Below, piece after piece: positions 1-64,000 of a stretch of 64,000 nucleotides of DNA. The position numbers and the translations under genes are program-made. Position 1 is the first letter of the stretch, and each line of letters starts with the position of its first letter. This DNA comes from Psychroflexus sediminis (lineage in GTDB: Bacteria; Bacteroidota; Bacteroidia; Flavobacteriales; Flavobacteriaceae). The notes below the pieces were generated by a model that had not been told where the DNA came from, searched no databases, and was given only the letters and a program-made list of their open reading frames with translations. The stretch spans positions 1-64,000 of the forward strand of contig NZ_FNCW01000003.1 of the NCBI RefSeq assembly GCF_900099815.1. The letters are read 5' to 3'.

Positions 1-120
1 AATAGATTGTGGGTGATTATCCAGAACACCTCTGTTTTTAACTTGTACATCATTGCTGTTCAAACAGCAATAATCTAAAGTGTCTTTTGAAATGTCAATT
101 CCTGTAACAATATTTTCCAT
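1..120 (-). CDS. IS110 family transposase, N-terminal fragment (cut by window edge)
   Basis: Reading from the ATG complementary to 118-120, the frame is open to the window edge (40 residues). It begins MENIVTGIDISKDTLDYCC. The GIDISKDTLD segment is the first beta strand of the RuvC-like DEDD domain of IS110 transposases, with Asp9 as the first catalytic acidic residue. These recombinases excise and insert the element through a circular intermediate and are guided by a structured RNA from the element's non-coding end. The serine-containing Tnp domain expected in the C-terminal half is outside the window, so intactness cannot be judged. No frameshift is seen in the visible part. Confidence 0.85.
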   Translation of the reverse strand, partial: MENIVTGIDISKDTLDYCCLNSNDVQVKNRGVLDNHPQSI

Positions 121-172
121 AACTTTGAATTAGCTATTAAAAACCTGAAGAACCAATAGGTCTGAGTACTAA

Positions 173-357
173 CGCTATTAATAAGCCTAAAAGCTTTACA
201 TTCTAAATGGTACCAAAACCTAAAGAGGGTGCAAGGACTAATGCTCGATATGAAGCTTAAATTTCAAGAGTCGAGATAGTTCACCTTGCTCCTCTGGTTT
301 TTCAGAAATTTAATATGATTAAACTTCTTATAAATATAAAATGTAAAACTAATAGCG
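173..357 (-). ncRNA. candidate IS110 bridge RNA (nested stem structure upstream of the transposase)
   Basis: On the transposase strand the leader folds into nested stems, all seen directly. The outer stem is CGCTATTA 173-180 with TAATAGCG 350-357. The next is TTTACATT 195-202 with AATGTAAA 340-347. A 16-bp interrupted stem pairs AAACC 216-220, AGAGG 224-228 and GCAAGG 231-236 with CCTTGC 284-289, CCTCT 291-295 and GGTTT 296-300. The apical part pairs CTCGA 244-248 with TCGAG 271-275 and TGAA 251-254 with TTCA 263-266. GCTATTA recurs at 133-139 and could compete with the outer stem. IS110-group elements encode a bridge RNA at this position; the assignment here is inferred from position and fold. 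The loops that would pair with target and donor DNA cannot be assigned without the element ends. Confidence 0.5.
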
Positions 358-492
358 CAGTCGAGAGGTTTTTAGACAGAAGCAATTAAATTGAAAACCC
401 GGTAGAACATTCATAGGATATTTCTTAGTGTGGAGTCTTTACTTATATTCAAAATTATAAAAACAAATTAGTAAATTGCTTTCAAAAAATTT

Positions 493-747
493 ATGACTTC
501 TGAAGCTATACAAGCGCGTTTAAAGCAAATCGTAAAACCTTATGTCAACAATCAGGAAAATTTTGAAAATCTAAGCCCTGAATCTAACTTCATCAATGAC
601 CTTGAAATCAATTCTGCTAATCTGGTGGACATCGTGCTTGATGTTGAGGATGAATTCGACATTCGTATTGAAAATGACGATATGGAAAAAATGACCGATG
701 TAGAAACTACTGTTGAGGTCATTCAAAATAAACTGAAAGCAAAGTGA
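493..747 (+). CDS. acyl carrier protein
   Basis: An 84-residue acidic four-helix carrier protein that holds acyl or polyketide intermediates on a phosphopantetheine arm. The attachment site is Ser41 in EINSANLVDI, followed by the typical recognition helix with VLDVEDEFDI. The usual DSL tripeptide is degenerate (N-S-A), which argues against this being the housekeeping fatty-acid AcpP and for a specialised carrier. The stop overlaps the GTG start of the phosphopantetheinyl transferase gene by 4 nt, so carrier and activating enzyme are translationally coupled. In flavobacteria such pairs occur in flexirubin or aryl-polyene pathways. No other gene of such a cluster is visible because the IS110 element lies immediately upstream. 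Function as a carrier is secure; the pathway is not. Confidence 0.88.
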   Translation: MTSEAIQARLKQIVKPYVNNQENFENLSPESNFINDLEINSANLVDIVLDVEDEFDIRIENDDMEKMTDVETTVEVIQNKLKAK

Positions 748-1265
748 TTGGGAATGACATCGTCGATTTAGCTAAGGCCAAGGAAGAGTCAAACATTTTT
801 CGGCCTCGATATCTTCAAAAAGTCAGTTCCCCCGAAGAAATCGAACGCATTTTATCTGCTACCGATCCCGTGAAGTGCTTCTGGAGAATGTGGACGATGA
901 AAGAAAGTGCTTATAAAGCATTTCAGAGACAGTTTGATCTAAAACCGGTGTTCAATCCATTTGCTTTTACCTGTCTTTTTGAAGATTCTGAATTTGGAAC
1001 AGTGGATTTTCGTGATCATCAGCTTGCTATTAAAACCCTTCAGACCGAAGATTTCGTCTATTCTGAAGTCTTGGATAATGAACATAATCATAATTTTTTT
1101 GGCGGGAGTTGCGATTTTCTTTTGAAGGTCAAAAATCAGCTCAATCTTCCATCGCTTCCAAAATTCACAAAAACAGAACTGGGTCTGCCAGTCTTAAGTC
1201 TGGCAGATAAAATTTCGCCTGTTTCAAAAACCCATCACGGCAAATTCCAAGCCTTTCAGTATTAA
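744..1265 (+). CDS. 4'-phosphopantetheinyl transferase superfamily protein
   Basis: A 173-residue enzyme predicted to transfer phosphopantetheine from coenzyme A to the serine of a carrier protein, most likely the ACP encoded just upstream. It shows the two hallmark motifs: GNDIVDL at residues 3-9 (Mg-binding Asp) and WTMKESAYKAF at 50-60 (catalytic Glu/Lys). It is longer than AcpS (about 120 residues) and shorter than two-domain Sfp enzymes (about 220). The GTG start is supported by the GTGA overlap with the ACP stop and by the motif beginning at residue 3. A 7-bp palindrome at 1185-1206 lies inside the coding region and is probably incidental. Confidence 0.85.
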   Translation: MIGNDIVDLAKAKEESNIFRPRYLQKVSSPEEIERILSATDPVKCFWRMWTMKESAYKAFQRQFDLKPVFNPFAFTCLFEDSEFGTVDFRDHQLAIKTLQTEDFVYSEVLDNEHNHNFFGGSCDFLLKVKNQLNLPSLPKFTKTELGLPVLSLADKISPVSKTHHGKFQAFQY

Positions 1266-1314
1266 GAATTTAATAAAGAATGCGTCTCTGGTACAATTCA
1301 TGCAATTGGTTTAT

Positions 1315-1322
1315 TATATTTG
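1315..1322 (+). promoter_or_regulatory. -7 box TATATTTG for the secreted protein gene
   Basis: Exact match to the Bacteroidota -7 consensus TAnnTTTG. It ends 2 nt before the first ATG (1325) and 5 nt before the second (1328), so the mRNA would be leaderless or nearly so. No clear -33 TTG is seen. Confidence 0.5.
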
Positions 1323-1324
1323 TA

Positions 1325-1975
1325 ATGATGAAAGGTTTTAACTACATATTTTTAATTCTTTTAATAAGTTCCGTAGGGTTTGTAAATGCTCAAAGTCGTG
1401 ATTTTCCTACTCGTGGATCTGAAGTGAATTCTAATCCGAGATTTAAATCGTCGAGTTCAAGTTCCGGAATGAATCGTCTTGGCGTCCCTAACCGTAGTAA
1501 AGTCAAGGATTTTTTCGCAAAAGATGAAAAAGGCGTTGACTTTAAGGCGAAAACTCAATTTACCAATCCTAGTGATTTGTGGACGGATAAGCTCAACAAA
1601 AAACCGGAAGATGAGAATAAAGGCATGAGAGCGGAATGGGCGGAAGATATGAGTCTTGGTGATTTTGTAACCTCTTCAGACAAAATGACCTTTATTTGCC
1701 GAGATCATATGATGTATGACGGTGACCGTGTTCAGATCAGAGTTAACGATAAAATCATCGTAGAAAATTTACTTTTGGAAAACGCTTATAAGGAAATAAC
1801 CATACCGCTTGAGATAGGTTTTAATAAAATTGAATTTATAGCGCTCAACCAGGGAGAGGCCGGTCCAAATACAGCTGAACTTAAAATCATTGATGGGTCT
1901 AAACTGCTGTCCAGAAACGTCTGGAATTTGTTAACTGGCGTCAAAGCCAGTACCGTCATCGTTAAAAACGAGTAA
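1325..1975 (+). CDS. secreted protein of unknown function
   Basis: 216 residues from ATG 1325, or 215 from ATG 1328. An upstream in-frame start at 1280 would put polar residues before the signal peptide and precede the promoter, so it is rejected. Residues 1-24 are a classical signal peptide ending VNA/QS (signal peptidase I), so the product is periplasmic or exported. A Ser-rich linker (RFKSSSSSSG) follows. The C-terminal half (about 120-205) is rich in beta-type segments such as GDRVQIRVNDKIIVENL and GFNKIEFIALNQGEAGPN, suggesting a beta-sandwich fold. No family is recognised with certainty. The stop codon directly abuts the stop of the convergent recQ gene, leaving no room for a separate terminator. 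Confidence 0.7.
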   Translation: MMKGFNYIFLILLISSVGFVNAQSRDFPTRGSEVNSNPRFKSSSSSSGMNRLGVPNRSKVKDFFAKDEKGVDFKAKTQFTNPSDLWTDKLNKKPEDENKGMRAEWAEDMSLGDFVTSSDKMTFICRDHMMYDGDRVQIRVNDKIIVENLLLENAYKEITIPLEIGFNKIEFIALNQGEAGPNTAELKIIDGSKLLSRNVWNLLTGVKASTVIVKNE

Positions 1976-4063
1976 CTACTTTTCCAAAATAGCAATGGCT
2001 ATTCGAATTTTTCCATAACTCATTTTTTCATCCATAGCCTCAAAAATTGGTTTTACGGCGCCTTTATAATCTATCTTTTTAAGCATGCTCTCGACTTCTT
2101 TTAGTTCTGAGTCCGAAATGTATTGTCTTAACTCTACAGGTTTTCCTTCGGAATATAGTTTGGATAAATGAGAGATGATAGTCGTCGTTTTAAGGTTTCG
2201 TTTTTTAGCCATCTCTTCAATGCTATTTCCATCCTCATAAAGCTTATAGGTCTCTTCATAAGTTGAGGTTTTCTTTTTTCTTTTCCTGGTGTTGAATAAT
2301 TTGATAACCTCAATAAATTCATCGGCATATTTTTCAGCTTTTAAGCTATTCACACCACTTATGGATCTGAATTCTTCTTCACTCTGAGGTCTGTCTTTTT
2401 CAATTTCTTTTAATGTTGCATCGTTGAAGACCAAGTAAGGCGGAATGTTTTCTTCAACAGAAATTTGCATCCTCAATTGTTTTAACTGATTGAACAGAGT
2501 TGATGTTTTTGAGGCCTTCTTAATTTCTGTCCCTCCAGTTTGTTCTGCTTTCGGTTTTGTTAACCACACTTGCTCACCTTCAAAAAGGACTTGTTTTGCT
2601 AAAGGTGTAAATTCTAAAGCATTTTTTCTGTGAAATGCAATTTCAATATAGCCGAGGTTGATAAGCTGTAAAATGTAGTGCTGCCAATCTTTCCAGCTGA
2701 TATCGCTTCCAATACCATAGGTTTTAAGCTCTTGATAGCCTTTGTCATAAATTCCCGCATTTTTGGCTCCCCTTAAAATATCGATGATGACCCCTATAGG
2801 TTCTTCTTGCTTAACTCTTGCCACTGCAGAGAGAGCTTTTTGCGCTATAACTTTAGCATCTATAAATCGTGGTGGATTTTTGCACACATCACAAAATCCA
2901 CAATTTTCAGAGAGGTGTTCGCCAAAGTAGCCAAGTAAAATCCGTCTTCTGCAGGACGTGGCTTCGGAAAATTGCTTCATACGTTCTAATTTGGCATCTT
3001 GAACGTCCTGGTTATTTCCATTTTCATTGAAGCGTTTATACTGAATGACATCGGCGTAAGAATGAAACATCAGTGCATTGGCTTTAAGGCCGTCTCTTCC
3101 AGACCGGCCTATTTCCTGATAGTAACCTTCTATATTTTTGGGCATATTATAATGAATTACCCAGCGTACATTCGACTTGTCAATACCCATCCCAAAGGCT
3201 ACAGTAGCGCAAATAATCTGGGTTTTATCATAGACGAATTCTTCTTGAATTTTGGTTCTTGTCTCTGCATCCAAACCAGCATGATATGCTTTGGCTTTAA
3301 ATCCCTTTTGAGTGAGATCTTTGGCTAGCTTTTCTGTAGATTTCCGGCTTAAGCTATAGACAATTCCAGCTTCATCTTTTCTTTTCAACAAGAAATTTTC
3401 AATCTGCTTTAAGCGCTGGTTGGCAGTTCTAACCTCTAAAAAAATATTTTCTCTGTCAAATGAAGACAGAAAGACTTTAGCTTTTGGAATGCTTAGTTGT
3501 TTTAGAATGTCTTTTCTGGTGGTTTTATCTGCTGTTGCCGTTAAGGCCAGCACCGGCGTATTAGGTAAGGATTTTTTCAAAAACCCGAGCTGTTGGTAGG
3601 AAGGTCTGAAATCATGACCCCAGGACGAGATACAATGGGCTTCATCTACAGCAACACAGCTGATATAGTTTTCGTTTAAAATCTCCTGTAGACCCGAAAG
3701 GCTCTCTGGTGCGGTATAAAGTAATTTTAATTCTCTTCTGGCGACTTTGGATTTGATGTCCTGCTGGGTCTCGGCTGTCTGGGTTGAATTGAAAAACTCG
3801 GCTTCAATACCGTTGCTTTTTAGTCCATCTACCTGATCTTTCATCAGGGCAATGAGCGGAGAAATAACCAGGGTAACACCTTCAAATGACAAAGCTGGTA
3901 ACTGAAAACACATGGACTTTCCGCCACCGGTAGGCATGACCACTAAAGCGTCATTTTTATTGAGCACGTGCTCAATTATTTCAGATTGGTGTGTTCTAAA
4001 ACTATCATAACCAAAATAGGTTTTAAGATGTGAAAGGCTATTCTGAATAAGTTGAGCGGACAT
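1976..4063 (-). CDS. recQ: ATP-dependent DNA helicase RecQ
   Basis: A 695-residue 3'-5' superfamily-2 helicase acting in recombination and replication-fork repair. Visible in order: Walker A PTGGGKS (44-50), the DEAH box with its aromatic-rich loop [11 protein letters not shown] (140-150), motif [12 protein letters not shown] (316-325), the four zinc cysteines C371, C388, C391 and C394 of the RQC region, and an HRDC domain at about 520-600. A C-terminal helix-turn-helix segment (about 610-660, with [20 protein letters not shown]) is the extra domain common in Firmicutes and Bacteroidota RecQ. Length and domain order are complete. It is transcribed divergently from the Rrf2 regulator gene. Confidence 0.97.
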
Positions 4064-4131
4064 GAAAAAGGTTTCGGAATTGAAGTTGCAAATTACAATT
4101 TCAGTTTCAGTTTTTTAAAGTTGAATAATGA

Positions 4132-4139
4132 TATATTTG
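4132..4139 (+). promoter_or_regulatory. -7 box TATATTTG for the Rrf2 regulator
   Basis: Exact TAnnTTTG match ending 5 nt before ATG 4145. Transcription would start at or next to the start codon, giving a leaderless mRNA. Confidence 0.55.
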
Positions 4140-4144
4140 TCATA

Positions 4145-4582
4145 ATGATATCCAAAAAAACTAAATACGCTATCAATGCCCTGGTCTTTCTTGCCAAAAG
4201 AAATGGAGAAGGCCCTATTATTATTAGTGAAATCGCTGATAAAGAGCATATTCCAAGAAAATTTCTAGAATCTATTTTGCTCAATCTTAAAAAAGCAGGT
4301 ATTCTGGCCAGTAAAAAGGGAAAGGGAGGTGGTTATTATCTTTTGAAAGATCCAAACGAAATCAATTTAGCCGACGTGATGCGCCTTTTCGATGGGCCTA
4401 TTGCTTTTCTACCCTGTGTGACCTATAAATACTACGAGCGTTGTGAAGAATGCAAGGATGAAGAAACCTGCGGTATTCGTGATGTTTTTTTTGAAGTAAA
4501 AAAGAAAACTGTAGAACTTTTAAAACAAGCAAGCTTAAGTGAAATTATAAAACGGGAAAATCGCCTGATTACTCTTCTCTAG
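4145..4582 (+). CDS. Rrf2 family transcriptional regulator, Fe-S type
   Basis: 145 residues from ATG 4145. A longer frame from 4052 would overlap the recQ start and lie upstream of the promoter. The N-terminal winged helix (residues 1-70, with the wing GKGGGYYL) binds DNA. The C-terminal part has four cysteines (C91, C100, C103, C109) in the arrangement PCV...ERCEECKDEETCG, consistent with an iron-sulfur cluster as in IscR, NsrR and related regulators. Rrf2 proteins often sense cysteine supply, iron-sulfur status or NO. The anion-permease gene that follows and a palindrome in its promoter suggest control of sulfur-anion uptake, but that is inference. Family assignment is firm; ligand and targets are not. 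Confidence 0.9.
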   Translation: MISKKTKYAINALVFLAKRNGEGPIIISEIADKEHIPRKFLESILLNLKKAGILASKKGKGGGYYLLKDPNEINLADVMRLFDGPIAFLPCVTYKYYERCEECKDEETCGIRDVFFEVKKKTVELLKQASLSEIIKRENRLITLL

Positions 4583-4619
4583 CTCTTTCAGAGTCATAAA
4601 TAAATATTTTTTTATATAA

Positions 4620-4648
4620 AGTCTATAGATCAGGTAGACTATTCTATA
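4620..4648 (+). promoter_or_regulatory. candidate operator: two interleaved 6-bp palindromes
   Basis: Two perfect inverted repeats overlap just upstream of the permease gene: AGTCTA (4620-4625) with TAGACT (4635-4640), and TATAGA (4624-4629) with TCTATA (4643-4648). The second covers part of the -7 box at 4645-4652, a typical repressor position. The Rrf2 regulator gene directly upstream is the obvious candidate protein. Binding is not shown. Confidence 0.4.
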
Positions 4649-4652
4649 TTTG
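4645..4652 (+). promoter_or_regulatory. -7 box TATATTTG for the anion permease
   Basis: Exact TAnnTTTG match 14 nt before ATG 4667, overlapped by the palindrome described at 4620-4648. Confidence 0.55.
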
Positions 4653-4666
4653 GAAAAATATTTTTG

Positions 4667-6463
4667 ATGACTACCGCAGCCATTATTACCATTTGTGTTA
4701 TTATTCTTGCTGTTATTTTATTTGCCACTGAAGCTCTGCCTATAGATTTAGTGGCTATTTCGATAATGCTTATTTTAGTACTGACTGGTGTGATCACTCC
4801 ACAAGAAGGGGTTGAGGGTTTTAGTAATAAAGCTACCATCACGGTTGCCTTTATGTTTGTGCTGAGTGCTGCTTTGCTGAAAACGGGAGCTCTTCAGGTT
4901 TTAGCCCACCGCTTGTCAAATATTTTCCGATATAACTTCAATAGTGGTATTTTGATGATGATGTTTATGATTGCTATTATTTCTGCATTTGTAAATAACA
5001 CTCCTGTGGTTGCTGTTTTTATACCTGTGGTCATTCAGATTGCGCATACCTCTGGGCAAAGTCCATCCAAAATGTTGATTCCCCTGTCTTTTGCCTCTAT
5101 TTTTGGTGGGATGTGTACATTGATTGGCACATCTACCAATATTTTGGTTAGTGGTATAGCTGAAAAGGAAGGGGAGCAGGCTGTTGAAATGTTTCAAATG
5201 ACACCTGTGGCAGGGATACTTTTAGTAGTGGGTGTTATTTATATGTCAATTTTAGGCATTAAACTCCTTCCTAAATCCAGACGCTCTAAGAATTTAAGAG
5301 AAAAATTTGAAGTTAATAATTACATCACTTTGGTAGAATTGCTATCAAATTCAACTTCAATAGGAAAAAAAATTATGGAATCTGAGCTGGTGACAGAATT
5401 CAAGATGGATATTATTGAAGTGAGGCGAAATGGAAGTCAGTTTACTTTGCCTCCTGGTGATTTTGAGTTGAATGAGGGAGATATTCTCAAGGTGAGGTGT
5501 GATGTGGAAAAGCTGAAATCACTTAAAGGCAAGACCAAGACTTTATCGGTTTCTCCGGTGAAAATTGGTGATAATGACCTTTCTGGAAAAAATTCTGCTT
5601 TGGTGGAAATGGTGATCACTTCTTCATCAGAAATTCATGGAAAAACGCTTAAGGAATTAGATTTTAGAAGACGGTTTAGGGCAATTCCTCTGGCTGTAAA
5701 ACACAGAGAAGACATAAAGCATGATGACTTATATGATATCAAGCTAAAGGCTGGAGATGTGATACTTGCCGAAGTCAAGTCCCATTATGTCGATGAGTTG
5801 AGCAAGTTGGAATCTGGTCAAAATACCCCCTTTGTTTTGCTATCTGAAAATCATATCACAGATTTTGACAAGAAGAAATTTAGCATTGTCATTTCATTAA
5901 TTGGAATCATGGTGCTTTTAGCGAGTACTGGATTTTTAGACATTATGGTAGGGGCCATTTGTGCGGTGGTAGTTTTGGTATTTGCCAGGATACTCACGAT
6001 GAAAGAAATCTACGAAGCCATCAACTGGAAGATTATTTTCCTTCTGGTTGGGGCTTTAAGTTTAGGCTTGGCCATCAGCAAAACGGGACTGGATACCCTT
6101 ATCGCCCAGACTATGCTTGGACAGCTTCAACCAATCGGTATCATCGCTGTGATTTCCGGACTATATTTAGTGACTTCCCTGCTGACAGAAGTGATGTCCA
6201 ATAATGCTTCAGCGGCCTTAATGACGCCCATTGCTATTGCTATCGCTCACAATTCCGGGGTTGAAGTCTTACCCTTTCTGGTCACTGTGATGATTGCGGC
6301 TTCTGCCACATTTATGACGCCTATTGGCTATCAAACCAATACCATGGTATATAGCGCCGGCAATTACAAGTTCAGAGATTTCTTTAAAGTGGGTTTTCTT
6401 CTGAATATGGTATTCTGGATCATCTCCAGCTTTACAATTCCCTGGTATTTCGATCTGATTTAA
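4667..6463 (+). CDS. SLC13/DASS family anion permease with two RCK C-terminal domains
   Basis: 598 residues. A TTG one codon earlier is also in frame, but ATG 4667 is preferred. The protein has two hydrophobic halves with the SLC13 signature in each: VNNTPVVAVFIP plus GTSTNILVSG in the first, and VMSNNASAALMTP plus PIGYQTNTMVY in the second. Between them (about 210-390) are two soluble TrkA-C/RCK_C domains, as in bacterial sulfate or dicarboxylate permeases of this type. It should import a divalent anion, sulfate being the favoured guess because of the Rrf2 neighbour, though a carboxylate is possible. The last 4 nt overlap the convergent DoxX-like gene. Confidence 0.88.
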   Translation: MTTAAIITICVIILAVILFATEALPIDLVAISIMLILVLTGVITPQEGVEGFSNKATITVAFMFVLSAALLKTGALQVLAHRLSNIFRYNFNSGILMMMFMIAIISAFVNNTPVVAVFIPVVIQIAHTSGQSPSKMLIPLSFASIFGGMCTLIGTSTNILVSGIAEKEGEQAVEMFQMTPVAGILLVVGVIYMSILGIKLLPKSRRSKNLREKFEVNNYITLVELLSNSTSIGKKIMESELVTEFKMDIIEVRRNGSQFTLPPGDFELNEGDILKVRCDVEKLKSLKGKTKTLSVSPVKIGDNDLSGKNSALVEMVITSSSEIHGKTLKELDFRRRFRAIPLAVKHREDIKHDDLYDIKLKAGDVILAEVKSHYVDELSKLESGQNTPFVLLSENHITDFDKKKFSIVISLIGIMVLLASTGFLDIMVGAICAVVVLVFARILTMKEIYEAINWKIIFLLVGALSLGLAISKTGLDTLIAQTMLGQLQPIGIIAVISGLYLVTSLLTEVMSNNASAALMTPIAIAIAHNSGVEVLPFLVTVMIAASATFMTPIGYQTNTMVYSAGNYKFRDFFKVGFLLNMVFWIISSFTIPWYFDLI

Positions 6464-6819
6464 AACAAATCAAATACCTCGAAAAATCTAAAGGCTACAT
6501 ATAAATTTAACAGGGCAAAAAACAGGGAGGGGAAGGATTGAACAAAGTTGTCTTTAATCTTTATTCGAACTCCAAATCCAAGACTCATCAAAAGCGTGAG
6601 TCCGATGGCTGCAAAGAAGCCTATAACAGGGATGAAATAATAGCCAGCGACCAAACCCACTGCTCCCAAAACCTGAAAGAAGCCTGTGAGCTGTCTTTGA
6701 ATAGGGCTCAAGCCAAATCTCCTGAATTCCTCATACATCTTTGGGCTATAAAAACAACCAAGTCCGTAAAAGAAAAATGAAATACTTATGAAGAGAACCA
6801 GGATTTGTAAAACAATCAT
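6460..6819 (-). CDS. DoxX-like small membrane protein
   Basis: 119 residues with four predicted transmembrane helices: an N-terminal helix ending in YGLGCFYSPKMYEEF, then helices around 45-65, 68-86 and 95-115. The pattern of a short four-helix protein with an amphipathic F-x-R-x-G-L segment after the first helix fits the DoxX/DoxX_2 superfamily. Its biochemical role is unknown; family members are linked to thiol or quinone redox chemistry. It is the last gene of a minus-strand run with the DUF2752 and CD225 genes (gap 6 nt) and overlaps the permease stop codon by 4 nt. Confidence 0.65.
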   Translation of the reverse strand: MIVLQILVLFISISFFFYGLGCFYSPKMYEEFRRFGLSPIQRQLTGFFQVLGAVGLVAGYYFIPVIGFFAAIGLTLLMSLGFGVRIKIKDNFVQSFPSLFFALLNLYVAFRFFEVFDLF

Positions 6820-6825
6820 ATCAGT

Positions 6826-7233
6826 TTAGGGTGCCAGGATTAGAAATGGTTCCAAAGGTATGTTTCTAAGAATCCAAAACCCCAAGACTATTGCTAAAAT
6901 TATCCAAGGTGTAGAGTTATGATGCAGCAAATTATTATTTTTTTTGGAAGTTGATTTATTGATGAAAGACACATAAAGTTTATAACCTATAACTAAAAAA
7001 GCAAGTAAAATCAAGAAGTTATGCTTTAGGCCAGTCCAGATATTGCCATGCAAAATCTCGTGAAAAGCGCGCTGAGAGCCACATCCGGGACAGTGGAATC
7101 CTGTTAAAAAATGAAAAGGACATTGTGGTGTGAAGGCAAAGCTTGTTGGATTAAAATAATAATAAAATATACCCAGAGTCAATATGGCTATGGGTATACC
7201 TATTTTTATCAGTAAAGAATTAGTTCTAAGCAC
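6826..7233 (-). CDS. DUF2752 domain membrane protein
   Basis: 135 residues. The diagnostic motif is CPF-x6-CPGCGSQRAF, with cysteines at 38, 48 and 51 just after the first transmembrane helix, followed by a helix at 70-90 and another at 110-128. This is the DUF2752 signature; the cysteine cluster looks able to bind a metal or form a disulfide near the membrane surface. No activity is established for the family. It lies 3 nt downstream of the CD225-family gene, a pairing frequently seen in Bacteroidota, which suggests the two work together. Confidence 0.85.
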   Translation of the reverse strand: MLRTNSLLIKIGIPIAILTLGIFYYYFNPTSFAFTPQCPFHFLTGFHCPGCGSQRAFHEILHGNIWTGLKHNFLILLAFLVIGYKLYVSFINKSTSKKNNNLLHHNSTPWIILAIVLGFWILRNIPLEPFLILAP

Positions 7234-7236
7234 TTA

Positions 7237-7545
7237 TCAATAGACATTTTTTTGCATTTCTGCATTGTAAGCCTCCCAGAATGCTTCACCGCCAACAAGT
7301 ACAATAAATACTATGTAACCTATGATTATAACAAGGCCAGAAACCATTGCTACAATCCACCAGGTTTTAGCGTTTTTAGAGGCCCTTAAGGCACCTTCAT
7401 AATCACCTGCGTTATACTTTGAATTCACCTGCGAAGCATAGATAATACTTACTATACCAGCTGGTAAACAGCACAGAATGGTTGTAATGATCGATAATGC
7501 CAAATGATTTGGAGGCATTGGTGGTTGACTTTGGTTAGTTTCCAT
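7237..7545 (-). CDS. CD225/dispanin family membrane protein
   Basis: 102 residues: a Pro-rich N-terminus (QPPMPPNHL), a first hydrophobic segment with LCCLPAGIVSIIYASQV, a charged loop (NSKYNAGDYEGALRASKNAKTW) and a second hydrophobic segment. This is the CD225/dispanin architecture shared with vertebrate interferon-induced transmembrane proteins. Bacterial members are uncharacterised; animal members alter membrane curvature and fusion. It is the first gene of the three-gene minus-strand set, 67 nt downstream of hemL, and may be read through from the hemL transcript. Confidence 0.82.
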   Translation of the reverse strand: METNQSQPPMPPNHLALSIITTILCCLPAGIVSIIYASQVNSKYNAGDYEGALRASKNAKTWWIVAMVSGLVIIIGYIVFIVLVGGEAFWEAYNAEMQKNVY

Positions 7546-7612
7546 TTTATAAATTTTAGTTTTGATAAAATTAACACTTCAAACCAAACTAATTAAATAT
7601 TTGTAAAGAAAA

Positions 7613-8902
7613 TTACTTCAATTCATCAACAAATTCAGAAAGTGCCTTGATGGTATGGTCTATATCTTCATAAGATAAGGCATCATTTAGGAAATAACTT
7701 TCAAAAGCACTGGGTGGCATATACACCCCTCGGTCTAGCATTCCATGAAAATAAGTCTTGAATTTATCATTATTACCATGGGCAGCAGATTTAAAATCAG
7801 TGACAGGGTTTTCGCAAAAGTGAATTGATAGCATAGACCCGATTCTGTTGATTCGATGTACAACTCCAGCATCTTCAAGGACTTTCTTCATGCCCTGGTG
7901 CAGAGTCTTTGTTTTTTTATCCAGACGTTCAAAAATTCCTCTGTTGGTATTCAATTCTGTGAGCATAGCATAACCTGCAGCCATAGCCAAAGGATTTCCG
8001 CTTAAAGTTCCAGCCTGATAGACAGGTCCATCAGGAGCCAGGTGGTTCATGATTTCAGATTTTCCAGCGAATGCTCCGACGGGAAGTCCGCCACCAATCA
8101 CTTTTCCAAAAGTGACAATATCGGCTCTTACTCCTAAGAGTTCCTGCACTCCACCAGGAGCCAGTCGAAAACCTGTCATCACTTCATCAAAAATCAAAAG
8201 AATATTATTTTCATCGCATAGCTGTCTCAAGCCTTCCAAAAAGCCTTCTTCAGGAACAATACAGCCCATATTTCCAGCTACTGGCTCAATAATAATACAG
8301 GCGATATCTCCATGATTTTCTTGGATAAGTGTTTTTACGCTTTCCAAATCGTTGTAATGAGCCAAAAGTGTATCCATTGCGGTACCTTTTGTAACGCCCG
8401 GTGAGTTTGGCTCGCCAAAAGTCACTGCGCCACTTCCCGCCTGGATAAGGAAAGAATCGCTATGACCATGATAGCAGCCAGCAAATTTGATGATTTTATC
8501 TTTTCCGGTATACCCTCTCGCTAATCTAACGGCACTCATACAGGCTTCGGTCCCGCTGTTAACAAAACGAATTTTATCGATGTTGGGCACCATTTCAACA
8601 GCAAGCTTGGCAATTTTAGTTTCAAGCTCTGTTGGAATTCCGTAAGAGGTGCCGAGTTTGGTGCGTTTTACAACAGCATCCACAACAGAAGGGAAAGCAT
8701 GGCCCAAAATCATTGGTCCCCAGGATGAAATATAGTCTATCAACTTGTTATCATCTTCATCATACAAATAAGCACCTTCTGCTTTTTTTACGAAAATAGG
8801 ATCTCCTCCAACAGCATTAAAAGCTCTTACCGGGGAATTTACACCCCCAGGAATGTATTTTTTAGCTTCATCAAATAAGGCACTACTTCGTTTATATATC
8901 AT
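7613..8902 (-). CDS. hemL: glutamate-1-semialdehyde 2,1-aminomutase
   Basis: A 429-residue PLP enzyme converting glutamate 1-semialdehyde to 5-aminolevulinate, the second step of the C5 route to tetrapyrroles. Visible: NSGTEA (115-120) binding PLP phosphate, YHGHSD (144-149), DEVMTGFR (239-246) and the Schiff-base lysine K267 in [16 protein letters not shown]. Length is normal for the family. It sits 4 nt downstream of the glucosaminidase gene, so it is probably expressed from the promoter ahead of the PLP desulfhydrase-like gene at 10690. Haem demand links it functionally to the cytochrome c assembly gene elsewhere in the window. Confidence 0.97.
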
Positions 8903-8906
8903 AACT

Positions 8907-9758
8907 TTAATTTTTTACTTTTAATTCCTGACCAACTTGGATGTGGTCGCTTTTTAACTTATTAATTAATTTTAATTCTTCTACAGTAAGATTGAATTTT
9001 TCAGAAATATTGTAAAGCGTATCTCCCCGCTTGACCCTGTAATATTCAGAATTAGTCAGTGTCAGTCTCTGAGGTTTTGGTAAGGCTGTATCTCCTGTTT
9101 TACCCAGAACTTCCTTATCAAATTCATTTAGTTGATAACGCTCTATTAAACTGATTAACTTTTCTGGATATCTTGGATCTGTTGCGTATCCTGCTCTTCT
9201 CAAACCTCTAGCCCAAGATTTATAATCATCGCTGTCATAGTCAAATAAAAAACCATATCGGCTTCTTTCAAATAAAAATAAAGAATGATCTCTAAAAGAA
9301 TATTTGGCATCTCCATATTTTCTAAAGCATTCCTGGGCTTCATCATCGTCATGATATACTTTATCGCCTTGCCATCCATTACACTTGATTCCAAAATGAT
9401 TATTGGAACGTCTAGTGAGTTTTCCGCTTCCAGAACCGGATTCCAGGATTCCTTGGGCAATAGTGATACTGGCAGGAATGCCATAAAGTCTCATTTCTTC
9501 TTGGGCAATACCTGCATAATTATAGACATAACGTTCAACAGCGTTTAAGCTGCTCAAATCAACTTCTTCAACCTCTTCAGTTTCTTGGTTTAAGCTATCT
9601 TCCGAGTCAGTATTTCCTATGGTGTTAGGTTGTTCTGCTTTTGGTTTGGGTTGCTGAGTTCTAGGTTGTTCAGCTGAAGCTGATTTCGTTTTCTTCGATG
9701 TACCACAGGACATCATCATCAGCAGGAATATAAGACTGAATGCGAAAGTATATTTCAT
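8907..9758 (-). CDS. glucosaminidase lipoprotein with C-terminal LysM domain
   Basis: A 283-residue predicted outer-envelope lipoprotein. The lipobox is LMMMSC with the lipidated Cys at 18. Residues 25-65 are a low-complexity Pro/Gln/Glu linker. A FlgJ/LytG-type beta-N-acetylglucosaminidase domain follows (about 75-215), with the catalytic Glu106 in [10 protein letters not shown] and the SNNHFGIKC segment. A LysM peptidoglycan-binding domain ends the protein (about 238-281, [16 protein letters not shown]). It should cleave or remodel peptidoglycan glycan strands. The start codon overlaps the stop of the upstream PLP-enzyme gene by 4 nt. Confidence 0.92.
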
Positions 9759-10690
9759 AAGCTTTTAATGGTTTGTAAGCCTTTTTGTTCTAACCTTTGG
9801 TTCATGGCTTCAATTCCTTGAAGACCCCCGGTATGAATTGCTAAAATACGAGTATTTTTGGGAAAATACCCAGCTTCAATCATTTCAAAAAGGCCATAAA
9901 ACATTTTTCCTGTGTAAATAGGGTCAAGTGGTAACTGATGTGTTTTTTGAAAATTATTCATGAATTCTATCAATTCTGAATTCACCTTGGCGTAGCCTCC
10001 AAAATGATAATCCGTTTGAAGTGACCAGTTGGTTTTAGAGGTCCATTTGCTAATCTCTTTTTTTAAAAAATCTCCTTTTAGAGCACTAAACCCGATGCAA
10101 TGCTGGTGAGCTTTTGAAGCTTCGATGAGCCCAGCTAAGGTACCGCCAGTCCCTACTGATGAGCAAATAAAATCGAAATCATCTTCATGTTGCAAAATCT
10201 CTTGACAGCCTTTTATGGCAAGCGCATTGGTCCCGCCCTCAGGAATTATAGTAGTGGATGGTTTGTTGTTGAGTAAAGTCTTTACAATAGGCATGTCTTT
10301 CTTGAGCCTAAAGTCTGATCTGGATACAAAGTGAAGTTGCATTCCTTTCTGATGAGCAAATTTTAATGTGGGGTTGGTTGCAAGGGTATTCTCTAGATCA
10401 TGACCGAGTTCATCACCACGAATAATACCTGTAGAATGGAGTTCTAAAAGATGGCAAGCTGCTGCTGTAGCCGCAATATGATTGGAAAATGCTCCACCGA
10501 AAGTCAAGATATCAGTCGTGCCGTTTTTTTGGGCTTCTAATAAATTATACTTTAACTTTCTAAATTTATTGCCCGAAATTACGGGATGTATTAAATCTTC
10601 GCGTTTGACGAAAAGTTCTACATCGCTAAATTTTCCTATAAATTCAGCTACAGAATTATACTTTTGTTCAAAAAAAGAAATAGAAGTCAT
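9755..10690 (-). CDS. 1-aminocyclopropane-1-carboxylate deaminase / D-cysteine desulfhydrase family PLP enzyme
   Basis: 311 residues, fold-type II PLP enzyme. Evidence: KREDLIHPVISGNKFRKLKYN with the likely PLP lysine at K42, GGAFSNHIAATAAACH (substrate and cofactor loop), the phosphate-binding SVGTGGTLAG and the C-terminal HTGGLQG. Family members open the ACC ring or degrade D-cysteine to pyruvate, ammonia and sulfide. Sequence alone does not separate the two; D-cysteine desulfhydrase is more common in flavobacteria. It is the first gene of an operon with the glucosaminidase and hemL. Confidence 0.9.
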   Translation of the reverse strand: MTSISFFEQKYNSVAEFIGKFSDVELFVKREDLIHPVISGNKFRKLKYNLLEAQKNGTTDILTFGGAFSNHIAATAAACHLLELHSTGIIRGDELGHDLENTLATNPTLKFAHQKGMQLHFVSRSDFRLKKDMPIVKTLLNNKPSTTIIPEGGTNALAIKGCQEILQHEDDFDFICSSVGTGGTLAGLIEASKAHQHCIGFSALKGDFLKKEISKWTSKTNWSLQTDYHFGGYAKVNSELIEFMNNFQKTHQLPLDPIYTGKMFYGLFEMIEAGYFPKNTRILAIHTGGLQGIEAMNQRLEQKGLQTIKSL

Positions 10691-10709
10691 ATAATTCTAA
10701 AATTAAACT

Positions 10710-10717
10710 CAAAATTA
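10710..10717 (-). promoter_or_regulatory. -7 box TAATTTTG for the PLP enzyme-glucosaminidase-hemL operon
   Basis: On the minus strand an exact TAnnTTTG match lies 19 nt before the start codon at 10690. A matching -33 TTG at normal spacing is not evident. Confidence 0.5.
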
Positions 10718-10761
10718 AAGCCTTATTTTCAATATGAAGAGAAGTTTATTAAATTTCGCTA

Positions 10762-10929
10762 ATGAATACATTTAAAAAACATATTCCCTTAGAAGAAGGA
10801 GATTTTTATGTAACAAAAGAAGGCTATAGATGCTTTACCAAGCAGTATCATCTCAAACGAGGATACTGTTGTAAAAGTGGTTGCAGGCACTGTCCCTATG
10901 GATTTGATAAAAATAGAGATGCTAACTGA
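10762..10929 (+). CDS. DUF5522 small cysteine-rich protein
   Basis: A 55-residue ORF, easily missed because of its length. It contains the DUF5522 pattern: ...KEGYRCFTKQYHLKRGYCC, then KSGCRHCPYGF, with cysteines at 24, 36, 37, 41 and 44. The clustering resembles a metal-binding or zinc-ribbon-like module. Family function is unknown. A near-consensus -7 box (TAAATTTCG, one substitution) lies just upstream at about 10750. It is transcribed divergently from the PLP-enzyme operon, and 103 nt separate it from the DUF4136 gene. Confidence 0.85.
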   Translation: MNTFKKHIPLEEGDFYVTKEGYRCFTKQYHLKRGYCCKSGCRHCPYGFDKNRDAN

Positions 10930-11032
10930 TTTTATTTGATTTAATCTTATAAAACACTCAATACTTCACTACTTTGGCATATTACTTGATTATTTATATT
11001 TAATTGCTCATAATCTTCTAAGATTTAAAAAA

Positions 11033-11569
11033 ATGAAAACATTTAAACTCACTTTATTCCTTGTCGGAATTTTTTTCTTAACTTCATGTTCGTCTATTAA
11101 GGTAGCTACAGATTATGATAGGAAAATAGATTTTACAAAATACGATTCTTTTGCTTTTTATAAACCTGGAATTGATGCTGCAGAAATTTCTGATTTAGAT
11201 AAGAAAAGAATTTTAAGAGCTATTGAGAGAGAGTTAGTTGCCAAAGGAATGGTTAAAAAAACCAATCCAGATTTACTGGTGAGTATTTTTACTGAAACTA
11301 CAGAAAACGTGAATATCTACCAGAATAATTTTGGTTATGGCTGGGGTTGGAATCCGTATTTCTGGGGTCCAGGCGGATTCAATAACGTGTCGACAAATGT
11401 GGAAGGAACCTTGTATATTGATTTGATCGATGCTGAGAAAAATGAGCTGGTTTGGCAAGGTCTTGGGACTGGTATCCTAAGTCTTGATATGGATAAGAAA
11501 ATTGAAAAAATAAATGAAATTGTAAGAGAAATATTGGAGAAATACCCTCCAGAAAGAAACCAAGATTAA
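11033..11569 (+). CDS. DUF4136 domain lipoprotein
   Basis: 178 residues. The signal peptide ends in a lipobox LTSC (Cys19), so the mature protein is lipid-anchored in the envelope. The DUF4136 domain spans the rest: VATDYDRKIDFTKYDSFAFY, a Gly/Trp/Asn-rich loop (YGWGWNPYFWGPGG at about 102-115) and the closing ELVWQG followed by an amphipathic helix that ends in REILEKYPP. Domain function is unknown. The gene ends shortly before a strong intrinsic terminator and appears monocistronic. Confidence 0.88.
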   Translation: MKTFKLTLFLVGIFFLTSCSSIKVATDYDRKIDFTKYDSFAFYKPGIDAAEISDLDKKRILRAIERELVAKGMVKKTNPDLLVSIFTETTENVNIYQNNFGYGWGWNPYFWGPGGFNNVSTNVEGTLYIDLIDAEKNELVWQGLGTGILSLDMDKKIEKINEIVREILEKYPPERNQD

Positions 11570-11601
11570 GTTCATGGTTGTGTTTATTTAGTTTGTTAGG
11601 T

Positions 11602-11650
11602 AAAGCTGTACAAAAATGTTATATTACATGTTGTACAGCTTTATTTTTTT
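11602..11650 (+). terminator. intrinsic terminator after the DUF4136 gene
   Basis: A perfect 12-bp stem, AAAGCTGTACAA (11602-11613) with TTGTACAGCTTT (11631-11642), is extended inside by ATGT/ACAT (11616-11619 with 11626-11629). It is followed by A and seven T (11643-11650). Confidence 0.9.
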
Positions 11651-11666
11651 AATTAAATATAAGTTT

Positions 11667-12161
11667 ATGAGTAGAGGATTTGTTAAAGAAAGTGATCAAG
11701 AAGCACCTATAGTAGTTCCACCAAGAGCGTCATTGCCAGAGAAAGAAATCAATTACGTGACTCCCTTTGGGAAAGACTTATTGGAGAAAGAAAAAAACTT
11801 TTTAGAAAAACAGCGAACAAATTTGACTGTTGAGGACGAAACTGAACGCAGACGGGAACTTTCTATGATTGACGGCAAGTTGAAATTACTCAATGAAAGG
11901 TTAAAAACAGCTCAGGTTATTCTACCTGAAAACCAGAATCCAAATGAAGTGCGGTTTGGAGCTAAGGTCAGATTTAAAATGAATAAAACGATTCAAGAAT
12001 TTCAAATTGTTGGTGTAGATGAAGCCGATGTGAAAGAAAAGAAAATCGCTTTTATTTCTCCACTTGCCAAAGCAATGACCTCCAAAAAAGAGGCTGATAA
12101 ATTTGACTTCAAACTCGGAGAAGAAACCCGGCCTGTTGAGATTCTGAAAATCAGCTATTGA
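11667..12161 (+). CDS. GreA/GreB-like transcription elongation factor family protein
   Basis: 164 residues from ATG 11667 (MSRGFVKESDQEAP). Upstream in-frame starts from 11616 lie inside the terminator hairpin and are rejected. The order is: a Pro-rich N-terminal strand (VPPRASLPEKEINYVTP), a helical segment with LEKEKNFLEKQRTN and ERRRELSMIDGKL that would form the Gre coiled coil, then a GreA/B C-terminal FKBP-like domain (about 105-160) with FGAKVRF, FQIVGVDEAD and KIAFISPLAKAM. Members bind RNA polymerase and affect transcript cleavage or elongation; whether this Bacteroidota subfamily keeps cleavage activity is not known. Confidence 0.82.
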   Translation: MSRGFVKESDQEAPIVVPPRASLPEKEINYVTPFGKDLLEKEKNFLEKQRTNLTVEDETERRRELSMIDGKLKLLNERLKTAQVILPENQNPNEVRFGAKVRFKMNKTIQEFQIVGVDEADVKEKKIAFISPLAKAMTSKKEADKFDFKLGEETRPVEILKISY

Positions 12162-12204
12162 GATGATTTTCCCGGCTTTTATTTATAACTTCTTAAACGA
12201 ATTG

Positions 12205-12861
12205 TTAATTTTCCAGATTAACTTCCTTTGAAATCTTTTCTAAACTGGCTTTATGCATCTCATGTTTCCCCTCAAATTTTAAAACTTCTGGTAGATTAGG
12301 AAAAATCGATTTAGCTAATTCTAGCTGAGATTGAATTTTTTTCTCCGTAAGATATTCGTCTTTTATCCCGTAGATGATGGATGTTTTTAAATTCGGCAGA
12401 TAGTTAAAGCTCTCAGAATCAAATTCTGTAGGAATACCTCCAGAATGTATCACCAAATGGTCACAATAAATCCTGCGCTGCGCCAACCAGCGGGTGACTA
12501 CCGAAACACCTTGCGAAAACCCCAGGAGAATAATCTTCTTATCCCTTGGTAATCTTTCCCTTTCTAAAAGGGCATCTAAATAATTCAGGACGTTTTCCGT
12601 TTCCAGTTCTCTGTTTTCTTTGGTTAGCCAGGACGCTCCTACATATTTGTAAGCTTTGCTTTGGTAATATTTGGAAGGTGCCTGCGGAGCAATGATATAG
12701 TTGCGTTTTGGATCCAAATCTTCAAAATAGGTGATAAAAAATTTACTCAAATAACCAATACCATGACAGGCAATCCAAATGTTTTGGGTGTCATCGGTCA
12801 TTGAATTAAGAGTAGAGTAGGTGTTTGTAGATTGATAACTGACGTGTTTTGTGTGACTCAC
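12205..12861 (-). CDS. alpha/beta hydrolase, phospholipase/carboxylesterase type
   Basis: 218 residues, or 198 if translation begins at the second Met (residue 21), which would match usual esterase N-termini better. The serine hydrolase elbow is GFSQGVS with Ser116. The acid is likely D168 in GIKDEYL, and the base H200 or H203 in GKHEMH. The HGIGY segment near 33-37 can form the oxyanion hole. No signal peptide, so cytoplasmic. It resembles the YpfH/carboxylesterase group acting on short-chain esters; substrate unknown. Convergent with the Gre-like gene. Confidence 0.8.
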   Translation of the reverse strand: MSHTKHVSYQSTNTYSTLNSMTDDTQNIWIACHGIGYLSKFFITYFEDLDPKRNYIIAPQAPSKYYQSKAYKYVGASWLTKENRELETENVLNYLDALLERERLPRDKKIILLGFSQGVSVVTRWLAQRRIYCDHLVIHSGGIPTEFDSESFNYLPNLKTSIIYGIKDEYLTEKKIQSQLELAKSIFPNLPEVLKFEGKHEMHKASLEKISKEVNLEN

Positions 12862-12916
12862 TTTATTCGTAAATTTTAAAATTTTTACTCAAAGTAAATG
12901 TTTAATTTCGTTGCAC

Positions 12917-13942
12917 ATGAAGAAATTGAGATTTTATCTGTGTTTAGTTTTTCTTTTGCTCAATCTGATGTTTGCATTTGCCCAGGCTAGGGTTTCTGAA
13001 AAGATAAACGGGATCAGTATGGTGGCTGCAAGACATTCTATTGATGATGTTCACGCTAGGCATCTGAAGACTTTAGGTTCAAACTACGTAGCCGTCATGC
13101 CGTATGCCTTTATGCCTGACGCAAACGAACCTGAATTGATTTTTGACACCGATAACCAATGGTTTGGCGAGACACTTCAAGGCATCTCAGAAGATGTAAA
13201 AACCTTGAAATCTCAGGGCTTGAAACTCATGATAAAACCTCATGTCTGGGTCGGGAATGCAGCCTTTACAGGAGATGTTTTTATGATTTCTGAAGGGGAT
13301 TGGAGTCAATTTGAACAAAATTACAAGACTTATATTTTGGCTTTTGCAAAACTGGCTGAGCAAAATAAAGTTTCCCTTTTTTGTATAGGAACAGAACTGC
13401 AGGAGTTTGTTAGTAGAAGACCGGAGTTCTGGTGTGAGCTCATCGACGAAATACGCAGCATTTATTCCGGGAAACTGACCTATGCAGAAAACTGGGATAC
13501 ATATACAGGTGTAAGGTTTTGGGATAGTTTAGATTTTATTGGAATCGACGCTTACTTCCCGATTTCTGAAGCCAAAACTCCAAGTTTAGACCAGGTTAAT
13601 TTAGCTTGGAAAGGCCTGACAAAAAAATTAAAATCTTTTTCAAACTCTTACAATACTAAAATTCTTTTTACCGAATATGGGTATAGAAGTATTGATTTTG
13701 CTGGAAAGCAACCATGGGATTCTTCCAGGTATGCAAATCCAAGCAATGAAAGAGCACAGCTTCACTTACTCAAAGGCCTGCATCAAAGTTTATGGGATAA
13801 AGACTGGTTCGCAGGCGGATTTTTATGGAAATGGTTCCCTAATTACGACAAGAATTCAAAGCGACATCAAAACCGGTTTACAGTTCAAAGCAAAGCCTCT
13901 GAACTTTATTTGAAGTCTTTTTTCGGTAGACCTGTTGAGTAG
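12917..13942 (+). CDS. secreted glycoside hydrolase, GH113-like
   Basis: 341 residues from ATG 12917. A TTG two codons earlier is less likely. The signal peptide is 1-23 (FAFAQA). The rest is a TIM-barrel glycosidase: SEKINGISMVAARH at the start of the barrel, MIKPHVWV (105-112), the acid/base Glu160 in CIGTELQEF and the nucleophile Glu253 in LFTEYGYRS, with GGFLWKWFPNY near the C-terminus. This order matches GH113 enzymes (mainly beta-mannanases); exact substrate is inference. A near-consensus -7 box TAATTTCG ends 6 nt before the ATG. Confidence 0.82.
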   Translation: MKKLRFYLCLVFLLLNLMFAFAQARVSEKINGISMVAARHSIDDVHARHLKTLGSNYVAVMPYAFMPDANEPELIFDTDNQWFGETLQGISEDVKTLKSQGLKLMIKPHVWVGNAAFTGDVFMISEGDWSQFEQNYKTYILAFAKLAEQNKVSLFCIGTELQEFVSRRPEFWCELIDEIRSIYSGKLTYAENWDTYTGVRFWDSLDFIGIDAYFPISEAKTPSLDQVNLAWKGLTKKLKSFSNSYNTKILFTEYGYRSIDFAGKQPWDSSRYANPSNERAQLHLLKGLHQSLWDKDWFAGGFLWKWFPNYDKNSKRHQNRFTVQSKASELYLKSFFGRPVE

Positions 13943-14403
13943 CTAACGGTGAATATCTTTCTTTTTATTCGAACACCGAATACGAAACGCCGAATAATAT
14001 TATTTTACGACCTACCCACTCCTCATAAATCGCTAATCACGCTGGTGTTACTCTGCCTGCCCAGACCTCGAAAGAGGCATAGGTCAACTGAAAAATCTCA
14101 GACTATCCTTAGGTAAAACGATTCCTCGTCAAAGCAAAAAGACTTCCCTGTCGTAAAGAAAACTCAAACCCATAAGGCGTTTGATGCGATACATTATCCG
14201 GGAACGCATATTCCCAGGCTTCGATTTTAGGAGGTTCTCACTTTACGGGTTTACCAGCAAACAGAAGTTTTGTTCTTTTTTCTCTTATTTCATCTTGACT
14301 CTTTTTTCTTTTTATTTTGGATTCCTTTTTCTTCGTTTTCGATAAATTCCATAAAACTCTTTTAAAATACATCTGATAAATAGTACGAATAGCTTTGCTT
14401 TCG
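13943..14403. other. intergenic block with decayed, repeat-like sequence
   Basis: About 460 nt without an intact gene. The part from about 14030 to 14270 is clearly less AT-rich than the surroundings. It contains a hairpin of CCTC and GAGG around a GAAA tetraloop within 14070-14086, flanked by GACCT/AGGTC. On the minus strand, 14109-14237 is a 42-codon frame with protein-like composition (includes KIEAWEYAFPDN and FSLRQGSLFALT) that lacks a start codon and follows an in-frame stop. Short tandem motifs resembling CGAATA occur at 13970-13998. This looks like a dispersed repeat or the remnant of a mobile element; no family can be named. Confidence 0.4.
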
Positions 14404-14411
14404 TAATTTTG
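14404..14411 (+). promoter_or_regulatory. -7 box TAATTTTG for the thioesterase-menF genes
   Basis: Exact TAnnTTTG match 18 nt before ATG 14430. It also shows that the in-frame TTG at 14409 is not the start. Confidence 0.55.
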
Positions 14412-14429
14412 TTAATTCAATCTGCAACA

Positions 14430-14849
14430 ATGAATAAACAAAAAGTCTTAGAGCAGTGCAATGCTTACACTAAAAACACCCTGATGGAAACTCTGAATAT
14501 TTCTTATGTAGATGTCGGCGTGGATTTCTTGGTGGCTAAAATGCCTGTCACGCCTAAAGTTCATCAGCCCGATGGCGTATTGCATGGTGGCGCAATGGTA
14601 GCTCTGGCAGAAAGTGTGGGAAGTGCAGCCTGTTATGTGTTTTTAGATACTCAGAATTATATGATCCGGGGATTGGAAATCTCTGCCAATCACGTGAGAA
14701 GTTTGAGTGAAGGCGATGTGTTTGCGACTGCAAAATTCATTCATAAAGGGCGGACGACTCAAGTGTGGGATATAAAATTGACAGATAGTGAAGGCAGACT
14801 AATTTCTGCCGTAAAGTTAACGACCATTGCTTTGCCTAAAGCTAGCTAA
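14430..14849 (+). CDS. hotdog-fold thioesterase, probable DHNA-CoA thioesterase
   Basis: 139 residues. PaaI/YdiI-type hotdog fold with HQPDGVLHGGAMVALAES: H45-Q46, the H52-G53-G54 turn and catalytic Glu61 on the central helix, then GLEISANHVRS and a basic C-terminal strand. The family hydrolyses aryl-CoA esters; YdiI of E. coli is the 1,4-dihydroxy-2-naphthoyl-CoA thioesterase (MenI). Its stop codon overlaps the ATG of menF by 1 nt (TAATG), and menD follows, so a MenI role is likely. The function rests on context, so no symbol is assigned. Confidence 0.85.
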   Translation: MNKQKVLEQCNAYTKNTLMETLNISYVDVGVDFLVAKMPVTPKVHQPDGVLHGGAMVALAESVGSAACYVFLDTQNYMIRGLEISANHVRSLSEGDVFATAKFIHKGRTTQVWDIKLTDSEGRLISAVKLTTIALPKAS

Positions 14850-15949
14850 TGCAGGAGTTGATTCAACATATCGAAGGCGCCTGGGCTTCAGAAATGCCAT
14901 TTGTAGCTTACCATCTTCCTGAGGCCGGGGAAGTCAATTGTTTTTTTCCTAAAGATTCACAATTGCGCTACCTTCAGCACTATGACGAAGCTGGTTTTAT
15001 ATTTTCACCTTTTAAAATTGAATCCCAAACCATCGTATTTCCTGAAGCTTCTTCAGAGGTTTTGAAATTTAAGCTTATCGATTTTGGTAAGGAATCGAAA
15101 AGCAAATTCAGTATAAAAGAAAATCCAGAAGAAAAGGAAAATTACTTAAAGTTACTTTGGGAAGCGATTGACCAAATCCATGCTGAAAGATTTAAAAAAA
15201 TAGTGGTGTCTAGAAAGATTTCTACCGCCTATAATTTACAGCATCCATCTGAATTATTTTTGAAATTGACCCAGTTCTATCCAGAAGCTTTTACTTACGT
15301 ATGGTACCATCCTAAAGTTGGTTTATGGGCAGGCGCATCACCAGAAGTTTTGGCTAAGACATACAGAACACAGTTCAAAACTATGGCTCTTGCAGGAACT
15401 AAACCCGCGGATGAAGATCGAGATTGGACTGAAAAAGAGCTGGACGAGCAGCAAATGGTTACCGATGAAATTACGGATGCCTTAAAAAATCACACTGAAA
15501 ATCTTCAGATTTCTGAACGCCAGACAGATAAAGCAGGTGATCTATTACATTTAAGGACCGATATCAGGGCGACTTTAGCTAGCTCAAAATTAGGTGATGT
15601 GCTCAAGGCAATGCATCCTACTCCGGCAGTTTGTGGTTTACCAAAGGAAAAAGCCTATCAGTTTTTAAAAGTAAATGAAGCTTACGACAGGGATTTTTAT
15701 ACAGGGTTTTTTGGCGAACTGAATATGCCACAACATAACCAAAGATCCAGTCGGACCCAAAATCAGGAAAATCAGGCTTACAAATCTGTAGTTAGGGTCT
15801 CCAATTTGTATGTCAATTTGAGATGCCTAAGCTATGCGGATGGAACCATAAATATTTATGTGGGTGGCGGTATCACAAAAGATAGTGTTCCTGAAGACGA
15901 GTGGCTCGAAACCGTGAATAAATCTAGGACGATGTTAAAAGTGCTATAA
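14849..15949 (+). CDS. menF: isochorismate synthase
   Basis: A 366-residue chorismate-binding enzyme isomerising chorismate to isochorismate, the entry to menaquinone synthesis. Signatures: KKIVVSRKI (about 116-124), YPEAFTYVWYHPKVGLWAGASPE split over 150-170, MALAGTKPADEDR with WTEKELDEQQMVTDEI, HPTPAVCGLPKE near 255-266 and VYVGGGI-like NIYVGGGIT near the C-terminus. Salicylate synthase or anthranilate synthase are excluded by the menD neighbour and the GTK active-site variant. Coupled to the thioesterase gene upstream and 51 nt ahead of menD, which has its own promoter. Confidence 0.93.
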   Translation: MQELIQHIEGAWASEMPFVAYHLPEAGEVNCFFPKDSQLRYLQHYDEAGFIFSPFKIESQTIVFPEASSEVLKFKLIDFGKESKSKFSIKENPEEKENYLKLLWEAIDQIHAERFKKIVVSRKISTAYNLQHPSELFLKLTQFYPEAFTYVWYHPKVGLWAGASPEVLAKTYRTQFKTMALAGTKPADEDRDWTEKELDEQQMVTDEITDALKNHTENLQISERQTDKAGDLLHLRTDIRATLASSKLGDVLKAMHPTPAVCGLPKEKAYQFLKVNEAYDRDFYTGFFGELNMPQHNQRSSRTQNQENQAYKSVVRVSNLYVNLRCLSYADGTINIYVGGGITKDSVPEDEWLETVNKSRTMLKVL

Positions 15950-15963
15950 GAATTCAATTAACT

Positions 15964-15996
15964 TTGGACCTAAAGAAAGTCATCCGCTTATTTTTG
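15964..15996 (+). promoter_or_regulatory. promoter of menD (TTG -33, TATTTTTG -7)
   Basis: TTG at 15964-15966, 22 nt spacer, TATTTTTG at 15989-15996. The box ends 4 nt before ATG 16001, so a leaderless menD transcript is predicted. Confidence 0.55.
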
Positions 15997-16000
15997 TGAT

Positions 16001-17758
16001 ATGAATCAGATTTACTCTTCGATACCAACCGCTCAAATGATTGCCGAACTCTGTGTGCAAAATGGTATTGAACATGTAGTAATTTCTCCTGGTTCCAGGA
16101 ATGCTCCCTTAACAATTACTCTCGCCAATCATCCTAAAATCAAGGCTTATAGTATTGTAGATGAGCGATGCGCAGCTTTTTTTGCTTTGGGGATGACACA
16201 GCGTTTCAATGCGCCTGTAGCTGTGGTATGTACGTCTGGCTCCGCCCTTTTGAATTATTATCCGGCAGTTTCTGAGGCTTTTTACAGCAATCTGCCTTTG
16301 GTTGTGATTTCAGCCGATAGACCACCACATTTGATTGATATTGGCGACGGTCAAACGATAAGACAGCCCCATGTGTTTACCAATCATATTTTGTACTCCG
16401 CAAATCTTAAAGGAGATTCTCATCAGTCTGAGGATGCGTCGATTTTAGAGTTTAACACTCAGGAAGTCCATAAAGCTTTACAAACTGCGATATGGAATCA
16501 GGGGCCTGTTCACATCAACGCCCCATTTGACGAGCCGCTTTATCACAAAACCGACAGCTTAAGCATCGACGTTCCTACACTCGATTCTTTAAAGCCTGAG
16601 CCCAGTGAACTTGATGCTTCAGATTTTATCCACTCCTGGAATTCATCAGCAAAAAAGCTGGTTTTGGTAGGGGTGAACCTTGATGAAGAAATCGATGAAG
16701 AGGTTTTAAAATTACTTTCTGAAGATCCCTCGGTCATCGTGATGACAGAGATCACTTCCAATATTTCTCACCCGAATTTTTTCACCAACATCGATTCCAT
16801 TTTGGCTCCTATAGAGTTGGAAGAAAATACCGCGGAATTATGTGAAGCATTGCAGCCAGAGGTTTTGATCACCTTTGGTGGTCTCATTGTATCCAAGAAG
16901 GTGAAAAAATTCCTGAGGGAATTTCAGCCTCAGAAGCATTTTCATATCGATCCCAGAGAAGCCAACGACACTTTTTTTTGTTTATCTAAACATTTTGAAA
17001 CGACGGTCAGCTCTTTTTTTGAAAGGGTGAACAGTTCATTGAGAAAACCTGATTCTACCTATTTCGAAAGCTGGAATGCGGTCAGATTAAAAACCTTAGA
17101 ATACAGAACCTCATATAAGAGTGAAATCGGATTTTCTGATTTTGCGTTTTATTATAGTTTATTTGAAAATCTACCGCAAGATGAAACGGTTCATTTTGCT
17201 AATAGTTCCAGCATTCGTTACGCGAATTTGTTTGATTCCAGGAGAGAAATTAAAGCCTTTGCCAATCGAGGTACAAGCGGAATTGATGGAAGCACCTCTA
17301 CTGCTATTGGTTATGCGGTGGCCAGCCAGGAACCCACTACGCTGGTGACAGGAGACCTGAGTTTCTTTTACGACTCCAATGCACTCTGGAATAAGTATAT
17401 TCCCAAGTCCTTTAAAATCATACTTCTCAATAACGCAGGTGGTGGGATTTTTAGGATTCTTCCAGGGAATAAAGAAGAAGAGTATTTCGCCAATTATTTC
17501 GAAACGACGCATGAGCTCCATGCTAAGCATTTGTGTGATATGTACCAAATCCAATACACCGAAGCCCGTAGCTTAAAGCAAGTGGATAAAGAATTGCCTT
17601 TATTTTTTGAGCGAAATGGATGCCCACAGCTCATCGAAATCTTCACACCCAGGCTCGAAAATGATAAAGTGCTTCTGACTTATTTTGACTATTTAAAAAC
17701 TCATATCGATTTTCAATCGGTTCTCAAACCAAGATCGGCAGAGTCTAATCCAAACTAA
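16001..17758 (+). CDS. menD: 2-succinyl-5-enolpyruvyl-6-hydroxy-3-cyclohexene-1-carboxylate synthase
   Basis: A 585-residue ThDP-dependent enzyme that adds succinic semialdehyde (from 2-oxoglutarate) to isochorismate in menaquinone synthesis. The N-terminal Pyr domain has VISPGSRNAPLTI (27-39) and the catalytic Glu55 in SIVDERCAAFF. The central domain carries TFGGLIVSKKVKKFL. The C-terminal PP domain has GTSGIDGSTSTAIG and the metal-diphosphate motif GDLSFFYDSNALWN...NNAGGGIF. Length is typical. Later pathway genes (menC, menE, menB, menA) are not in the window. Confidence 0.97.
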   Translation: MNQIYSSIPTAQMIAELCVQNGIEHVVISPGSRNAPLTITLANHPKIKAYSIVDERCAAFFALGMTQRFNAPVAVVCTSGSALLNYYPAVSEAFYSNLPLVVISADRPPHLIDIGDGQTIRQPHVFTNHILYSANLKGDSHQSEDASILEFNTQEVHKALQTAIWNQGPVHINAPFDEPLYHKTDSLSIDVPTLDSLKPEPSELDASDFIHSWNSSAKKLVLVGVNLDEEIDEEVLKLLSEDPSVIVMTEITSNISHPNFFTNIDSILAPIELEENTAELCEALQPEVLITFGGLIVSKKVKKFLREFQPQKHFHIDPREANDTFFCLSKHFETTVSSFFERVNSSLRKPDSTYFESWNAVRLKTLEYRTSYKSEIGFSDFAFYYSLFENLPQDETVHFANSSSIRYANLFDSRREIKAFANRGTSGIDGSTSTAIGYAVASQEPTTLVTGDLSFFYDSNALWNKYIPKSFKIILLNNAGGGIFRILPGNKEEEYFANYFETTHELHAKHLCDMYQIQYTEARSLKQVDKELPLFFERNGCPQLIEIFTPRLENDKVLLTYFDYLKTHIDFQSVLKPRSAESNPN

Positions 17759-17782
17759 AGCAGATGCAATTTTAAAATTCAT

Positions 17783-17790
17783 TACTTTTG
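17783..17790 (+). promoter_or_regulatory. -7 box TACTTTTG for cvfB
   Basis: Exact TAnnTTTG match 20 nt before ATG 17811. Confidence 0.5.
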
Positions 17791-17810
17791 TGGTCTAAAT
17801 AAATTTTTGA

Positions 17811-18653
17811 ATGTTAGACTTAGGCGTAAAGCATACCTTAACCATAGACAGGGATACCCCCCCCGGATTGTTTTTAACAAATGAAGCCGGTGAAGAGGTT
17901 CTTCTTCCCAACAAATACAAACCCAGTCAGTTTGACATTGGAGACGAACTTGAGGTATTTGTATATCTCGATTTCGACGAGCGTCCTGTGGCTACAAATT
18001 TGGAGCCGAAGGTGATGCTGGATGAATTTGCTTACCTGACCTGTGTGGATAGCAACGATTTTGGGGCATTTTTGGATTGGGGCCTGGAGAAACATCTGTT
18101 TGTTCCGCATATGGAACAGGCTTATAAAATGATTAAAGGCGAGCAGTATCTTATTTTTTGCTATCTGGATGAACAAACCAACCGACTGGTGGCTTCGAGC
18201 CGGGTCAATAAATTTGTAGACAACACTATTTTAACCGTAGAGCATTTTGATGAGGTCGATCTGATTGTAACCAATGCCACCGAAATGGGCTACAATGTGA
18301 TTATCAATGAAATCCATATTGGACTGCTCTATAAAGACGAAGTTTTTCAGGATTTAAAAACCGGGGATCGCTTAAAAGGAATCGTAAAAAAAATACGGAC
18401 AGACAACAAGATCGATGTTTCTTTACAGCGTCCTGGCTACAGAGGGATAGAACCCAATGCCAATAAAGTCATGGAAATTCTGGAAGCTACTGAAGAAGGC
18501 TTTTTACCGCTTCACGATAAATCGAAACCAGAATTGATTTACAATACCGTTCACTTAAGTAAAAAAGCTTTCAAAAAAGCAATAGGAACCCTCTATAAAG
18601 AACGTCAAATCACCATTGAAAATGGTGTAGGTATTTTTTTAAATAAAGAATAG
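17811..18653 (+). CDS. cvfB: CvfB/YitL family S1-domain RNA-binding protein
   Basis: 280 residues with serial S1-like OB folds and a C-terminal winged helix. Recognisable are LGVKHTLTIDRDT (1), GDELEVFVYLDFDERPVAT (about 44-62), DFGAFLDWGLEKHLFVP (second S1) and the third S1 containing GDRLKGIVKKIRTDNKIDVSLQ. The winged helix ends with KKAIGTLYKERQITIENG. CvfB proteins bind RNA and influence virulence or translation in Firmicutes; the role in flavobacteria is unknown. Codons 16-18 contain a run of eight C (17857-17864), an unusual homopolymer so early in the gene. No terminator is seen before the convergent neighbour. Confidence 0.88.
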   Translation: MLDLGVKHTLTIDRDTPPGLFLTNEAGEEVLLPNKYKPSQFDIGDELEVFVYLDFDERPVATNLEPKVMLDEFAYLTCVDSNDFGAFLDWGLEKHLFVPHMEQAYKMIKGEQYLIFCYLDEQTNRLVASSRVNKFVDNTILTVEHFDEVDLIVTNATEMGYNVIINEIHIGLLYKDEVFQDLKTGDRLKGIVKKIRTDNKIDVSLQRPGYRGIEPNANKVMEILEATEEGFLPLHDKSKPELIYNTVHLSKKAFKKAIGTLYKERQITIENGVGIFLNKE

Positions 18654-18738
18654 AATTTTTAGGTTTAATAAAACTTCATCAGATCCATTATCCTGTATTT
18701 TAAGTCAATTTGAGGTTTGATGATGACTTTAAAAAAAA

Positions 18739-19245
18739 TTATCTGCTGATATAGAATACGGGTCTTGAGCTTCTTCTGTAAGGGGAGAGCTGATAAAACG
18801 GAGATATTCTGTTGAACTTATCACCCAAATCTTCATAGGCTGAATTCTTTATTCTGTTAAGGTCAGAATAGATAGGCTGTTGATGATAGGATGGGGCGTA
18901 GGGTGAGGATGATGAATTGTCAAACTTAGGTTTGAACTTACTGAACAAGGCGGACTGTCGTTCTACAAAAGAAAATTTTTGTTCTTGCAGCTGTTCTGCT
19001 CTATAAGCCTTTCGGTTGGCCGCTTCTACCATGTTGATTTCTGGTCGCTCCGCGAATCTATCTTTAAAAATATCAACTTCCGGAAGGTTGAATTCTCTGC
19101 CCAGCGACGTGGTGCTAAAAGGATCTGCATTGAAACTTAAAGACGGCATAGGTCTGGCCTCAAACCAGTTAAAATCGGTTTGTGCTTTCACTAGATGACT
19201 ACTGAGTGTAAGAATTAAAATGATAAGGTAGCGAGATAATTTCAT
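18739..19245 (-). CDS. secreted hypothetical protein
   Basis: 168 residues, not recognised. Residues 1-21 are a signal peptide (ILTLSSHLVKA/QT). The mature part is polar and low in predicted secondary structure, with many aromatic, Pro and Ser residues (NWFEARPMPSLSF; FDNSSSSPYAPSYHQQPIY) and a short helical stretch around 75-105 rich in Ala/Gln/Lys. It ends in a basic SPYRRSSRPVFYISR tail. No cysteines in the mature chain. It lies 19 nt downstream of the dioxygenase-like gene and may share its transcript. Probably an exported flavobacterial lineage-specific protein. Confidence 0.6.
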   Translation of the reverse strand: MKLSRYLIILILTLSSHLVKAQTDFNWFEARPMPSLSFNADPFSTTSLGREFNLPEVDIFKDRFAERPEINMVEAANRKAYRAEQLQEQKFSFVERQSALFSKFKPKFDNSSSSPYAPSYHQQPIYSDLNRIKNSAYEDLGDKFNRISPFYQLSPYRRSSRPVFYISR

Positions 19246-19264
19246 AATTCAAAAGTAGCAAATA

Positions 19265-20167
19265 TTATACCCATTCTAGAATTTCCTGATTTTTCCATAA
19301 ATTCGGAAAGAAACTGCGTTGCTGGTATTTGGGATGTAAGTATTTTTTCCATGGAGATCCTCCCGTTGCTTCTTTAGCTTTTCCTTTGTCTTCCAGGTAT
19401 TTTTCGGCGGTTTTAAGATGGGTTTGAGGCCACTTTACATTGTATTGATGGTCAAAGTCTTTCATTCTGAAAATCAAATTATCGGAAGGCTTTTCAAATT
19501 TTTGAAATTGTTCCCAAAGCGTATGTCCTTGAGTTGTGGTCGTGAGATCTTTGAAGCTTTGCAGGTATTTTTTTTCAAAAGCATTTAAGGTATAAGAGGT
19601 CTTGCCTGTTTTTCTGTTATAGCCTGCATCTCTCCAGTAGATGTTGTCAAAAATTTCATCAAGACTTGGCTCTTCAGAAAGTCTTTTTTGACCTTCTTTG
19701 TTTACCAGATTAAGGACAGGAGTACTCATCAATTCCAGGTATCGAAATTGGGCGCTTTGGAAACCGCTGGCAGGGGTTAAGGACATTCTAAACTTATTGT
19801 AATCCCCATAATCCAAACCTTCTGTCATCACTTCAAAAGAAGTAATGAGCATATCGGTATAGCGTATCAGTCGCCTTAGTTTTTCTGTAAAAACCTTTTC
19901 TGAGTTGAAATCGCTCAGCGCTACAAGCTGCTCTACTTCATGAATCATGAGCTTTAAAGTTAGCTCTGTGATTTGATGATATATGATAAAGACAGTTTCA
20001 TCTTTAAAATGGGTTTTTGGCTTTTGTAAAGTCAGGAGCGTATCCACTTCAATATAGTCCCAGTAGCTAAGAGGTTTGGCGTAAAGGAGTCCTTTGAGGT
20101 AGCTTTCAGGATTTTCTCCCAGAGCTTCATATTTCTTTTCAAGTTGATGTAAAAGCTCCTTATCCAT
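19265..20167 (-). CDS. tryptophan 2,3-dioxygenase family protein
   Basis: 300 residues. The haem dioxygenase fold is recognised from FIIYHQITELTLKLMIHE, with His64 at the active-site position, RIxL-type helices (KVFTEKLRRLIRYTDML), MSLTPASGFQSAQFRYLEL (substrate/haem pocket, R142) and the proximal haem ligand H250 in WPQTHLKTAEKYL, followed by the ATGGS substrate loop. Canonical enzymes have ELWFK where this has ELTLK, so this is a divergent subgroup; tryptophan to N-formylkynurenine is likely but not proven. No other kynurenine genes are adjacent. Confidence 0.87.
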   Translation of the reverse strand: MDKELLHQLEKKYEALGENPESYLKGLLYAKPLSYWDYIEVDTLLTLQKPKTHFKDETVFIIYHQITELTLKLMIHEVEQLVALSDFNSEKVFTEKLRRLIRYTDMLITSFEVMTEGLDYGDYNKFRMSLTPASGFQSAQFRYLELMSTPVLNLVNKEGQKRLSEEPSLDEIFDNIYWRDAGYNRKTGKTSYTLNAFEKKYLQSFKDLTTTTQGHTLWEQFQKFEKPSDNLIFRMKDFDHQYNVKWPQTHLKTAEKYLEDKGKAKEATGGSPWKKYLHPKYQQRSFFPNLWKNQEILEWV

Positions 20168-20183
20168 GAGGTGTAATTTGATT

Positions 20184-20191
20184 CAAATTTA
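20184..20191 (-). promoter_or_regulatory. -7 box TAAATTTG for the dioxygenase-like gene
   Basis: Minus-strand exact TAnnTTTG match 16 nt before the start codon at 20167. Confidence 0.5.
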
Positions 20192-20350
20192 TCAAAATAA
20201 GTTAAATTAGCTATACATATCAAGCTTTAATGAAAGCTGGACTTCCAACTTTTATTCCCTTCAGAATTAAATTCAATTCCTTTATAAGGAGAAGTTATAG
20301 CGATATGTTAATAAGGAATTTAATCACTGACTGAAAACCTAAAAACTTAC

Positions 20351-20358
20351 TACCTTTG
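20351..20358 (+). promoter_or_regulatory. -7 box TACCTTTG for trxB
   Basis: Exact TAnnTTTG match 17 nt before ATG 20376; the in-frame TTG at 20367 is therefore not needed as a start. Confidence 0.55.
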
Positions 20359-20375
20359 TGTAAAATTTGAAAATT

Positions 20376-21359
20376 ATGTCAGAAAATATCGAACGTATAA
20401 AATGCCTTATTATAGGTTCAGGTCCTGCTGGATATACAGCGGCTATTTATGCTGCGAGAGCAGATATGAAACCTGTAGTCTATACAGGAATGGAACCTGG
20501 CGGACAACTAACCACCACTACAGAGGTAGATAATTTTCCTGGTTATCCAGAAGGAATTGACGGACCCAAAATGATGGTTGAGCTTCAGCAGCAGGCAGAG
20601 CGTTTTGGCACGGATGTTAGAATTGGCATGGTCACTAAAGTTGAATTTTCAGATCAGGTCGGCGGCATTCACAAAGCACAAATCGATAATAAAACCTGGG
20701 TAGAAGCAAGAACAGTCATCATTTCTACAGGGGCTTCTGCGAAATACCTGGGCTTACCCAGTGAGCAAAAATTAAGAGGCGGAGGCGTTTCTGCCTGTGC
20801 GGTATGCGATGGGTTTTTCTATAAAGGACAGGATGTGGCTATAGTTGGTGGTGGAGATACCGCCTGTGAGGAAGCTACCTACCTGGCTAATATTTGTACC
20901 AAAGTGACTATGCTGGTGAGAAAAGGAGAGATGAAGGCCTCCAAAGCCATGCAGCATCGAGTGGAAAACACTCGAAATATAGATTTGCGTTACCATTCTG
21001 AAGTGGATGAAGTTTTAGGAGATCAGGTGGTAGAAGGTTTAAGAATAGTGAACAATAAAACCGGAAAAAAAGATGAAATCAAGATTACCGGTTTATTTAT
21101 AGCTATTGGACACAAGCCTAATACAGATGTATTCAAGCCTTATCTGGATATGGATGAGGTAGGGTATATCATCACCAAACCCAAAACGACCAATACCAAT
21201 TGTCCAGGTGTTTTTGCGTGTGGAGACTCTCAGGATAAAGTCTATCGTCAGGCGATTACCGCCGCAGGAACGGGATGTATGTCAGCTTTGGACGCTGAGC
21301 GCTACTTGGCAAGTTTTGAGTCAACCGAACGCTCTGAACCTCAGGCTGTGTTAAACTGA
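20376..21359 (+). CDS. trxB: thioredoxin-disulfide reductase
   Basis: A 327-residue FAD/NADPH flavoprotein that reduces thioredoxin in the cytoplasm. FAD site GSGPAG (14-19), redox-active disulfide C141-A-V-C144 followed by DGFF, NADPH site GGGDTACEEA (about 155-164) and the C-terminal FAD motif VFACGDSQDKVYRQAITAAGTG (as separate conserved pieces). Length is normal. Its transcript is closed by a strong terminator inside the 3' end of the convergent aroB gene. Confidence 0.97.
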   Translation: MSENIERIKCLIIGSGPAGYTAAIYAARADMKPVVYTGMEPGGQLTTTTEVDNFPGYPEGIDGPKMMVELQQQAERFGTDVRIGMVTKVEFSDQVGGIHKAQIDNKTWVEARTVIISTGASAKYLGLPSEQKLRGGGVSACAVCDGFFYKGQDVAIVGGGDTACEEATYLANICTKVTMLVRKGEMKASKAMQHRVENTRNIDLRYHSEVDEVLGDQVVEGLRIVNNKTGKKDEIKITGLFIAIGHKPNTDVFKPYLDMDEVGYIITKPKTTNTNCPGVFACGDSQDKVYRQAITAAGTGCMSALDAERYLASFESTERSEPQAVLN

Positions 21360-21374
21360 TTTAAAGCATCAAAA

Positions 21375-22451
21375 TTATTTACTAAGGCTTTTGTAATACG
21401 CAAAAGCCTTTTTTATTTGCTCATCGCTCACTTTGCAATTGATTTTAGGCCGTCCGATGTCTTCTAAAAGCACAAAATTAATATTTCCTGCAGAATTCTT
21501 TTTGTCGTGTTTCAGATAGGTTTTTAGATTCGAAATATCCTTTTTTGAAAATTCAACAGGTTTGAAATAAGTGCTGATTATCCGGCTTGCCTCATCGCAG
21601 GTTTTCTGATCAAACTTAAGGACTTCCACAGAAAGCTTCAGAGCCAGGATCATTCCGATAGCTACAGCTTCGCCGTGCAGTAATTTGGTTTTGGAGGAAG
21701 ATCCCATATGATAAGATTCTATAGCGTGTCCCAGGGTATGGCCAAAGTTTAGTGCCATTCTTAGCCCGTCTTCAAATGGATCCTCTTCCGCAATTTTCGT
21801 CTTGATCTGAATAGAATCCCGAATCAATTCCGGTAACTTATCGACTTGAAATTGAGATAAATCTTCAAAAGCAAAGAAGTCCTCAGCGTTGGCGATGAGT
21901 CCGTGCTTCAGCATCTCCGCCAGTCCGCTTCTCATTTCTTCAGGAGGTAAGGTGGACAGGTAACCCACATCTATTAAAACTAGTTTAGGGGGTTTTATCA
22001 CACCGATTTGATTTTTCAGACTATCTAAATTCACGCCATTTTTACCGCCAATCGCTGCATCGACCATTCCTAAAAGAGTAGTGGGAACGTGGACGAAGTC
22101 AATTCCCCGCTTAAAGCATGAAGCTGAGTAACCTCCAATATCGGTTACAATTCCACCGCCAAGACTTATAAGCAGTGATTTTCTGTCGGCCCCGGTTTCG
22201 GATAAGGTTTTCCAGATTTCATTACAGGTTGAAATGCTTTTATGTTCTTCTCCTGGCTCAATTTCTATCCATTCTATTTTGACATCGGCTTCAATTTTTT
22301 CTGAAAGAAATCCAGAACAAAATTCCTGTGTATTGGAGTCTACTAAAATATAAACAGAAGAATAAGAATACTCTTTAATCAACAGATTGAGTTCTTTGTA
22401 AGCTTCTTCTTGAAATACGATTTTATAGGTCTTCAATTCTATGCTGTTCAT
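21375..22451 (-). CDS. aroB: 3-dehydroquinate synthase
   Basis: 358 residues from ATG 22451; a longer frame to 22496 adds non-conserved residues. NAD- and zinc-dependent cyclase converting DAHP to 3-dehydroquinate, shikimate step 2. Motifs: GEEHKS (NAD loop), SLGGGIVTDIGGYSA (glycine-rich), VPTTLLGMVDAAIGGKNGVN, LAEMLKHGLI (Zn Glu), LNFGHTLGHAIE and HGEAVAIGM (Zn His residues). Complete. The last codons of the gene contain the terminator of trxB. Confidence 0.96.
   Translation of the reverse strand: MNSIELKTYKIVFQEEAYKELNLLIKEYSYSSVYILVDSNTQEFCSGFLSEKIEADVKIEWIEIEPGEEHKSISTCNEIWKTLSETGADRKSLLISLGGGIVTDIGGYSASCFKRGIDFVHVPTTLLGMVDAAIGGKNGVNLDSLKNQIGVIKPPKLVLIDVGYLSTLPPEEMRSGLAEMLKHGLIANAEDFFAFEDLSQFQVDKLPELIRDSIQIKTKIAEEDPFEDGLRMALNFGHTLGHAIESYHMGSSSKTKLLHGEAVAIGMILALKLSVEVLKFDQKTCDEASRIISTYFKPVEFSKKDISNLKTYLKHDKKNSAGNINFVLLEDIGRPKINCKVSDEQIKKAFAYYKSLSK
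21384..21414 (+). terminator. intrinsic terminator of trxB, inside the aroB 3' end
   Basis: Stem AAGGCTTTTG (21384-21393) with CAAAAGCCTT (21401-21410), 7-nt loop, then TTTT. The stem sits wholly within the last codons of aroB on the opposite strand. Confidence 0.88.
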
Positions 22452-22520
22452 CTCTAAAATGCTTGTGTTAAGATTAATGTAATTGCAAGTAATCAAAAGC
22501 TAAAGTAAGACATCAATAGT

Positions 22521-22528
22521 TATATTTG
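22521..22528 (+). promoter_or_regulatory. -7 box TATATTTG for the proline dehydrogenase operon
   Basis: Exact TAnnTTTG match 16 nt before ATG 22545. Confidence 0.5.
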
Positions 22529-22544
22529 AATACAATTTTAAACT

Positions 22545-23738
22545 ATGATCGATACTAAAATATTTAATAATACAAAACATGCTTTTGTTTTGAAATCCGA
22601 TGAAGATCTCAAACGATCTTTATTTCTTTTTTCGATGATGAATATCCCTTATTTTGTTCCAGTTTCAACTACGGCTACAAATGTAGCTCTGAAATTGAAA
22701 CTACCTATAGAACCCATTGTAAAGGCTACCATTTTCGAACAATTTTGCGGTGGAGTAAGCCAGGATGATTGCATGCCTCTCGTAAAAGAAATGCGAAAAG
22801 AAAACGTTTACAGCGTTTTAGATTATTCTGTGGAAGGCAAAGAAAATGAAGAAGATTTTGATAAGGCTGCAGAAACTAAAATTGAGATCATAAAATACGC
22901 TTCGAAGACCGAAGAAATCCCTTTTGCTGTAGCTAAGCCTACAGGTCTTGGACGCTTCGAAATTTGGGAAAAGGTGACTGCAAATGATATTTTGAACGAT
23001 GAGGAGCAGGCTGAATGGAATAATATCAAGGCCAGATTCGAAAGGGTTTGTCAGGCCGCTTATGATTACGATACCAAACTTCTTATAGATGCTGAGGAGA
23101 CCTGGATGCAGGATGCTGCTGACAATTTTGTTGAAGAGATGATGAGAAAATTCAATAAGAAAAAGGCTATCATATTCAATACCTTGCAGTGCTATCGCTG
23201 GGATAGATTATCCTATGTAAAAGCGATTCATGAAAGAGCCAAAAAGGAGGGATTTAAACTCGGGTTCAAAACTGTTCGCGGAGCCTACATGGAAAAGGAG
23301 AATAAAAGAGCAAAAAAACATGGCTATCCCACCCCTATTTGTGAAGATAAAGAAGCTACAGATGTGAATTTCAACGCCGTTATGTGTTATATCATTGACA
23401 ATATTGATGACATTTCACAATTCATTGGAACTCACAATGAGGTTAGCACCTATATGGCTTTACAACTTATGAGTCAAAAAGAAATCTATTTGTCCGACGA
23501 TAGAATATGGTTCGGTCAACTCTACGGCATGAGTGATCATATCAGTTTTAACTTAGGTAGAATAAACGCCAATGCCATCAAACTTTTACCTTTTGGTCCT
23601 ATCAAAGATGTTATTCCTTATTTGATCAGAAGAGCTCAGGAAAACTCTTCGGTGCAAGGCCAGACAGGACGGGAATTATCCTTATTGAGGGAAGAAAAGC
23701 AAAGAAGAGATGGACAGTTTGTAAAACGTGTTGAGTAA
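22545..23738 (+). CDS. proline dehydrogenase family protein
   Basis: 397 residues. FAD-dependent (beta/alpha)8 barrel oxidising proline to pyrroline-5-carboxylate. Diagnostic pieces: AVAKPTGLGRFEIWEK, LLIDAEETWMQDAAD (active-site Asp/Glu), FNTLQCYRWD, KLGFKTVRGAYMEKE, FIGTHNEVS, FGQLYGMSDHISF and the C-terminal proline-binding PYLIRRAQENSS. The monofunctional size shows that the P5C dehydrogenase is a separate gene elsewhere. First gene of a plus-strand operon with DinB, xseA and xseB. Confidence 0.93.
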   Translation: MIDTKIFNNTKHAFVLKSDEDLKRSLFLFSMMNIPYFVPVSTTATNVALKLKLPIEPIVKATIFEQFCGGVSQDDCMPLVKEMRKENVYSVLDYSVEGKENEEDFDKAAETKIEIIKYASKTEEIPFAVAKPTGLGRFEIWEKVTANDILNDEEQAEWNNIKARFERVCQAAYDYDTKLLIDAEETWMQDAADNFVEEMMRKFNKKKAIIFNTLQCYRWDRLSYVKAIHERAKKEGFKLGFKTVRGAYMEKENKRAKKHGYPTPICEDKEATDVNFNAVMCYIIDNIDDISQFIGTHNEVSTYMALQLMSQKEIYLSDDRIWFGQLYGMSDHISFNLGRINANAIKLLPFGPIKDVIPYLIRRAQENSSVQGQTGRELSLLREEKQRRDGQFVKRVE

Positions 23739-23739
23739 T

Positions 23740-24261
23740 ATGGATCCAAAAAAAGCAGATATTTTAGCAAGAGAATTCAAGTCTTATTATGAGTTATATC
23801 TTGACAGGGTTTCCCCCGATACCGAACTTTCTGAAGCTCTCAATCAACAAGAAGAACTGATTGAATTTTTTAAATCTATTCCTGAAGAAAAGCTTAATTT
23901 TCGCTACGCTCCCGGGAAATGGACACCCAGGCAGATTCTGCAGCACCTCATAGACACCGAGCGTATTTTTATGAATCGGGCACTGAGGTTTGCAAGGGAA
24001 GATTTTACAGAATTGCCTGGTTACGATGAGAATTATTATGCGGAACACTGCTTTTCCAACAAGCGCTCTGTTGAGGATATGCTGGAAGAATACAAAGTGG
24101 TAAGACAATCCAGTATTCATCTTTACAAAAGTTTTGATGAGCGAGTTTTACTCAATGTAGGCGTAGCGAGTGGTGGTCCGTTTTCTGTAAGAGTGATTCC
24201 CTTTATTGTTTGTGGACATCAAAAACACCACATCCATATCATCAAAGAGCGTTATCTTTAA
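23740..24261 (+). CDS. DinB family protein
   Basis: 173 residues from ATG 23740 (MDPKKAD), 1 nt after the preceding stop; an in-frame GTG at 23728 overlaps the dehydrogenase and is less likely. Four-helix-bundle DinB/YfiT superfamily: RYAPGKWTPRQILQHLIDTERIF carries the first metal-ligand His (in pieces KWTPRQ and LQHLIDTERI), and the C-terminal helix has CGHQKHHIHII with the other His residues. Such proteins bind Zn or Ni and often act as thiol S-transferases; the substrate here is unknown. Confidence 0.9.
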   Translation: MDPKKADILAREFKSYYELYLDRVSPDTELSEALNQQEELIEFFKSIPEEKLNFRYAPGKWTPRQILQHLIDTERIFMNRALRFAREDFTELPGYDENYYAEHCFSNKRSVEDMLEEYKVVRQSSIHLYKSFDERVLLNVGVASGGPFSVRVIPFIVCGHQKHHIHIIKERYL

Positions 24262-24270
24262 AAATTAAAA

Positions 24271-25671
24271 ATGCCATCCAACAAGACCACTTCTGTATTT
24301 ACACTTTTGGATATCGGCAGGAGTTTACAAAGGATGATTTCCACGCATTACAACAAGCCGTACTGGATCAAAACTGAAATAGCAAAACTCAATGCGTATA
24401 CCAAAAGCGGTCATTGTTATCCCGACCTTGTTGAAAAGCAAAACGGTCAGGTCTTAGCCCAAATGCGAGCTACCATTTGGTCGGACACCTTTAAAACGAT
24501 TTCAAGACAATTTGAAGAGACCACCAAAAAACCTATTTCTGAAGGCATGACAGTCCTGTTACTGGCCAAAGTCAATTACCATCCCAGCTACGGATTTTCT
24601 TTAAATATCCTAGACATCGATGCCGGCTTTACGCTTGGTGAGATGGCCAAAGAAAAATTGGAAAGCCTGAAACGCCTGAAGGCAGAGGGCATTTTCAATT
24701 TGAATAGAGCTCTTAATTTTCCTAAGATTCCTCAGCGCATTGCCGTTATTTCCGTCAACACCAGCAAAGGCTACCAGGATTTTATGAATATCATTTCCAA
24801 AAGTCATTCTCGATTCAATTTCAAGATAGAGTTATTTCCTGCTTTGCTGCAGGGCGATAAAGCCATAACGTCCATAGCAGAAGCTTTGGAAAATATTAAA
24901 AACAGGAAACAGGAATTCGACCTTGTTAGCATCATAAGAGGGGGAGGAGGAGACGTTGGTCTGAGTTGTTACGATAGCTTTGCACTCGCTTCCAAGGTGG
25001 CACGGTTTCCCTTGCCTGTTATTTCAGGAATTGGACATTCTACCAACGAAACTTTAGTAGAAATGGTCACTTTTGCCAATAAAATCACGCCAACCGATGT
25101 GGCTTACTTCTTTATCAGTATTTTTCAGGAACGGTGGGAAGAACTTCAAAATTTGCATTCAAAATTCACAGGTTCCGTAAAATTTAAATTAAAAGAAGAG
25201 CAGCAAAACCTGAAACTTAGTCATCATGATTTCAAAACCCAGGTCAATGTTCTGCTTCAAAATCACAATTATCAGCTGAAAGAACAGCGGCAACGTATAA
25301 AGTCCACCATGCCCTCTTTAATAAGAACTAGATTTGACAATTTAAAAAACTCCGGTTACCGTCTGGGATGGTTAACGCAACAGCAATTTCAAAACCAGAA
25401 GAAAGATTTGTTTCAGTTATCCAAAACCTTGCAAAAAGAAAGCAAAAGCAAAATTGAAAATCAACAACAACAGCTCACGTATTTATCATCCACTCTCAGT
25501 CTGTTATCGCCAGAGCGTTTACTCAGTCGCGGCTATACATTGAATTTGGTCAACGATAAAATTATAAAATCTTCGACAGAACTTAAGCCTGGAGATCGCC
25601 TCAAGACGATGTTTAGCGACGGATATGCTGAAAGTGACGTTATCAAAATTGAACCCCATGAAAAAAACTGA
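24271..25671 (+). CDS. xseA: exodeoxyribonuclease VII large subunit
   Basis: 466 residues. Together with XseB it forms the ExoVII complex that degrades single-stranded DNA. The N-terminal OB fold (about 25-110) contains WIKTEIAKLNAYTKSGHCYPDL in short conserved pieces. The catalytic region has PQRIAVISVNTSKGYQDF, IIRGGGGDVGLSCYDS and PVISGIGHSTNETLVEMV. A long helical coiled-coil segment (about 285-415) follows, then the C-terminal RLLSRGYTL and KPGDRL motifs. xseB overlaps the last 14 nt. Confidence 0.95.
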   Translation: MPSNKTTSVFTLLDIGRSLQRMISTHYNKPYWIKTEIAKLNAYTKSGHCYPDLVEKQNGQVLAQMRATIWSDTFKTISRQFEETTKKPISEGMTVLLLAKVNYHPSYGFSLNILDIDAGFTLGEMAKEKLESLKRLKAEGIFNLNRALNFPKIPQRIAVISVNTSKGYQDFMNIISKSHSRFNFKIELFPALLQGDKAITSIAEALENIKNRKQEFDLVSIIRGGGGDVGLSCYDSFALASKVARFPLPVISGIGHSTNETLVEMVTFANKITPTDVAYFFISIFQERWEELQNLHSKFTGSVKFKLKEEQQNLKLSHHDFKTQVNVLLQNHNYQLKEQRQRIKSTMPSLIRTRFDNLKNSGYRLGWLTQQQFQNQKKDLFQLSKTLQKESKSKIENQQQQLTYLSSTLSLLSPERLLSRGYTLNLVNDKIIKSSTELKPGDRLKTMFSDGYAESDVIKIEPHEKN

Positions 25672-25876
25672 AAGCTACGAAAGTGCCCTGCAAGAGCTCA
25701 AAACCATCGTGTCTGACATAGAAAACGATTCGGTTTCTGTAGATGAACTCACCAAAAAGGTGAAGCGTGCTTCAGAACTCATCAAATATTGTAAAACCAT
25801 ACTCACCAAAACCGAAGTTGAGGTCAACTCCGCTTTAGATGATATGGTAGACCTAACCGAAGACAAGGAATCTTAA
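25658..25876 (+). CDS. xseB: exodeoxyribonuclease VII small subunit
   Basis: 72 residues from ATG 25658 (MKKTESYESALQEL), starting inside the xseA end. A frame start at 25625 is rejected because the conserved part begins at 25658. Two-helix protein with the XseB pattern YESALQELKTIVSDIEND followed by LTKKVKRASELIKYCKTIL. Multiple copies bind each XseA subunit. The stop overlaps the convergent kdsA stop by 4 nt. Confidence 0.92.
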   Translation: MKKTESYESALQELKTIVSDIENDSVSVDELTKKVKRASELIKYCKTILTKTEVEVNSALDDMVDLTEDKES

Positions 25877-26691
25877 AACTGGTTGATGGTTTTTCTGATG
25901 CTCACTAAGCGGGTTAAAAGCCCCTCCAGCAATTCCAGATCCAGCATATTAGCGGCATCGCTTTTAGCCTCTCTCGGATTGAAGTGAGTTTCTATAAACA
26001 ATCCATCTACATTATTTACAATGCCGGCTCTGGCAATAGTTTCTATCATTTCTGGTCGACCACCTGTTACACCAGAAGACTGGTTGGGTTGTTGTAAAGA
26101 ATGCGTTACATCGAGCACAGTAGACGCAAAACGTCTCATCGTAGGAATACCTCTGAAATCCACAACCAAATCCTGGTATCCAAACATGGTTCCACGGTCT
26201 GTGATCATCACCTTGTCATTGCCGGAATCTTTTATCTTTTGAGCGGCATGCTGCATGCTCTCCGGACTCATAAACTGTCCTTTTTTAAGATTGACCACCT
26301 TTCCTGTTTCAGCCGCAGCCACGAGTAAATCGGTTTGTCTTACAAGGAACGCCGGGATTTGAAGCACATCCACATACGCAGCAGCCAAAGCAGCATCGCT
26401 TTCCTGATGAATATCTGTAACCGTTGGCAGGTCGAAAGTATCACTCACTTTCTTAAGTATTTTCAATGCTTTTTCATCACCTATTCCTGTAAAACTATCA
26501 ATTCTACTTCGGTTAGCTTTTTTGAAGGAGCCTTTAAACACGAAAGGAATTTCGAGCTTATCTGTGATTTTTACAATGCGCTCTGCAATCTTTAAAGCCA
26601 TCTCTTCACCTTCAATGGCACAGGGACCAGCCAGGAGAAAGAAATTGGTAGAATCTGTATGTTTAAGTTTTGGAATACGTTTTAAATCCAT
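25873..26691 (-). CDS. kdsA: 3-deoxy-8-phosphooctulonate synthase
   Basis: A 272-residue TIM barrel condensing phosphoenolpyruvate with arabinose 5-phosphate to KDO 8-phosphate for lipopolysaccharide inner core. Features: LLAGPCAIEGEE (18-29), FKGSFKKANRSRIDSFTG in parts, DIHQESDA, VDVLQIPAFLVRQTDLL, KKGQFMSPESM, TDRGTMFGY and DVTHSLQQPN. These separate it from the related DAHP synthase at 43717. kdsC, which removes the phosphate, is at 34990. Confidence 0.96.
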   Translation of the reverse strand: MDLKRIPKLKHTDSTNFFLLAGPCAIEGEEMALKIAERIVKITDKLEIPFVFKGSFKKANRSRIDSFTGIGDEKALKILKKVSDTFDLPTVTDIHQESDAALAAAYVDVLQIPAFLVRQTDLLVAAAETGKVVNLKKGQFMSPESMQHAAQKIKDSGNDKVMITDRGTMFGYQDLVVDFRGIPTMRRFASTVLDVTHSLQQPNQSSGVTGGRPEMIETIARAGIVNNVDGLFIETHFNPREAKSDAANMLDLELLEGLLTRLVSIRKTINQF

Positions 26692-26705
26692 TTCGAAATT
26701 TTTTT

Positions 26706-26713
26706 CAAAGATA
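26706..26713 (-). promoter_or_regulatory. -7 box TATCTTTG for kdsA
   Basis: Minus-strand exact TAnnTTTG match 14 nt before the kdsA start at 26691. Confidence 0.5.
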
Positions 26714-26824
26714 AGGATTTCAAAGAGCTTATTCTAGACGTATTTTTTAAGATAAGAGAATTTTCAAATGCTAATTTCCTTACCTTTAAGTTTTAAACAA
26801 AAAAAAATTAAAATCGATATCAAT

Positions 26825-27667
26825 ATGAAAACAATTTTAACTGCACTGGCTTTAGCAACCACAGTTTTTACTTATGCACAGGTACAAACTCCGCAGCCTA
26901 GCCCTAATTCCACACTAACACAAGTCGTAGGACTTTCTGAAACAAGTGTGGCTTACTCAAGACCCTCTGCAAACGGAAGAACTATTTTTGGAGATTTAGT
27001 TCCTTATGATAAACTCTGGAGAACAGGAGCCAATGAAAACACTATCATCACCTTTTCTGATGATGTGGAAGTAGGCGGACAACTGCTTTCAGCTGGTAGT
27101 TATGCGATTTACACTATTCCCAATAAAGAAAGCTGGGATGTTTTTTTCTATGAAGAAACACAGAACTGGGGTTTACCAAAACTTTGGAATGAAGAGGATG
27201 TCGCTGCCATGGCGAATGTTCCCGTAAAGGAATTAAATCACTATGTGGAAACTTTCACGATTGGCTTTGATAATATCAACTTAGATAAAGCTCATCTAAA
27301 AATGGCGTGGGCAAACGCAATGGTAGAAGTACCTATTGAATTTCCAACCGATGTTTTGGTCATGGAAAATATTAATACTGTGATGACTGGACCTACGGCC
27401 ACAGATTATTACAGTTCTGCAGTCTACTACCTGAGTGCGGGTAAAGACCTTGATAAAGCTGAAGAGTGGATGGAAAAAGCAATGGCAATGTCTGAAAATA
27501 AGCCTTATTGGATGTTAAGACAGCAATCTTTGATTTATGCTGCCAATGGTAAAAAAGACAAAGCTATTGAGACTGCCGAAGCCTCTTTAGCAGCAGCAAA
27601 AAAAGCAGGAAATGCAGATTACGTCAAAATGAATGAAGATTCCCTAAAGGAATGGAAGTCTATGTAG
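26825..27667 (+). CDS. DUF2911 domain secreted protein
   Basis: 280 residues from ATG 26825; the longer frame from 26768 lacks a signal-peptide start. Signal peptide 1-19 (TTVFTYAQ). The DUF2911 domain spans about 20-185: PSPNSTLTQVVGLSETSVAYSRPS and GRTIFGDLVPYDKLWRTGANE in pieces, then AGSYAIYTIPNKESWDVFF. The C-terminal 90 residues form TPR-like helices (YYSSAVYYLSAGKDLDKAEEW; GKKDKAIETAEASL). DUF2911 proteins are exported and of unknown function. A near-consensus -7 box (TACCTTTA) lies upstream. Confidence 0.9.
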   Translation: MKTILTALALATTVFTYAQVQTPQPSPNSTLTQVVGLSETSVAYSRPSANGRTIFGDLVPYDKLWRTGANENTIITFSDDVEVGGQLLSAGSYAIYTIPNKESWDVFFYEETQNWGLPKLWNEEDVAAMANVPVKELNHYVETFTIGFDNINLDKAHLKMAWANAMVEVPIEFPTDVLVMENINTVMTGPTATDYYSSAVYYLSAGKDLDKAEEWMEKAMAMSENKPYWMLRQQSLIYAANGKKDKAIETAEASLAAAKKAGNADYVKMNEDSLKEWKSM

Positions 27668-27679
27668 CTTGAAGAACAT

Positions 27680-29389
27680 TTACTTTTCTAAACCGGCTCC
27701 CTCTGCGGAGTCGGTTTTTTTTGTGAAAAATTGTATCAGAATCGCTATGCCGATCACGAGAGCACAACCAAATAAATTGAGCCACAAGTAAGGCATCCAG
27801 TCTTCAGAATAGCCGATAATAACTATAATTTGCGTGAGAATAGCTGCTATAAACACCGCCCGACTTTTTACAAAAGTTATAAAAAAGGCAAGTAGGAAAA
27901 TGCCTAATACATTACCATAAAATATAGAGCCAATGATGTTGACCAGCTGAATCAGGTTATCAAATAAGTTGGCTGTACAGGCAAATATAATTGCAAATAT
28001 TCCCCAGCCTAAAGTGAATAACTTTGTAGAATTGACATAATGTTTTTCACTTACAGATCCTTTTTTGTTCCTTTTATAAAGATCTATGGTGGTGGTGGAA
28101 GCCAGGGCATTGAGTTCTGAAGCCGTAGACGACATGGCTGCGGATAGAATGACGGCTAGTAATAATCCCACTAAACCTTTGGGTAAATTGTTGAGGATGA
28201 AATGAATAAAAACATAGTCTTTATCATTGGTTTCGATCTTTTCATCCACCATGGCAATAATACCTTTAGCCTCTTCTCTTAACTCGAATTCTGTGGAATT
28301 GAGCTGAGCCAGTTTTTGTTTTAAGACCTCAGGCTCATTTGAATCTGAAACTTCCTCCGCAAATTGATTGGCCAACACCTGTTTCTTATCCTGGATAGTT
28401 TTGAGCCGATCTTCCAAAACTTTAAACTCAGAACTGTAAGGAGATTCTAATACCGCCTCTTTAGCTGCAGGATTAAAATTGATAGGAGAGTAGTTGAATT
28501 GATAAAACACAAACACCATAACACCTATGAGCAAAATAAAAAACTGTAAAGGCACCTTTAGAATGGCATTGAAAATCAAGCCCATCTGACTCTCTTTTAA
28601 GCTTTTACCTGACAGATAGCGTTGTACCTGACTTTGATCTGTTCCGAAATAAGACAATGCCAAAAAACTACCGCCTATAATTCCACTCCAAAAGGTGTAG
28701 CGGTTATCAAAGCTGAATGAGAAATCTAAAACATTCAGTTTGTCATTGGCTCCCGCTATTTTCATGGCTTTATTGAAAGTGATATCGTCAGGCAGGAAGG
28801 AAAAAATCAAAACAAAAGTGGTGATTAAGCCCAAAAATATTACAGCCATTTGCTGTTTCTGAGTTACGTTCACCGCTTTTGTACCTCCCGTGACGGTATA
28901 GATAATAACTAAAATCCCGATAAGGATATTGAGATAAAATAAATTCCAGCCAAGAACTGCAGAAAGGATAATGGATGGGGCATAAATGGTAATACCTGCT
29001 GCCAAACTTCTCTGAATTAAAAACAAACCGGCAGTCAGGCTTCTGGTCTTTAAATCAAAGCGGGATTCCAGATACTCGTAAGCAGTATAAACCTTTAGTC
29101 TGTGATATATAGGTAAAAAAACCAGGCAGATAATGATGATGGCGATTGGTAATCCAAAATAAAACTGAACGAATCCCATCCCATCGTGAAAGGCCTGACC
29201 AGGTGTAGATAAAAAGGTTATGGCGCTTGCCTGGGTAGCCATGACGGACAGACCAACGGTCCACCAGCGCGATTGGTTTCCTCCTTTTATATAGTCGTTG
29301 ACATTGGCATTTTTTCTTGACTTTAAGGTGCCGTAGATAACGATAAAGGCAAGTGTGGCAAAAAGAATGATAAAGTCTATCGTCTCCAT
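27680..29389 (-). CDS. sodium:solute symporter (SSS family)
   Basis: 569 residues with 13-14 hydrophobic helices. SSS features: the N-terminal helix and NDYIKGGNQSRWWTVGLSVMATQASAIT in parts, FLSTPGQAFHDG, the AYEYLESRFDLKTR loop, and TVTGGTKAVNVTQKQQ. A long charged extramembrane insert (about 300-375) interrupts the middle, followed by LLAVILSAAMSSTASELNALAST. Substrate cannot be assigned; the operon suggests a sugar-related or deacetylated product from the PIG-L enzyme upstream. It starts 9 nt after a 37-residue membrane protein gene. Confidence 0.92.
   Translation of the reverse strand: METIDFIILFATLAFIVIYGTLKSRKNANVNDYIKGGNQSRWWTVGLSVMATQASAITFLSTPGQAFHDGMGFVQFYFGLPIAIIIICLVFLPIYHRLKVYTAYEYLESRFDLKTRSLTAGLFLIQRSLAAGITIYAPSIILSAVLGWNLFYLNILIGILVIIYTVTGGTKAVNVTQKQQMAVIFLGLITTFVLIFSFLPDDITFNKAMKIAGANDKLNVLDFSFSFDNRYTFWSGIIGGSFLALSYFGTDQSQVQRYLSGKSLKESQMGLIFNAILKVPLQFFILLIGVMVFVFYQFNYSPINFNPAAKEAVLESPYSSEFKVLEDRLKTIQDKKQVLANQFAEEVSDSNEPEVLKQKLAQLNSTEFELREEAKGIIAMVDEKIETNDKDYVFIHFILNNLPKGLVGLLLAVILSAAMSSTASELNALASTTTIDLYKRNKKGSVSEKHYVNSTKLFTLGWGIFAIIFACTANLFDNLIQLVNIIGSIFYGNVLGIFLLAFFITFVKSRAVFIAAILTQIIVIIGYSEDWMPYLWLNLFGCALVIGIAILIQFFTKKTDSAEGAGLEK
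27691..27722 (+). terminator. intrinsic terminator of the DUF2911 gene, inside the symporter 3' end
   Basis: AACCGGCTCC (27691-27700) pairs with GGAGTCGGTT (27707-27716) with one G-U, 6-nt loop, then a run of T. It lies within the last codons of the symporter gene on the opposite strand. Confidence 0.88.
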
Positions 29390-29398
29390 GAATTCGCT

Positions 29399-29512
29399 TT
29401 AGTTTTGGAACCAATTCATGAATATATAAAAGCCTAAAATATAAATCGCATTACAAATGAGTATCCAGGTGTAAGCAGATTTCCAGACGTATTTTTCAGG
29501 CTTTTCGGACAT
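29399..29512 (-). CDS. 37-residue single-pass membrane protein
   Basis: A short ORF between the PIG-L gene (1 nt after its stop) and the symporter gene (9 nt before its start), all on the minus strand. The sequence starts MSEKPEKYVWKSAYTW and continues with a hydrophobic helix (ILICNAIYILGFYIFM) and a short NWFQN tail, so about 15 polar residues precede one membrane span. The tight, in-step spacing argues that it is translated. It resembles, in position and topology only, the small companion subunits found with some sodium-coupled transporters. No family is recognised. Confidence 0.65.
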   Translation of the reverse strand: MSEKPEKYVWKSAYTWILICNAIYILGFYIFMNWFQN

Positions 29513-29513
29513 A

Positions 29514-31994
29514 TTATTCTATGGAAATTAAGTTGGAAATCAGTTTATAGGCTCCGGGAACTCCCGCTGGTAATTCTCTGAAAAAGCTTAAGCCAGTATA
29601 AATATAATGTCCTTTTCCATATTTACCCACCAAAATGCTGCCCAGTTTCGGAGTTTCATTTTTATCATGCATGGATAAAACAGGAGTCAGTTCCTGAGAC
29701 CACAGGTCAGGAAAATAAAGCCCACGCTCCTGAACCCAGCCTTCAAAATCTTCTTTCACAATGGTATTCGGATAATTAAGTACCTGATGTTCAGGAGCGA
29801 TGAAAGCCACTTCTGCTTTTTCTTCTGTGACCCGGTCACGAGAAATACGCATGTCAAAAGGCGCAATGTTTTTGGTTTTCAGACCGCGATTGGTATTGTA
29901 CTGGACGATCATAGTCCCTCCATGTTCTACAAACTGAAACAGTATATCCTGCTTGTAAGCTAAAACCTCATGAATGTTGTAAGCCCGAATTCCCATGATG
30001 ACCACGTCAAATCCTTCTAAACGTTCTTTCGTAATCGCCTCCGCAGAAAATTCCTCGACATAAAACCCAAGATCTCTTAAATTGCTGGGGACACTTGAAC
30101 CCGCACCACTAATATAAGCGACCTTTTTATCGCTAATCTGGATATTGAGGTTCACCAGTTTTGCAGAAGATTTCTCTACCAGATTATGTACGCCAATATG
30201 ATCATAATCGATGGTTGACACTTTTTGGTCCAGTGTTTTATCCGCTAATTCCAATTCTGGAGTCACTTTTACCGCTTCAAAAGAAGTGGGGGTGACTTCA
30301 AAAACGTAGGTTTGGTTTTCTCCTGTATTATCCAGATTGACTTCATGAAATTCTGGCGAGACCTCCCAGGCTTCAGGTATAGTTAATTTTAGTTTTCCGG
30401 ACAAGTCATTTGTCAGGGCTCTGACATTGACTTCAATCGATTTTTGATTGGAGTTTTTAAACATATAAACCGACTCCTCCAGACTTAGAGAAGCCTCGGG
30501 CAATAGTTCAAAGTCCTGATAAACCTCTCCTTTAACAGGGTCGTTATACTTAAAAATAAGAGGTTTTGTGATGTGGAATGTAGTCCCTTCTATATTAAAT
30601 TCAAAAGTAAACAGCAAGGGTTTAGGGCTTTCCGGGCGTCCAATTAATTTTTGGTCATTTACCTTATACGTTCCCAATTCCGGTTCTTCTTTTAGCCAGT
30701 AAGGCGTCGTGAACTTTTCTTGTGGGTCTAATACAAAGGCACTTGAAAATTTATAATCTATATTGTTTTCCAGTACAGTCGAATTAATAGCAAAGGCTTG
30801 TCCGGAATGAGCAATTGACTTTAGCTGAATTTGTTCGGGACTTCTGTTAATGATTTCAAATTCAATATTAATCGTATCTCCCGGGTTTACGTAAGGAAGT
30901 TCACTCCTCGCTTCTATAAAAAGACCCAGGGAAGCAGAGATGACAGATTTGATTTGGGCACTCTTTTGAGTTTTCCAAAATTCATCTTCTATGCCGTCGA
31001 TTAATTTTTTAGCCTTCAGCAATTTTGGAACGGATTTCCACGGCTGCTTAAAATCAAACTCATGTTCTACCTGATTCAGAATTTCACCAATGGCCTTTCC
31101 TTCAGGAATTCGATTCCAGGAGGTATCTATTCCTGCAAAAGGATTATTCCCCTCGAGTTTATCGCCTTGGATAAGCTCGATATATTCTACTTTATCTCCG
31201 CGAGAACCCGTGTTGCCAAAGCCCTGAGATTTGTGCTGACTTCTGCTCAGCGCAGAAATTTCGTTATTGGATAAGCCTTCCAGAGGATAGTAGGTGTTGA
31301 TGTCCAATTCGATCAAATTGGTTTTGTCTGCCTTTTCAAACGCCTCCTCACTTCCATAAAACCACCAGGACGTATTGAAGAAAGCGCGTTTTGGAGCCCA
31401 GGCTTCTACGAATTCCAATTGGGAGGTAAATTTATCGTCTTGGCCAGCTATCTCAAAAGCCTCTGTACTCAGGATGGCCGAAGAGGTATGATGTCCATGC
31501 GTGCTGCCTGAAGTTCTATGGTCAAACCTATTGATGATAATATCAGGTCTGTGCTTTCGAATGGCCCAAACTACATCGGCAAGAATTTTTTCCTTATCCC
31601 ATACCTCTAATGTTTCTTCGGGCGTTTTAGAATATCCAAAATCGATAGCTCTGGTAAACCATTGTTGTCCGTCATCAATTTTTCTGGCGTTAAGCAACTC
31701 CTGGGTCCTGATAATTCCCAGTTTTTTGCCAAGCTCAGGTCCTATCAAATTTTGCCCGCCATCTCCACGGGTAAGCGAAAGATAAGTGGTTTTGGCATGT
31801 GTATTTTTGGAAAAATAGGTGATCAGGCTTGTGTTTTCATCATCGGGATGAGCAGCGATATAAAGTACATTGCCAAGAAAATTGAGGTCTTTGAGTTGTT
31901 GATAGATTTCAGAAGAAGATGGTTTTTTAGGTTCCTGAGATGAACTGATAGTGCTTATCAATAAGAAAAGACTACAAAAAATACTTCTAATCAT
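29514..31994 (-). CDS. secreted PIG-L family deacetylase, multidomain
   Basis: 826 residues from ATG 31994; a TTG two codons earlier is discounted. Signal peptide 1-20. The PIG-L/LmbE domain (about 35-280) has the metal and catalytic motif AAHPDDE (47-53) and the second metal site GSTHGHHTSS. Family members remove acetyl from N-acetylglucosamine-type groups in a zinc-dependent reaction. A beta-rich middle region (about 340-610) follows, and the C-terminal 200 residues look like a GATase1/ThuA-like Rossmann domain (VAYISGAGSSVPSNL, FDVVIMGIRAYNIHE, GGTMIVQYNTN). The product is periplasmic or surface, and the sodium symporter downstream may import what it releases. Confidence 0.9.
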   Translation of the reverse strand: MIRSIFCSLFLLISTISSSQEPKKPSSSEIYQQLKDLNFLGNVLYIAAHPDDENTSLITYFSKNTHAKTTYLSLTRGDGGQNLIGPELGKKLGIIRTQELLNARKIDDGQQWFTRAIDFGYSKTPEETLEVWDKEKILADVVWAIRKHRPDIIINRFDHRTSGSTHGHHTSSAILSTEAFEIAGQDDKFTSQLEFVEAWAPKRAFFNTSWWFYGSEEAFEKADKTNLIELDINTYYPLEGLSNNEISALSRSQHKSQGFGNTGSRGDKVEYIELIQGDKLEGNNPFAGIDTSWNRIPEGKAIGEILNQVEHEFDFKQPWKSVPKLLKAKKLIDGIEDEFWKTQKSAQIKSVISASLGLFIEARSELPYVNPGDTINIEFEIINRSPEQIQLKSIAHSGQAFAINSTVLENNIDYKFSSAFVLDPQEKFTTPYWLKEEPELGTYKVNDQKLIGRPESPKPLLFTFEFNIEGTTFHITKPLIFKYNDPVKGEVYQDFELLPEASLSLEESVYMFKNSNQKSIEVNVRALTNDLSGKLKLTIPEAWEVSPEFHEVNLDNTGENQTYVFEVTPTSFEAVKVTPELELADKTLDQKVSTIDYDHIGVHNLVEKSSAKLVNLNIQISDKKVAYISGAGSSVPSNLRDLGFYVEEFSAEAITKERLEGFDVVIMGIRAYNIHEVLAYKQDILFQFVEHGGTMIVQYNTNRGLKTKNIAPFDMRISRDRVTEEKAEVAFIAPEHQVLNYPNTIVKEDFEGWVQERGLYFPDLWSQELTPVLSMHDKNETPKLGSILVGKYGKGHYIYTGLSFFRELPAGVPGAYKLISNLISIE

Positions 31995-32010
31995 ATTCAA
32001 AATTTTTAAT

Positions 32011-32018
32011 CAAATATA
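32011..32018 (-). promoter_or_regulatory. -7 box TATATTTG for the PIG-L operon
   Basis: Minus-strand exact TAnnTTTG match 16 nt before the PIG-L start at 31994. It confirms a separate transcript from the mscS operon upstream. Confidence 0.55.
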
Positions 32019-32056
32019 CAAGCCCCAGGGTTTTAAGGAGGTTTATTTTAATGCTT

Positions 32057-32602
32057 TTAACGGTCGGCATTTTCGGTTCGCTCCACTATAGCGTCTTTTT
32101 TGAGCAAACTAACCGATTTTTGTAAAAAAAGATTGTTGGGATAGGTAACCAATTCCCCTTCATCTGTTCTTAGGTGTAGCTGAAAGGCTTTGATGTCTTC
32201 AATAATAGCCGCTAAAGGAAAATCTTTGTCGTGAATTTGTATTTTATCCCCAATCTTATAGGGAAAATAGAAAAACATGATTATTCCTGAAGTGATGTTG
32301 CTGAGTATGGACCAAATAGCGAAAAGACCAATCCCAATAACAGCGAAAATTGAAGAAAAAATGACGGTTAACTCTCTAACTTCCACACCCCAGATGAGGA
32401 GCAGAGAAAAGATGGCGATAAATGACACCAGGACATTGATGTATTTATAGATAAGCCTTGTTCTGGCAAAGTTGAGTTCGTCTCTCTTGGCGGTTCGCTT
32501 TGCGGATTGTTTGAGTCCAAGCCTAAGAAACAAAAGTCCCAAGACTACAATGCCTGTCCAAATGATTTGGTACTCGTACTTAAAGAAAATATCTTCAATC
32601 AT
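32057..32602 (-). CDS. small-conductance mechanosensitive channel family protein
   Basis: 181 residues, a short MscS homologue. Three hydrophobic helices (about 12-30, 52-72, 76-105), the last being the pore-lining helix with AVIGIGLFAIWSILSNITSGI, then the MscS beta domain with FPYKIGDKIQIHD, AAIIEDIKAFQLHLRTDEGE and VTYPNNLFLQKSV. The C-terminal alpha/beta vestibule is truncated compared with E. coli MscS (286 residues). It should open under membrane tension. Last gene of the six-gene minus-strand operon starting at 36232. Confidence 0.9.
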   Translation of the reverse strand: MIEDIFFKYEYQIIWTGIVVLGLLFLRLGLKQSAKRTAKRDELNFARTRLIYKYINVLVSFIAIFSLLLIWGVEVRELTVIFSSIFAVIGIGLFAIWSILSNITSGIIMFFYFPYKIGDKIQIHDKDFPLAAIIEDIKAFQLHLRTDEGELVTYPNNLFLQKSVSLLKKDAIVERTENADR

Positions 32603-32605
32603 ATC

Positions 32606-33493
32606 TTATAAACCTAAACTGTCTCGCAAATGTAAATATTTGCTCGAGTTTTGTTGCCAATATTTAGTTATAAGAGTTTTGATTTTTGTTGCTGAAGACA
32701 CGAGGGTATCTTTGGAATTATATTTAATTTCTTCCCACTTTTCGATAGAATAGGGGAAGGTTTTTTCCTGATAGATGTTCACAATTCTCCCCAGATCCGA
32801 ATAAGTAATCCTGGTATGCAGATAGTTGCCTTCAGTTTGTTTCAGCTCTGCTTCATAAGGTTTAAAAGCTTTATGATTGAGCTGAAGGAAGGAAAAATCG
32901 GGCAGAACTTGTTGTGCTCCCAGTTCCAGTTTTTTAGGATTTATCCTTAGTTGAATCCATATTTCGTTTTCTGACAGTGTGGGCTCAAGCACAAGAGTTG
33001 AATCTGCTTCGCCCTCAAAATAAGAGTGTTTTTCTATTTCAAATTGTCTTCGGTGATTGAGTTGCGCATAAGATTGTCCGCACCATTCCTGAATGCTGGA
33101 ACTCAGTTTTAAAAGAGGTGCTTCATAAACAACAGGCACAAATGTACTTTGCATGATGCTGTAAGGATAAATTCCTGTGTTGAATTTCTTTAAAGAATTC
33201 AATTTCATAACAGTGATGGTGTTCTCGGATTGAGAATTTGCTTTCACCTGTGTGTCCTGCAGAAAATCTTCAGTTACAAAAATCATCATGGCTTTGCCCT
33301 CCCGTTTTTCGCCGTAGCGGTAAAACTGCAAGTCATAACTCGTTAACTCAGCTTTACCATCAAACCAGTAGGATTTAAATTCTGAAGTTAAATCTCTTTT
33401 ATCCTGAGTTTCTTTTATTGATTCTAGTTCGGATTCTACTATGGTTTCACAGCTTGTGAGTATAGCAATACATAAAATAAATACATATTTCAT
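32606..33493 (-). CDS. conserved lipoprotein of unknown function
   Basis: 295 residues. Signal peptide with lipobox LTSC, Cys15 lipidated. The mature part begins with a helix (ESELESIKETQDKRDL), then SYWFDGKAELTSYDLQFYRYGEKREGKA in parts, typical of a family found next to maf in flavobacteria. IQEWCGQSYAQLNHR (about 135-150) is a notable conserved-looking segment. Beta-rich overall. Function unknown. It starts 5 nt after maf and ends 3 nt before mscS, so all three are co-transcribed. Confidence 0.75.
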   Translation of the reverse strand: MKYVFILCIAILTSCETIVESELESIKETQDKRDLTSEFKSYWFDGKAELTSYDLQFYRYGEKREGKAMMIFVTEDFLQDTQVKANSQSENTITVMKLNSLKKFNTGIYPYSIMQSTFVPVVYEAPLLKLSSSIQEWCGQSYAQLNHRRQFEIEKHSYFEGEADSTLVLEPTLSENEIWIQLRINPKKLELGAQQVLPDFSFLQLNHKAFKPYEAELKQTEGNYLHTRITYSDLGRIVNIYQEKTFPYSIEKWEEIKYNSKDTLVSSATKIKTLITKYWQQNSSKYLHLRDSLGL

Positions 33494-33498
33494 AAGAC

Positions 33499-34080
33499 CT
33501 AATTTATAAGTGAAAGTGTGTTGTAAACCTTGTGAATGGGAAATCCCATAACGGTATAAAACGAACCTTTAATTTCCAGAATCCCTATTTGTCCAATCCA
33601 TTCCTGTATGCCATAGGCTCCGGCTTTATCGAAAGGCAGATAGGCCTCGATGTAATGCCAGATTTCTTCTTCAGACAGGCTTTTAAATTTGACTTCAGTA
33701 GCATCATACAAGATTTCGGTCTGTTCTTGAGTTTTGATGCAAACCGAAGATATGACCTCATGAGTGGCATTCGACAGTGATTGCAACATTTCAAAGGCCT
33801 CCTCTTTAGTGCTTGGTTTATTAAGCGCTTTACCCTGATGCCAAACGATAGTATCTCCGGTGATTAGGATTTCGTTTGCTTTTAGATTATCAAACTGATC
33901 GGCTTTAAGCTGAGCCAGATAATCACTGATCTCATGATGCTTTAATTTTGGATTAAACACTTCCTTGACGGAGCGCAGTTCAACTTCAAATTGAACACCA
34001 ATAGACTTTAGAATTTCCTGTCGTCTTGGCGAACCCGAAGCTAAAATGATGCGTTTGTCTTTTAAATTATTCAATATCAT
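33499..34080 (-). CDS. maf: Maf family nucleoside triphosphate pyrophosphatase
   Basis: 193 residues from ATG 34080 (MILNNLKDKRIILASGSPRR), overlapping the prenyltransferase stop by 4 nt. Hydrolyses non-canonical or dTTP/UTP-type nucleotides; also linked to septum formation. Motifs: ILASGSPRRQEIL (substrate loop), ITGDTIVWHQGKALNKP (catalytic Asp/Lys), STKEEAFEML and DKAGAYGIQEWIG with IKGSFYTVMGFP. All conserved pieces are present. Confidence 0.95.
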   Translation of the reverse strand: MILNNLKDKRIILASGSPRRQEILKSIGVQFEVELRSVKEVFNPKLKHHEISDYLAQLKADQFDNLKANEILITGDTIVWHQGKALNKPSTKEEAFEMLQSLSNATHEVISSVCIKTQEQTEILYDATEVKFKSLSEEEIWHYIEAYLPFDKAGAYGIQEWIGQIGILEIKGSFYTVMGFPIHKVYNTLSLIN

Positions 34081-34970
34081 AAGATCAAAAATGTAAGCAT
34101 GGAACAAATACCCGTTAAAAATACGAGTTTCAAGTGTAAACTGATCTTTTTATAATCTTTTTCAGCTTTTGCGTCCAGAACTTGTTTTGAAATCAGTATT
34201 AAGGGAAGGAGGATGAACACAAAGACATAAAATATCAGCAGATTCAGGGTAAGGAAATAGGACAGGACTACGGATAGCAACACCAGAATTATAAATGTGA
34301 GTAAACCGAAGACAACATAATTGGAGCGTTTTTTACCGATTAATATGGGCAAAGTTGACATGTTACAAAAGTTATCCCCTCTGATGTCTTCTATATCTTT
34401 AATCAATTCTCTGCACAAATTCAGAAGAAAAGCAAGAAAAGAGTAAATCCCGATAGTGAAAAAAACGACTGGGTATCGATCTTGATTCACTAGCGCTGTT
34501 CCCAGACAAAACAGGCTAAGTCCCACCAGTAAGCTCACGAGAAGATTTCCGATAATAGCCATGGGCTTTAACCAGATGGAGTAAGCTGCAAGTAGCAGCG
34601 GCGAAAAAACGAGTGTATAAAACACCAGTCCAAACTGCTCAAAGGCCTGGGTCAAAAAAAGATAAAACGCCAGGCCAACGCCTATTGCGTTGACTACAAA
34701 ATAAAGCTTTAAAGCAGTCTGTCTGGAAATAACCTTATCAATCAAAAGCCGATCCGGTTTGTTGATGCTATCGGTGGTGATGTCAAAAAAATCGTTGATG
34801 ATATTTCCTCCTGCCGCAATGCAAAGAATGGAAATGACTAGCAAAGCATAAGCCGTCAAATCTATCTGTGTATTTACACCAAAACCTGGAACCAGGGCAA
34901 ATCTTATAAGCGCAGCGGAAAAAACAAGCATCAGCAGATTTTTCCATCTTATAAGGGCAAGGATGTGCAT
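34077..34970 (-). CDS. UbiA family prenyltransferase
   Basis: A 297-residue integral membrane enzyme with about eight helices. First Asp-rich motif: NIINDFFDITTDSINKPDR; second: RELIKDIEDIRGDN, both needed for prenyl diphosphate and Mg binding. Homologues in flavobacteria are annotated as geranylgeranylglycerol-phosphate geranylgeranyltransferase-like. MenA or haem O synthase are alternatives, but the context with KdsC and Maf fits neither. Acceptor and donor are not known. Confidence 0.88.
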   Translation of the reverse strand: MHILALIRWKNLLMLVFSAALIRFALVPGFGVNTQIDLTAYALLVISILCIAAGGNIINDFFDITTDSINKPDRLLIDKVISRQTALKLYFVVNAIGVGLAFYLFLTQAFEQFGLVFYTLVFSPLLLAAYSIWLKPMAIIGNLLVSLLVGLSLFCLGTALVNQDRYPVVFFTIGIYSFLAFLLNLCRELIKDIEDIRGDNFCNMSTLPILIGKKRSNYVVFGLLTFIILVLLSVVLSYFLTLNLLIFYVFVFILLPLILISKQVLDAKAEKDYKKISLHLKLVFLTGICSMLTFLIL

Positions 34971-34989
34971 AAAACTTAGAGGTTAGATC

Positions 34990-35493
34990 CTAATATTTCC
35001 ATTTGCCCTGGGTTTTCATCACCTGCTCGATGAGGTCTCTTACGCAACCCTCGCCACCTTTTTTGTGAGAAACATAAGCTGAAATGGCCTTTACTTCCGG
35101 CACTGCGTCCTGAGGGCATGTGGCTAATCCAAGCATTTTCATGGGGTATATGTCTGGAATATCATCACCCATATAAGCGACGTGCTCAGCTTTGATATCA
35201 TATACCTCTAAAAATTCTTGGATGCATTCAACCTTATCGGCAATGCCCAGGTGAATGTTGGTTATACCCAGATCCTTAAGTCGGGTTCTTACCATCTCAT
35301 TGGTTCCACCCGATATAACGATGATCTCGTAACCTGCTTTTAAGGCTTCTTTTACCACAAATCCATCTTTCACGTTCATGGTTCTTATCAGCTCTCCAGA
35401 AGTAGAAACCTGAAGGGAACCGTTGGTAAACACGCCGTCTACATCAAAGGCAAAGGTTGTGATTTGGTTGAGCAGTTCTTTATAATTTGTCAT
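34990..35493 (-). CDS. kdsC: 3-deoxy-D-manno-octulosonate 8-phosphate phosphatase
   Basis: A 167-residue HAD phosphatase without cap (C0), releasing KDO from KDO 8-phosphate, the step after KdsA. Motif I FDVDGVFTNG with nucleophile D17 and D19, motif II VISGG, K via IADKVECI and motif IV YMGDDIPDI. The C-terminal HKKGGEGCVRDLIEQVM segment is typical of KdsC. It overlaps the DUF2520 gene by 14 nt. Confidence 0.95.
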   Translation of the reverse strand: MTNYKELLNQITTFAFDVDGVFTNGSLQVSTSGELIRTMNVKDGFVVKEALKAGYEIIVISGGTNEMVRTRLKDLGITNIHLGIADKVECIQEFLEVYDIKAEHVAYMGDDIPDIYPMKMLGLATCPQDAVPEVKAISAYVSHKKGGEGCVRDLIEQVMKTQGKWKY

Positions 35494-36232
35494 GTTTTTT
35501 TAAAATTGATTGTGTAAGTAATCGATAAATTTCCAAGTGGCTTTGATGCCTGAGCTGGCTCATATGTTTTTTAATGCTGCTTTCATCTTTTCTGATGGCT
35601 GGCCCCGTTTGAACCTCAGAGGGAGAATTTTTCTGAACTTTTGCAGAAGTTTCCTGAATCAAAGCTTTTAAAATATCAAAAGGCATGTTGTCTTCCTTGC
35701 AAATGGTTTCCCCAATAGCATAGAGGTGGTTGGTGAAATTACACACAAAAACAGCCGCCAGGTGTAAAGTTTGTCGCTGAGCGGAACTGATTTTAAAAAC
35801 TTCAGTAGAAATAGAGCTGGCAATAGATTTTAAAAGCTCTTCATGGTCTTTAGAATTTGCTTCCAGGCAGAAGGGTATTTTGGAATAATCGAGTTTCGTG
35901 CCTTTGGAAAAGGTCTGGAGCGGATAAAACACTCCGGAATTGGAGGCTTCCAAAATGGGCTGACTCCCGGAGGTGTGGGCAATGACTCCGGTTTTAGTTT
36001 GGATTTGTTCTGCTGTAGCTTTAATGACATCATCTTTCAAACACAGGAGGTATAGATCAGCTTCCATCAATTCAGATAAATCGGTGGTGGTTGCCGTAAA
36101 TTCTTCAAAAGCTTTTAAAGATTCAGGCTGATGATTATACACCTGAATAACAGCGCATTTTTGTGTTTCTCGCAGGGCTTGAAACATATGAGTTGCTACA
36201 TTGCCAGTACCTAAGATGACTATTGAAAACAT
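35480..36232 (-). CDS. DUF2520 Rossmann-fold protein
   Basis: 250 residues from ATG 36232 (MFSIVILGTGNVATHM); a frame to 36259 overlaps the -7 box and is rejected. The N-terminal NAD(P)-binding fold has VILGTGNVATHMF, and the C-terminal DUF2520 helical domain has QRQTLHLAAVFVCNFTNHLY and TGPAIRKDE. It is related to pyrroline-5-carboxylate reductase and F420-dependent NADP oxidoreductases. Substrate unknown. First gene of the operon leading to kdsC. Confidence 0.87.
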   Translation of the reverse strand: MFSIVILGTGNVATHMFQALRETQKCAVIQVYNHQPESLKAFEEFTATTTDLSELMEADLYLLCLKDDVIKATAEQIQTKTGVIAHTSGSQPILEASNSGVFYPLQTFSKGTKLDYSKIPFCLEANSKDHEELLKSIASSISTEVFKISSAQRQTLHLAAVFVCNFTNHLYAIGETICKEDNMPFDILKALIQETSAKVQKNSPSEVQTGPAIRKDESSIKKHMSQLRHQSHLEIYRLLTQSILKKHDKL

Positions 36233-36256
36233 TATAAAAACTTTAGTTTTATGCAA

Positions 36257-36286
36257 CAAAGGTAAGGCTCATTTCCAATAATCAAA
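36257..36286 (-). promoter_or_regulatory. promoter of the DUF2520-kdsC-ubiA-maf-mscS operon
   Basis: Minus strand: TTTG (36283-36286), 18 nt spacer, TACCTTTG (36257-36264). The box lies 24 nt before the start codon at 36232. Both elements match the Bacteroidota consensus. Confidence 0.6.
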
Positions 36287-36367
36287 TAGTAAGTTTTATA
36301 ATCCTGGATAAAGAAATGATGTCGGTCTTAAAAAATAAGTATATAGTTTAAAAAATAGTTGGAAATA

Positions 36368-36403
36368 CTGATTTTCAGCTAAATTATTAACAGCTAAAAT
36401 CAG
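36368..36403. other. hairpin in the divergent kdsC-operon/ccsBA intergenic region
   Basis: CTGATTTT (36368-36375) and AGCT (36377-36380) pair with AGCT (36392-36395) and AAAATCAG (36396-36403): 12 bp with one bulged C and an 11-nt loop, followed by AATTTTT on the plus strand. It is terminator-like but no plus-strand gene precedes it and the ccsBA promoter lies downstream. Confidence 0.5.
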
Positions 36404-36481
36404 AATTTTTAAAAGCGTTTAATTAACACAACTTCAACGTTCGTAACCGGGCCTAAGCTTTACTAATCCTCCTGTAATGAG

Positions 36482-36489
36482 TATCTTTG
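36482..36489 (+). promoter_or_regulatory. -7 box TATCTTTG for ccsBA
   Basis: Exact TAnnTTTG match 20 nt before ATG 36510. It lies inside a longer reading frame starting at 36477 and so decides for the later start. Confidence 0.6.
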
Positions 36490-36509
36490 TCGCCGATACA
36501 AAAGAAATT

Positions 36510-39500
36510 ATGTTAGAGAAAAAAATCAAAGATATATTGTTTTCTACACGGCTGATGGCCGTGTTATTTGTCATTTATGCCGTGTCCATGGCTGTGGGGA
36601 CTTTTATTGAGAATTCTTATGCAACGGTTACGGCAAGAGAATGGATTTACGATGCCTGGTGGTTTGAGGTGATTATGGTCTTTTTTGTGATCAATTTTAT
36701 AGGAAACATTTTCAGATATAAGCTTTTACGAAAGAAAAAATGGACAACGCTTTTACTTCACCTATCCTTTATTTTGATTTTGGTAGGAGCCTGGGTGACG
36801 CGCTATATCGGCGAGGAAGGAATCATGCCCATACGCGAAGGTGAAGTCGAAAACACAATGCTTTCTGAAGGCACCTATTTAACCACCTTTATAGATGGTG
36901 AAATCGAAGGTGAGCCTTTGCGAAAAAAACAAGATTTTGAAGTTAATTTAGGGCCTGCCATCACGGCTGGCAAAACCATTGAAACCGATTATAACGGGAA
37001 TCCCGTAAAATTTGAATTTTTAGAATTCATCGAAGGTGCAGAAGAAGGGGTGATTGAAGCTGAAAATGGAGATTATTTCTTAAAGATTGTTGAAGCAGGG
37101 GATGGTGAGAGACACGATCATTTTTTGAAAGCCGGCGAAGTTGCTAATATTCACAACATACTGTTTGCTTTCAACAAACAAACGGATGGTGCTATAAACA
37201 TTTCCGGAAGCAATGAGGTAGGATTTACGATTACCTCTCCTTTTGAAGGGGACTGGATGCGTATGGCAGACCAGTTTAAAGGTCAGCTGGCGCAGGATTC
37301 CATTCAGGAACTACAGATGCGTTCGCTGTATAATGTGGGGGGAATGCAATTTGTTGTTCCCGATCCAGCCATCAAGGGGCGTTACGATTTGGTCCAAAAA
37401 GAAATGGTTAACCGAAGTGATCCCGATGGTGTTTTTGTGAAAGTCACAGCCGGCGGAGAGTCCGAAATTGTCGGATTGCTGGGGGGTAAAGGCTTTCAAA
37501 TGGATATGAAAAAAATATATGTAGGAGGTTACGACATCTACATGAATTATGGCAGCATGGAAGTGAAACTGCCTTTTGCTCTTAAATTAAATGACTTTAT
37601 TGCCGAAAAACATCCGGGGACCGAAGACAGGCCTCAGCCGAGTTACGAATCCTTTATGAGTAAAGTGGAAGTGGTAGATGGAAGCAATTCCTATCCTTAC
37701 GATATCTACATGAATCATGTTTTGGATCATAAAGGCTATCGTTTTTTCCAGTCCTCGTTTGATCCTGATGAAGGCGGTACAGTCTTGTCTGTCAATAATG
37801 ACTGGTGGGGCACCTGGATTACTTACATAGGTTACTTTTTACTTTACTTAGGATTAATGGCGATTTTGGTAGACAGAGGATCCAGATTTGGAGAATTAAG
37901 AAAGAAATTGGAAAAAATAAAACAGAAAAAAGCAAAACTGACCGGCATCCTGATCCTTCTTTTTGGAATGTCAGGTTTTGCTCAAACCGAAAACGGAAAC
38001 GTTGTTGAGGAGTCGAGGCAGGTTCAGGATACCTTAATTGCAGACAGCCCTGAGGATGAGGTGATACATCAGGTTGAATCTGATAAGATCATCAAGTTGA
38101 TTCAGGCCAATAAAGTGAGTGCAGCGCATGCTGCCAAATTTGGTGAGTTGATCATTCAGGATTATGGTGGTCGAATGAAGCCCATCAATACCTATTCTTC
38201 AGAATTGTTGAGAAAACTCGGTAAAAAAGATGCCTATAATGATTTGAATAGTGACCAGGTCCTGCTTTCTATGATTGAAAATCCGCAGATCTGGTACTCA
38301 GCTCCACTTATTTCCATTAAGACCAAAAATGACAGCATACATCATGTACTGGGTGTTGAGGAAAACAAAAAATACGTGGCTTTAACCGATTTTTTTGAAA
38401 TGAATGGCGAATATAAACTCGGTGACTATCTGGATGAAGCCTATAAAGCTGCAGTGCCCAATCAATTTCAAAAGGACTTTATTAAAGCTGATGAGAAAGT
38501 AAATCTGATTTATAATACGCTACAGGGAAAGCAGTTCAAGATTTTCCCTATACCCGATCATCCCAATAACAAATGGGTGGCTTACCCGGAACTGGACGAG
38601 GAGAGGTATTTTACAGGTATTGATACGCTGTATACCAAACAAATTCTTCCGTTATACATGCAGTCCTTGAGAAGTGCCCGTCAAACTGGAGATTATGACC
38701 AGGCAGATGAATTGCTGCTCAGTTTAAAATCGTTTCAAAAGAAATACGGCGAAGAGGTCATTCCTGCAGAAGACAAAGTGAAAGCTGAAATTTTATATAA
38801 CAAGATCGATATTTTCAACCTCTTGTTCCAGTACTATCTTTATGTGAGTTTGATTATGATTATTTTCGTGATCCTGAGGATTTTCAAAGAAAACAAACTC
38901 AACAAGTATGCGATTAATTTAAGTAAAGTTCTGCTGGTCATCTTATTTACGGCCCATACGGCAGGACTTGCAGCCCGCTGGTATATATCCGGCCACGCGC
39001 CCTGGAGTAATGCTTATGAAAGTATGATTTATGTCGCCTGGGCAACCATGTTTTTCGGCTTAGCCTTCGGTCGTAAAAGTGATTTAACCATGGGCTCCAC
39101 CGCTTTTGTAACGTCCATCATTTTGATGGTAGCCCACTGGAACTGGTTAGACCCTACCATAGGAAACCTGCAGCCCGTATTGGATTCGTACTGGTTAATG
39201 ATTCACGTGGCTGTGATCGTGGGAAGTTACGGACCTTTCGCTTTAGGAGCCATAATTGGACTGGTATCGCTTATTCTGATTATAGCCACCAATAAATCCA
39301 ATTTCAAAAAGATGAAACTGAATATCCAGGAACTGACCATTATTAATGAACTGGCTCTAACTGTTGGTTTAGTGATGCTGACGATCGGTAATTTCCTCGG
39401 TGGCCAGTGGGCCAATGAAAGCTGGGGAAGATACTGGGGCTGGGATCCTAAAGAAACCTGGGCGCTGATCAGTATTTTTGTTTATGCCTTTGTCATTCAC

Positions 39501-39728
39501 ATGCGCTTAGTGCCTGGCCTGAGAGGCTTGTTTGCTTTTAATTGGGCTGCAGTACTGGCTTTTGGTTCTATTTTGATGACTTATTTTGGAGTGAATTTCT
39601 ACCTGACAGGTTTGCACTCCTACGCTAGTGGTGATCAAATCATCAGTTATCAATTTATCATTATAGCCCTTGTGGTATGGATCGTCCTGGGCGTTGCTGC
39701 TAAGTATAAGTATAAGAAGTATTATTAG
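36510..39728 (+). CDS. ccsBA: fused ResB-CcsA cytochrome c biogenesis protein
   Basis: 1072 residues from ATG 36510. System II cytochrome c haem lyase that carries haem across the membrane and attaches it to apocytochrome. The N-terminal ResB/CcsB part has helices at about 10-30, 55-75 and 85-100, a large periplasmic region to about 430, and a closing helix (about 435-455). A second periplasmic section (about 490-770) follows. The C-terminal CcsA part has about eight helices, the WWD haem motif (NESWGRYWGWDPKETWALIS, core W976-G-W978-D979) and conserved His residues (SGHAPWSN; AHWNW; IHVAVI). Fusion is normal in Bacteroidota and epsilonproteobacteria. Confidence 0.93.
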   Translation: MLEKKIKDILFSTRLMAVLFVIYAVSMAVGTFIENSYATVTAREWIYDAWWFEVIMVFFVINFIGNIFRYKLLRKKKWTTLLLHLSFILILVGAWVTRYIGEEGIMPIREGEVENTMLSEGTYLTTFIDGEIEGEPLRKKQDFEVNLGPAITAGKTIETDYNGNPVKFEFLEFIEGAEEGVIEAENGDYFLKIVEAGDGERHDHFLKAGEVANIHNILFAFNKQTDGAINISGSNEVGFTITSPFEGDWMRMADQFKGQLAQDSIQELQMRSLYNVGGMQFVVPDPAIKGRYDLVQKEMVNRSDPDGVFVKVTAGGESEIVGLLGGKGFQMDMKKIYVGGYDIYMNYGSMEVKLPFALKLNDFIAEKHPGTEDRPQPSYESFMSKVEVVDGSNSYPYDIYMNHVLDHKGYRFFQSSFDPDEGGTVLSVNNDWWGTWITYIGYFLLYLGLMAILVDRGSRFGELRKKLEKIKQKKAKLTGILILLFGMSGFAQTENGNVVEESRQVQDTLIADSPEDEVIHQVESDKIIKLIQANKVSAAHAAKFGELIIQDYGGRMKPINTYSSELLRKLGKKDAYNDLNSDQVLLSMIENPQIWYSAPLISIKTKNDSIHHVLGVEENKKYVALTDFFEMNGEYKLGDYLDEAYKAAVPNQFQKDFIKADEKVNLIYNTLQGKQFKIFPIPDHPNNKWVAYPELDEERYFTGIDTLYTKQILPLYMQSLRSARQTGDYDQADELLLSLKSFQKKYGEEVIPAEDKVKAEILYNKIDIFNLLFQYYLYVSLIMIIFVILRIFKENKLNKYAINLSKVLLVILFTAHTAGLAARWYISGHAPWSNAYESMIYVAWATMFFGLAFGRKSDLTMGSTAFVTSIILMVAHWNWLDPTIGNLQPVLDSYWLMIHVAVIVGSYGPFALGAIIGLVSLILIIATNKSNFKKMKLNIQELTIINELALTVGLVMLTIGNFLGGQWANESWGRYWGWDPKETWALISIFVYAFVIHMRLVPGLRGLFAFNWAAVLAFGSILMTYFGVNFYLTGLHSYASGDQIISYQFIIIALVVWIVLGVAAKYKYKKYY

Positions 39729-39951
39729 TGGTGTGGTGATTTGGTGTAATGGTCAAAATAGGTTTTAGACGTTAGATTTCAGATACCAGAAGAGTGAGGA
39801 TAGAAAAGCTAAACAAAAACCACGAGACAAAACAGTTCAGTTCAACTATAAACTAATCAACTAAGACTAAAACTTCATCATTCGATTTTCACTTATTTAG
39901 TAATCGTTATTGTTTCTCCCCTTTGGGGATAGGGGCTTTGCTTTAGGGTAT
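39729..39951. other. intergenic region without a gene
   Basis: 223 nt between convergent ccsBA and aroE. It contains degenerate short repeats (TTAGACGTTAGATTTCAGA at 39764-39782) and a small CCCC-TTT-GGGG hairpin at 39918-39928 with GGGG repeated at 39932. No start-stop frame of interest and no clear intrinsic terminator. Confidence 0.4.
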
Positions 39952-40683
39952 TTATTGCCCATTCCATATTTCCCAGGCCTTTTCAGCTTGAGCGATAAGC
40001 ATTTGTTCGCCGTTGATGATTTGGGCGCCGTTTTCTCTACCCTGAGCCAAAAAGCTGGTGATCGAAGGATTATAAATCAAATCGTAAAGCAAATGTGTTT
40101 TGTCAACAAATTCATAAGGAATGGGAGGGAACTGGTTAACATCCGGATGTGTTCCCAGCGGCGTACAATTTACTATGAGCTGGTGATTTTTTATGATTTC
40201 GGCATTTAATTCGTCATAGGTAAAATCTCCCTTTTCCTTATCCCTGGATACAAAATTGATTTGATAGCCCATAGAAACCAAAGCATGTCTTATGGCTTTA
40301 GCAGCGCCACCGGTGCCCAGAATCAACGCAGAGTCATGATTAGGAGCAATAAGAGAAAAGACGGACTTGGTAAATCCAAATACATCGGTGTTATAACCAA
40401 TCATTTTTTTGTTTTCAATTTTGATTGTGTTCACCGCACCAATACGCTCTGCCTGTGAATCGATTTCATCCAAATAGGGAATCACGGCTTCTTTGTAGGG
40501 AATGGTGACATTAAGTCCGGCCAACTCTATTGAATTGTTAACGATTTGTTTTATTTCTTTGATGTCTTCAATATCATAATTGATGTATTTGGCTTTAATA
40601 GCTTCATTATTAAATTTGGTATTGAAGTATGATTTTGAAAAAGAATAATCTATATTTTTTCCAATAAGTCCGTAGGTTGTCAT
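39952..40683 (-). CDS. aroE: shikimate dehydrogenase
   Basis: 243 residues from ATG 40683; a frame to 40797 runs inside the upstream gene and is not conserved. NADPH-dependent reduction of 3-dehydroshikimate. Motifs: YGLIGKNIDYSFSKSYFN (shikimate-binding serines 14 and 16), LNVTIPYKEAVIPYLD with catalytic Lys64, GAVNTIK, NTDVFGF (catalytic Asp), GTGGAAKAIRHAL (NADP) and VNCTPLGTHP. Slightly shorter than E. coli AroE (272). The start overlaps the DUF368 stop by 4 nt. Confidence 0.95.
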   Translation of the reverse strand: MTTYGLIGKNIDYSFSKSYFNTKFNNEAIKAKYINYDIEDIKEIKQIVNNSIELAGLNVTIPYKEAVIPYLDEIDSQAERIGAVNTIKIENKKMIGYNTDVFGFTKSVFSLIAPNHDSALILGTGGAAKAIRHALVSMGYQINFVSRDKEKGDFTYDELNAEIIKNHQLIVNCTPLGTHPDVNQFPPIPYEFVDKTHLLYDLIYNPSITSFLAQGRENGAQIINGEQMLIAQAEKAWEIWNGQ

Positions 40684-41702
40684 AGGTTTTTTGTTTTTCT
40701 TAAATTGCCGTAGTAAGCAAGGCTTAAAACTATTAAAATTCCCAGTATAATAAAAGAGAAAGCTAGCCAAGTATTTAATGAAGACAGGTCTGGCCAATAC
40801 CTTATATAATTATCTAAAACCGGATCTCCGCTTGTATCTCTTACTATTTTTCCAGCCTCGTTTAGTTTAAATAGTTTTTCTTTCCAGGGCCAAACTACGC
40901 CTAAACTTCCGGTTATGAAACCAATGATGATGGAAAAAGTGATTTTTCTGTAATATTTTAAAACATAATTCAAAAGGTGAGAAAGCGTGACCAACCCAAA
41001 TAAAGAGCCAGCCGTAAAAGATCCTAAAACTTCTAAGAGTCGTATTCGTTCCGGATTATCGATAAATGAAAAATTGAGCTTTATTATTTCTGCCAAAGTA
41101 TCATAAAGAGCGTTTACAGAATCTACCAGTAATAAAACATAATTACCAAGCAAAATTAGGATAAACGAGCCAGATAAACCGGGGAGAGTCATTCCGGAAA
41201 CACTGATGATACCGCAGAAAAATACAAAAATCAGATTGTCGTTTTCTGTAGCGGGTTTTAAAAAACTAATGCTAATTCCAGCTAAAACCCCGATGCCAAT
41301 AAAGAGGATAGTGCTCAAAGACCTGACCTTGAAATCTTTGCCGATGTAGTAGATGGAACCGATTATCATGCCAAAAAAAGTGGACCAAACGTATAATTCG
41401 TTGTGCTGAATGAGAAAATCCAATAATTTGGATATGCTGAAATAACTAAACACCATGCCTAAAATGAGAATGCCTAAAAATTTTGCATTGATGTACTGAA
41501 AAAAACTTCTAAATCTTGCATTGATAAGGAGTTTAAGTGATTTCAGGTTGATTTTTTGAAGCGAGTAAATAAATTCTTCATAAAATCCGGCAACAAAAGC
41601 AACCACACCACCAGATACCCCAGGCACCTTATTGGCGGCTCCCATGGCAAGTCCCTTTAAAAACAGGAAGACCTTGTCACTAAAAGTCCTAGTGCTTTGC
41701 AT
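40680..41702 (-). CDS. DUF368 membrane protein (PopT-type), second copy
   Basis: 340 residues, about nine membrane helices. The duplicated DUF368 signature is present: LKGLAMGAANKVPGVSGGVVAFVAGFYEE near the N-terminus in pieces, and MTLPGLSGSFILILLGNY in the middle (about 165-182). DUF368 proteins have been identified as undecaprenyl-phosphate flippases that recycle the lipid carrier for peptidoglycan and O-antigen. It starts 14 nt inside the end of the other DUF368 gene and overlaps aroE by 4 nt. Compared with its paralogue it has a longer central loop and a KLNEAGKIVRDTSGDP insertion. Confidence 0.88.
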   Translation of the reverse strand: MQSTRTFSDKVFLFLKGLAMGAANKVPGVSGGVVAFVAGFYEEFIYSLQKINLKSLKLLINARFRSFFQYINAKFLGILILGMVFSYFSISKLLDFLIQHNELYVWSTFFGMIIGSIYYIGKDFKVRSLSTILFIGIGVLAGISISFLKPATENDNLIFVFFCGIISVSGMTLPGLSGSFILILLGNYVLLLVDSVNALYDTLAEIIKLNFSFIDNPERIRLLEVLGSFTAGSLFGLVTLSHLLNYVLKYYRKITFSIIIGFITGSLGVVWPWKEKLFKLNEAGKIVRDTSGDPVLDNYIRYWPDLSSLNTWLAFSFIILGILIVLSLAYYGNLRKTKNL

Positions 41703-42624
41703 GGGAAAGAGGTTGTTTTTCTGCTATTTTTTCTAAAAGCAATATGAGTAAAAATCCTAAAGCAGCGGCTATGATAGCTAAAAACAAGTGTGGATCTCCC
41801 TCGAAATTTTGAGGTAAAACAGAAACATCATCCAAAATGACCAGTTTATCTTTTATGAGTTCAGAATCCATCACATTTTTCCACGGCCATATTTTGTTCA
41901 GTGAGCCAGCGATAAAACCTGTGAGGAGAGCTAAAGTGATTAATCTAAAATGAGTAAAAAGCCATTTCAATATCCTAGAAAAACTCAATATACCTATAAT
42001 AGCACCAAGACCTACAAGTCCAATCACTTGAAAATTAAATTCTGAAACCGCTTCGGTTATCGACTTGTAGCTACCCATTAAAACAAGAATAAAAGCGCCT
42101 GAAATTCCAGGTAGAATCATAGCGCAAATGGCTACAGCTCCACATAACATATAATAAAGCGGATGATCCAGACCCTGAGCAGGAGCCATTAAGGTGATGC
42201 CGAAGGCAATAACAAAGCCAATAAGTGCAAAAACTACCAGTTTGATGGTCCATCTGTCAATTTGCTTACCGACATACCACACACTCGCCACTACCAATCC
42301 AAAGAAAAAAGACCACACTACAACTGGATAGGATTCGAGTAAGTAATTGGTAAGCCTCATCAGGGTAAAGACACTTATAAAAATACCGATTAACAAGGCC
42401 AGGATAAAGTTTCCGTTCAACTGTTTCCACATGGTATTGAAGCCTTCTTTTTTCCAGGTTTTTAATAAACTGAAATCCACATTGGCAATAGTGGTCACCA
42501 ATTCTTCATAAATACCTGTAATGAAAGCGATGGTTCCTCCGGAAACCCCCGGAACAACATCAGCAGCACCCATACCCAGACCTTTTAAGCTGACGGTGAT
42601 GTAGGATTTTAAATTTCTTTTCAT
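41689..42624 (-). CDS. DUF368 membrane protein (PopT-type), first copy
   Basis: 311 residues, about nine membrane helices. N-terminal motif KGLGMGAADVVPGVSGGTIA and the matching internal motif MILPGISGAFILVLMGSY show the inverted-repeat architecture of the family. Predicted to return undecaprenyl phosphate to the cytoplasmic leaflet. The tandem arrangement with the next gene indicates a duplication; the two are clearly diverged, so either division of labour or a heterodimer is possible. Lies 43 nt downstream of gldA. Confidence 0.9.
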   Translation of the reverse strand: MKRNLKSYITVSLKGLGMGAADVVPGVSGGTIAFITGIYEELVTTIANVDFSLLKTWKKEGFNTMWKQLNGNFILALLIGIFISVFTLMRLTNYLLESYPVVVWSFFFGLVVASVWYVGKQIDRWTIKLVVFALIGFVIAFGITLMAPAQGLDHPLYYMLCGAVAICAMILPGISGAFILVLMGSYKSITEAVSEFNFQVIGLVGLGAIIGILSFSRILKWLFTHFRLITLALLTGFIAGSLNKIWPWKNVMDSELIKDKLVILDDVSVLPQNFEGDPHLFLAIIAAALGFLLILLLEKIAEKQPLSHAKH

Positions 42625-42667
42625 AAATGGATTGATATATTCAAGACTGCTTATAGAGTGTTGGTTT

Positions 42668-43570
42668 TTATTGAGAATCCTTGGTTAACTCAATAAACAA
42701 ACTTTCAAGGTTTTTATTTTTCTTGTGAAGTTCAATTATTTTTAAACCTTTATCGTGGGCGAAATCAAAGACATCTGGACGTTTATCAACACCTGTGTCA
42801 AAAGTGATTTCATATTTGAATCGGGTCGTGTTTTTCACCTGAACTACTTTACCGATTTCCTTTAAAGCGACTTCTTCTATTCTGTAATTAAATTCAACTT
42901 CGATGACCTGCTGACTTGCTTCATTGAGGTCTTCCATTTTTTTATCTGAGACAATTTCACCTTTATTGATGATGATGACTCGGTCACAAATCGCTTCTAC
43001 TTCCTGCATGATGTGTGTTGATAAGAGGATGGTTTTGTTTTTACTTATAGATTTAATCAATTCCCGAATTTCAATAAGCTGGTTCGGATCCAAGCCAGTG
43101 GTAGGTTCGTCCAGAATTAAAATTTCGGGATCGTGAAGCAAGGCAGCGGCCAGACCCACCCGTTGTCTGTAGCCTTTGGACAACTGATAAATCCGCTTGC
43201 CGGTTTCCTGGCTGAGTTTGGTTTGCTCAATTACCTTATCTATACGTTCTTTAGGCGTTTTGAAAATTTTCGCGTGAAAATTAAGATACTCCTTGATATA
43301 CATCTCCAGATAAATAGGATTGTGTTCTGGTAAATAACCGATTTGTTTCTGGATGTCTGTTTTTGCTTTGGTGAGTTGTAATCCATTGATGCTGGCTTCA
43401 CCGGAACTGGGACTTATAAATCCGGTCAGGATTTTCATAAGTGTAGATTTACCTGCGCCATTGGGTCCAAGCAAGCCCACCACTTCACCTTTGGACATTT
43501 TGAACTTGATATCCTTCAGGACAGGCTGATTCTTATATGACTTTGAAATGGAGTTAACTTCAATCGACAT
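42668..43570 (-). CDS. gldA: gliding motility-associated ABC transporter ATP-binding protein
   Basis: 300 residues. ABC ATPase with Walker A GPNGAGKST (35-43), Q-loop IGYLPEHNPIY, signature LSKGYRQRVGLAAALL, Walker B ILILDEPTTGLDP, and H-loop STHIMQEVEAI. The C-terminal 90 residues form the extra domain seen in GldA (VIEVEFNYRIEEVAL; LKIIELHKKNKNLESLFIELT). In Flavobacterium johnsoniae GldA works with GldF and GldG; those permease genes are not in the window. The name rests on length, C-terminal domain and lineage. A generic CcmA-type ABC ATPase is the alternative. Confidence 0.8.
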   Translation of the reverse strand: MSIEVNSISKSYKNQPVLKDIKFKMSKGEVVGLLGPNGAGKSTLMKILTGFISPSSGEASINGLQLTKAKTDIQKQIGYLPEHNPIYLEMYIKEYLNFHAKIFKTPKERIDKVIEQTKLSQETGKRIYQLSKGYRQRVGLAAALLHDPEILILDEPTTGLDPNQLIEIRELIKSISKNKTILLSTHIMQEVEAICDRVIIINKGEIVSDKKMEDLNEASQQVIEVEFNYRIEEVALKEIGKVVQVKNTTRFKYEITFDTGVDKRPDVFDFAHDKGLKIIELHKKNKNLESLFIELTKDSQ

Positions 43571-43586
43571 TTTGAAACTTTTTGCT

Positions 43587-43615
43587 CAAAAATACAAATT
43601 ATATCTCTTCACAAA
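43587..43615 (-). promoter_or_regulatory. promoter of gldA
   Basis: Minus strand: TTTG (43612-43615), 17 nt spacer, TATTTTTG (43587-43594), 16 nt before the start at 43570. Spacing is slightly short. Confidence 0.5.
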
Positions 43616-43703
43616 TTCAGAATGTATTTGTATTAAATTTTTTTATAACATGGCCTTAGTTTTAAAAGCAAGTCAAATGCCTTTTTTTTCTGATTTTAAA
43701 AGT

Positions 43704-43711
43704 TAATTTTG
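43704..43711 (+). promoter_or_regulatory. -7 box TAATTTTG for DAHP synthase
   Basis: Exact TAnnTTTG match ending 5 nt before ATG 43717; a leaderless transcript is predicted. Confidence 0.5.
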
Positions 43712-43716
43712 TAAGC

Positions 43717-44799
43717 ATGGAAAACGATAAAACATTAAGAAACTGGTTAACGGAGATGAATCTGGATCACCCGTTGGTCATTGCAGGTCCTTGCAGTGCT
43801 GAAACTGAAGAACAAGTGCTCCATATTGCTCATCAGCTCAAAGATTCTGATGCTACGGTGATGCGCGCAGGAATCTGGAAACCGAGAACCCGACCTGGGA
43901 ATTTTGAAGGCGTCGGAGCTATTGGACTGGAGTGGCTTAAAAAAGCTAAAAAAGAAACCGGGCTGATGATCGCTACTGAAGTTGCCAATAAAACTCATGT
44001 TGACCTTGCACTCAAGGCCGATGTAGATGTCTTGTGGATTGGGGCCAGAAGTACTGTAAGTCCATTTATAGTTCAGGAAATAGCAGATGCCCTTCAGGGA
44101 ACCGATAAAATAGTTTTGGTGAAGAATCCGGTGAATCCAGACCTGGCCTTATGGCTTGGTGGGGTGGAGCGTCTTTATGCAGCCAATATCAAAAATCTTG
44201 GGGTAATCCACAGAGGCTTTTCTACATACGAGAAAATTAAATACAGAAATAATCCAGAATGGCAAATAGCCATCGATTTGCAAAATCGATTTCCAGATTT
44301 GCCTATCTTAGTAGACCCGTCTCATATTGCCGGGGCCAGAAACCTGATTTTTGACATTTGCCAGACCGCTTTAGACCTCAATTATGATGGTATGATTGTG
44401 GAAACGCATCATACTCCGGATAAAGCCTGGAGCGATGCCGCACAGCAAATCACCCCAGAGTTTTTGAAGCAGATGACTATTGATCTGCGAATCAGAAAAA
44501 AACATGGCGCCGGAGAGTTCAACGAAAAGCTGAACGTCTTAAGGTCCAAAATTGATGTTATCGACAATCAAATTATCGACTTTTTAGGGAAGCGTATGGG
44601 CGTTGCCGATGAGATTGGTGAATTGAAAAAAGAAAACAATGTGGCTATTCTTCAGCCTGAACGCTGGAATAATGTTTTGAATAAGCTGACCCTGAAAGGA
44701 GAAAAAAATCAGCTGTCTAAAGATTTTGTAGAGCGTCTTACCAAAGCCATACATGAAGAATCTATTGCGCATCAGCATAAAATTATAAGTCAATATTGA
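43717..44799 (+). CDS. bifunctional 3-deoxy-7-phosphoheptulonate synthase / chorismate mutase
   Basis: 360 residues, fusion of a type Ibeta DAHP synthase (about 1-265) with a C-terminal AroQ-type chorismate mutase (about 270-355). DAHPS motifs: VIAGPCSAETEEQ, RAGIWKPRTRPGNFEG, WIGARSTVSPF, LVKNPVNPD, HRGFSTYEK, VDPSHIAGAR and ETHHTPDKAWSDA. The mutase domain has LRSKIDVIDNQIIDFLGKR, MGVADEIGELKKENN and ERLTKAIHEESIAHQ. Fusion places the first shikimate step beside the branch to prephenate, allowing feedback by Phe/Tyr. rsgA follows after 28 nt. Confidence 0.95.
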   Translation: MENDKTLRNWLTEMNLDHPLVIAGPCSAETEEQVLHIAHQLKDSDATVMRAGIWKPRTRPGNFEGVGAIGLEWLKKAKKETGLMIATEVANKTHVDLALKADVDVLWIGARSTVSPFIVQEIADALQGTDKIVLVKNPVNPDLALWLGGVERLYAANIKNLGVIHRGFSTYEKIKYRNNPEWQIAIDLQNRFPDLPILVDPSHIAGARNLIFDICQTALDLNYDGMIVETHHTPDKAWSDAAQQITPEFLKQMTIDLRIRKKHGAGEFNEKLNVLRSKIDVIDNQIIDFLGKRMGVADEIGELKKENNVAILQPERWNNVLNKLTLKGEKNQLSKDFVERLTKAIHEESIAHQHKIISQY

Positions 44800-44827
44800 T
44801 AACTGTAACCCCTTCAAAACTTAACTA

Positions 44828-45784
44828 ATGAAAGCTGTTGTTTATAAATCTACGGGAAGTTGGTATTATGTAAAAGCAGAGGATGGAGAGATTTATAACT
44901 CGAGGATAAAAGGTAAGTTTAGGCTAAAGGGTATTAAAAGTACAAACCCAGTGGCAGTGGGGGATCATGTCGAAATTGACACTGAAAAGAAAGGTGATGA
45001 GACTATCGGCATCATCAAGGAGATTTACGATAGGAAGAACTACATCATCAGGAAGTCGGTGAATTTATCCAAGCAAACTCACATCATTGCGGCTAATATA
45101 GATGTAGCCTTTTTACTCATTACACATAATAATCCGCCGACAAGCACCACCTTTATCGATAGATTTCTCGTCACCGCTGAGGCTTATCACATTAGAACCG
45201 TGCTTCTTATCAATAAAGTAGATGCTTATAGCATGGAAGAATTTGCTGAGATGAAATTTCTGGCAGAACTGTACAGAGATATAGGTTATACCTGCATTGG
45301 GATTTCAGCTGAAACTGGCGAAAACATCGATCAGGTTAAAGAACTGATGAAGGATAAAGTAAGTGTTTTTGCGGGGCATAGTGGAGTCGGGAAGTCTACT
45401 TTGGTCAATGCTATAGAGCCTGGGTTGAACATCAAGACTTCAGAAATTTCAGAACAACACAGACAGGGACAGCATACCACCACCTTTGCGGAGATGCATG
45501 AGCTTTATTTTGGCGGTCAGATTATCGATACTCCGGGTATACGGGGTTTTGGCGTTGTGGATATCGATAAATATACTTTAGACAACTACTTTCCAGAGTT
45601 TTTTGAACTGAAAACCCATTGCAAATTCAATAATTGTATTCATGTGGACGAGCCGCAATGTGCAGTTAAAGAGGCCCTGGCAGAAGATAAAATAGCGTAT
45701 TCCAGATATAAGAGCTATTTGCAGATTTTAGAAGGTGAAGAGGATGAAAGTTTTAGAAAGGACCCCTATCAAGATTTGAGATAA
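44828..45784 (+). CDS. rsgA: ribosome small subunit-dependent GTPase A
   Basis: 318 residues. Late 30S assembly GTPase with OB fold (about 1-72), circularly permuted G domain and a zinc finger. The permuted order is visible: G4 NKVD (129-132), then G1 GHSGVGKST (183-191), G2 region HTTTF (216-220) and G3 DTPG (234-237). The zinc site is C265, C270, H272, C278. Length is typical. dtd starts 1 nt after the stop. Confidence 0.96.
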   Translation: MKAVVYKSTGSWYYVKAEDGEIYNSRIKGKFRLKGIKSTNPVAVGDHVEIDTEKKGDETIGIIKEIYDRKNYIIRKSVNLSKQTHIIAANIDVAFLLITHNNPPTSTTFIDRFLVTAEAYHIRTVLLINKVDAYSMEEFAEMKFLAELYRDIGYTCIGISAETGENIDQVKELMKDKVSVFAGHSGVGKSTLVNAIEPGLNIKTSEISEQHRQGQHTTTFAEMHELYFGGQIIDTPGIRGFGVVDIDKYTLDNYFPEFFELKTHCKFNNCIHVDEPQCAVKEALAEDKIAYSRYKSYLQILEGEEDESFRKDPYQDLR

Positions 45785-45785
45785 T

Positions 45786-46238
45786 ATGAAAATTGTACTG
45801 CAAAGAGTTAAGGAAGCTTCCGTTGAGATCGATCATCAAATAGCAGGCAGCATACAAAATGGACTTTTGATTTATTTGGGTATTGAAGATGAAGACAAAC
45901 AGGAAGATATTGACTGGTTAGTCAAAAAGGTGACTCAGATGCGAATTTTTTCGGATGAAGAAGGGAAAATGAATCTGAATATAAGGGAGGTTGAAGGAGA
46001 GTTTTTAATCGTTAGTCAGTTTACGCTTTACGCCTCTGTGAAAAAAGGGAACAGACCTAGTTTTACAGGAGCGGCAAAGCCAGAATATGCTAAAAAATTG
46101 TACGAAGATTTTATAGTATCCATCAAGGATGTGTATCACAGCAACATTCAGTCAGGAAGATTTGGTGCCCATATGCAGGTCTATTCCATAAATGACGGTC
46201 CGCTCACATTTATCTTAGATTCCAGGCAAAAGATTTAA
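45786..46238 (+). CDS. dtd: D-aminoacyl-tRNA deacylase
   Basis: 150 residues. Removes D-amino acids (and glycine) from mischarged tRNA. Motifs: MKIVLQRVKEASVEID at the N-terminus, the SQFTLYA catalytic strand, KKGNRPSFTGAAKPE and the cross-subunit Gly-Pro motif in NDGPLTFILDS. The family length is 145-150, so it is complete. Co-transcribed with rsgA. Confidence 0.96.
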   Translation: MKIVLQRVKEASVEIDHQIAGSIQNGLLIYLGIEDEDKQEDIDWLVKKVTQMRIFSDEEGKMNLNIREVEGEFLIVSQFTLYASVKKGNRPSFTGAAKPEYAKKLYEDFIVSIKDVYHSNIQSGRFGAHMQVYSINDGPLTFILDSRQKI

Positions 46239-46269
46239 AAAAACATTCACATTTTTTTAAGGAATTTTT

Positions 46270-46277
46270 TACATTTG
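46270..46277 (+). promoter_or_regulatory. -7 box TACATTTG for the DUF3857 gene pair
   Basis: Exact TAnnTTTG match ending 5 nt before ATG 46283; leaderless mRNA predicted. Confidence 0.5.
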
Positions 46278-46282
46278 GAACC

Positions 46283-48175
46283 ATGAAAAACATATTTCTA
46301 ACCCTCTCGCTCTTCTTTTTTTCATTTTTTTATGCTCAAAAGGATTACTCAATAGCAAATTTAAATTTAGATTTATTAAAAAAATCGAATTCTGTCATCA
46401 TAAGTCAAGATATTCATCTCGAAATTGACAGTTACAGTTCAATGACGATTACTGAAGACAAGCTCATTACGATTTTGAATAAAAAGGGCTTATCTGCTTT
46501 AGATGCTTTTGCTCATTACGATAAATCAACAAAGATTAAGAACTTGACTTTGACGGTTTACAATACATTTGGAGCAGAATTACAAAAGTTCAAAGAAAGA
46601 GACTTTACAGATGTAAGTGTTGCTGGCTCTGTAAGTTTGTATACAGATAACAGAGTGAAATATCTTGATTATATACCTTCGAGTTACCCCATTACTGTTC
46701 ATTTTGAAAAACAAGTAAAAACATCTAATACGGCTTTTATAAAAAGCTTTAGGCCTATTCAAAATTATGATCAGACGATTAAAGAATCGACTTTCAAAAT
46801 AGAAAATAACTCCGGAGAAATACTCAGATCTCATCCGAATGAGTATTCTGAAGCTATAAAAATGGAACAGCTAGATGAAAATACAGTTCTTTATTCTATA
46901 GAAAACTTGGAATCTATCCCTAGAGAAGTCTATAGCCCGTCTCTGGAAACATACACTCCGCAGATTATGTTTGCATTGAATACTTTTGAACTTGAAGGCC
47001 AAAAAGGTCAGGCTTCCAGTTGGAAAGATTTTGGAAAATGGCAATATGAAAACCTGTTAAAAGGTCAAGATGAACTTTCTGAATCTACGGTAAGCGAAAT
47101 AAAATCTTTGACATCACATCTGCAGTCCGATGCAGAAAAAGCAGAAGTTGTTTACGATTATGTTCAAAACAATACACGATATATAAGTGTACAAATTGGT
47201 CTCGGAGGCTGGAAACCTATTCCTGCTGAGGAGGTCGATGAAAAAAAATATGGAGATTGTAAGGGTTTAACTAATTATACCAAGGCATTGCTTTCTGCTG
47301 TTGGTGTAGAATCCATTTATTGTGTAGTAACTGCTGGTGACGAAATCATAAATATTGAAGAAGAGTTTTCATCGATGCAGGGCAATCATGTTATCCTTAC
47401 GATTCCGCAAGAGAACGAAGAAAATATTTGGCTGGAATGTACGAGTCAGGATATTCCTTTCGATTTCTTAGGCACATTTACAGATAATCGCCGGGTTCTT
47501 GCTTTAACCCCGGATGGTGGAAAAATTATAAAAACACCGGCTTATGATGATGAAGTTAATTTTCAGAAAACAGAAGCAAAGATAAATATTCAGAATAGAG
47601 ATATCATAGCAGATGTAGAAATAAAGACTAAAGGGACTCAGTATGATAGCAGATACAGCATTGCTGACAGAACTGAAAAGGATATCAGGTCTTACTACTT
47701 GAACTACTTTGATAATATAAAGCAACTTAACCTGACAGATTACAGATTTCAAAATAATAAAGAAAAAATTGTTTTTACTGAAAGTTTAAAAGTGGTAGGT
47801 GAAAATTATGTCAAAATTTACGGGAATGACCTTATCCTGGATGTCAATCCCTTTAATAAATTTCAAGTCAATTTACCTCAATATGCAACCAGAAAAACGC
47901 CTTTTGTTATCGAAAGGGGCTTTGTCGATGAAGATGAGTTTGTTTTCAATACAGAAGGATTAGCCCTTGATACGGAACTTAAGGATATAGAATTTGATTC
48001 TGATTTTGGATCCTATCGATTAAGTTTTAGTTTGAATGAAGATAAATTAGTTGTAAAAAGATATTTAAACCTGAAAAAAAACAACTACGACAAGTCTAGT
48101 TACGAAGACTTTGTCGAGTTCTTTTCGACCATTTCCAAATTCGATAATACTAAAGTTAGTTTCAAAAAAGTATAA
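46283..48175 (+). CDS. DUF3857 / transglutaminase-like secreted protein, intact Cys
   Basis: 630 residues. Signal peptide 1-18 (FFFSFFYAQ). The N-terminal DUF3857 beta domain (about 40-230) contains ITILNKKGLSALDAFAHYD. A transglutaminase-like papain-fold domain follows (about 270-400), with KYGDCKGLTNYTKALL carrying Cys326, His369 in MQGNHVILT and acidic residues in WLECTSQD. A C-terminal DUF3858-like beta region ends the protein. It is probably periplasmic, with protease, amidase or crosslinking activity possible; substrate unknown. It is followed after 21 nt by a paralogue. Confidence 0.88.
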   Translation: MKNIFLTLSLFFFSFFYAQKDYSIANLNLDLLKKSNSVIISQDIHLEIDSYSSMTITEDKLITILNKKGLSALDAFAHYDKSTKIKNLTLTVYNTFGAELQKFKERDFTDVSVAGSVSLYTDNRVKYLDYIPSSYPITVHFEKQVKTSNTAFIKSFRPIQNYDQTIKESTFKIENNSGEILRSHPNEYSEAIKMEQLDENTVLYSIENLESIPREVYSPSLETYTPQIMFALNTFELEGQKGQASSWKDFGKWQYENLLKGQDELSESTVSEIKSLTSHLQSDAEKAEVVYDYVQNNTRYISVQIGLGGWKPIPAEEVDEKKYGDCKGLTNYTKALLSAVGVESIYCVVTAGDEIINIEEEFSSMQGNHVILTIPQENEENIWLECTSQDIPFDFLGTFTDNRRVLALTPDGGKIIKTPAYDDEVNFQKTEAKINIQNRDIIADVEIKTKGTQYDSRYSIADRTEKDIRSYYLNYFDNIKQLNLTDYRFQNNKEKIVFTESLKVVGENYVKIYGNDLILDVNPFNKFQVNLPQYATRKTPFVIERGFVDEDEFVFNTEGLALDTELKDIEFDSDFGSYRLSFSLNEDKLVVKRYLNLKKNNYDKSSYEDFVEFFSTISKFDNTKVSFKKV

Positions 48176-48196
48176 AAAACATAATCAATTTTACAG

Positions 48197-50173
48197 ATGA
48201 AAACAATTATTATGTCCATCCTATTTTTATTCATCACTACTATTTCTTTCTCACAAGCTAAAGAACTTGAAGATGTAACTTTAGAAATGCTTAGGGAAAC
48301 TCAAAGCCCGACAGACTCTTCTGCAGTAGCTGAAGTTCTTTATGAAAAAGCAGAAATCAGATTTTCAATTAAAAATTCATGGGAGTATGAGTATAAAGTT
48401 ATCAGAAGGATAAAAATCTATACTCCGGAAGGCTATGATCAAGCTAATGTACAAATCCCATATTTTGTAGGAAATAGAAATTCAGATAGAGAATCCGTGT
48501 CTAATATCGAGGGCTATGTCTATTATGAGAAAGATGGTGAGGTTGAACGTGAAAAAATAAGAAATAGCGATATATTCGAAGTAGATTTAAGTGATTTATG
48601 GGAAGCCAAAAAATTCACTTTACCCAAAATTCAGGATGGAGTCATTATAGAATATTCTTATGACATAGATTCTCCGCATATCAATAATTTACCAAAATGG
48701 ATTTTTCAAAATAAAATTCCAACTCGTTATTCCGAATACTCGACCCATATACCATCAGAATATTTGGCCTATAGTATGAGAACCAAAGGCTATTATCCGA
48801 TAGAAAGCTTAGACGAAATTAAAGAAGGGAGGATATATGTAAGATCTTCTGCTTCTCAAATATCAACCTCCATAAGAGAGTCAAAACATATAGTTAAAAA
48901 TCTGCCTAAAATCAGAAATGAATCCCATGTAAATAATGTCACTAACTATTTACCAGGCATAAGCTATGAGCTTTCATCATATAAAACAGAGCAATATGGT
49001 CCTTTAGAATCTGTTTCCAGATCCTGGGAAGATGTGGTGAAAACCTTGAGAGAAACCAATACATATGAAAAAGAAATGTCGAGAACAAAATACTTTAAAG
49101 AGAATCTCAAAACAATATTGCAAGATAAGACACTTCCTGAGGATAAAATGAGGGCTGTTTTCGATTTCGTAAAAGATAGAATGACCTGGAACGATGAGCA
49201 GAGAATATATACGAGTGATAGACTGGATAAAGTCTATGAACTTGGTGTAGGAAATTCTGCAGACATTAATATTCTGCTTACGGCAATGCTTAGGGAGGCC
49301 AAACTGGAGGCTAATCCAGTTTTATCCAGCACAATTTCCCATGGCATTCCTTTATTTCCAACAATTTCAGGCTTGAATTATGTCTTCTCCCATGTGAATA
49401 TCAATGGCGAAACTTACGTTCTGGATGCAACTGAGAAGTTTACAACACCAAATCTTTTACCCAGGCGCGCCTTAAACTGGAATGGCATTGTGATGAAACC
49501 AAATGCATTTGAAATCTTGGAACTTGTTCCAAAAGAGCATTCTTTAAAAAAATATCAGGTACAGGCCAGTTTAGATCCCGATGGTATCATTCATGGGAAG
49601 TGTAGAATAATTTCTTATAATCATTTTGGACTTGCTACACGCAAAAGTCTAGACAAAAAGGATTTAGAGGAAATCAAATTGAGATATGAAAATAATTTTG
49701 AAATTAAAGAGGTTAAGGATATCAAGATTTCTAACCTCCTTAAAACTTCAAAACCCTTGCTGGAAGGTTTTACATTTTCTTCTGATGATCAAAAATTCGT
49801 AGAACAAATCGGGAAAAAGTTTTATATTTCTCCCATGCTTTTTCTAAAATCAGAAAAAAATCCTTTTCTTGAAGAAAAGCGAACTTATCCTATAGATTTC
49901 ACTTTTCCAAAAAATGTTGACTATCTCATCTCAATGAAACTGCCGGAAGGTTATAAAGTTGATTACTTACCTGAAAAGACAATTTTTAAATTTGGTGATG
50001 ATTTTATCAACTTAACCTATCTAATTGAAGAAAATAACGGTTTTGTATCAGTAAAGGTTAGACAAACTGTCAACAGAACATTGTTTTTGCCAGGTGAATA
50101 TGAAGATCTAAGACAATTCTATGCAGAATTAATCAATAAAGAAAACGAGAAAATTGTACTTGTAAAATCTTAA
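48197..50173 (+). CDS. DUF3857 / transglutaminase-like secreted protein, Cys replaced by Ser
   Basis: 658 residues, same architecture as the preceding gene. Signal peptide 1-19 (ITTISFSQ). DUF3857 domain with RIKIYTPEGYDQANVQIPY. In the transglutaminase-like domain (about 310-420) the position of the nucleophile is Ser354 in GVGNSADINILLTAMLREA, while His399 (FSHVNI) and Asp410 (VLDATEKF) are kept. The enzyme is therefore probably inactive or uses serine. Possible roles are binding or scaffolding together with the intact paralogue. 3 nt before the MazG-like gene. Confidence 0.87.
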   Translation: MKTIIMSILFLFITTISFSQAKELEDVTLEMLRETQSPTDSSAVAEVLYEKAEIRFSIKNSWEYEYKVIRRIKIYTPEGYDQANVQIPYFVGNRNSDRESVSNIEGYVYYEKDGEVEREKIRNSDIFEVDLSDLWEAKKFTLPKIQDGVIIEYSYDIDSPHINNLPKWIFQNKIPTRYSEYSTHIPSEYLAYSMRTKGYYPIESLDEIKEGRIYVRSSASQISTSIRESKHIVKNLPKIRNESHVNNVTNYLPGISYELSSYKTEQYGPLESVSRSWEDVVKTLRETNTYEKEMSRTKYFKENLKTILQDKTLPEDKMRAVFDFVKDRMTWNDEQRIYTSDRLDKVYELGVGNSADINILLTAMLREAKLEANPVLSSTISHGIPLFPTISGLNYVFSHVNINGETYVLDATEKFTTPNLLPRRALNWNGIVMKPNAFEILELVPKEHSLKKYQVQASLDPDGIIHGKCRIISYNHFGLATRKSLDKKDLEEIKLRYENNFEIKEVKDIKISNLLKTSKPLLEGFTFSSDDQKFVEQIGKKFYISPMLFLKSEKNPFLEEKRTYPIDFTFPKNVDYLISMKLPEGYKVDYLPEKTIFKFGDDFINLTYLIEENNGFVSVKVRQTVNRTLFLPGEYEDLRQFYAELINKENEKIVLVKS

Positions 50174-50176
50174 CCT

Positions 50177-50503
50177 ATGAATATAAAAGACGCTCAATCA
50201 GCTGTGGATGAATGGATAAAAGAACACGGCGTACGTTATTTTGATGAGCTTACCAATATGGCACAGCTCACGGAAGAAGTAGGAGAGGTGGCGAGAATTA
50301 TCGCAAGACGCTATGGGGAGCAAAGCGAAAAAGAAAGCGATAAGTCTAAAGATCTTGGAGAAGAACTTGCAGATGTAGTCTTTGTTGTTTTATGTTTGGC
50401 AAACCAAACAGGAATCGATTTACAGCAGGCTTTCGATAAAAAATTGGATGTCAAAACAAAACGCGATCACGATCGTCATCAAAACAATTCAAAACTAAAG
50501 TAA
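50177..50503 (+). CDS. MazG-like nucleotide pyrophosphohydrolase
   Basis: 108 residues, single MazG/dUTPase-like all-alpha domain. Metal-binding acidic motifs EEVGE (33-37) and EELAD (62-66) are both intact, with the following DVVFVVLCLANQTGI helix. Hydrolyses nucleoside triphosphates to monophosphate and PPi, a housecleaning role; actual substrate unknown. Size is typical for the one-domain form. The next gene begins with no gap. Confidence 0.9.
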   Translation: MNIKDAQSAVDEWIKEHGVRYFDELTNMAQLTEEVGEVARIIARRYGEQSEKESDKSKDLGEELADVVFVVLCLANQTGIDLQQAFDKKLDVKTKRDHDRHQNNSKLK

Positions 50504-50761
50504 ATGTTTCAAAAAGTAATTTCAGTTAAAGGGTTTTGGAGATCTGTTATTGTTCTAGCCATAGGCTTCATATTTATTTATAACATCGTAGATGTTTGGC
50601 TTGCCTATGATTTTAACTGGTCGCTCTATGCTGAAAACAGATTAGCCAAAGAAAACCTTTTGAGGTTCTTTGTCGCTAATATTATGAGCGGTTTTGTGTA
50701 TGGTTTTATAGTCACCTATTTAAAATTCAGAGGGAACATCAAAAAAAATGAAGCTAAATGA
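50504..50761 (+). CDS. small two-helix membrane protein of unknown function
   Basis: 85 residues. Two predicted membrane helices: GFWRSVIVLAIGFIFIYNIV (about 10-29) and FFVANIMSGFVYGFIVTYL (about 55-73), separated by an aromatic-rich loop and followed by a basic tail (KFRGNIKKNEAK). Not assigned to a family. Placement without gap after the MazG-like gene and with a 4-nt overlap with aroA shows that it is translated as part of this operon. Confidence 0.75.
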   Translation: MFQKVISVKGFWRSVIVLAIGFIFIYNIVDVWLAYDFNWSLYAENRLAKENLLRFFVANIMSGFVYGFIVTYLKFRGNIKKNEAK

Positions 50762-51978
50762 AATTGAGCTTTACCACACCAAAAACTGAACAATTTCAGT
50801 TTGAAATCACGGGTTCCAAAAGTATTTCCAATAGATATCTTATTCTTCAAGCTCTCTTTCCGAATCTAAATTTGAAGGGATTATCCAATAGCGATGATAC
50901 TCAGGTGCTTCAAAAAGCTTTATCTGCATCATTACAGGAAACTACAGAAATCGATATTCATCATGCGGGAACGGCCATGCGTTTTTCAACTGCCTTTTTT
51001 TCTGCACTCCCTGGCTGTGAAGTCATACTGACGGGAAGTCAGCGCATGCAGGAGCGCCCCATTGGTATTCTGGTGGAAGCGCTTAGAAGCCTTGGTGCTG
51101 ATATTCAATATATCAAAAATGAAGGTTTTCCACCTTTAAAAATTTCAGGGAAACCGCTTCAGAAAGAAAACATTTCCATCTCTGCAGATGTGAGTAGCCA
51201 GTACATTACGGCGTTAATGCTCATTGCTCCTTCCTTAAAAAACGGGTTAACTATTCATTTAGAATCTAAAGTCACATCCAAACCCTATCTTAAAATGACC
51301 GCTCAGGCTCTTGAGTCGGTTGGGGTTCACGTTGAATATGATGGCAACTCGATTAGAGTTCATTCTAAAACTAAAATAGAACCTACTACAATTTCAGTGG
51401 AGTCCGACTGGAGTTCGGTTTCTTATTTTTACAGCTGCCTGGCATTAATGAATGCCGGAAATATGAATATATCCACTTTTTATAAAGACAGCCTTCAGGG
51501 AGATTCTAGGGTAGCCGAGTTTTATCAACTTTTTGGTATCGAGACTCATTTTAAGACAAACTTCATTCAACTTTCAAAAATGGATAATTTTAAGTTGCCT
51601 CAGAAAATTGAATTAGATCTCAATGACACCCCAGATCTGGCACAGACGATTGCAGTAAGCTGTTTAGGACTAGGTGTTGAGTGTTTTTTAACCGGACTTC
51701 ATACTCTAAAAGTTAAAGAAACCGACAGATTGGTCGCTCTTAAAAATGAGATTGAAAAATTTGGTGCTGAGGTGATTATTACCGATGAATCTTTACACTT
51801 AAAACCTGTTGACGAATTTAATTCAGAAGTCAAAATAGAAACCTATCAGGACCACAGGATGGCTATGGCTTTTGCACCTCTGACTGTAAAAACCGATTTG
51901 GAAATTTTGAATCCTGAAGTGGTGTCCAAATCTTTTCCAGACTTTTGGGATAAAATGCGAGTACTAGGTATCCGGTAA
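50758..51978 (+). CDS. aroA: 3-phosphoshikimate 1-carboxyvinyltransferase (EPSP synthase)
   Basis: 406 residues. Transfers the enolpyruvyl group of PEP to shikimate 3-phosphate. Features: GSKSISNRYLILQAL (shikimate 3-phosphate site), HAGTAMRFSTAFF, GSQRMQERPIGILVEALRSLGADI in pieces, SSQYITALML, WSSVSYFY, DTPDLAQTIAV (catalytic Asp), KVKETDRLVALK and YQDHRMAMAFA. Slightly short (E. coli 427) and without an NGG-type PEP loop, having HAGT instead, as common in Bacteroidota. Last gene of its operon. Confidence 0.95.
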   Translation: MKLSFTTPKTEQFQFEITGSKSISNRYLILQALFPNLNLKGLSNSDDTQVLQKALSASLQETTEIDIHHAGTAMRFSTAFFSALPGCEVILTGSQRMQERPIGILVEALRSLGADIQYIKNEGFPPLKISGKPLQKENISISADVSSQYITALMLIAPSLKNGLTIHLESKVTSKPYLKMTAQALESVGVHVEYDGNSIRVHSKTKIEPTTISVESDWSSVSYFYSCLALMNAGNMNISTFYKDSLQGDSRVAEFYQLFGIETHFKTNFIQLSKMDNFKLPQKIELDLNDTPDLAQTIAVSCLGLGVECFLTGLHTLKVKETDRLVALKNEIEKFGAEVIITDESLHLKPVDEFNSEVKIETYQDHRMAMAFAPLTVKTDLEILNPEVVSKSFPDFWDKMRVLGIR

Positions 51979-52023
51979 AAACAGCGATTATCCTGTGATT
52001 AAGGTAAATAAACTATAAATTAC

Positions 52024-52055
52024 TTGACAACGCCTATCTCGCGGTCGTATATTTG
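52024..52055 (+). promoter_or_regulatory. promoter of queA
   Basis: TTG at 52024-52026 (within TTGACA), 21 nt spacer, TATATTTG at 52048-52055; ATG at 52082. The best two-part promoter in the window. Confidence 0.7.
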
Positions 52056-52081
52056 CACTCTTTTAAAAAAATAAGATTATT

Positions 52082-53137
52082 ATGGGAATGAAACTTTCAC
52101 AATTCGAATTTACTTTACCTGAAGACCTTTTGGCAGAATTTCCGTCTGAGCACAGAGATGAAGCCAAACTAATGGTAGTAAATCGTAAAGATGGTTCTAT
52201 TGAACACAAAATGTTTAAAGACGTTATCAATTATTTTGACGAAAAGGACGTCATGGTGTTCAATAATACTAAAGTTTTCCCAGCTAGATTATACGGAAAT
52301 AAAGAAAAAACAGGAGCTAAAATTGAAGTTTTCCTATTAAGAGAACTCAATCCAGAAACACGTCTTTGGGATGTTCTTGTAGATCCTGCACGAAAAATAA
52401 GAATAGGTAACAAACTTTATTTTGGTGAAGATGAAAGCCTGGTGGCCGAAGTGATTGATAACACCACCAACAGAGGGAGAACCCTTCGTTTTCTTTACGA
52501 CGGGTCTTACCAGGACTTTAGAGATAAATTAACTGAACTTGGTCAGACGCCACTTCCTAAATACATCAAGCGTGATGTCGTTCCAGAAGATGCTGAACGT
52601 TACCAAACGATTTATGCTAAAAATGAAGGTGCTGTTGCAGCGCCAACTGCGGGACTTCACTTTTCTAAACACCTGTTGAAGCGTTTGGAAATCAAAGGCA
52701 TTGACTTTGCAGAAGTGACTTTACATATCGGTTTAGGAACCTTCAATCCCGTAGAAGTCGAGGATTTGTCCAAACATAAAATGGACAGTGAAGAGATCAT
52801 GATCGATAGTAATGCGACCAGTATTATCAACAATGCTAAATCTGAAAAAAGGAGAATTTGTGCTGTAGGAACTACAGTGATGAGAACTTTGGAAAGTGCG
52901 GTAAGCTCGAACCACAGGTTGAATGAATACAATGGCTGGACCAATAAATTCATTTTTCCTCCTCACGATTTTAGTATTGCAAATTGCATGATTACCAATT
53001 TCCACATGCCAAAATCTACTTTATTGATGATGATTTCTGCCTTTGCAGGACATGACTTGATGGAAAAAGCTTATAAAGAAGCCATTAAAGAAAAATACAA
53101 ATTCTACTCGTACGGCGATGCTATGTTGATTTTGTAG
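52082..53137 (+). CDS. queA: S-adenosylmethionine:tRNA ribosyltransferase-isomerase
   Basis: 351 residues (ATG 52082, or 52088 two codons later). Adds the ribosyl group of SAM to preQ1 in tRNA, penultimate step of queuosine synthesis. Motifs: [65 protein letters not shown] and [22 protein letters not shown] (in parts). Full length. Followed by a strong terminator. Confidence 0.96.
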
Positions 53138-53161
53138 TAGATAGCTTAAAAGTAATGAAGG

Positions 53162-53194
53162 AGCTGACTTGTATTTTGCAAGTCAGCTTTTTTT
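53162..53194 (+). terminator. intrinsic terminator of queA
   Basis: AGCTGACTTG (53162-53171) pairs with CAAGTCAGCT (53179-53188), 7-nt loop, then six T (53189-53194). It reaches the stop codon of the convergent rlmH gene. Confidence 0.92.
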
Positions 53195-53666
53195 ATTCGT
53201 GGTGGTAAGGAAGATTGCCTAAAATGGTGAAGGCTCTATACAACTGTTCGGTAAAAAACAACCGAATCATTTGATGAGAAAATGTCATTTTGGAAAGTGA
53301 TACTTTTTGATCTCCTCTGGAATAAACATCTGGAGAAAAGCCATAAGGACCACCAATTACAAAAACCAAGTTTTTAAGACCGGTGTTCATGCGTTTTTGT
53401 AGCCATCCTGCCAGTTTGGTAGAGGAATATTCAGAACCCTTTTCATCCAGCAAAACCACAAAATCAGAATTCGAAATTTTTTTCAAGATAAGTTCACCTT
53501 CTTTTTCCTTTTGAAGCTCGATCTCCATATTCTTTCTTTTTTTGAGATCGGGAATAATGCTTATTTCGAAATTTACAAAATGCGACAGCCGCTTTTTGTA
53601 ATCACTGATTAAGGCTTCCAGATGGCGATTATCTGTTTTGCCTACGAGGATTAAGGTGATGGTCAT
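53193..53666 (-). CDS. rlmH: 23S rRNA (pseudouridine(1915)-N(3))-methyltransferase
   Basis: 157 residues from ATG 53666 (MTITLILVGKTDNRHLEAL); a frame to 53699 adds residues from the divergent promoter region. SPOUT (trefoil knot) methyltransferase acting on helix 69 of 23S rRNA. Motifs: VVLLDEKGSEYSST, LVFVIGGPYGFSPDVYSR (SAM knot), and KVSLSKMTFSHQMIRLFFTEQLYRAF in pieces, ending LPYHHE. Complete. Confidence 0.95.
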   Translation of the reverse strand: MTITLILVGKTDNRHLEALISDYKKRLSHFVNFEISIIPDLKKRKNMEIELQKEKEGELILKKISNSDFVVLLDEKGSEYSSTKLAGWLQKRMNTGLKNLVFVIGGPYGFSPDVYSRGDQKVSLSKMTFSHQMIRLFFTEQLYRAFTILGNLPYHHE

Positions 53667-53681
53667 CCGTATAAAAAAGTT

Positions 53682-53689
53682 TAACTTTG
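53682..53689 (+). promoter_or_regulatory. -7 box TAACTTTG for nadC
   Basis: Exact TAnnTTTG match 24 nt before ATG 53714; shows that the in-frame start at 53687 is not used. Confidence 0.5.
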
Positions 53690-53713
53690 TTCGAGACAAA
53701 AATAGAGAACCAA

Positions 53714-54571
53714 ATGATTAGCGAAAAGCAATTGGAAGAAGAAATCCAGATCCTTATTGAAAATGCGATACGAGAAGATGTAGGAGCAGGAGATCACTCC
53801 AGTCTGGCTTGTATTCCCAAAGACGCTAATGGAAAAGCCAAACTCCTTGTAAAGGATGAGGGCATTCTGGCTGGAGTTGTGTTGGCGAAGCGGGTTTTCA
53901 ACTATGTTGATTCTTCCTTGGACGTTGAACTCTTGATGAAAGACGGTGACCCCATGACTTACGGGGATATTGCTTTTTATGTTTCTGGTTCAAGTCAATC
54001 TATACTAAAAGCTGAACGAGTGGTGCTAAATGCCATGCAACGCATGAGTGCCATTGCAACTAAAACACAAAAGTTTTCTATTTTATTAAAAGCATATAAA
54101 ACTCAAATTCTGGACACACGCAAAACCACCCCTGGTTTTAGAGCTTTGGAAAAGCAAGCTGTAAAAATAGGGGGTGGGACCAACCACAGATTCGCCTTGT
54201 ACGACATGATCATGCTGAAGGATAATCACATAGATTTCGCCGGAGGTATTTCAAAGGCTATTCAAAAAACATTGAGTTACCTTGAGCAGGAAAAGCTGGA
54301 TCTGAAAATTGTAGTAGAAGCAAGATCAATTTCAGAAGTCAGAGAAATTTTGGAGTCTGAGGGAGTATATAGAATCCTGCTAGATAATTTCAGTTATGAA
54401 GACACTCGGGAAGCCGTGAAAATAATCGGTTCAAAATGCTTAACAGAATCTAGCGGAGGAATTACTTTGGAAAATGCTAAGAATTATGCCGAATGCGGAG
54501 TCGATTTTATCTCAAGCGGAGCGCTCATCCACTCGGTTCATAATTTGGATCTAAGTCTAAAAGCTGTATAA
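53714..54571 (+). CDS. nadC: nicotinate-nucleotide pyrophosphorylase (carboxylating)
   Basis: 285 residues from ATG 53714. Converts quinolinate and PRPP to nicotinate mononucleotide in NAD synthesis. Features: AIREDVGAGDHSS, ERVVLNAMQRMSAIAT, LDTRKTTPGFRALEKQAV, GGGTNHRFALYDMIMLKDNHI in pieces, VEARS and LTESSGGITLENA, followed by GVDFISSGALIHS. Complete. 1 nt before the YihY gene, first in a five-gene run to priA. Confidence 0.96.
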   Translation: MISEKQLEEEIQILIENAIREDVGAGDHSSLACIPKDANGKAKLLVKDEGILAGVVLAKRVFNYVDSSLDVELLMKDGDPMTYGDIAFYVSGSSQSILKAERVVLNAMQRMSAIATKTQKFSILLKAYKTQILDTRKTTPGFRALEKQAVKIGGGTNHRFALYDMIMLKDNHIDFAGGISKAIQKTLSYLEQEKLDLKIVVEARSISEVREILESEGVYRILLDNFSYEDTREAVKIIGSKCLTESSGGITLENAKNYAECGVDFISSGALIHSVHNLDLSLKAV

Positions 54572-54572
54572 G

Positions 54573-55508
54573 ATGGCTGCCGAAATAAGCGATACCCTTA
54601 AAAAAATACCGATAATTTCCAGACTTGCGTATTGGGCTAACCAGAAAAATTTACCAGGTCGCGAAGGGTTTACACTTTACGATTTGTTCAGTTTATATAC
54701 GTTAGGGATTTTAAAAGGAACATTTTCTACGAGAGCAAGCGCCATCGCCTTTAGCTTTTTTATGGCTATTTTCCCCTTTTTACTTTTTATTCTGAATTTG
54801 ATTCCCTTTGTCTGGTTTATCGATGATTTTCAACAGGAATTACTCAATTATCTTGAAGATTTACTCCCTCCCCAAACTTCCGGGATGTTTCAGGACATTT
54901 TTTATGATATTGCCAATAACCCACGAGCCGGATTGCTTTCCTTTGTTTTCTTACTCTCCATCTTTTTGATGTCTAACGGCGTCAATGCAATTTTCACCAG
55001 CTTTGAATTTTCTTATCACACACAAATCAACAGACCGATTATAAGACAATACTTCGTGGCTGTAGGGGTTGCTATCATCGTGGCTGTTTTGCTTTTGATT
55101 GCCGTCATTGCAACGGTTTATTTCAGTTTTCTTATTGACCAGTTTAAAAGTATTGGCGTGGTAGGCGATTCGCTTTTGCTGGCCAAGTACGGTCGTTTTG
55201 CGATTTTGATTTTGGTACTGGTACTTGGGATCTCAACGCTTTATTATTTTGGAACCAAAGAAGGAAAGAAAACCCGTTTTTTCTCTTTAGGCTCCTTTTT
55301 TACAACGATTTTAATTATTTTAACCACCTATTTGTTTTCCATTTATGTTGAAAATTTCAGTGCGTATAACAAACTATATGGTTCGATTGGTGCATTATTA
55401 ATACTCATGTTATATATTTGGTTAAACTCTAATATTCTTTTATTGGGTTTTGAATTAAATGGATCACTGTACAACTTAAAACAAAAATCCCAAACCTTAA
55501 AAAAATAA
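54573..55508 (+). CDS. YihY/BrkB family inner membrane protein
   Basis: 311 residues, six membrane helices in the order about 55-77, 120-145, 160-190, 200-230, 235-262 and 270-295. The family pattern is visible in TRASAIAFSFFMAIFPFLLFI, QTSGMFQDIFYDIANNPRAGLLSF in parts, LMSNGVNAIFTSFEFSYH and YKLYGSIGALLILMLYIWLNSNILLLG in pieces. Formerly annotated RNase BN, which was wrong; true function is unknown. 1 nt after nadC and 4 nt before the next gene. Confidence 0.9.
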   Translation: MAAEISDTLKKIPIISRLAYWANQKNLPGREGFTLYDLFSLYTLGILKGTFSTRASAIAFSFFMAIFPFLLFILNLIPFVWFIDDFQQELLNYLEDLLPPQTSGMFQDIFYDIANNPRAGLLSFVFLLSIFLMSNGVNAIFTSFEFSYHTQINRPIIRQYFVAVGVAIIVAVLLLIAVIATVYFSFLIDQFKSIGVVGDSLLLAKYGRFAILILVLVLGISTLYYFGTKEGKKTRFFSLGSFFTTILIILTTYLFSIYVENFSAYNKLYGSIGALLILMLYIWLNSNILLLGFELNGSLYNLKQKSQTLKK

Positions 55509-55512
55509 ATTT

Positions 55513-56073
55513 ATGAAAACAGGCTTTTTTATGATTGTGGCATTCCTTGTAGCGACATCTTCTTTTGCTCAAACAGAAATTGCTGGTATTGTACTTCCAA
55601 ATACGTTTGAAATTGGCGAAACCCAGTTGAGTCTCAACGGTGCAGGTGTCCGAGAAAAATACTGGATGGACATGTATGCCGGAGGGCTTTATACAGCCGA
55701 GAAAATGAATGTGGCGCAAAATGTAAGGAATGCAGATGTTCCAATGCTAATCAAACTTCACATTGTATCGGGATTAATCTCAAGTGATAAAATGAGTTCT
55801 TCTGTTGAAGATGGTTTTGAGAATTCTACCGGAGGTAATACAGAACCTTTCAGAGCCAAAATCGATAAATTTAAATCCTTCTTTTCAGAAGAAATCACCA
55901 AAAATGATGTCTTTGATATCACTTACACCCCTGCAACCGGGGTTGTCGTTTTTAAAAATTACAAAGAACTGGGAACGATTGAAGGTTTAGACTTTAAAAA
56001 AGTATTATTCGGTATCTGGTTCGGTGAAAAACCTGCCGACAAGGATTTGATGAAAGGGATGTTAAACCAGTAA
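55513..56073 (+). CDS. secreted chalcone isomerase-like protein
   Basis: 186 residues with a signal peptide (1-19, ATSSFAQ). The mature protein matches the bacterial chalcone isomerase-like fold: LSLNGAGVREKYWMDMYAGGLYT in parts (core strand and helix), then ADVPMLIKLHIVSGLISSDKM and the C-terminal FKKVLFGIWFGEKPADKDLMKGML. Bacterial members are exported; enzymatic activity on flavonoids is not expected, and lipid or fatty-acid binding is an alternative. Organised tightly with its neighbours. Confidence 0.88.
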   Translation: MKTGFFMIVAFLVATSSFAQTEIAGIVLPNTFEIGETQLSLNGAGVREKYWMDMYAGGLYTAEKMNVAQNVRNADVPMLIKLHIVSGLISSDKMSSSVEDGFENSTGGNTEPFRAKIDKFKSFFSEEITKNDVFDITYTPATGVVVFKNYKELGTIEGLDFKKVLFGIWFGEKPADKDLMKGMLNQ

Positions 56074-56076
56074 CCT

Positions 56077-56502
56077 ATGAAATTAGTAATGATTTGCATA
56101 GGTTTCCTTTATGGAAACCTTATTTTTTCTCAGGAAGTTTTTGGAGAATGGAAAACCATAGATGAAGATACCGGTGTCGCCAAATCTATTGTTGAAATTT
56201 ATAAAAAAGACGGAGAGGTTTTCGGAAAGATAAAGAAAATTCTTAGAGAAGATAAAAGAGACATGCGTTGTACTGAATGCAAGGGCGATCTTAAAAACCA
56301 GAAAATCGAAAATATGGTTATTATAAGAGGCCTCTCTAAAGCTGGCGAAGAATATACCGGAGGTACAATACTCGATCCTGAAAATGGTAAAACCTATGAT
56401 GCCAGGATCTGGATTGAAGAGGGAATGCCCAATACCTTAATGGTTAGAGGCTATGTTGCTTTTTTTTACAGAACGCAGGAATGGGAGAGAGTTAAGGAAT
56501 AA
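56077..56502 (+). CDS. DUF2147 secreted protein
   Basis: 141 residues; signal peptide 1-19 (GNLIFSQ). The DUF2147 domain is complete: VFGEWKTIDEDTGVAKSIVEIY, CTECKGDLKNQ (a Cys-x2-Cys pair typical of the group), GGTILDPENGKTYDARIWIE and the closing MVRGYVAFFYRTQEWER. Lipocalin-like beta barrel is expected. Function unknown. 3 nt downstream of the chalcone isomerase-like gene and 19 nt upstream of priA. Confidence 0.9.
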   Translation: MKLVMICIGFLYGNLIFSQEVFGEWKTIDEDTGVAKSIVEIYKKDGEVFGKIKKILREDKRDMRCTECKGDLKNQKIENMVIIRGLSKAGEEYTGGTILDPENGKTYDARIWIEEGMPNTLMVRGYVAFFYRTQEWERVKE

Positions 56503-56521
56503 ATTCTAATACAATATTTTC

Positions 56522-58984
56522 ATGCCTTTCTATATCGATGTCATTGTTCCCTTAGCTTTAGATCAAAGGTTCACCTATTCCATTACTGATGATGAACGGC
56601 TACTTTTAGATCTTGGAATGCGTGTGGCGGTCCCTTTTGGTAAACGAAAGGTGTATACCAGCATTGTTGCCAAAATACACGAAAAACCACCACTGCGATA
56701 TGAGGCAAAACCCGTAGAAGAGCTGCTGGATAAAACGCCAACGGTTACCGCTTATCAGCTCAAGCTATGGAAGTGGATGGCCGATTATTACCTCTGTACA
56801 GAAGGAGAAATTTTGAGGTCTGCTTTGCCCAGTGCGCTTTTGATTGAAAGTGAAACGGTCATTGAACCTCATCCGGATTTTGATCTTAAAGCAATCGATG
56901 AAGCTGAACACTTGAATGACAGTGAATACTTAATTCTTCAGGCACTTCAGAAACAAAGCTTATTGAAAATAAGTGAGATTATCCTGATTCTTGATAAAAA
57001 AACTATTTTTCCAGTCATCAATGCTATGGCAGAAAAAGGCATGATTCTCATCAATCAGGAACTCAACAGACAATATAAGCCCAAACTCCAGAAATATATC
57101 AAACTTAACGACCACTTTGCTTCTGAAACCGAATTGCCCGGCCTCCTGGAAAGCCTTGAACGGGCCAAGAAACAAAAGCAGGCACTGCTGAAACTGTTTA
57201 GTCTTAGAGCTCAGACCCAACAACCGATTTCTGCTAAAAAATTAAAAGAAGAAGCCGGAGTTTCTGAAGCGGTGGTTAAAGCCTTGGTAGATAAATCGAT
57301 TTTTGAAGAATACTACGTCAAGAAAGACCGAATTGAATATCAAGGAGAGGCCTCCTCTCCGGAAATATATCTGAATGAGTATCAGGAAAAAGCTTTGGAA
57401 GACATTGAAAAAGGCTTTGAGAAACTGCCGGTTTGTTTATTACAAGGAGTGACTTCCTCAGGAAAAACTGAAGTTTACATCAAGTTGATAGAAAAAACGA
57501 TTCAACAGGGAAAGCAAGTGCTTTATTTATTACCAGAAATTGCGCTTACCACTCAGCTTATTCAGCGTCTTCAGGATTATTTTGGGGATGAAGTTTTGGT
57601 ATACCACAGCAAATACTCTGTTAATGAAAGGGTGGAGGTTTACAGACACATACTCGATGACAGCAAAGGAAAAATTGTGATTGGCGCGAGATCTTCTATT
57701 TTTTTACCCTTTCAAAATCTTGGACTGTTAGTGATAGATGAGTCTCATGAAAGCAGCTTCAAGCAATTTGATCCCGCTCCTCGCTATCATGCCAGAGATA
57801 CAGCCATCGTCCTGGCTTCTTTTTTTCAGGCAAAAACGCTTTTGGGAACAGCAACGCCTAGCCTTGAAAGTTTCTATAATGTAAAACAGGATAAGTATGC
57901 TTTTGCGCAGCTCTCCAGACGCTTTGGCAATGTCGTTCCTCCGAAAGTGGAATTGGTGGATTTGAAAGATCAGCAGAGAAAACAGAAAATGACAGGACAT
58001 TTTTCTGAAACCCTGATTAAGGCAATTGAAGCGACTTTAAAAGAAGGGCAACAGGTTATTCTTTTTCAAAATCGAAGAGGATATTCACCGATTTTGGAGT
58101 GCAATACTTGCGGTCATGCCCCACAATGTCCCAATTGTGACGTGAGTCTTACCTATCACAAACACAATAATACACTGAGGTGTCACTACTGCGGATATCA
58201 TATCGCCATGCAAACCAAATGTATGGCATGTGGTTCTGCCGATGTGACGACCAAAGGTTTTGGTACCGAACAAATCGAGACTGAACTGAACTCTTTATTT
58301 GAAGATAAAGTCATCAAACGCATGGATCTGGATACGACTCGCGGGAAGTTTGCTTATGAAAAGATTATTTCAGCCTTTGAGAATCGAGAAATAGATATTC
58401 TGGTAGGAACTCAGATGCTGACCAAAGGTTTGGATTTCAGGCATGTCAAACTTGTGGGGGTGATGAATGCCGATAGTTTATTGAACTTTCCTGATTTTAG
58501 AGCTCATGAGAGAAGTTTTCAATTGTTGGTCCAGGTAGCAGGAAGAGCTGGGAGAACAGCGGAACAAGGTCAGGTTCTTATTCAAACCTATAATCCTTAC
58601 CATAGAATTTTACAGCAGGTAACTACCAACAGTTACAATGAAATGTTTAAGGAGCAACTGGATGAAAGACGACATTTCAAATACCCGCCATTATTCAGAA
58701 TGATTAAAATCACCTTCAAATCCAGAGACTTGAATAAACTTAATGAAGCATCAGACTGGCTTGCCCTGTATTACAGACAAATTTTTACAACCAATGTGTT
58801 AGGACCAGAATTTCCGGGAATATCAAGAATTAGAAATGAATATCATAAGAATATTCTGATCAAAATACCACAAGAGCAGTCTCTAACTAAAACTAAATCG
58901 CATGTGAAAAAAGGTGTAGATAAATTCAAATCTATAGCTCAATTCAGGTCTATTAAAGTGATAACAAATGTTGATCCTTATTAA
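56522..58984 (+). CDS. priA: primosomal protein N' (replication restart helicase PriA)
   Basis: 820 residues. Reloads the replisome at collapsed forks. N-terminal DNA-binding domain (about 1-110, YIDVIVPLALDQRFTYS), winged helix (about 115-200), helicase domain with Walker A GVTSSGKTEVY (Lys315) and the DEAH-like VIDESHESSFKQ, zinc region starting at Cys527 (C527, C530, C536, C539 plus four later cysteines in CHYCGYH and CMACG), and motifs GTQMLTKGLDF and QVAGRAGR. The C-terminal domain ends with the expected NVDPY-type tail. Complete. Confidence 0.97.
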   Translation: MPFYIDVIVPLALDQRFTYSITDDERLLLDLGMRVAVPFGKRKVYTSIVAKIHEKPPLRYEAKPVEELLDKTPTVTAYQLKLWKWMADYYLCTEGEILRSALPSALLIESETVIEPHPDFDLKAIDEAEHLNDSEYLILQALQKQSLLKISEIILILDKKTIFPVINAMAEKGMILINQELNRQYKPKLQKYIKLNDHFASETELPGLLESLERAKKQKQALLKLFSLRAQTQQPISAKKLKEEAGVSEAVVKALVDKSIFEEYYVKKDRIEYQGEASSPEIYLNEYQEKALEDIEKGFEKLPVCLLQGVTSSGKTEVYIKLIEKTIQQGKQVLYLLPEIALTTQLIQRLQDYFGDEVLVYHSKYSVNERVEVYRHILDDSKGKIVIGARSSIFLPFQNLGLLVIDESHESSFKQFDPAPRYHARDTAIVLASFFQAKTLLGTATPSLESFYNVKQDKYAFAQLSRRFGNVVPPKVELVDLKDQQRKQKMTGHFSETLIKAIEATLKEGQQVILFQNRRGYSPILECNTCGHAPQCPNCDVSLTYHKHNNTLRCHYCGYHIAMQTKCMACGSADVTTKGFGTEQIETELNSLFEDKVIKRMDLDTTRGKFAYEKIISAFENREIDILVGTQMLTKGLDFRHVKLVGVMNADSLLNFPDFRAHERSFQLLVQVAGRAGRTAEQGQVLIQTYNPYHRILQQVTTNSYNEMFKEQLDERRHFKYPPLFRMIKITFKSRDLNKLNEASDWLALYYRQIFTTNVLGPEFPGISRIRNEYHKNILIKIPQEQSLTKTKSHVKKGVDKFKSIAQFRSIKVITNVDPY

Positions 58985-59044
58985 TATTCTCTTCATTTAA
59001 TCATAATAACAGCTTATAGAGTTATGCGCTTCTCCAATAGTTTG

Positions 59045-59052
59045 TATTTTTG
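59045..59052 (+). promoter_or_regulatory. -7 box TATTTTTG for oxyR
   Basis: Exact TAnnTTTG match 16 nt before ATG 59069. Confidence 0.5.
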
Positions 59053-59068
59053 AGACAAATTATGAAAA

Positions 59069-60022
59069 ATGACTATCACGCAACTTACGTATGTGCTTGC
59101 TGTAGCTGAGTATAAGAATTTCACCAAGGCCTCAGAAAAGGTTTTTGTCACACAGCCTACTTTAAGCATGCAGGTTCAAAAGCTTGAAGAAGAATTGAAC
59201 GTAAAGATTTTTGATAGAAGCAAAAAACCTATCAAATTAACTCCAGTAGGTGAGAAAATCATTGAACAGGCAAAAAATATTGTCAACGAAAGCGTAAGGA
59301 TTCAAGATATAGTCGATCAGCAAAAAGGCTTCGTGGGTGGCGAGTTTAAACTGGGTATAATTTCAACAGTTATGCCGACTCTACTCCCTATGTTTTTAAG
59401 AAATTTTGTCAATAAATATCCTAAAATCAATTTAAAGATCGAAGAACTTCATACAGAAGCTATTATAGAGAAACTTATTGATGGACACTTAGACGCAGGA
59501 ATTGCAGCTACCCCGCTTGGGAATGAAAAGATAAAGGAAAAACCTCTTTATTACGAGCCATTTATGGCTTATATCCCGGAACAGCACAGATTATTTACCA
59601 CCAAAGACATTACAGCCGAAGATTTAGATGTGGATGAAGTTCTGCTTCTGGAAGATGGTCATTGCTTTAAAGATAATATTCTTAACCTGTGCAAGAGTGT
59701 CCAAAACTTACCAGATCAACGACGTTTCTATCTGGAAAGCGGGAGTTTTGAAACTTTAATTAAACTATCTGACGAAGGTCTGGGAATGACTTTATTGCCT
59801 TATTTACATACTCTAGACTTAAAAGAAGGCATGCTTAAAAATGTCAAATTCTTTAAAAAACCATATCCCTCCAGAGAAATAAGTTTGGTTCATCATAAAA
59901 ATGAGTTGAAATCCCATATCATAAATGCTTTACAAGAGTCGATCAACTCAATCGTTAAAGCTGCTATTCAATTTCAGGATATAGAAATTATAAGTCCTTT
60001 AAATCAAAACAGAAAGGTGTAA
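59069..60022 (+). CDS. oxyR: LysR-type peroxide-sensing regulator OxyR
   Basis: 317 residues. The N-terminal winged helix-turn-helix (1-60) has TKASEKVFVTQPTLSMQVQKLEEELN in parts. The C-terminal regulatory domain contains LLLEDGHCFKDNILNLCK, with cysteines falling exactly at 199 and 208, the numbers of the peroxide-sensing disulfide of E. coli OxyR, and the same nine-residue spacing. This supports a true OxyR rather than a generic LysR regulator. Targets would include catalase or peroxiredoxin genes, none of which is in the window. A SulP transporter follows after 198 nt. Confidence 0.92.
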   Translation: MTITQLTYVLAVAEYKNFTKASEKVFVTQPTLSMQVQKLEEELNVKIFDRSKKPIKLTPVGEKIIEQAKNIVNESVRIQDIVDQQKGFVGGEFKLGIISTVMPTLLPMFLRNFVNKYPKINLKIEELHTEAIIEKLIDGHLDAGIAATPLGNEKIKEKPLYYEPFMAYIPEQHRLFTTKDITAEDLDVDEVLLLEDGHCFKDNILNLCKSVQNLPDQRRFYLESGSFETLIKLSDEGLGMTLLPYLHTLDLKEGMLKNVKFFKKPYPSREISLVHHKNELKSHIINALQESINSIVKAAIQFQDIEIISPLNQNRKV

Positions 60023-60108
60023 TTTACTGACATTCAATTGATTAAACTCTAGTTGGCTTGGTTGTAAAAAAAAATCTATTTAACTTCTGTTTATTTCACT
60101 TTAAGCTC

Positions 60109-60116
60109 TAGATTTG
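60109..60116 (+). promoter_or_regulatory. -7 box TAGATTTG for sulP
   Basis: Exact TAnnTTTG match; CTG at 60087-60089 could serve as a weak -33. The 104-nt leader to ATG 60221 is the longest seen here. Confidence 0.45.
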
Positions 60117-60220
60117 CAAACTTTTACAAACAAAGATTACCGTTAGTTTATAGCAGGATTTAGTATTCGTCTTTTCTCACTGTAATTCAAAACAGAGATT
60201 ATTAAATTTTAAACAAACCA

Positions 60221-61747
60221 ATGAAAAAGTTAATTAATTTATTCGATTTTAGACAGAAAGTAGATTACAAGATTGAGGTCATGTCTGGCCTCACAGTCGC
60301 ACTAGCCCTTATTCCTGAAGCTGTGGCTTTTGCGCTTATCGCAGGTTTATCTCCGCTCACTGGATTATATGCTGCATTTGTTGTCGGACTTGTTACCTCT
60401 ATATTTGGTGGTCGCCCAGGTATGATTTCTGGTTCTACAGGAGCTATAGCTGTTGTAATAATTGCATTAGCTGTAAGTCATGGAGCTGAGTATGTTTTTG
60501 CAACCGTTGTTTTAGCTGGAATTATTCAGTTTTTGGCTGGTGTTTTGAAACTTGGTAAACTCATGCGACTGGTTCCACACCCCGTAATTTTTGGATTTGT
60601 GAATGGTTTGGCCATTATTATTTTTATGTCTCAACTCAATCAGTTTAAAGACAGTGATGGGAATTGGTTAACTGGAGATTCTCTTTACATTATTTTAGGT
60701 TTGGTTCTTCTAACCATGCTTATCATTTGGGGTTTACCCAAATTGACCAAAGTTATTCCTGCATCTTTAGTCGCCATTCTTGTGGTGTTTGGTGTGGTTA
60801 TAGGTTTTGGTATCGACACTAAAACCGTTGGAGATATAGCTTCTATAAAAGGAGGTTTCCCACCATTTAATATTCCTGATATTGCTTACACCTGGGAAAC
60901 TTTTATGTTGATTTTACCTTATGCAGCTATTGTTGCTGGTGTTGGTCTTATTGAAAGCTTATTGACCTTAAATATCGTGGATGAAATCACAGAAACACGT
61001 GGAAAAAGTAACAAAGAAGCTGTTGCTCAAGGTGCTGCAAATATCTTTTCTGGTTTCTTTTCTGGAATGGGTGGTTGTGCAATGTTAGGTCAGAGTTTGA
61101 TCAACGTTTCAAATGGAGCCAGAGCAAGATTATCTGGTATTGTGGCTGCTGTTTCGCTTTTGGCCTTTGTGTTATTTGGTTCAGGTATAATAGAGCTTCT
61201 CCCGATGGCTGCTTTAACAGGACTTATGATTATGGTTGCAGTTGGAACCTTTGAATGGGCAAGTTTGAGAACATTCAATAAATTTCCAAAAGCTGATATT
61301 TTAGTCATGGTTTTGGTTGCACTTGTTACTGTGTTTTTACATAATTTGGCACTTGCTGTTTTAGTTGGAGTAATTATTTCTGCTTTAGTATTTGCATGGG
61401 AAAATTCTAAACGAATTAGAGCCAGAAAATACGTCGATGATAAAGGTATCAAACACTATGAAATCTTTGGCCCTTTATTTTTTGGTTCAACTGAAGTATT
61501 TGATTCAAAATTTGATGTGGCAAATGATCCTGATGAAGTCATGATAGATTTTACTGAAAGTCGAGTTACTGATATGTCGGCAATAGAAGCTCTAAACAAA
61601 CTGACCGAACGCTATCATAAGTATGGCAAAAAGGTCTACATCAGAAATTTGTCCAGTAGTAGCCATAAAAAACTCATCAAAGCTGATAAAGTGATTAATG
61701 TCAATATTGTTGGAGAACCTAGAAAACCTAAGGTTGTTGAAAGTTAG
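60221..61747 (+). CDS. SulP family anion transporter with STAS domain
   Basis: 508 residues. Membrane domain (about 20-395) with the SulP signature: ALALIPEAVAFALIAGLSPLTGLYAAF in pieces, GRPGMISGSTGAIAVV, the PHPVIFGFVNGLAI loop and SGFFSGMGGCAMLGQSLINVSNGARARLSGI in parts. The C-terminal STAS domain (about 410-505) has EIFGPLFFGSTEVFD and VMIDFTESRVTDMSAIEAL. SulP proteins transport sulfate, bicarbonate or other anions with Na+ or H+. The substrate cannot be read from the sequence. The region downstream holds an unusual repeat. Confidence 0.92.
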   Translation: MKKLINLFDFRQKVDYKIEVMSGLTVALALIPEAVAFALIAGLSPLTGLYAAFVVGLVTSIFGGRPGMISGSTGAIAVVIIALAVSHGAEYVFATVVLAGIIQFLAGVLKLGKLMRLVPHPVIFGFVNGLAIIIFMSQLNQFKDSDGNWLTGDSLYIILGLVLLTMLIIWGLPKLTKVIPASLVAILVVFGVVIGFGIDTKTVGDIASIKGGFPPFNIPDIAYTWETFMLILPYAAIVAGVGLIESLLTLNIVDEITETRGKSNKEAVAQGAANIFSGFFSGMGGCAMLGQSLINVSNGARARLSGIVAAVSLLAFVLFGSGIIELLPMAALTGLMIMVAVGTFEWASLRTFNKFPKADILVMVLVALVTVFLHNLALAVLVGVIISALVFAWENSKRIRARKYVDDKGIKHYEIFGPLFFGSTEVFDSKFDVANDPDEVMIDFTESRVTDMSAIEALNKLTERYHKYGKKVYIRNLSSSSHKKLIKADKVINVNIVGEPRKPKVVES

Positions 61748-62082
61748 ATTTATCTAATCTTGCGAATTAAAAATATTTTTCAATAAATTTGTGGTTATTC
61801 AATCTTGATCACTACGAATTTTGGCTTCTTCTTAGGCTATATTGTGAATATATCCTTTAGAAGCTTGTTGAATAACATATTCTGAAAGATTGGATTTTAA
61901 CCTCTTTCCACCTAGCGCTGGCCTGCCTTTGTCGGCAGACAGGCGTCACGCTCCTGCTTTGTGGCTATAAAGAATATATTCAGAAACAGAGAGCTTTAAA
62001 TAAAATAAGATTAAGCCGAATATTTAAATATCATAATTCAAACTAAGTTAAATAGAAGGGAATTTACAGAGTTTTAAACATT
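61748..62082. other. intergenic region with nested inverted repeats
   Basis: 335 nt between sulP and the terminator shared with rho, with no coding frame of interest. It contains the inverted repeat at 61845-61982, a second 9-bp pair GTTATTCAA (61795-61803) with TTGAATAAC (61867-61875), and a GC-rich palindromic core at 61921-61944. The rest is AT-rich and featureless. Confidence 0.6.
61845..61982. repeat. 138-bp element with 15-bp inverted ends and a GC-rich core
   Basis: TGAATATATCCTTTA (61845-61859) is matched, with one mismatch, by the reverse complement of 61968-61982. Between them, 61921-61944 is a GC-rich palindrome in which GCCTG pairs with CAGGC and CTGCC with GGCAG. The size and arrangement resemble a small MITE-like or REP-like unit; copy number elsewhere is unknown. 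Confidence 0.5.
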
Positions 62083-62121
62083 AAAAATCCCCATTAGAAA
62101 AATTCTAATGGGGATTTTTTT
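62083..62121. terminator. bidirectional intrinsic terminator between sulP and rho
   Basis: A perfect 17-bp stem (62083-62099 with 62103-62119, core AATCCCCATTAGAA) and a 3-nt loop. A-rich on the left and T-rich on the right, it can terminate both strands. Confidence 0.93.
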
Positions 62122-62136
62122 GTTGAAGAAAAAATC

Positions 62137-63963
<1,827 letters not shown>

Positions 63964-64000
63964 TGATATTTTTTGAAATTAAATGGTTTCGAGGGAGATT

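What the first reader, a model, noticed from the sequence alone, without database searches (positions are those of the whole stretch)
121..400. Candidate bridge RNA in the non-coding end of an IS110 element
Seen: five nested complementary segments on the transposase strand (8 + 8 + 16 + 5 + 4 bp, positions in the feature entry) lie directly upstream of an IS110 transposase start. Known: IS110-group recombinases use a bridge RNA encoded in the non-coding end before the transposase gene, with separate loops that pair with target and donor DNA. Inference: this is such an RNA, in a flavobacterial element. The GCTATTA segment occurs three times, so the outer stem has two competing partners.
Basis: partly seen in the sequence, partly recalled or inferred. 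Interest (0 to 1): 0.75.

Follow-up and report, generated by a model that had tools for sequence, protein, structure and literature searches.

The report
Bridge RNA of a repeat-targeting IS110
The end of this mobile element encodes a guide RNA that pairs with the element's own ends and with a short palindromic repeat scattered through the host genome; it is a well-supported new example of a mechanism described in 2024, with one unusual feature in how the target is read.

Summary
The window begins inside an IS110-group element at a contig end. The element stops at base 355; bases 356-400 are host DNA. Its left non-coding end (121-355, minus strand) has the layout of a bridge RNA with a target-binding and a donor-binding loop. 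The left target guide matches 8-9 of 11 flank bases in 6 of 6 copies; the right one matches the core plus CGA in 4 of 4; donor guides match the element's own ends. Stems covary over 46 distinct sequences (89.8% of cells paired, shuffles 69.1%). Target guides fit their own flanks far better than other elements' flanks (0 of 20,000 permutations, either side). A congener has the orthologous site without the element. The 'outer stem with two partners' is a donor guide plus an unconserved copy. The target is an arm of a REP-like palindrome, as for IS621. Unusual: left-guide pairing stops at -4 in 4 of 4 subclade members, against -1 or -2 in 18 of 22 other relatives, and one genome holds copies at 3- and 4-base spacings. 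New member of a known kind.

The parts
1..120 (-). First 40 codons of the IS110 transposase; the rest is off the contig end
   Evidence: Translation; same start at C15, C35, C32; C-terminal pieces at four other contig ends
121..355 (-). Left non-coding end (LE) of the element, core included
   Evidence: Six own copies; orthologous site without the element in G002
354..355 (-). Core dinucleotide CT
   Evidence: CT at the left junction in 6 of 6 and at the right junction in 4 of 4
356..366 (-). Left target half-site TCTCGACTGCG (host DNA)
344..351 (-). Half of a junction promoter: -7 box TAGTTTTA
   Evidence: TAnnTTWR at this offset in 19 of 22 distinct junctions, TTG 19 nt before the core in the RE in 17 of 22
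304..328 (-). 5' hairpin of the RNA
   Evidence: Sequence complementarity; not part of the covariance test
284..294 (-). Target-binding loop stem, 5' arm
   Evidence: Covariation, helices 1 and 2
225..236 (-). Target-binding loop stem, 3' arm
268..276 (-). Left target guide UCUCGACUC
   Evidence: 8 of 11 flank bases in 2 copies and 9 of 11 in 4 copies, plus a wobble at -2
244..249 (-). Right target guide AUCG plus core complement AG
   Evidence: Pairs with CT-CGA in 4 of 4 right flanks, with CT-CGAT in 1 of 4
241..243 (-). Handshake guide of the target loop, CAU, pairs with donor ATG
   Evidence: 26 of 26 elements with a known RE follow the rule
210..221 (-). Donor-binding loop stem, 5' arm
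   Evidence: Helices 5-7
158..169 (-). Donor-binding loop stem, 3' arm
   Evidence: Helices 5-7
199..206 (-). Left donor guide UUAGAAUG, identical to the RE end
183..196 (-). Hairpin inside the donor-binding loop
   Evidence: Helix 8
175..181 (-). Right donor guide, complementary to the LE start CTATTA
173..174 (-). Handshake guide of the donor loop, CG, complementary to target CG at -2, -1
   Evidence: Sequence; inference from the IS621 scheme
133..139 (-). Second TAATAGC copy, taken as chance
   Evidence: Not in L071, L073, L017
145..154 (-). 3' arm of a possible stem closing both loops (with 296-305)
   Evidence: In the MFE fold; too little variation to test

Best explanation
Window 121-355 (minus strand) is the left non-coding end of an IS110-group insertion sequence and encodes its bridge RNA. 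Proposed cycle: the recombinase excises the element as a circle. Joining right end to left end completes a Bacteroidota-type promoter across the core, and the RNA is transcribed from the left end. Its target loop pairs with TCTCGACT..CG-CT-CGA, one arm of a REP-like palindrome. Its donor loop pairs with the junction TTAGAATG-CT-ATTA. The recombinase exchanges strands at the CT core, helped by handshake guides that pair with the other DNA. Shown by sequence: boundaries, guides, covarying structure, guide-flank matching among relatives, orthologous site without the element, promoter halves. Inferred by analogy with IS621: transcription, protein binding, circle formation and the order of steps.
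For: Common left end in six own copies and common right end in four. Orthologous site without the element in G002. All four guides in order in the own RNA; 0 of 20,000 dinucleotide shuffles hold all four. Covariation on 46 distinct sequences and, without fitting, on 39. Target guides fit their own flanks: n = 33 left, n = 24 right, 0 of 20,000 permutations each. Handshake rule in 26 of 26. Junction promoter halves in 17 of 22 and 19 of 22. Recombinase: own C-terminal piece matches PF02371; the 86%-identical relative L071 has PF01548 and PF02371, passes the NCBIfam 'IS110 family RNA-guided transposase' cut-off (200 bits, cut-off 140), and is nearest to IS621 and ISCro4 among solved chains.
Against: No RNA data. 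The middle of the own transposase is not assembled, so an intact gene is not shown. G002 has TT where the own core is CT, and about 206 nt of the own right flank next to the core do not align with G002. Left guides do not pair with the core as in IS621. 9 of the 57 loci given to the model had no match at E <= 0.01. 7 of 33 elements have a left-guide run under 6. No Rfam match at E <= 1.
Confidence: 0.93

Rival explanations
1. The folded region is a regulatory leader of the transposase mRNA (ISPpu9, also in REPs, is controlled by two small RNAs and its leader), not a guide RNA.
For: It lies directly upstream of the gene on the same strand. ISPpu9 regulation is known to me only from the start of the abstract in a listing (PMC8450116).
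Against: A leader does not explain why loop bases follow the flanking DNA element by element, nor the handshake pairs with the far end of the element (26 of 26). Both roles could coexist.
Confidence: 0.05
2. The repeats and stems are a DNA-level feature: one long nested hairpin, as first drawn, recognised as cruciform or terminator.
For: Fold of 121-400 is more stable than all 200 shuffles.
Against: Its outer helices use host DNA; its second partner copy is not conserved; the conserved architecture is two separate arms.
Confidence: 0.02
3. The element is a dead remnant: the RNA was once a bridge RNA but no copy is active now.
For: Broken relatives occur in congeners (L016, L017, L018, L019). 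The own gene is not assembled through.
Against: Own copies are 99-100% alike at six LE and four RE sites, which suggests recent movement. The assembled parts have no stops.
Confidence: 0.1

Closest known systems
IS621 bridge RNA and recombinase (PMC11208160: sections 5, 6, 7, 12 and passages; PMC11208158: passages)
   Same: IS110 group, RNA from the LE, two loops with left and right guides, CT core, handshake guides, promoter across the RE-LE junction, insertion in REP elements
   Different: Promoter of the Bacteroidota type; left guides do not pair with the core; left target guide stops at -4; long left half-site; a possible extra stem closing both loops; different repeat family
seekRNA of IS1111 and IS110 elements (PMC11187229: abstract start and passages)
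   Same: RNA from the long non-coding region that matches both strands of the target; natural retargeting between relatives
   Different: There ISEc11 and ISEc21 stand for the two families; here the RNA lies upstream of the gene, as in the IS110 family
REP-recognising insertion sequences such as ISPpu9 and ISPa11 (PMC1525189: abstract)
   Same: Insertion into repetitive extragenic palindromes
   Different: Those hosts are Pseudomonas and Sinorhizobium with other repeats; here the repeat is TCTCGACTNCGCTCGA and the host is Flavobacteriaceae-like (inferred from named relatives)

Membership tests
IS110 group with LE-encoded bridge RNA | C-terminal Transposase_20 domain (PF02371) | tested here: met
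   Own C-terminal 105 aa: 50.4 bits, cut-off 21.3
IS110 group with LE-encoded bridge RNA | N-terminal DEDD domain (PF01548) | tested here: inconclusive
   Own 40-aa fragment too short, no hit; the relative L071, 86% identical over the C-terminal 105 aa, has it at 94.2 bits
IS110 group with LE-encoded bridge RNA | DEDD and serine active-site residues | not tested
   No residue-level check was made
IS110 group with LE-encoded bridge RNA | LE much longer than RE | tested here: met
   LE 235 nt (window 121-355), RE 25 nt after the stop codon with core
IS110 group with LE-encoded bridge RNA | Two-loop RNA structure conserved by covariation | tested here: met
IS110 group with LE-encoded bridge RNA | Guides complementary to target and to own ends | tested here: met
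IS110 group with LE-encoded bridge RNA | Shared core dinucleotide at both junctions and in the target | tested here: met
   CT in 6 of 6 left and 4 of 4 right junctions; TT in the orthologous G002 site
IS110 group with LE-encoded bridge RNA | Promoter across the RE-LE junction | tested here: met
   Motif level only:
IS110 group with LE-encoded bridge RNA | RNA is expressed, binds the recombinase and is needed for recombination; circular intermediate | not testable with these tools
   Needs experiments
IS621 guide geometry (a detail of one element) | Core included in all four guide pairings | tested here: not met
   Right guides include it, left guides do not
IS621 guide geometry (a detail of one element) | Handshake guide of the target loop pairs with the donor | tested here: met
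   26 of 26 elements with a known RE; 11 more without one
IS1111 group | Bridge RNA in the RE | tested here: not met
   RE is 25 nt; the RNA is in the LE
IS1111 group | Subterminal inverted repeats of 7-17 bp | not tested
   Not searched for

The most novel reading that the evidence does not exclude
A spacing-tolerant bridge RNA subtype: the left target guide reads only the distal part of the left half-site, to -4, and the three bases next to the core are read, if at all, by the handshake guide of the donor loop. One RNA could then use REP-like repeats in which the stretch after TTCGAC is four bases (TTCGAC-TNCG-CT) or three (TTCGAC-AGG-CT). Within the subclade the target guides would have drifted with the host's repeat dialect (TCTCGAC..CTCGA here, TTCGAC..CTCAG elsewhere).
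Probability: 0.4. Interest if true: 0.5.

Novelty: new member of a known kind. Interest (0 to 1): 0.38.

Why it matters
It is a clear natural test of the bridge RNA model in what appear to be Bacteroidota: guides, handshake bases, donor ends and junction promoter line up, and relatives show natural retargeting. The unpaired stretch next to the core and the mixed 3/4-base spacing suggest that the left-guide register can be looser than in IS621, which matters for predicting targets and designing bridge RNAs. The target repeats themselves deserve study.

Tried and rejected
The inner 5-bp helix: taken as a by-product of guide sequence, though keeps a 4-bp version. RNAalifold on the four-row alignment gave an outer AACC/GGTT helix in place of the donor stem, with gaps misplaced in the target stem; I replaced it by a hand-written structure tested on relatives. 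Rfam: nothing at E <= 1 over window 1-1300. Viral contigs: 6 candidate stretches, none confirmed, and no match to a donor-loop pattern. Plasmids: 8 records, each under 60% identity. No close RE in G024 at E <= 1e-10, the best match there being 28% identical, so its right target is unknown. L196 seemed an LE match beside a GIY-YIG gene but overlaps the gene; taken as chance. A short mobile form for L016 was considered; a remnant is simpler. A stem closing both loops is left open.

Rows kept or dropped: 54 of 88 elements had both anchors, 39 distinct; L027 and L142 look mis-anchored but were kept there and dropped from the guide tests (37 left). In one search, 33 of 37 had an LE boundary and 24 a right flank of 15 nt or more (26 had an RE, L116 and L134 too short); L043 and L079 probably have a wrong LE boundary and were kept. 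In some searches the LE pattern already fixes TTAG.TT, so only the last two letters of the -7 box and the RE TTG are independent evidence. In one search I gave 57 loci of my choice out of those held. In one search the 22 relatives are those with a run of 6 or more; 7 others were left out.

Full report
Setting. The window is the start of contig C25 of an unnamed 2.97 Mb genome in 36 contigs. Its first 120 bases encode, on the minus strand, the first 40 residues of an IS110 transposase. The rest of the gene is missing because the contig ends there. A DNA search of the same genome found the left end (LE) at six places (C25, C15, C35, C32, C12, C20; 99-100% identity, rounded), all matching up to the same base, 366. 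A search with a relative's transposase found four copies of the other end, at C8, the far end of C15, C31 and C28.

Boundaries. On the transposase strand the left junction reads TCTCGACT[G/C]CG-CT-ATTAGTTTT in 6 of 6 copies, and the right junction TTTTTAACTTAGAATG-CT-CGA in 4 of 4; the flanks beyond differ. Window 367-900 matches a congener, G002, over all 534 bases at 84%, and there the site has no element: TCTCGACTGCG-TT-CGAG. The right flank at the end of C15 matches the same G002 locus at 88.9% over 999 nt, starting about 206 nt from the core. So the end of C15, the element and the start of C25 belong together, the element ends at window 355, and 356-400 of the finding is host DNA. Two blemishes: the G002 core is TT, and the own genome has about 206 nt beside the right junction that do not align with G002.

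Structure. Window 121-344 folds into two arms of bridge RNA type. I aligned own, L071 (Wocania ichthyoenteri), L073 (Kaistella solincola) and L017 (a decayed copy in G007), wrote the structure by hand without guide pairings and built a covariance model. Over 57 chosen loci it matched 48 at E <= 0.01, four of them its seed. On 46 distinct rows 89.8% of cells pair, against 69.1 +/- 0.7 when shuffled and at most 47.6 when slid; 300 cells are changed on both sides against 82.5; the covariation score is 0.575 against 0.198. That alignment is fitted to the structure. A count without fitting, using two sequence anchors, gave 379 of 429 cells paired in 39 distinct elements, against a shuffle mean of 288.7 and maximum of 315 in 2000.

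Guides. In the own LE the left target guide lies at 276-268, the right target guide at 249-244, the left donor guide at 206-199 and the right donor guide at 181-175, in that order. None of 20,000 dinucleotide shuffles held all four at the observed lengths; the product of the single rates is 8.8e-07. Across relatives the left target guide matches its own flank (n = 33, mean longest run 6.85) better than other flanks (3.40), and the right one likewise (n = 24, 4.00 against 3.02); 0 of 20,000 permutations reached either value; without the own subclade the left result stands (n = 29, 6.83 against 3.42). The three bases after the right target guide complement the three donor bases before the core in 26 of 26 elements with a known RE, 20 as UAU/ATA and 6 as CAU/ATG; 11 had no RE. 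This is the handshake pattern described for IS621 (PMC11208158, passages). Donor guides change with element ends: UAAUAG with CTATTA here, UAAAGG with CCTTTA in many others, UAAGAG with CTCTTA in L104.

Promoter. In 17 of 22 distinct junctions the RE carries TTG starting 19 nt before the core (0.38 of 22 expected from base composition), and in 19 of 22 the LE carries TAnnTTWR at one offset (9 of 22 the full TAnnTTTG). TAnnTTTG is the flavobacterial sigma-A -7 box, at -12 to -5 (PMC9723704, passages); the -33 TTG is recalled, not read. The halves meet only when the ends are joined. From this I place the RNA start near 339, by inference.

Target. TCTCGACTNCGCTCGA occurs exactly 9 times in the own genome and 11 times with up to one mismatch; the reversed control gave 1. 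Several sites are inverted pairs about 10 nt apart, so it is a REP-like palindrome. It occurs in 23 of 27 genomes of the genus, with 1 control hit in all; the related TTCGACTNCGCTCAG in 19 of 27, with none. The own genome holds 9 and 1 of the two forms; G024, whose element has UUCGAC and CUGAG guides, holds 0 and 3. Two genomes are too few to call this adaptation.

What is unusual. The longest left-guide match ends at -4 in 4 of 4 subclade members, but at -1 or -2 in 18 of 22 other relatives with a run of 6 or more. In G024 three LE copies, identical over the 75 nt that all share, sit at TTCGACAGG-CT, TTCGACTGCG-CT and TTCGACTTCG-CT. Two of them reach a contig end before the guide, so sameness of their guides is inferred. 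Four subclade loci have the 3-base form (L017, L073, L024, L186); the six own copies, L071, L016, L020, L025, L188 and L214 have the 4-base form. An unoccupied 3-base repeat turned up in 1 of 246 loci in hand, which were not chosen for this, so later deletion is not excluded.

Verdict on the finding. The 'three GCTATTA' observation is true and useful, but it shows a donor guide, not a stem.

Literature. Bridge RNAs, their guides, the junction promoter and REP targeting are described (PMC11208160, sections 5, 6, 7 and 12). A search for IS110, bridge RNA, Bacteroidota and Flavobacteri (three of four, from 2023) gave one paper without the term bridge RNA. 'Bacteroid' and 'Flavobacter' do not occur in the held main text of PMC11208160. 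Its supplements were not open to me, so this element or a relative may be listed there.

Noticed in passing
L221 (G004:C9), L226 (G013:C5), L227 (G005:C21), L229 (G008:C4), L237 (G007:C12): The target repeat is clustered around a small GIY-YIG nuclease gene (PF01541, E = 6e-16 for L221). Of 33 stretches that I picked, GIY-YIG is present in 4 of 5 with at least 4 exact repeats, 0 of 1 with 3, 1 of 10 with 2, 0 of 15 with 1, and 0 of 2 with none. It recalls REP repeats with their tyrosine transposases. Among the 12 listed of 41 papers and the 10 none was seen to describe such a link.
   Followed up: partly
L016 (G003:C12), L018 (G002:C22), L019 (G011:C1), L186 (G202:C13): Left-end fragments of related elements without a gene directly behind them; L016 may also keep a few bases like the right end.
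   Followed up: partly
L001, L002 (G000:C26) and L035, L037-L039 (C13, C10, C11): Other, distant IS110-family genes in the own genome, several at contig ends; both ends of the 12.7 kb contig C10 carry one.
   Followed up: no
window 493-1265: Next to the insertion lie two open frames that look like an acyl carrier protein (84 aa) and a phosphopantetheinyl transferase (173 aa); named from sequence, not tested.
   Followed up: no
L071:2338-3312: The transposase gives a weak match, below the cut-off (27 bits, cut-off 100), to the NCBIfam TIGR-Tas endonuclease model in its C-terminal half.
   Followed up: no
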